Below are positions 1 through 13,082 of a DNA stretch of 13,082 nt, one piece after another. The translations under genes and the position numbers were made by a program. This DNA is from Balneolaceae bacterium. Lineage in GTDB: Bacteria > Bacteroidota > Rhodothermia > Balneolales > Balneolaceae. Every line of letters begins with the position of its first letter. Within the stretch, counting starts at the first letter, position 1. The notes under the pieces were generated by a model. That model was not told the origin of the DNA. It searched no databases and worked only from the letters and a program-made list of their open reading frames with translations. The stretch spans positions 1 to 13,082 of the forward strand of contig SKZL01000195.1 in assembly GCA_007127395.1 (NCBI GenBank), given 5' to 3'.

Positions 1-25
1 ACGTCAGAAGATCCATCTCTTTTTT

Positions 26-538
26 TTAATTTTTTTTTTTGATGATCCGGTCATAATAGTCCTTATGATATGGCATCAAGATGGATGGAAATTTATCGAA
101 GCCCTCAACCAGAATACCAATCTCATCCATCATACCGGGATTTGCAGGGCCTAAAACCTGATCCATCCCCTTTTCATTTAACCAATCCTCAGCAACTTTA
201 AAAAGAATATTGGCTGTTGATTGATTATCAATACATTCAAAAAATCCGAAAAAACCCGTATTGGTATCATGATATTTGTTATATCTGCGATCAATAATTG
301 CAGCAATCCTGCCGGCGGGTTTTCCGTTGTAAGATGCATTAAAGAGAGAAATTTCCGCATTCTTATAAAACGGATTCTTATCCGTATCCAGCAATTTTTT
401 TTGCTCGATAAGTAACGGTGCAACCCAATATTTATCATTCGAGTAGTTGGAGTATGGAAAGCGAATAAACTCCTGTTTCTTGTCTTTGGACGATACATAC
501 ACGATTGTGTTTGTATTCGTTATCTTTTCTTCGTTCAC
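26..538 (-). CDS. GNAT-like N-acyltransferase (bacterial ceramide synthase-like), cut short by an in-frame stop and by the window edge
   Basis: The 170 visible residues match the N-terminal half of a roughly 370-390 residue acyl-CoA N-acyltransferase-like family often encoded beside serine palmitoyltransferase. Recognisable segments are GRIAAIIDRRYN (77-88), GFFGFFEC (95-102), AEDWL (116-120), GPANPGMMDEIG (130-141) and ILMPYHKDYYD (153-163). Bacterial ceramide synthase, which N-acylates the sphingoid base, belongs to this type of protein; that role here is inferred from family and neighbour. The start is GTG at 538, which overlaps the spt stop by four bases (GTGA), so the two genes are translationally coupled. 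A TAA at 28-26 ends the frame after KKKN, but the same frame continues to the window end with KKEMDLLT, which fits the expected continuation. The TAA lies between runs of 11 and 8 A. The gene is therefore either a nonsense pseudogene or carries a sequence error. The C-terminal half lies outside the window. Confidence 0.75.
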   Translation of the reverse strand: MNEEKITNTNTIVYVSSKDKKQEFIRFPYSNYSNDKYWVAPLLIEQKKLLDTDKNPFYKNAEISLFNASYNGKPAGRIAAIIDRRYNKYHDTNTGFFGFFECIDNQSTANILFKVAEDWLNEKGMDQVLGPANPGMMDEIGILVEGFDKFPSILMPYHKDYYDRIIKKKN

Positions 539-1785
539 TCTTTTTCGAAACTAATCAATGATTGACCATTCTCATCGATGATACCGTGTTTAATGCCTAC
601 TTTTCTGAACGCATCCAGTATCATATTCAAATGCTCATCTGTGTGAGTGGCCATATAACTTGTTCTAACAAGTGCCTGACCATTCGGTACGGCCGGTGGC
701 ACAACTGCATTTACATAAACACCCTCTTCAAACAGATCTTTCCAGAACTGGAAGCAGCTATACATATCACCAACAACCACCGGAATGATTGGTGTTTGGC
801 TGGTCCAGACATTAAAGCCCAGATTTTTCAGTTCAGATCTCATATAGTTTGAGATCTCCTCAAGCCTTTCAAGGCGCCAAGGCTCTTCCTGTAATATTTC
901 GAGCGACTTCAAAACGGTAGCAACATTTGCAGGAGGCATACTTGCACTGAAAATATGTGCAGGTGATTTATGCCTGATAAATTCAATGAGCGCAGTGTCG
1001 CCGACCAAAAATCCTCCGAGAGAGGCAAATGATTTTGAAAATGTTCCGCTAATAAGATCAATGTCATCCATCAAACCAAAAACAGAAGCTGATCCTCGCC
1101 CTCCATCACCAATAACACCTATTGCATGAGCATCATCGAGATAAAGACCTGCACCATACTCTTTGCTTATCTCTACCAGCTCCGGAATCTTTGCCAAGGT
1201 ACCCGACATAGAGAATACACCATCACTCACTATGATTTTTCCAGCGTCCGGATCAGATTTTTCAAGCAGTGTTCTAAGATGATCCATATCGTTGTGCCGA
1301 TAACGTACGGTTTTGGCATTGGAAACTTGTGTTCCAACTACGATACATGCATGATTGTCTCTGTCCGAAAATATAATGTCATTTCGGTCAGCTATTACCT
1401 GGATAGAACCTTCATTGGTCTGATAACCGGTACTGAAGAGTACACACGATTCTTTCTTCATGAAAGCTGCAAGCTTCTGCTCCAATTCAAGATGAAGATC
1501 AAGGGTTCCATTTAAATATCTTGAACCTGTACAGCCGGTGCCATACGATTTGATCACTTTTTGCGCGGCTTCAATCGTTCTGGGATCGTTAGTTAGACCC
1601 AGATAGTTATTGGACCCGGCCATGATAACTTCTCTGCCTTCAATATTTACAGTTGTTCCATCTGTCGCCTGTAAAGGCTTGAAATATGGGTATAGTCCTA
1701 ACTTCTTAATCTCATCCGCTGTCGTGAAATCGTACGCTTTCTTAAAAACTTTTCTATATGAGACGTTGGCTTTGGGATCGGCCAT
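535..1785 (-). CDS. spt: Serine palmitoyltransferase-type alpha-oxoamine synthase (PLP)
   Basis: This 416-residue PLP enzyme, of normal family length, belongs to the alpha-oxoamine synthase group (BioF, KBL, HemA, SPT). Visible signatures are the substrate-binding GSNNYLGL (57-64), TGCTGSRYLNGT (83-94), the PLP-stacking His in DNHACIV (His145), SDGVFSMSG (187-195), LDDAHAIG (216-223, Asp217 to the pyridine nitrogen and His220) and the Schiff-base Lys251 in GTFSKSFASLGGF. The FSKSFAS context favours sphingolipid-type enzymes over BioF. It would condense serine with an acyl thioester to 3-ketosphinganine in the cytosol. Cysteate is an alternative amino acid (capnine/sulfonolipid enzymes are close relatives) and sequence alone cannot separate the two. 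ATG at 1785 has no Shine-Dalgarno sequence. The gene has its own candidate promoter upstream and overlaps the acyltransferase gene downstream. No damage is visible. Confidence 0.9.
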   Translation of the reverse strand: MADPKANVSYRKVFKKAYDFTTADEIKKLGLYPYFKPLQATDGTTVNIEGREVIMAGSNNYLGLTNDPRTIEAAQKVIKSYGTGCTGSRYLNGTLDLHLELEQKLAAFMKKESCVLFSTGYQTNEGSIQVIADRNDIIFSDRDNHACIVVGTQVSNAKTVRYRHNDMDHLRTLLEKSDPDAGKIIVSDGVFSMSGTLAKIPELVEISKEYGAGLYLDDAHAIGVIGDGGRGSASVFGLMDDIDLISGTFSKSFASLGGFLVGDTALIEFIRHKSPAHIFSASMPPANVATVLKSLEILQEEPWRLERLEEISNYMRSELKNLGFNVWTSQTPIIPVVVGDMYSCFQFWKDLFEEGVYVNAVVPPAVPNGQALVRTSYMATHTDEHLNMILDAFRKVGIKHGIIDENGQSLISFEKE

Positions 1786-1815
1786 TATGAAAAAATAATT
1801 TAGAGTTCAATTAGG

Positions 1816-1846
1816 TAAATATACCGAGTATTCAGTTTCAATCAAA
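1816..1846 (-). promoter_or_regulatory. Bacteroidota-type promoter for spt
   Basis: On the minus strand, TTTG (1846-1843) is followed by exactly 19 bases and then TATATTTA (1823-1816). This agrees with the Bacteroidota consensus TTTG-N19-TAnnTTTG at all positions but the last. It would start transcription around 1810, giving a leader of about 25 bases before the spt ATG. It lies in the 81-base gap after the glycosyltransferase gene, which suggests spt and the acyltransferase form their own transcription unit. Confidence 0.55.
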
Positions 1847-1866
1847 TTTAAACGGTACTGAGATGT

Positions 1867-2979
1867 TTAATCATACATACTTCTCAAGTAGACAACATAT
1901 TTTTCAACGACTGCATCCCAATTAAATGTTTTTACAACATAATCACGGGCACTATCTGAGAGTTCTTGAATATCTCCACTCAATATTTGGTCAATTTGCT
2001 CAGAAAACCTGTCGGCATTTTCATGAGGCACCCTGTATCCATTTATCCCCTGTTTGATGACATCTTTGATTCCTTCCAAATCTGATGCAACAGCCGGCAA
2101 TCCGGCTCTGTTCGCTTCCAGCAATACTATACCAAAGCCTTCCATGTCACCCGCTACCGGTATGTTTGGCATTATAAACAGATCGGAAGCCGCATAACAG
2201 ACACGAAGCATCTTTTTCGACAACTTTCCGGTCATAAAAATTCGGTCAGACATTGGCGAAAGTTTACAGGCTTGCTCAATGTTCTTGTACTCGGGCCCGG
2301 ATCCCACAATCAGATAAACAAAATCACTCTGAATTTTCGGTACTACCTCCTCGATAAACCACTGATGCCCTTTTCTTTTGACCTGCCTCCCTACAGTCAG
2401 TAATATTTTTTCCCCTGAATAGCCATTTAAGATCTCCCTTTCAAGAACTTCTATCGCCTCCTTTTTATCAGGCAGCTTTTCACTGTCTTGTTCGTCGTAG
2501 CCGTTAGGCAATGCTATTCCCCTATCCGGATCCATCCCACTCTCAATTGACGCTTGCCTTGTTGCAGATGATACTGAGATCACACCATTCAAATTTCTGA
2601 ATACAAACTTTAAGTACCACTGATATATCGCAACAGGTAGAGTCACATCCTGGCCATGATTGATCGTAACTACAGGAATTTTTGGTTTTTTTACCATTAT
2701 TGGCAAGATACATGCCGTTACCATGGATGAAAACAGAACCACGTCCGGATTGAATTTTCTGATAGCTAATGGTATACGCCACAAAAGAGTTATCAAAAAA
2801 AAGGTCGTTTTGATTCCGATGAATCTCCAGGATGAATGCAAAATTAGAGATTCAATTTCAATATCTTCTCTCCGGCTGAGAGCTTTTATCATCTGCACAC
2901 TTACATTCTGCATGCCACCCAGATTTTTCAGTGGTTTATTTTTTGGCGGATGCAGATGTGATACGTATAGAATTCTCAA
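1867..2979 (-). CDS. GT4-family glycosyltransferase
   Basis: A 370-residue GT-B fold retaining glycosyltransferase. The N-terminal acceptor domain opens with MRILYVSHLHPP and the loop NLGGMQ (19-24). The C-terminal donor domain starts near residue 190 with LLTVGRQVKRKGH (Arg198 and Lys203, typical nucleotide-sugar phosphate contacts), then LIVGSGPE (223-230), and ends in the diagnostic EX7E motif (Glu280-Glu288 in EGFGIVLLE). There is no signal peptide; such enzymes usually sit at the inner face of the membrane. The start is TTG at 2979: it gives the canonical N-terminus, and the only upstream codons in frame (ATC AAA ACT TTA TCT GAA) contain no better start before the TAA of the preceding gene. 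It follows another GT4 gene by 18 bases in the same reading frame. Its neighbourhood suggests a sugar head group on a sphingolipid; donor and acceptor cannot be read from sequence. Confidence 0.88.
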   Translation of the reverse strand: MRILYVSHLHPPKNKPLKNLGGMQNVSVQMIKALSRREDIEIESLILHSSWRFIGIKTTFFLITLLWRIPLAIRKFNPDVVLFSSMVTACILPIMVKKPKIPVVTINHGQDVTLPVAIYQWYLKFVFRNLNGVISVSSATRQASIESGMDPDRGIALPNGYDEQDSEKLPDKKEAIEVLEREILNGYSGEKILLTVGRQVKRKGHQWFIEEVVPKIQSDFVYLIVGSGPEYKNIEQACKLSPMSDRIFMTGKLSKKMLRVCYAASDLFIMPNIPVAGDMEGFGIVLLEANRAGLPAVASDLEGIKDVIKQGINGYRVPHENADRFSEQIDQILSGDIQELSDSARDYVVKTFNWDAVVEKYVVYLRSMYD

Positions 2980-2997
2980 TTCAGATAAAGTTTTGAT

Positions 2998-4116
2998 TTA
3001 AACAATTTCCCGGTAAAACCCAAGTAGCCGTCCATTTATTGCCTCCCATCGATACTGAGAGGCTTTTATCAAAGCTGCTTGCGACATTCGCTTCCTCTGG
3101 TCACTGTTAATGATCAAATTTTCAATTAAGTTATAGAATTTATCTTTTCTTTCAACAGAAATTACATAACCATTTTTACCGTGATCTACCAGCGACCGAC
3201 TTCCTGCAGCATCAGCTACAACAGCTGGCAGCCCGCTTGCCATTGCTTCAAGAGTGACGTTGCCAAAAGTCTCCGTATCAGACGGAAAAAAGAATATATC
3301 AGAAGATGCATAGCACTTCGCCAATTCGGCGCCGGTCTGAAAACCTGCAAAAAAAGTATCCGGCATCAGCTCCTGCATCTCTTCCATCGCAGGCCCGTCA
3401 CCAACAATCAACGATTTAACATTTCTATGTTTCTCACTTAAACTGTTTACGATCTCGGCAAACAGTTTCAGATTTTTTTCCCAAACCAGCCTGGATATAA
3501 ATGTAATTACGAAATCATCTGAATTAAATCCGCACTTTTCTCTCCATTTAATATCTCGGTATTGTGGCCCGAAACTCTCCTCTTCTATCCCGCGAGCCCA
3601 GATCCTTAAATCGGTTTTTATCTCTTTTTCCCGAAGCAGATCAGCCATCGATTCCGATGGAACATATACTTGTTTACACTTCTCATAAAAATTTGTCAGA
3701 TATCTCCAAAGAAGCGGCTCAAGAAGTCCCAGTTTGTAATATTTCAGATAACTTGAAAAGTGCGTGTGATAGGATGCAACAGTAGTTTTTTTGTTTTTTT
3801 CGGCCCACTTTAAAGCTTTCCACCCCAACAGATCCGGTGTTGCGATGTGTATAATGTCCGGATCAAAATCTTCGACTTTTTTTCTGGCTGCATCCGGAAA
3901 AGATCGGCTGATCCGGTATTCAGGCCTGCCCGGCAGGCTGATTGATGGTACTGGTATAAATTCACCAGCATGATCGATCTCCGGTTCCTTGATTGTCGGG
4001 CCAAAAACAAGAACCTGAACTCCATTTTTTAACAAAAATGAGACCAATCTGTTTAATGTAAGGGATACCCCATCACGAATATGATTATAATTACCCGTAA
4101 AAATTGCTACTTTCAA
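2998..4116 (-). CDS. GT4-family glycosyltransferase, MgtA/SQD2-like
   Basis: A retaining GT-B glycosyltransferase of 372 residues from the preferred TTG start at 4116 (N-terminus KVAIFTGNYNHIRDGVSLT, the usual beginning of this family). An ATG 16 codons upstream (4164) would add a non-family leader but cannot be excluded. Numbered from that ATG, visible motifs are DGVSLTLNRL (31-40), VPSISLPGRPEYR (72-84), IIHIATPDLLG (104-114), SYHTHFSSYLKYY (131-143), VPSESM (168-173), SRLVWEKN (224-231), VGDGPA (254-259) and the EX7E pair Glu298-Glu306 in ETFGNVTLE. The pattern resembles glycolipid enzymes such as diacylglycerol mannosyltransferase (MgtA) and sulfoquinovosyltransferase (SQD2), so a lipid acceptor is plausible. 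It is the first gene of the minus-strand cluster leading to the second GT4 gene and spt. Confidence 0.87.
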   Translation of the reverse strand: MKVAIFTGNYNHIRDGVSLTLNRLVSFLLKNGVQVLVFGPTIKEPEIDHAGEFIPVPSISLPGRPEYRISRSFPDAARKKVEDFDPDIIHIATPDLLGWKALKWAEKNKKTTVASYHTHFSSYLKYYKLGLLEPLLWRYLTNFYEKCKQVYVPSESMADLLREKEIKTDLRIWARGIEEESFGPQYRDIKWREKCGFNSDDFVITFISRLVWEKNLKLFAEIVNSLSEKHRNVKSLIVGDGPAMEEMQELMPDTFFAGFQTGAELAKCYASSDIFFFPSDTETFGNVTLEAMASGLPAVVADAAGSRSLVDHGKNGYVISVERKDKFYNLIENLIINSDQRKRMSQAALIKASQYRWEAINGRLLGFYREIV

Positions 4117-4129
4117 ACTGTAAACTCTT

Positions 4130-4160
4130 TTTAAATGCAGTTGCCATCTTACTATCTTTG
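4130..4160 (+). promoter_or_regulatory. Bacteroidota-type promoter for the CerR-like gene
   Basis: TATCTTTG (4153-4160) is a perfect TAnnTTTG element. Nineteen bases upstream is TTTA (4130-4133), one mismatch from TTTG. Transcription would begin near 4166, about 30 bases before the ATG at 4198. The site lies in the divergent region between the glycosyltransferase cluster and the reductase gene. I could not find an equally good promoter for the minus-strand glycosyltransferases here. Confidence 0.45.
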
Positions 4161-4197
4161 ACATGGACTTCCATCAAGTTTTTGAATATACAAATTA

Positions 4198-5172
4198 ATG
4201 AACGCATTTATCACCGGTGGCACCGGTTTTATTGGCAGTCATCTGGCCGACACTCTTATCTCAGATCCAAAATGGGATCAGGTAAAATGTCTGGTTCGAA
4301 GCAGTGAAAAGTGGCTTGAGGGGAAAGATTATATTCGTGTTGAAGGCGACCTGCACTCTATACACGCGATTGAAGAGGCTCTGCATGGAGTGGACGTTAT
4401 TTTTCATATTGCTGCTATAGTCAAAGCTCCGGATCAAAAAAAGTTCGATCATGCGAATGTTGATGCAACAGAGAATATTATCAGACTATCAAAAAAATGC
4501 GGAGTAAAAAAGCTGGTTATTCTCTCATCTCTGGCAGCAGCAGGGCCCAGTAACGGCACTCCCCGCTCTGAGAAGGATCAGATGCAGCCTGTCAGTATGT
4601 AGGGGAAGTCTAAACAAAAGATGGAATGGATGATCCATAAAGAGGCCGGACGTGAGCAATCTGTAACAATTTTAAGACCTCCTGCAGTCTACGGGCCGCG
4701 AGAAGAACAGATCTTCACACTGTTTCAGATGATAAACAGAGGGATTGCCCCAATTGTTGGTGATGGGGAAAACCCAAAACTATCTCTGATTTATGTTGAT
4801 GACCTGATTCAGGCAATTTTAAAATCGGCCCAACAGACCAACCCCGGTGTCTTTACCTATTTTGTTAGTGACGGTGAAGTTGCAAATTGGAATCGTATCA
4901 AAAAGATTGTAGAAACTGTCTTGGGAAAAAAATCAATCTCTATCCCACTTCGGCCGGAATGGGTCAAAAAAATTGCAGGAATTGTTGAAACAACCGCGTC
5001 ATTTTTTGGTTCATATCCCGTTATCAACAGGGAAAAAGCGAATGAAATGATTCTGGAGTGGACCTGTTCAACCGAAAAAGCACGACAAGAACTCAATTAC
5101 GAACCCAAATTCTCACTGGAAGAGGGGTTGTCGCGAACGCTCAGATGGTATAAAAAACACAAATGGCTTTAA
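4198..5172 (+). pseudogene. NAD(P)-dependent SDR, ceramide-reductase (CerR)-like, interrupted by TAG at the catalytic Tyr codon
   Basis: One continuous frame of 325 codons, including an internal TAG at 4600-4602 and the final TAA, encodes an extended/atypical SDR. The N-terminal part has the Rossmann glycine motif GGTGFIGSH (7-15), GDL (50-52), FHIAAIVKAP (69-78) and the catalytic-Ser region LSSLAAAGPS (109-118). Codon 135, where VSM-stop-GKSKQKMEW occurs, is exactly the Tyr of YxxxK, with Lys139 retained. The frame then continues undamaged through LRPPAVYGPRE, LSLIYVDDL and a normal C-terminus. As read, translation yields a 134-residue fragment; an ATG at 4621 could reinitiate a 183-residue C-terminal piece. 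Neither contains the complete catalytic triad. The family includes CerR, the ketone reductase of bacterial ceramide synthesis, and the nearby spt supports that role, though other epimerase/3beta-HSD-like activities are possible. The end overlaps the next gene's first ATG. Confidence 0.85.
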
Positions 5173-6716
5173 TAAATATGCTGAATAACAGAGTTACTAT
5201 CCTATTGTCCGGTATTCTTTTTTTATGCTCAATCACCTCAGTTTCTAAAGCTCAGCTGGTTCAGGACCTGAGTAAACAGATTGAAATACCGGATATCACA
5301 AATATTAGCAGTTCTGAAACTCACCTCTATGTACTCTCAGCCAGTGAGGGCTTGGTGGTATTCCGTGCTTACAGCGATTCATTACAGTGGCTCTATTCAT
5401 CCACCGGAATGCAGGAAAGGGGTCATATTATTAAGAGTGACATTCGTTTTGCCTATCTCTATGGTAACAACAGAAGATTAACTGTAATTGAACCCACTTC
5501 TGTTCTTGGGGTATATTCATCTACAATATTGCCATCACGTCCTATCGCAGTAAAACGGATTGGATTCCGGCTTTTTGCTGCTTTGAACAGTGGCAACCTG
5601 GGCTACCTGAACCTGGAAACAGCTGAGAGTGTTGACTCAGATATGGAGCTTCTGGATAGTAATCGGATTGTTGACCTTGCTTCTGATAAACGAAATACCC
5701 TCTATGCCTTGAATTCCGAAAGTGAGATTATCATTTACGAAGTTGGAGATGAAGAGGTACGTCTGCTTTCTGCCACCCGAACCGACCGGCAAGTTGACCG
5801 CATTTTTTTAACCGGTGGCGAACTGATCGGTACCGACAATTCCGGCAATCTCTATCTGATCAATTCTGATGGTGTTACCAGACGGATTACCCGTGTTTCC
5901 GGGCCTGTCGATCACCTCTCAGCCTGGGATGAGATGATCGTTGTCAGGACCTCTTCCGGTGAACTCTGGACAGGTATGATGGACGGTACCTTCGAAATAT
6001 GGAAATCAGACGAGCGGGCCGGCAACTTTTTTACTGTCTCCGATGATCAAATGTGGCTTGCTGAATTCAATACGATCACCCCTGTTATCAGGCGTACTCC
6101 CGGAGATGAAAATGAGAGGCCCGAAGCTTTGAGCAGTGATTTAAAATTGAAGGAATTTGATGATATTGTCTTACCATTTCCAAGAGCACTGATTCTGCCT
6201 ATTCTATTTGAGAACGAAGTTGATATGAATCAGGTCACCCTCAGCTATAACGCACCATTCAATAATGCCCGAATTCGAGGCAATACTCTTTACTGGCAGC
6301 CACTCGCTTCACAAACAGGGCGTCACCGGATCACTATTACTGCAAATAGTGCCGATGGCCTATCTGATTCTCAAACGTTAATGATTGATTTGCGTTCATT
6401 TAATGCACCTCCACAATTTACGCCATCCAGACCGGTAACCATACCGGTGGGAGAAAGTTTTGATTTCCAGATTACTGCTGTTGATCCGGATGGGCTGGAC
6501 CGTGATTTGATCCGATATTTGGGAGTGGATATGCCAGATGGAGCAAATTTGGAGGAGAAAACAGGAATTTTTTCATGGGAACCGACCATCCGGCAAGTTG
6601 GTGAACACCGGTTTCAGGTTATTGCCACAGATCAATATGGGGCCGCATCTTCTCAAAATTACACGATTAACGTGATCGAAATTACTGAAGAAGATACAGA
6701 CATAAATATTGACTGA
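5163..6716 (+). CDS. Exported beta-propeller-like protein with two C-terminal Ig-like (He_PIG/CADG-type) domains
   Basis: A 517-residue protein with an N-terminal signal peptide (hydrophobic VTILLSGILFLCSIT, likely cut after SKA at residue 30). The Leu before Cys22 makes a lipobox unlikely. Residues about 40-315 contain repeated short strands of the form hLYVLSxxEGLVVF, YALNSESEIIIYEV and NLYLINSDG, suggesting a WD/PQQ-like beta-propeller; this is inference from pattern. Residues about 340-410 and 416-505 form two Ig-like domains. The second is a clear putative-Ig/cadherin-like repeat: APPQFTP, AVDPDGLDRDLIRY, TGIFSWEPTIRQVGEHRF and ATDQYGA. The start could be ATG 5163, overlapping the upstream gene, or ATG 5178, which leaves the signal peptide intact. 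Function is not known; an envelope or periplasmic binding role fits. No type IX sorting domain is visible at the C-terminus (EEDTDINID). Confidence 0.8.
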   Translation: MALINMLNNRVTILLSGILFLCSITSVSKAQLVQDLSKQIEIPDITNISSSETHLYVLSASEGLVVFRAYSDSLQWLYSSTGMQERGHIIKSDIRFAYLYGNNRRLTVIEPTSVLGVYSSTILPSRPIAVKRIGFRLFAALNSGNLGYLNLETAESVDSDMELLDSNRIVDLASDKRNTLYALNSESEIIIYEVGDEEVRLLSATRTDRQVDRIFLTGGELIGTDNSGNLYLINSDGVTRRITRVSGPVDHLSAWDEMIVVRTSSGELWTGMMDGTFEIWKSDERAGNFFTVSDDQMWLAEFNTITPVIRRTPGDENERPEALSSDLKLKEFDDIVLPFPRALILPILFENEVDMNQVTLSYNAPFNNARIRGNTLYWQPLASQTGRHRITITANSADGLSDSQTLMIDLRSFNAPPQFTPSRPVTIPVGESFDFQITAVDPDGLDRDLIRYLGVDMPDGANLEEKTGIFSWEPTIRQVGEHRFQVIATDQYGAASSQNYTINVIEITEEDTDINID

Positions 6717-6722
6717 TCTAAC

Positions 6723-7817
6723 ATGCCCTTCGCTGAAAACCTGATCCAGTGGTATCAACTTCATAAACGGAACTTACCATGGAGAGATACAGATGATCCA
6801 TATAAAATCTGGATCTCGGAAGTGATGTCCCAACAAACTCGTGTCGATACAGTTATCCCCTACTACCATCGATTTATTAAAGCTTATCCGACTGTTGAAA
6901 CCCTTGCCGGAGCCGATCGACAAGAAGTACTCAAGCTTTGGGAAGGACTCGGTTACTACAGCCGTTGCAGAAATCTATATCATGCTGCCAATGAGATAGT
7001 GAATCACTTTAACGGCCGGATCCCATCTGAATATGATGAGATCATTCGCCTTAAAGGAGTGGGTCCATACACTGCTTCGGCAGTTTTGAGTATTGCTTTC
7101 AGGAAAAAGTTTGCGGTCGTTGATGGAAATGTTCTGCGAGTTCTGAGCCGCTATTTTGGTATATCTGATGATATCCGTAATCAAAGCACCAAAAACCGGA
7201 TTCAGCAACTTGCCGACGAGCTGATCCCTGCGGATAATCCCGGTGATTTTAACCAGGCTCTTATGGAACTTGGAGCTACGGTCTGTAAACCGACTCAACC
7301 TGAATGCAACAGTTGCCCCCTTTCTATCGAGTGTATGGCTTACAAAACGGCTCAAACAGACAGTATCCCTTATAAATCACCGGCCAAACAAGTACCTCAC
7401 TATGAAATAGCAGTCGGCCTGATTTTGAATTCAAAAGGTGAACTTTTGATCGCACTCAGGCCTGACAATGGAATGCTGGGAGGTCTTTGGGAGTTTCCGG
7501 GCGGGAAAAAAGAACCCCAAGAATCACTCAGGGATACGGTTGCGAGAGAGCTGAAAGAAGAACTTGGAATCGAAGTAGAAGTGTTCGGTAAGATGAAACA
7601 GCTTAAACATGCATATTCTCATTTTAAAATTACTATGCACGCATTTTGGTGTACGATTCGAAATGGAACTCCTAAGCCTATCAGCAGTGAATGCATTGAA
7701 TGGGTATCGCTTGAAGAGATTGATCGTTATCCATTTCCAAAAGCAAACAAATCGATTATAGATGAGCTTAAATCGATGAAAAATGTGGATTTTAGTCAAT
7801 ATCTGGAAAAATCATGA
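6723..7817 (+). CDS. mutY: A/G-specific adenine DNA glycosylase MutY with Nudix-type C-terminal domain
   Basis: This 364-residue base-excision repair enzyme removes adenine mispaired with 8-oxoguanine. The HhH-GPD core has LPWR (18-21), catalytic Glu33 in SEVMSQQT, the helix-hairpin-helix LKGVGPYTASAV (110-121) and catalytic Asp134 in VVDGNVLRV. The 4Fe-4S ligands are Cys188, Cys195, Cys198 and Cys204 with the standard C-x6-C-x2-C-x5-C spacing. The C-terminal MutT-like domain (about 225-350) has LWEFPGG and the AYSHFKITMHAF loop at the place of the 8-oxoG-recognising FSH loop. It also carries a complete Nudix box, Gly261 to Ile283 (G-x5-E-x7-REL-x-EE-x-G-I), which many MutY proteins have lost. 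ATG at 6723 lies 6 bases after the previous stop. The last four bases overlap the next gene (ATGA), so the two are probably co-translated. Confidence 0.95.
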   Translation: MPFAENLIQWYQLHKRNLPWRDTDDPYKIWISEVMSQQTRVDTVIPYYHRFIKAYPTVETLAGADRQEVLKLWEGLGYYSRCRNLYHAANEIVNHFNGRIPSEYDEIIRLKGVGPYTASAVLSIAFRKKFAVVDGNVLRVLSRYFGISDDIRNQSTKNRIQQLADELIPADNPGDFNQALMELGATVCKPTQPECNSCPLSIECMAYKTAQTDSIPYKSPAKQVPHYEIAVGLILNSKGELLIALRPDNGMLGGLWEFPGGKKEPQESLRDTVARELKEELGIEVEVFGKMKQLKHAYSHFKITMHAFWCTIRNGTPKPISSECIEWVSLEEIDRYPFPKANKSIIDELKSMKNVDFSQYLEKS

Positions 7818-8650
7818 GCGTTCGCCCACTTCGTAAAAGAACCTTGGAAGGCTTGCACGAACTGAAACCCTATCTTGATCACATCAATGACCAAGTCGAG
7901 GAACCGGGCTATATTGAATCCGATCCGGTTCAGTTTATGCACGCTTTTTCCGAAAAAAAAGATATTGAAATTGCAGGTTTTCTTGCGGCAATGATGGCAT
8001 GGGGACGCCGTGATATAGTGATTGCAAAAGTTGGCGATCTTTTAAATAGAATGGACTACTCCCCTTTTGAATTTGTTCAAAACTATGATCAGCGACAATA
8101 TTCCGTTTTGAATGGATTCAAGCATAGAACCTTTAAACCTTACGACATCCATGGAGTAATATCTGCTCTGAAAGAGATCTATTTAAAGTTTGAAGATCTG
8201 GAAGATTTTTGGGAAATGTGTTACCGTCAGGGGGGCGAATCCGGCCGGCCTTTTCTCTCTCATTTTCAGGAGGAATTTTTCACCCAAAGCAATGAGCTTG
8301 AAAGCCGGACATTAAAACATATCTCCAACCCTGAAAAAGGCAGTACATGTAAACGGCTCTATATGTTTTTGAGATGGGTCATTCGAAAAAAGAGCCCGGT
8401 TGATATCGGACTTTGGAATTTTATGAAACCCTCTGAACTTTTGATTCCATTTGATGTACATGTTGCTCGACAGGCACGGAAATATGGTTTGATCTCACGC
8501 AGAACAAACGATTGGAAAACAGTTAATGAGTTGACAGAAACCCTGAAAATCCTAAATCCGGAGGATCCGGCCAGGTATGATTACGCACTTTTTGGTATTG
8601 GAGCACTCGGGTTTGAACTGCCAAAAAAATTTCTGCTAAACAGAGTTTAA
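7814..8650 (+). CDS. TIGR02757/DUF2400 family protein
   Basis: A 278-residue protein of a conserved family of unknown function found in Bacteroidota, spirochaetes and Campylobacterota. Visible family blocks are FLAAMMAWGRRD (56-67), GSTCKRLYMFLRWVIRK (176-192), IPFDVHVARQARKYGLI (211-227), NDWKTVNELTETLKILNPEDP (232-252) and YDYALFGIGALG (255-266). The third to fifth blocks run parallel to the part of MutY that starts at its catalytic Asp (DGNVLRVLSRYFGI, then ADNPGDFNQALMELGA), so Asp214 may occupy the same place as the glycosylase Asp. This supports, but does not prove, an HhH-GPD-like fold and a DNA-repair role alongside mutY, which it overlaps by 4 bases. The stop codon overlaps the stop of the convergent membrane protein gene. 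Confidence 0.88.
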   Translation: MSVRPLRKRTLEGLHELKPYLDHINDQVEEPGYIESDPVQFMHAFSEKKDIEIAGFLAAMMAWGRRDIVIAKVGDLLNRMDYSPFEFVQNYDQRQYSVLNGFKHRTFKPYDIHGVISALKEIYLKFEDLEDFWEMCYRQGGESGRPFLSHFQEEFFTQSNELESRTLKHISNPEKGSTCKRLYMFLRWVIRKKSPVDIGLWNFMKPSELLIPFDVHVARQARKYGLISRRTNDWKTVNELTETLKILNPEDPARYDYALFGIGALGFELPKKFLLNRV

Positions 8651-9318
8651 GCCCCGGATAACTCACGAATTCTGTTGAGTGCAAACAGTGTGTATCCGGC
8701 GACCCCTCCAATAAATCCTTTCAAAAGCATAAAAAGCAGATAACCGGTGATAAGGGTTGATGCCTTCTTGATCAATCCTATAAAGCCCGGAACCTTAAAA
8801 TAGTTCTTATAGATCCACAAAATGATAACCGAAACAAGAATTGCAGGAAGGGTTGTGTTCATAAAGGGATCGCTCATCGGGATATCCAGAAAAATCCATG
8901 CGGGAATAGCTGCCAATAAAACCGGCATTGATGCACCGGCAGCGTAGCTGTTCAAGATGAGTTGAGAATAGAATCCCTCAGATTCATTCCGAAAGAAGAA
9001 CAACCCGGAGATCGATAATAGTGGGATCAACAGATAAAGCATCAAAGGGAAAAATTGAGTAGATAATCGAATGGTTACAACCTGAATCCACTCTGCAACT
9101 TGCTCGGCCTGAACGGGCTGATCGATGGGAACAGTAATCGGCGACACACCCGGATAAGAGACAAGAACCGTATTCAAAATAATCAGAATAACTACCCCGG
9201 CAATAGTAAACAGAAAGGGATGCAGATAACCCGTCTCCTTATTTTGGATAAAAGAATCTATGACGGATTCTGGCTGAACCATTAGAAGTTTCAGTGTTTT
9301 GAAATAATTCCCAATCAT
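8647..9318 (-). CDS. Multi-pass membrane protein, Yip1/DUF3667-like
   Basis: A 223-residue integral membrane protein with about five hydrophobic segments (near residues 33-54, 90-110, 125-150, 157-172 and 185-212). The N-terminal cytosolic stretch TLKLLMVQPESVIDSFIQNKETGYLHPFLF resembles the linker that precedes the membrane domain in DUF3667 and Yip1-type proteins: a Pro-rich start, a short helix, then HPF leading into the first membrane span. It lacks the zinc-ribbon N-terminus of full DUF3667 proteins. No catalytic motif is visible and no function can be given. ATG at 9318 is the first start of the frame, without a Shine-Dalgarno sequence. It is a single gene convergent with the mutY unit (stops overlapping by TTAA) and divergent from rpsU. 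Confidence 0.7.
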   Translation of the reverse strand: MIGNYFKTLKLLMVQPESVIDSFIQNKETGYLHPFLFTIAGVVILIILNTVLVSYPGVSPITVPIDQPVQAEQVAEWIQVVTIRLSTQFFPLMLYLLIPLLSISGLFFFRNESEGFYSQLILNSYAAGASMPVLLAAIPAWIFLDIPMSDPFMNTTLPAILVSVIILWIYKNYFKVPGFIGLIKKASTLITGYLLFMLLKGFIGGVAGYTLFALNRIRELSGA

Positions 9319-9530
9319 AAAAACCTGATGATCTAAATTTTAATTTCAAGGCCGGTTTCAATCGAATGTACCGGCATCTGACAGATAAACGAGTCATTAT
9401 TAGATATTGATTCCAAAAATAGCCATTTCATTCAGTCAATCCCCGATTTTTTTTACCCGGTTTGCTATTTTTTTCATAAAACTCTTTTTATATTACGAGT
9501 CTTCAAAAAAATCAAAATAAGATTCCAAAT
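9319..9530. other. Divergent intergenic region upstream of rpsU and the membrane protein gene
   Basis: These 212 bases hold the start signals of two divergent genes. An imperfect inverted repeat (GCCGGT 9351-9356 and ACCGGC 9370-9375, with inner TTC/GAA) lies in the leader of the minus-strand gene. The rpsU side is very AT-rich, with TTTG at 9461-9464 and TATATTAC at 9489-9496, but these are 24 bases apart rather than 19, so I do not call a promoter. No open frame of note is seen. Confidence 0.4.
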
Positions 9531-9725
9531 ATGATAGGAGTAAACGTAAAAGACAACGAAAGTATCGATCGCGCAATTAATCGCTTTAAGAAGATGATCA
9601 CACGTTCACGTGTACTGAATGAGTATAAAGAGCGTCAGCAGTATGTGAAGCCATCTGAAGAGAAAAGAGAAGCGATGAAGAAGAGTGTTCGCGAAGAGAG
9701 AAGGCGACAAAGAGATAATTACTAA
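9531..9725 (+). CDS. rpsU: 30S ribosomal protein bS21
   Basis: A 64-residue, highly basic protein matching bS21: an N-terminal VNVKDNESIDRAINRFKK, then the long helical stretch RSRVLNEYKERQQYVKPSEEKR and an Arg-rich C-terminus ending RRRQRDNY. It binds the small ribosomal subunit near the 3' end of 16S rRNA, where in Bacteroidota it takes part in occluding the anti-Shine-Dalgarno sequence. Its length is normal for the phylum. The ATG at 9531 follows an A-rich leader (ATAAGATTCCAAAT) without a Shine-Dalgarno sequence. It stands alone on the plus strand, converging on radA with 34 bases between the stop codons. Confidence 0.93.
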   Translation: MIGVNVKDNESIDRAINRFKKMITRSRVLNEYKERQQYVKPSEEKREAMKKSVREERRRQRDNY

Positions 9726-9744
9726 AATCAGTTCAATTTCAGTT

Positions 9745-9774
9745 GATCTGCTCAGTTTTTTATCTGAACAGATC
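9745..9774. terminator. Stem-loop between convergent rpsU and radA (possible terminator)
   Basis: Arms GATCTGCTCAG (9745-9755) and CTGAACAGATC (9764-9774) enclose the 8-base loop TTTTTTAT. In plus-strand RNA there is one C-A mismatch; in minus-strand RNA the same position is a G-U pair, so the stem is complete in the radA transcript. The radA stop codon lies within the loop. No U-tract follows on either side, so it is a hairpin for certain but a terminator only possibly. Confidence 0.4.
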
Positions 9775-11106
9775 CGAAATTCGGGCTGCATTTTTAAGTT
9801 TAATTCTCTTTATGGATGCCATTGGTTCAGTTTTAGGCATCACAACATTGTCAAGACCCATCTTTTCTGCTTCTCTGACTCGCTGCTCGGGGAAAGCTAC
9901 TTTTCTAATCTCGCCACCCAGTCCAACTTCACCTACGTAAAGTGTATCTGCAGGGGTCTCTCTATCCTGTAAACTGGATGCAAGTGCAGCTACAATAGCG
10001 AGGTCGGCTGCCGGATCTGATATTTTAAGGCCACCTGCAATATTCAGATAGACATCCTGGCCTGTAAACTGTAAACCTGCCCTTTTTTCAAGTACTGCAA
10101 TCAACAGGGATAACCTGCGCTGGTCAAATCCACTGGCAGTTCTTTGCGGAGTACCATAATTACTGGGTGATACAAGCGCCTGTACTTCAGCCAGGATAGG
10201 CCTGGATCCCTCCATCACACAAGTAATGGCGTTGCCACTGACCCTGTGACCTGAATCGGACAAAAAGAGTTGTGATGGGTTTAGCACCTCTTGTAATCCA
10301 TTTCCTTTCATTTCGAAAACTCCTACCTCCTGAGCGGGGCCAAAACGATTTTTCACGCAACGAAGTAACCGGTAAAAGTGATTTTTATCCCCTTCAAACT
10401 GAAGTACGGTATCTACCATATGTTCCAGGATTCGCGGACCTGCAATATCACCCTCTTTTGTGACATGCCCAATCATGATTGTGGTCAGATCCTCTTTCTT
10501 TGCGATCTGCTGAAGCATGGCAGAGCACTCACGAACCTGTTGAACACTACCCGGCAGGCTCGATAAATCGTCGCTGTACATTGTCTGTATCGAATCGATA
10601 ATTAAAAGATCGGGTTTAAGCCTTCTTGCACTCTCAATCACACTCCTCACTTCTGTGACAGATCCGATATGCAGATTATCACCTTTGAGGCCAATTCTTA
10701 AAGCTCTCTGCTTAATTTGAGAGGCCGATTCTTCTCCGGCCACATAGAATATTTTCATATTCGGACATCTCTCAGCTACCTGAATCATCAGGGTGCTTTT
10801 ACCGATACCCGGATCACCGCCAAGAAGCAGAAATGAGCCCTCTATAAAGCCACCTCCCAATACGCGATCAAACTCCTGCAGATTGGATGATTTTCGTTCC
10901 AATGCGGCCGTACGCACATCAGAAAGCCGAACGATATCTCTCTGTTCGGTTTTTGAGATATCAACTTTGTGCTTTTTGCTCTCCTTTTTCTTTTCAACAG
11001 TCTCTGCAAAAGTATTCCACTCACTACAGGATGGGCAGCTACCCATCCATTTTGGCGAGATATAACCACAATTCTCACATTCGAATAAAATTTTTTGTTT
11101 GGCCAA
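9760..11106 (-). CDS. radA: DNA repair protein RadA (Sms)
   Basis: A 448-residue RecA-like helicase/branch-migration protein acting in homologous recombination. In order: the N-terminal C4 zinc finger CENCG...CPSC (Cys10, 13, 24, 27), Walker A GGDPGIGKST (96-105, Lys103), VAGEES (122-127), Walker B LLIID (167-171), the RadA-specific KNRFG (252-256) and a C-terminal Lon-protease-like domain containing GGLKISDPAADLA. Length is normal. I chose the TTG at 11106: it gives the family N-terminus (AKQKILFECENCG), and AGGAG (11116-11112) lies five bases before it, one of the few clear Shine-Dalgarno sequences in the window. An ATG at 11163 in the same frame would overlap the upstream gene by 41 bases and add residues unlike the family. 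It follows the UPF0104 gene by 16 bases, so the two probably share a transcript. Confidence 0.95.
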   Translation of the reverse strand: MAKQKILFECENCGYISPKWMGSCPSCSEWNTFAETVEKKKESKKHKVDISKTEQRDIVRLSDVRTAALERKSSNLQEFDRVLGGGFIEGSFLLLGGDPGIGKSTLMIQVAERCPNMKIFYVAGEESASQIKQRALRIGLKGDNLHIGSVTEVRSVIESARRLKPDLLIIDSIQTMYSDDLSSLPGSVQQVRECSAMLQQIAKKEDLTTIMIGHVTKEGDIAGPRILEHMVDTVLQFEGDKNHFYRLLRCVKNRFGPAQEVGVFEMKGNGLQEVLNPSQLFLSDSGHRVSGNAITCVMEGSRPILAEVQALVSPSNYGTPQRTASGFDQRRLSLLIAVLEKRAGLQFTGQDVYLNIAGGLKISDPAADLAIVAALASSLQDRETPADTLYVGEVGLGGEIRKVAFPEQRVREAEKMGLDNVVMPKTEPMASIKRIKLKNAARISDLFR

Positions 11107-11110
11107 AAGC

Positions 11111-11116
11111 GCTCCT
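11111..11116 (-). promoter_or_regulatory. Shine-Dalgarno sequence deciding the radA TTG start
   Basis: AGGAGC on the minus strand, with AGGAG placed five bases before TTG 11106. It stands out because most genes in the window have no Shine-Dalgarno sequence, and it supports the shorter radA reading over the ATG at 11163. Confidence 0.7.
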
Positions 11117-11122
11117 GACAGT

Positions 11123-12172
11123 TTATTCGTTGATCTCTTCCAGCTTATCTGAAACTGTTTCATTCACGTACCAGAACATTGCAAAAATCCCCAGTCCAAT
11201 ACTGATATAATAGGTAATTATTCTCCATACAAAAACGGCCAAACCGATAAATGCTGTCCTTTCTATCAGAGGGCCAAGAAACACCGCAAACAGTCCCTCC
11301 ACACCACCTGAACCTCCCGGTGTCGGGATCACAAGAAATGCAAGGTTCATCGCAAGACTACGCAGTACCAGTAATATCTCATCACCCGGCAAAAGGCTCA
11401 GAATAACGATGACCGGAATAGCGATCCTGCATAACCAGCTAAGTGTTGACAATGCAAAGGCTTTAAAAACAAAACTGAAAGGTTTTTCCCGGAGTCGAAT
11501 TGAATACTCTTCCAGATGTTCGGCTTCTTTATTCACTTTGTCAGCATATTTTCTGAGAAATGGCCAGCTAAATACAATTTTCAGAATATGTTTAAGAGAC
11601 GCGGGGTTTATCAACAGGCCATAGGCTAAAAGCGCACCATAGGTTAATAAACCTGCATAAATGAACATCATCGTTACGTTTCCGACCAATCCAATCTCAG
11701 TTGGAATCACCTGAAACCAAATCCCGGTAATCAATAAAATGGGAACTGCAAGTGCATACCAAAACTGATCCAACATCACTCCATAGAGTACAATAGCCGA
11801 GGATTTTCCAAATTTGATCCCCTCTCGGGTCATGGCATACATTGCCACAGGAGCACCGCCAATTGTTGAAGGGGTAATAGCTGAAGCAAAATCCCAGGTT
11901 AAAGCTAAACGAATAGAAGCCATTTTACTGATCATTTTATCAGCCAAAAAACGGATTTTTGCGGCAGAAAAGTAGACTTTCAGCAGTGTTACAAAAATGG
12001 CCAGAACCAAACCGGGAAGCCTTTTCGGCTTCAGGTGTTCCAGTATACCGGGGGTATAGGTTAAATAGATTACAACACCCATACTAAGCAAACTCAGCAA
12101 TATTGAGATTGCCATGTATTTAAATGATATCAGCGGCCCTGATGAAGTGCTATTTTTTTCGTTTTTTTGCAA
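11123..12172 (-). CDS. Flippase-like UPF0104 / lysylphosphatidylglycerol synthase-type transmembrane protein
   Basis: A 349-residue multi-pass membrane protein of the PF03706 family (the transmembrane domain also found at the N-terminus of MprF). It has about eight hydrophobic segments. The family hallmarks SAITPSTIGGAPVA (97-110) and IPTPGGSGGVEG (282-293) are both present. There is no C-terminal aminoacyl-transfer domain, so it is a stand-alone flippase-like protein and not a lysyl-PG synthase. A lipid-linked substrate is likely from the family but is not identifiable here. The start is TTG at 12172, directly after an in-frame TAA; ATG at codon 20 (12115), just before the first membrane segment, is an alternative. 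It lies upstream of radA on the same strand. The glycolipid cluster is about 7 kb away, so a link to it is only speculation. Confidence 0.88.
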   Translation of the reverse strand: MQKNEKNSTSSGPLISFKYMAISILLSLLSMGVVIYLTYTPGILEHLKPKRLPGLVLAIFVTLLKVYFSAAKIRFLADKMISKMASIRLALTWDFASAITPSTIGGAPVAMYAMTREGIKFGKSSAIVLYGVMLDQFWYALAVPILLITGIWFQVIPTEIGLVGNVTMMFIYAGLLTYGALLAYGLLINPASLKHILKIVFSWPFLRKYADKVNKEAEHLEEYSIRLREKPFSFVFKAFALSTLSWLCRIAIPVIVILSLLPGDEILLVLRSLAMNLAFLVIPTPGGSGGVEGLFAVFLGPLIERTAFIGLAVFVWRIITYYISIGLGIFAMFWYVNETVSDKLEEINE

Positions 12173-12211
12173 TTACAGTGCAAATATTACAATAGTTATG
12201 GGTTCAGGACA

Positions 12212-12252
12212 ACAAAAAAAAAGCCATACCGGAACCATACCGGTATGGCTTT
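12212..12252 (-). terminator. Intrinsic terminator of the aldolase gene
   Basis: A perfect 13-base-pair stem (AAAGCCATACCGG at 12220-12232 paired with CCGGTATGGCTTT at 12240-12252) encloses a 7-base loop. On the minus strand it is followed by a run of T (complement of the A run at 12214-12222). It begins 15 bases after the aldolase stop codon, as expected for a strong Rho-independent terminator separating it from the UPF0104 gene. Confidence 0.92.
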
Positions 12253-12267
12253 ACCAAAGACAGGAGA

Positions 12268-13082
12268 TCAGGCAATGGTTATGTCTTCATTGAGATATAC
12301 GTCTTGAATGTAGTTAAGGAGTTTTACACCCTCTTCCATTGGTCGCTGGAATGCTTTACGCCCGCTGATAAGTCCCATACCGCCGGCTCTCTTGTTGATC
12401 ACGGCTGTTTTTACAGCATCGGCAAAGTCATCTGAACCGGATGCGCCACCTGAATTGATCAATCCTGCACGTCCCATGTAGCCATTGGCTACCTGATAGC
12501 GGGTCAGGTCAATCAGACTCTCAGATGTCAATTCATCATAAATACGCTGATCCAGTTTGCCATAACTTGAGCTGCCGGTATTGAGTGCCAGATAACCACC
12601 GTTATTTTCCGGTAATTTCTGCTTCACAATATCCGCACCTATGGTTACACCCAAGTGATTGGCCTGACCTGTCAGGTCAGCTGATGCATGATAATCCACA
12701 CCGTCAACTTTAAATGCATTATTTCTGGTGTAGCACCATAATACTGTGGCCATACCCAGTTCATGGGCGTAGTCAAAAGCTTCTGCTACTTCAACAATTT
12801 GTCTGGATGATTCGTCTGAACCGAAATAGATCGTTGCTCCTACTGCAGCAGCTCCCATATCATAAGCTTTTTGAATAGATCCGAACATGATTTGATCAAA
12901 TTTATTCGGATATGTCAGAAGCTCATTGTGATTAATTTTTACCAAAAATGGAATTTTGTGAGCATATTTTCTTGCTACAGAACCCAATACACCGAATGTG
13001 GATGCAACTGCATTACAACCTCCTTCGACGGCCAGTTCTACAATGTTTGCAGGATCGAAATAAGCCGGATTCTTGGCAAATG
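12268..13082 (-). CDS. fbaB: Class I fructose-bisphosphate aldolase (FbaB/DhnA type), 5' end outside the window
   Basis: The frame is open to the window end, giving about 270 residues of a protein usually near 350, so roughly 80 N-terminal residues are missing. The first visible residues, [20 protein letters not shown], then [52 protein letters not shown] and [15 protein letters not shown], are characteristic of the DhnA-type class I aldolase (Schiff-base mechanism; the active Lys is probably in the VKQK segment, by comparison with archaeal relatives). It cleaves or forms fructose-1,6-bisphosphate in glycolysis/gluconeogenesis in the cytosol. A TTG in the middle of the conserved block (12987) is not the start. 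The gene ends at TGA 12268 and is followed by a strong intrinsic terminator, in keeping with high expression. Confidence 0.92.

Follow-up and report, generated by a model that had tools for sequence, protein, structure and literature searches.

The window, a stretch of 13,082 nucleotides, is contig 85 of a Balneolaceae draft genome of 400 contigs (2.04 Mb, 64% complete). Its forward strand carries a CerR-like gene of the extended SDR type (NAD-dependent epimerase/dehydratase; 4198..5172, 324 codons followed by TAA), which is interrupted at codon 135. Four genes precede it, all on the reverse strand: a bCerS-like gene (26..538), whose reading frame runs into a premature TAA at 26-28, close to where the contig begins; a serine palmitoyltransferase-like gene (Spt; 535..1785, 416 residues, no internal stop); and two glycosyltransferase-like genes (1867..2979 and 2998..4164), for both of which the models scored below cut-off. 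A frame of 517 residues follows on the forward strand (5163-6716); it carries an Ig-like domain, He_PIG, at its C-terminus and, with its start as listed, shares 10 bases with the end of the SDR gene.

Translation of the SDR frame from the ATG at 4198 to the TAA at 5170-5172 showed a single internal stop, the TAG at 4600..4602 (forward strand), which is codon 135. The local sequence reads VSM-stop-GKSK and lies at the YxxxK site of the SDR family; the alignments to orthologous genes and to homologous proteins placed the stop at the catalytic Tyr of this motif, and opposite it stands the Tyr of Y-G-x-S-K in all 51 orthologs. The original prediction had put the amber stop exactly there. The Pfam Epimerase domain (PF01370) was matched on both sides of the stop, by profile positions 2-135 in the upstream piece and 145-228 in the downstream piece, which are successive parts of one model, and GGTGFIG at residues 7-13 represents the N-terminal GxxGxxG of an extended SDR. 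The Epimerase domain and the GxxGxxG motif agree with the SDR identity proposed at the outset, whereas the catalytic YxxxK is broken in the window copy, although its Tyr is present in 51/51 orthologs and in P0001, a full-length homologous protein. The frame was likewise found to be undamaged apart from the TAG, as had been claimed, with the correction that the figure of 325 codons counts the terminal stop and the protein has 324 residues.

The interruption leaves two open frames. The truncated product (4198..4602, forward strand; P0121) has 134 residues and ends just before the active-site Tyr and Lys, and the downstream frame (4621..5172, forward strand; P0179) opens at the ATG of codon 142 and encodes 183 residues with neither the Rossmann motif nor the Tyr and Lys. 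From the mechanism of SDR enzymes, the product of the amber allele, lacking both catalytic residues, should be dead. In the window 12 gene frames were tallied, with the bCerS-like frame counted only up to its own premature stop, and the TAG was the sole stop inside any of them. If codon 135 was a Tyr codon, the SDR frame offers 139 single-base changes that create a stop, of which 2 hit this codon, and the choice of the catalytic codon is a coincidence of 1-2%, judged after the fact.

Spt, bCerS and CerR (ceramide reductase) make up the bacterial ceramide pathway, and their genes are often clustered (PMC11087976, PMC11334938). None of the NCBIfam models reached its cut-off on the SDR frame, and the gene is called CerR-like by its neighbours, a fair name by context. 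These neighbours are the Spt-like gene, whose best model stays below its cut-off (NF047600, 497 bits against 640; PF00155 also matched), and a gene of GNAT type whose position suggests bCerS. The window piece of the latter matched no Pfam or NCBIfam model; its full-length relative L109 carries a GNAT acetyltransferase domain (PF00583, 27 bits against a cut-off of 20.7) and gave no NCBIfam or PDB match, and it is this domain, together with the place beside Spt, that suggests the name bCerS for the gene at 26-538. In 25 of 27 same-genus relatives one contig holds both the SDR gene and the bCerS-like gene, at a distance of 4.1-4.3 kb; the exceptions are G015, where they are on different contigs, and G017, where no close SDR was found. 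The earlier naming of the gene as CerR-like agrees with this neighbourhood, and the enzyme is conserved and probably lipid-making.

A search with the first 134 residues gave matches in 58/58 genomes (57 relatives and the source genome itself). The best match in G017 was weak (1.7e-4) and is probably not an ortholog; the gene was read as DNA in 51 of the 57 relatives, the remainder being G017 and five more members of the order. Codon 135 was TAT or TAC, both encoding Tyr, in every one of the 51, and their aligned parts, which comprised all 324 residues in 49 of them and residues 1-204 and 1-231 in two partial ones, contained no stop. The comparison with close relatives that had been proposed as a check therefore yielded a Tyr codon throughout, and the refuting case of a relative that lacks Tyr was not seen among the 51. 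Consistent with the DNA alignments, a search of 5.8 billion proteins with the read-through protein (X at the stop) returned 5208 matches among 7999 scored, and Tyr occupied position 135 in 120/120 of the best 120 of these. The scan of named genomes gave one distant locus only (29% identity), and all matches in the plasmid scan were below 60% identity.

P0001 matched the read-through protein over its full length, with 319/324 residues identical (98%) and Tyr at position 135. It heads a 90%-identity cluster of 2 sequences from 2 contigs, the longest of which is 19970 bp. Apart from the stop, P0001 differs from the window protein at four residues (191, 215, 216 and 218). All four fall within residues 191-218 (window 4768-4851) and none elsewhere, forming a local divergent tract that perhaps stems from recombination or from a strain-mosaic contig. 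Exact copies of both truncated products, P0121 and P0179, were found as one sequence each, from a contig of 13082 bp, which is the size of the window, and the next-best matches to the two pieces were 69% and 83% identical. Since the truncated products each come from this one contig and an intact near-identical protein is on record, the TAG is private to one contig or assembly in the collections searched.

Recoding had been named originally as worth excluding. In this reading the UAG is decoded as Tyr, whether through an amber suppressor tRNA or programmed read-through, and the full-length enzyme is made. It draws on the intact frame and the conserved motifs on both sides of the TAG, but most of the evidence speaks against it and we consider it very improbable. 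Release factor RF1 was detected above its cut-off (505 bits). In 252,829 fetched bases, of which 11,166 are N (about 242 kb readable), TAG ends 25 of the 178 coding-like ORFs of at least 150 codons, with TAA ending 81 and TGA 72, so that the codon is in ordinary terminal use. None of the 51 orthologs carries TAG at codon 135, the amber allele is limited to one contig, and an intact near-identical allele is on record.

The search for a tRNA with a CUA anticodon, one of the checks proposed earlier, turned up none among the 12 tRNAs of the draft. Infernal had found 11 of these in the genome, and ARAGORN, run on the fetched contigs, added a tRNA-Sec. This is a weak test in a genome that is 64% complete, as no tRNA-Tyr is among the 12 either and a suppressor could equally be missing from the draft. 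A genus-wide search with a single tRNA-Tyr anticodon-arm pattern, which is a narrow test, matched exactly with GTA in 21 of 28 genomes, and no exact match had CTA; four of the 21 exact GTA sites were run through ARAGORN and all four were tRNA-Tyr. Six one-mismatch CTA sites in relatives (L169 to L173 and L180) gave no tRNA by ARAGORN, and none of 34 arm sites in the source genome, at up to 2 mismatches, had CTA. The tRNA-Sec (L091:3513-3607, reverse strand, anticodon TCA) lies at a contig end; the source genome may decode some UGA as selenocysteine, which has no bearing on UAG.

A scan for other interrupted genes in the readable sequence returned 41 candidates (16 TAA, 15 TGA and 10 TAG, including that of the window), of which the TAG ones were checked. 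The scan was a weak one, being permissive, with 21% of off-frame segments above its threshold, and blind to frameshifts. None of the 9 other TAG-split frame pairs looked like one gene, as judged for 5 by Pfam and for 4 by eye, and no other convincing TAG interruption was found in the ~242 kb. Two of the pairs checked by Pfam proved to be adjacent genes (RimP then NusA, and MFS then VCA0040-like), one had a domain upstream only, and two had no domain on either side. The bacterial reassignments known at the time of a screen of 250,000 genomes all concerned UGA, according to that screen (PMC8629427); it names 290 candidate stop codons in bacteria prior to validation and is by its own statement blind to context-dependent stops. 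Recoding was rejected on RF1, the terminal use of TAG, the orthologs and the lack of a second convincing TAG-interrupted gene. The special case of a strain-level Tyr-type amber suppressor that keeps the CerR-like reductase active, so that the make-up of the strain's membrane sphingolipids would hinge on suppression at the catalytic codon, is more doubtful still. Such recoding would be surprising if true, and the evidence runs against it.

The ATG located 18 bases past the stop also invites the reading of a split gene, in which translation halts at 4602, resumes at 4621 and yields two cooperating fragments. It opens a 183-codon frame, and three C-terminal predicted proteins of relatives from other contigs (P0180, P0183 and P0191) start exactly at the same Met of codon 142. 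The catalytic Tyr and Lys are in neither fragment, however, and the gene is unbroken over 324 residues in 49/51 orthologs and, as far as read, beyond codon 135 in the other two, which leaves this reading scarcely credible. The three starts may be contig-edge or gene-caller starts, or may mark further broken copies.

The gene was compared with its orthologs at the 61 columns that are invariant among them, each read in at least 48 of the 51. The window deviates at two of them, residues 98 and 135; the change at residue 98 is from A to S, and the same Ser occurs in P0001. All 33 invariant columns downstream of the stop are kept and the frame stays open to the TAA, which bears out the statement that the family motifs continue there without further stop or frameshift. 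Between the window and eight relatives, pN/pS was 0.175/0.762 before the stop and 0.185/0.715 after it, and among the eight relatives it was 0.179/0.710 before and 0.148/0.675 after. On these means, which come from eight relatives only, change after the stop is somewhat greater in the window gene than among the relatives. The raised downstream pN is not due to the stop, because the intact P0001 has all but four of the downstream residues in common with the window.

The bCerS-like frame at the edge of the contig bears directly on how far the sequence can be trusted. Past its TAA the frame continues as KKEMDLLT, like that of the relatives, and it spans 377-391 codons between stops in 25/27 same-genus relatives (238 and 252 in the other two). 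The site of the TAA, read in 19 of the 27, holds Tyr in 17, Phe in one and Leu in one, and the Gly that precedes it is kept in 19/19 and is Asn in the window. The stop falls in a T8-AA-T11 stretch on the forward strand, right at the contig start. Homopolymers were counted in 41 contigs, of which 4 read as N, leaving 37 readable; a run of 11 was found at 1 of 82 contig ends, that of the window, and it is the longest terminal run among the 37 readable contigs, with no run of at least 10 in 3552 interior 60-mers. Window positions 1-60 look like a bad contig end, which weakens trust in the contig. Alternatively, the stop could mean that another gene of the pathway is broken as well. A search of the draft for the C-terminal part of the bCerS-like gene, run without a positive control, found it at no other place, and so gave no second reading of the region.

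With recoding and a split gene set aside, the TAG is taken as either an error of base calling or consensus in this contig of a fragmented draft, to which we give an even chance, or a real and very recent nonsense mutation, a dead allele in the strain or in part of the population, which we rate somewhat short of even. In the case of an error, a single base at codon 135 would be wrong in a gene without any other lesion, and the organism's own gene would most likely code for a normal CerR-like reductase, full-length and with its Tyr at 135. The truncated products come from one contig and the cluster of the Tyr-bearing P0001 from 2; the 33 downstream invariant columns are kept, and the one other deviation, at residue 98, is shared with P0001. 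In the case of a mutation, translation would end after residue 134, before the Tyr and Lys, and the reductase step would be lost, perhaps along with the bCerS-like gene, as an early loss of sphingolipid synthesis. The intact gene in a near-identical lineage, the mid-contig position of the TAG, the breakage of two neighbouring genes of one likely pathway on one contig, and the higher pN/pS of the window after the stop but not before it can all be cited for this. Against it, the lack of a second lesion means that the mutation must be very young, the raised downstream pN has another source, as described above, and the bCerS stop is located in the suspect contig end.

An error has points against it as well, since the TAG lies about 4.6 kb from the bad end and the scan of the 37 readable contigs did not prove that errors are frequent in general. 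An Illumina motif was attractive as a cause because the TAG extends a G run. The documented motif (PMC4787001) is a 3-mer that closes with GG ahead of the error, and the context of the TAG, GTA before it on the forward strand and CCC on the reverse strand, is unlike this on either strand, so this candidate was dropped; the consulted portion of a review (PMC4719071) holds nothing decisive on the motif. As the second in-frame stop of the contig sits in the abnormal T8-AA-T11 stretch, a consensus error has a slight edge over a real nonsense mutation of very recent date, and we infer that the private base is an error. The original prediction had offered a very recent change, a sequence error or read-through; the private TAG and the intact near-identical allele agree with the first two, and RF1, the TAG terminators and the orthologs speak against the third.

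As matters stand, a private stop in a single draft genome is a finding of little significance. A TAG confirmed as real would amount to a natural knock-out, affecting a likely sphingolipid step in a strain whose relatives keep the cluster, and would test whether the sphingolipid pathway can be lost.

Among known systems, the nearest is CerR, for which the reference genes are CCNA_01222 of Caulobacter and BF9343_4240 of Bacteroides, as given in PMC10865984. The likeness is one of context: the reductase gene of the window lies near Spt and a probable bCerS. CerR is described in PMC11087976 as homologous to NDUFA9, and the window protein shows a weak PDB match to the 39 kDa subunit of complex I (8esw, 2e-6), its best PDB match being a putative oxidoreductase (3wj7, 8e-26). 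Unlike CerR, the window copy has a stop at its catalytic Tyr, and unlike the Caulobacter protein, reported as periplasmic in the same source, it has the Rossmann motif at its very start and, as judged by eye, no signal peptide. In Caulobacter, deletion of cerR leads to a build-up of oxidised ceramide (PMC11087976). BT_0972, the 3-ketosphinganine reductase of Bacteroides thetaiotaomicron, reduces a keto group in sphingolipid synthesis (PMC9278070) and, set beside the window gene by description, is likewise an SDR with Tyr-x-x-x-Lys; as that source describes it, it differs in being a protein of about 31 kDa whose gene does not sit with Spt in the B. thetaiotaomicron genome.

Pyrrolysine and suppressor-tRNA decoding of UAG share with the locus an in-frame UAG in a conserved gene, but here no CUA tRNA was found, RF1 is present, no other convincing case was seen, and the orthologs have plain Tyr codons. 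Assembly errors are reported to give premature stops and frameshifts (PMC12007338); that work deals with long reads. The locus resembles the genes fragmented by draft-assembly errors, and equally ordinary nonsense alleles, in having one premature stop, a conserved frame and an intact allele in a near relative.
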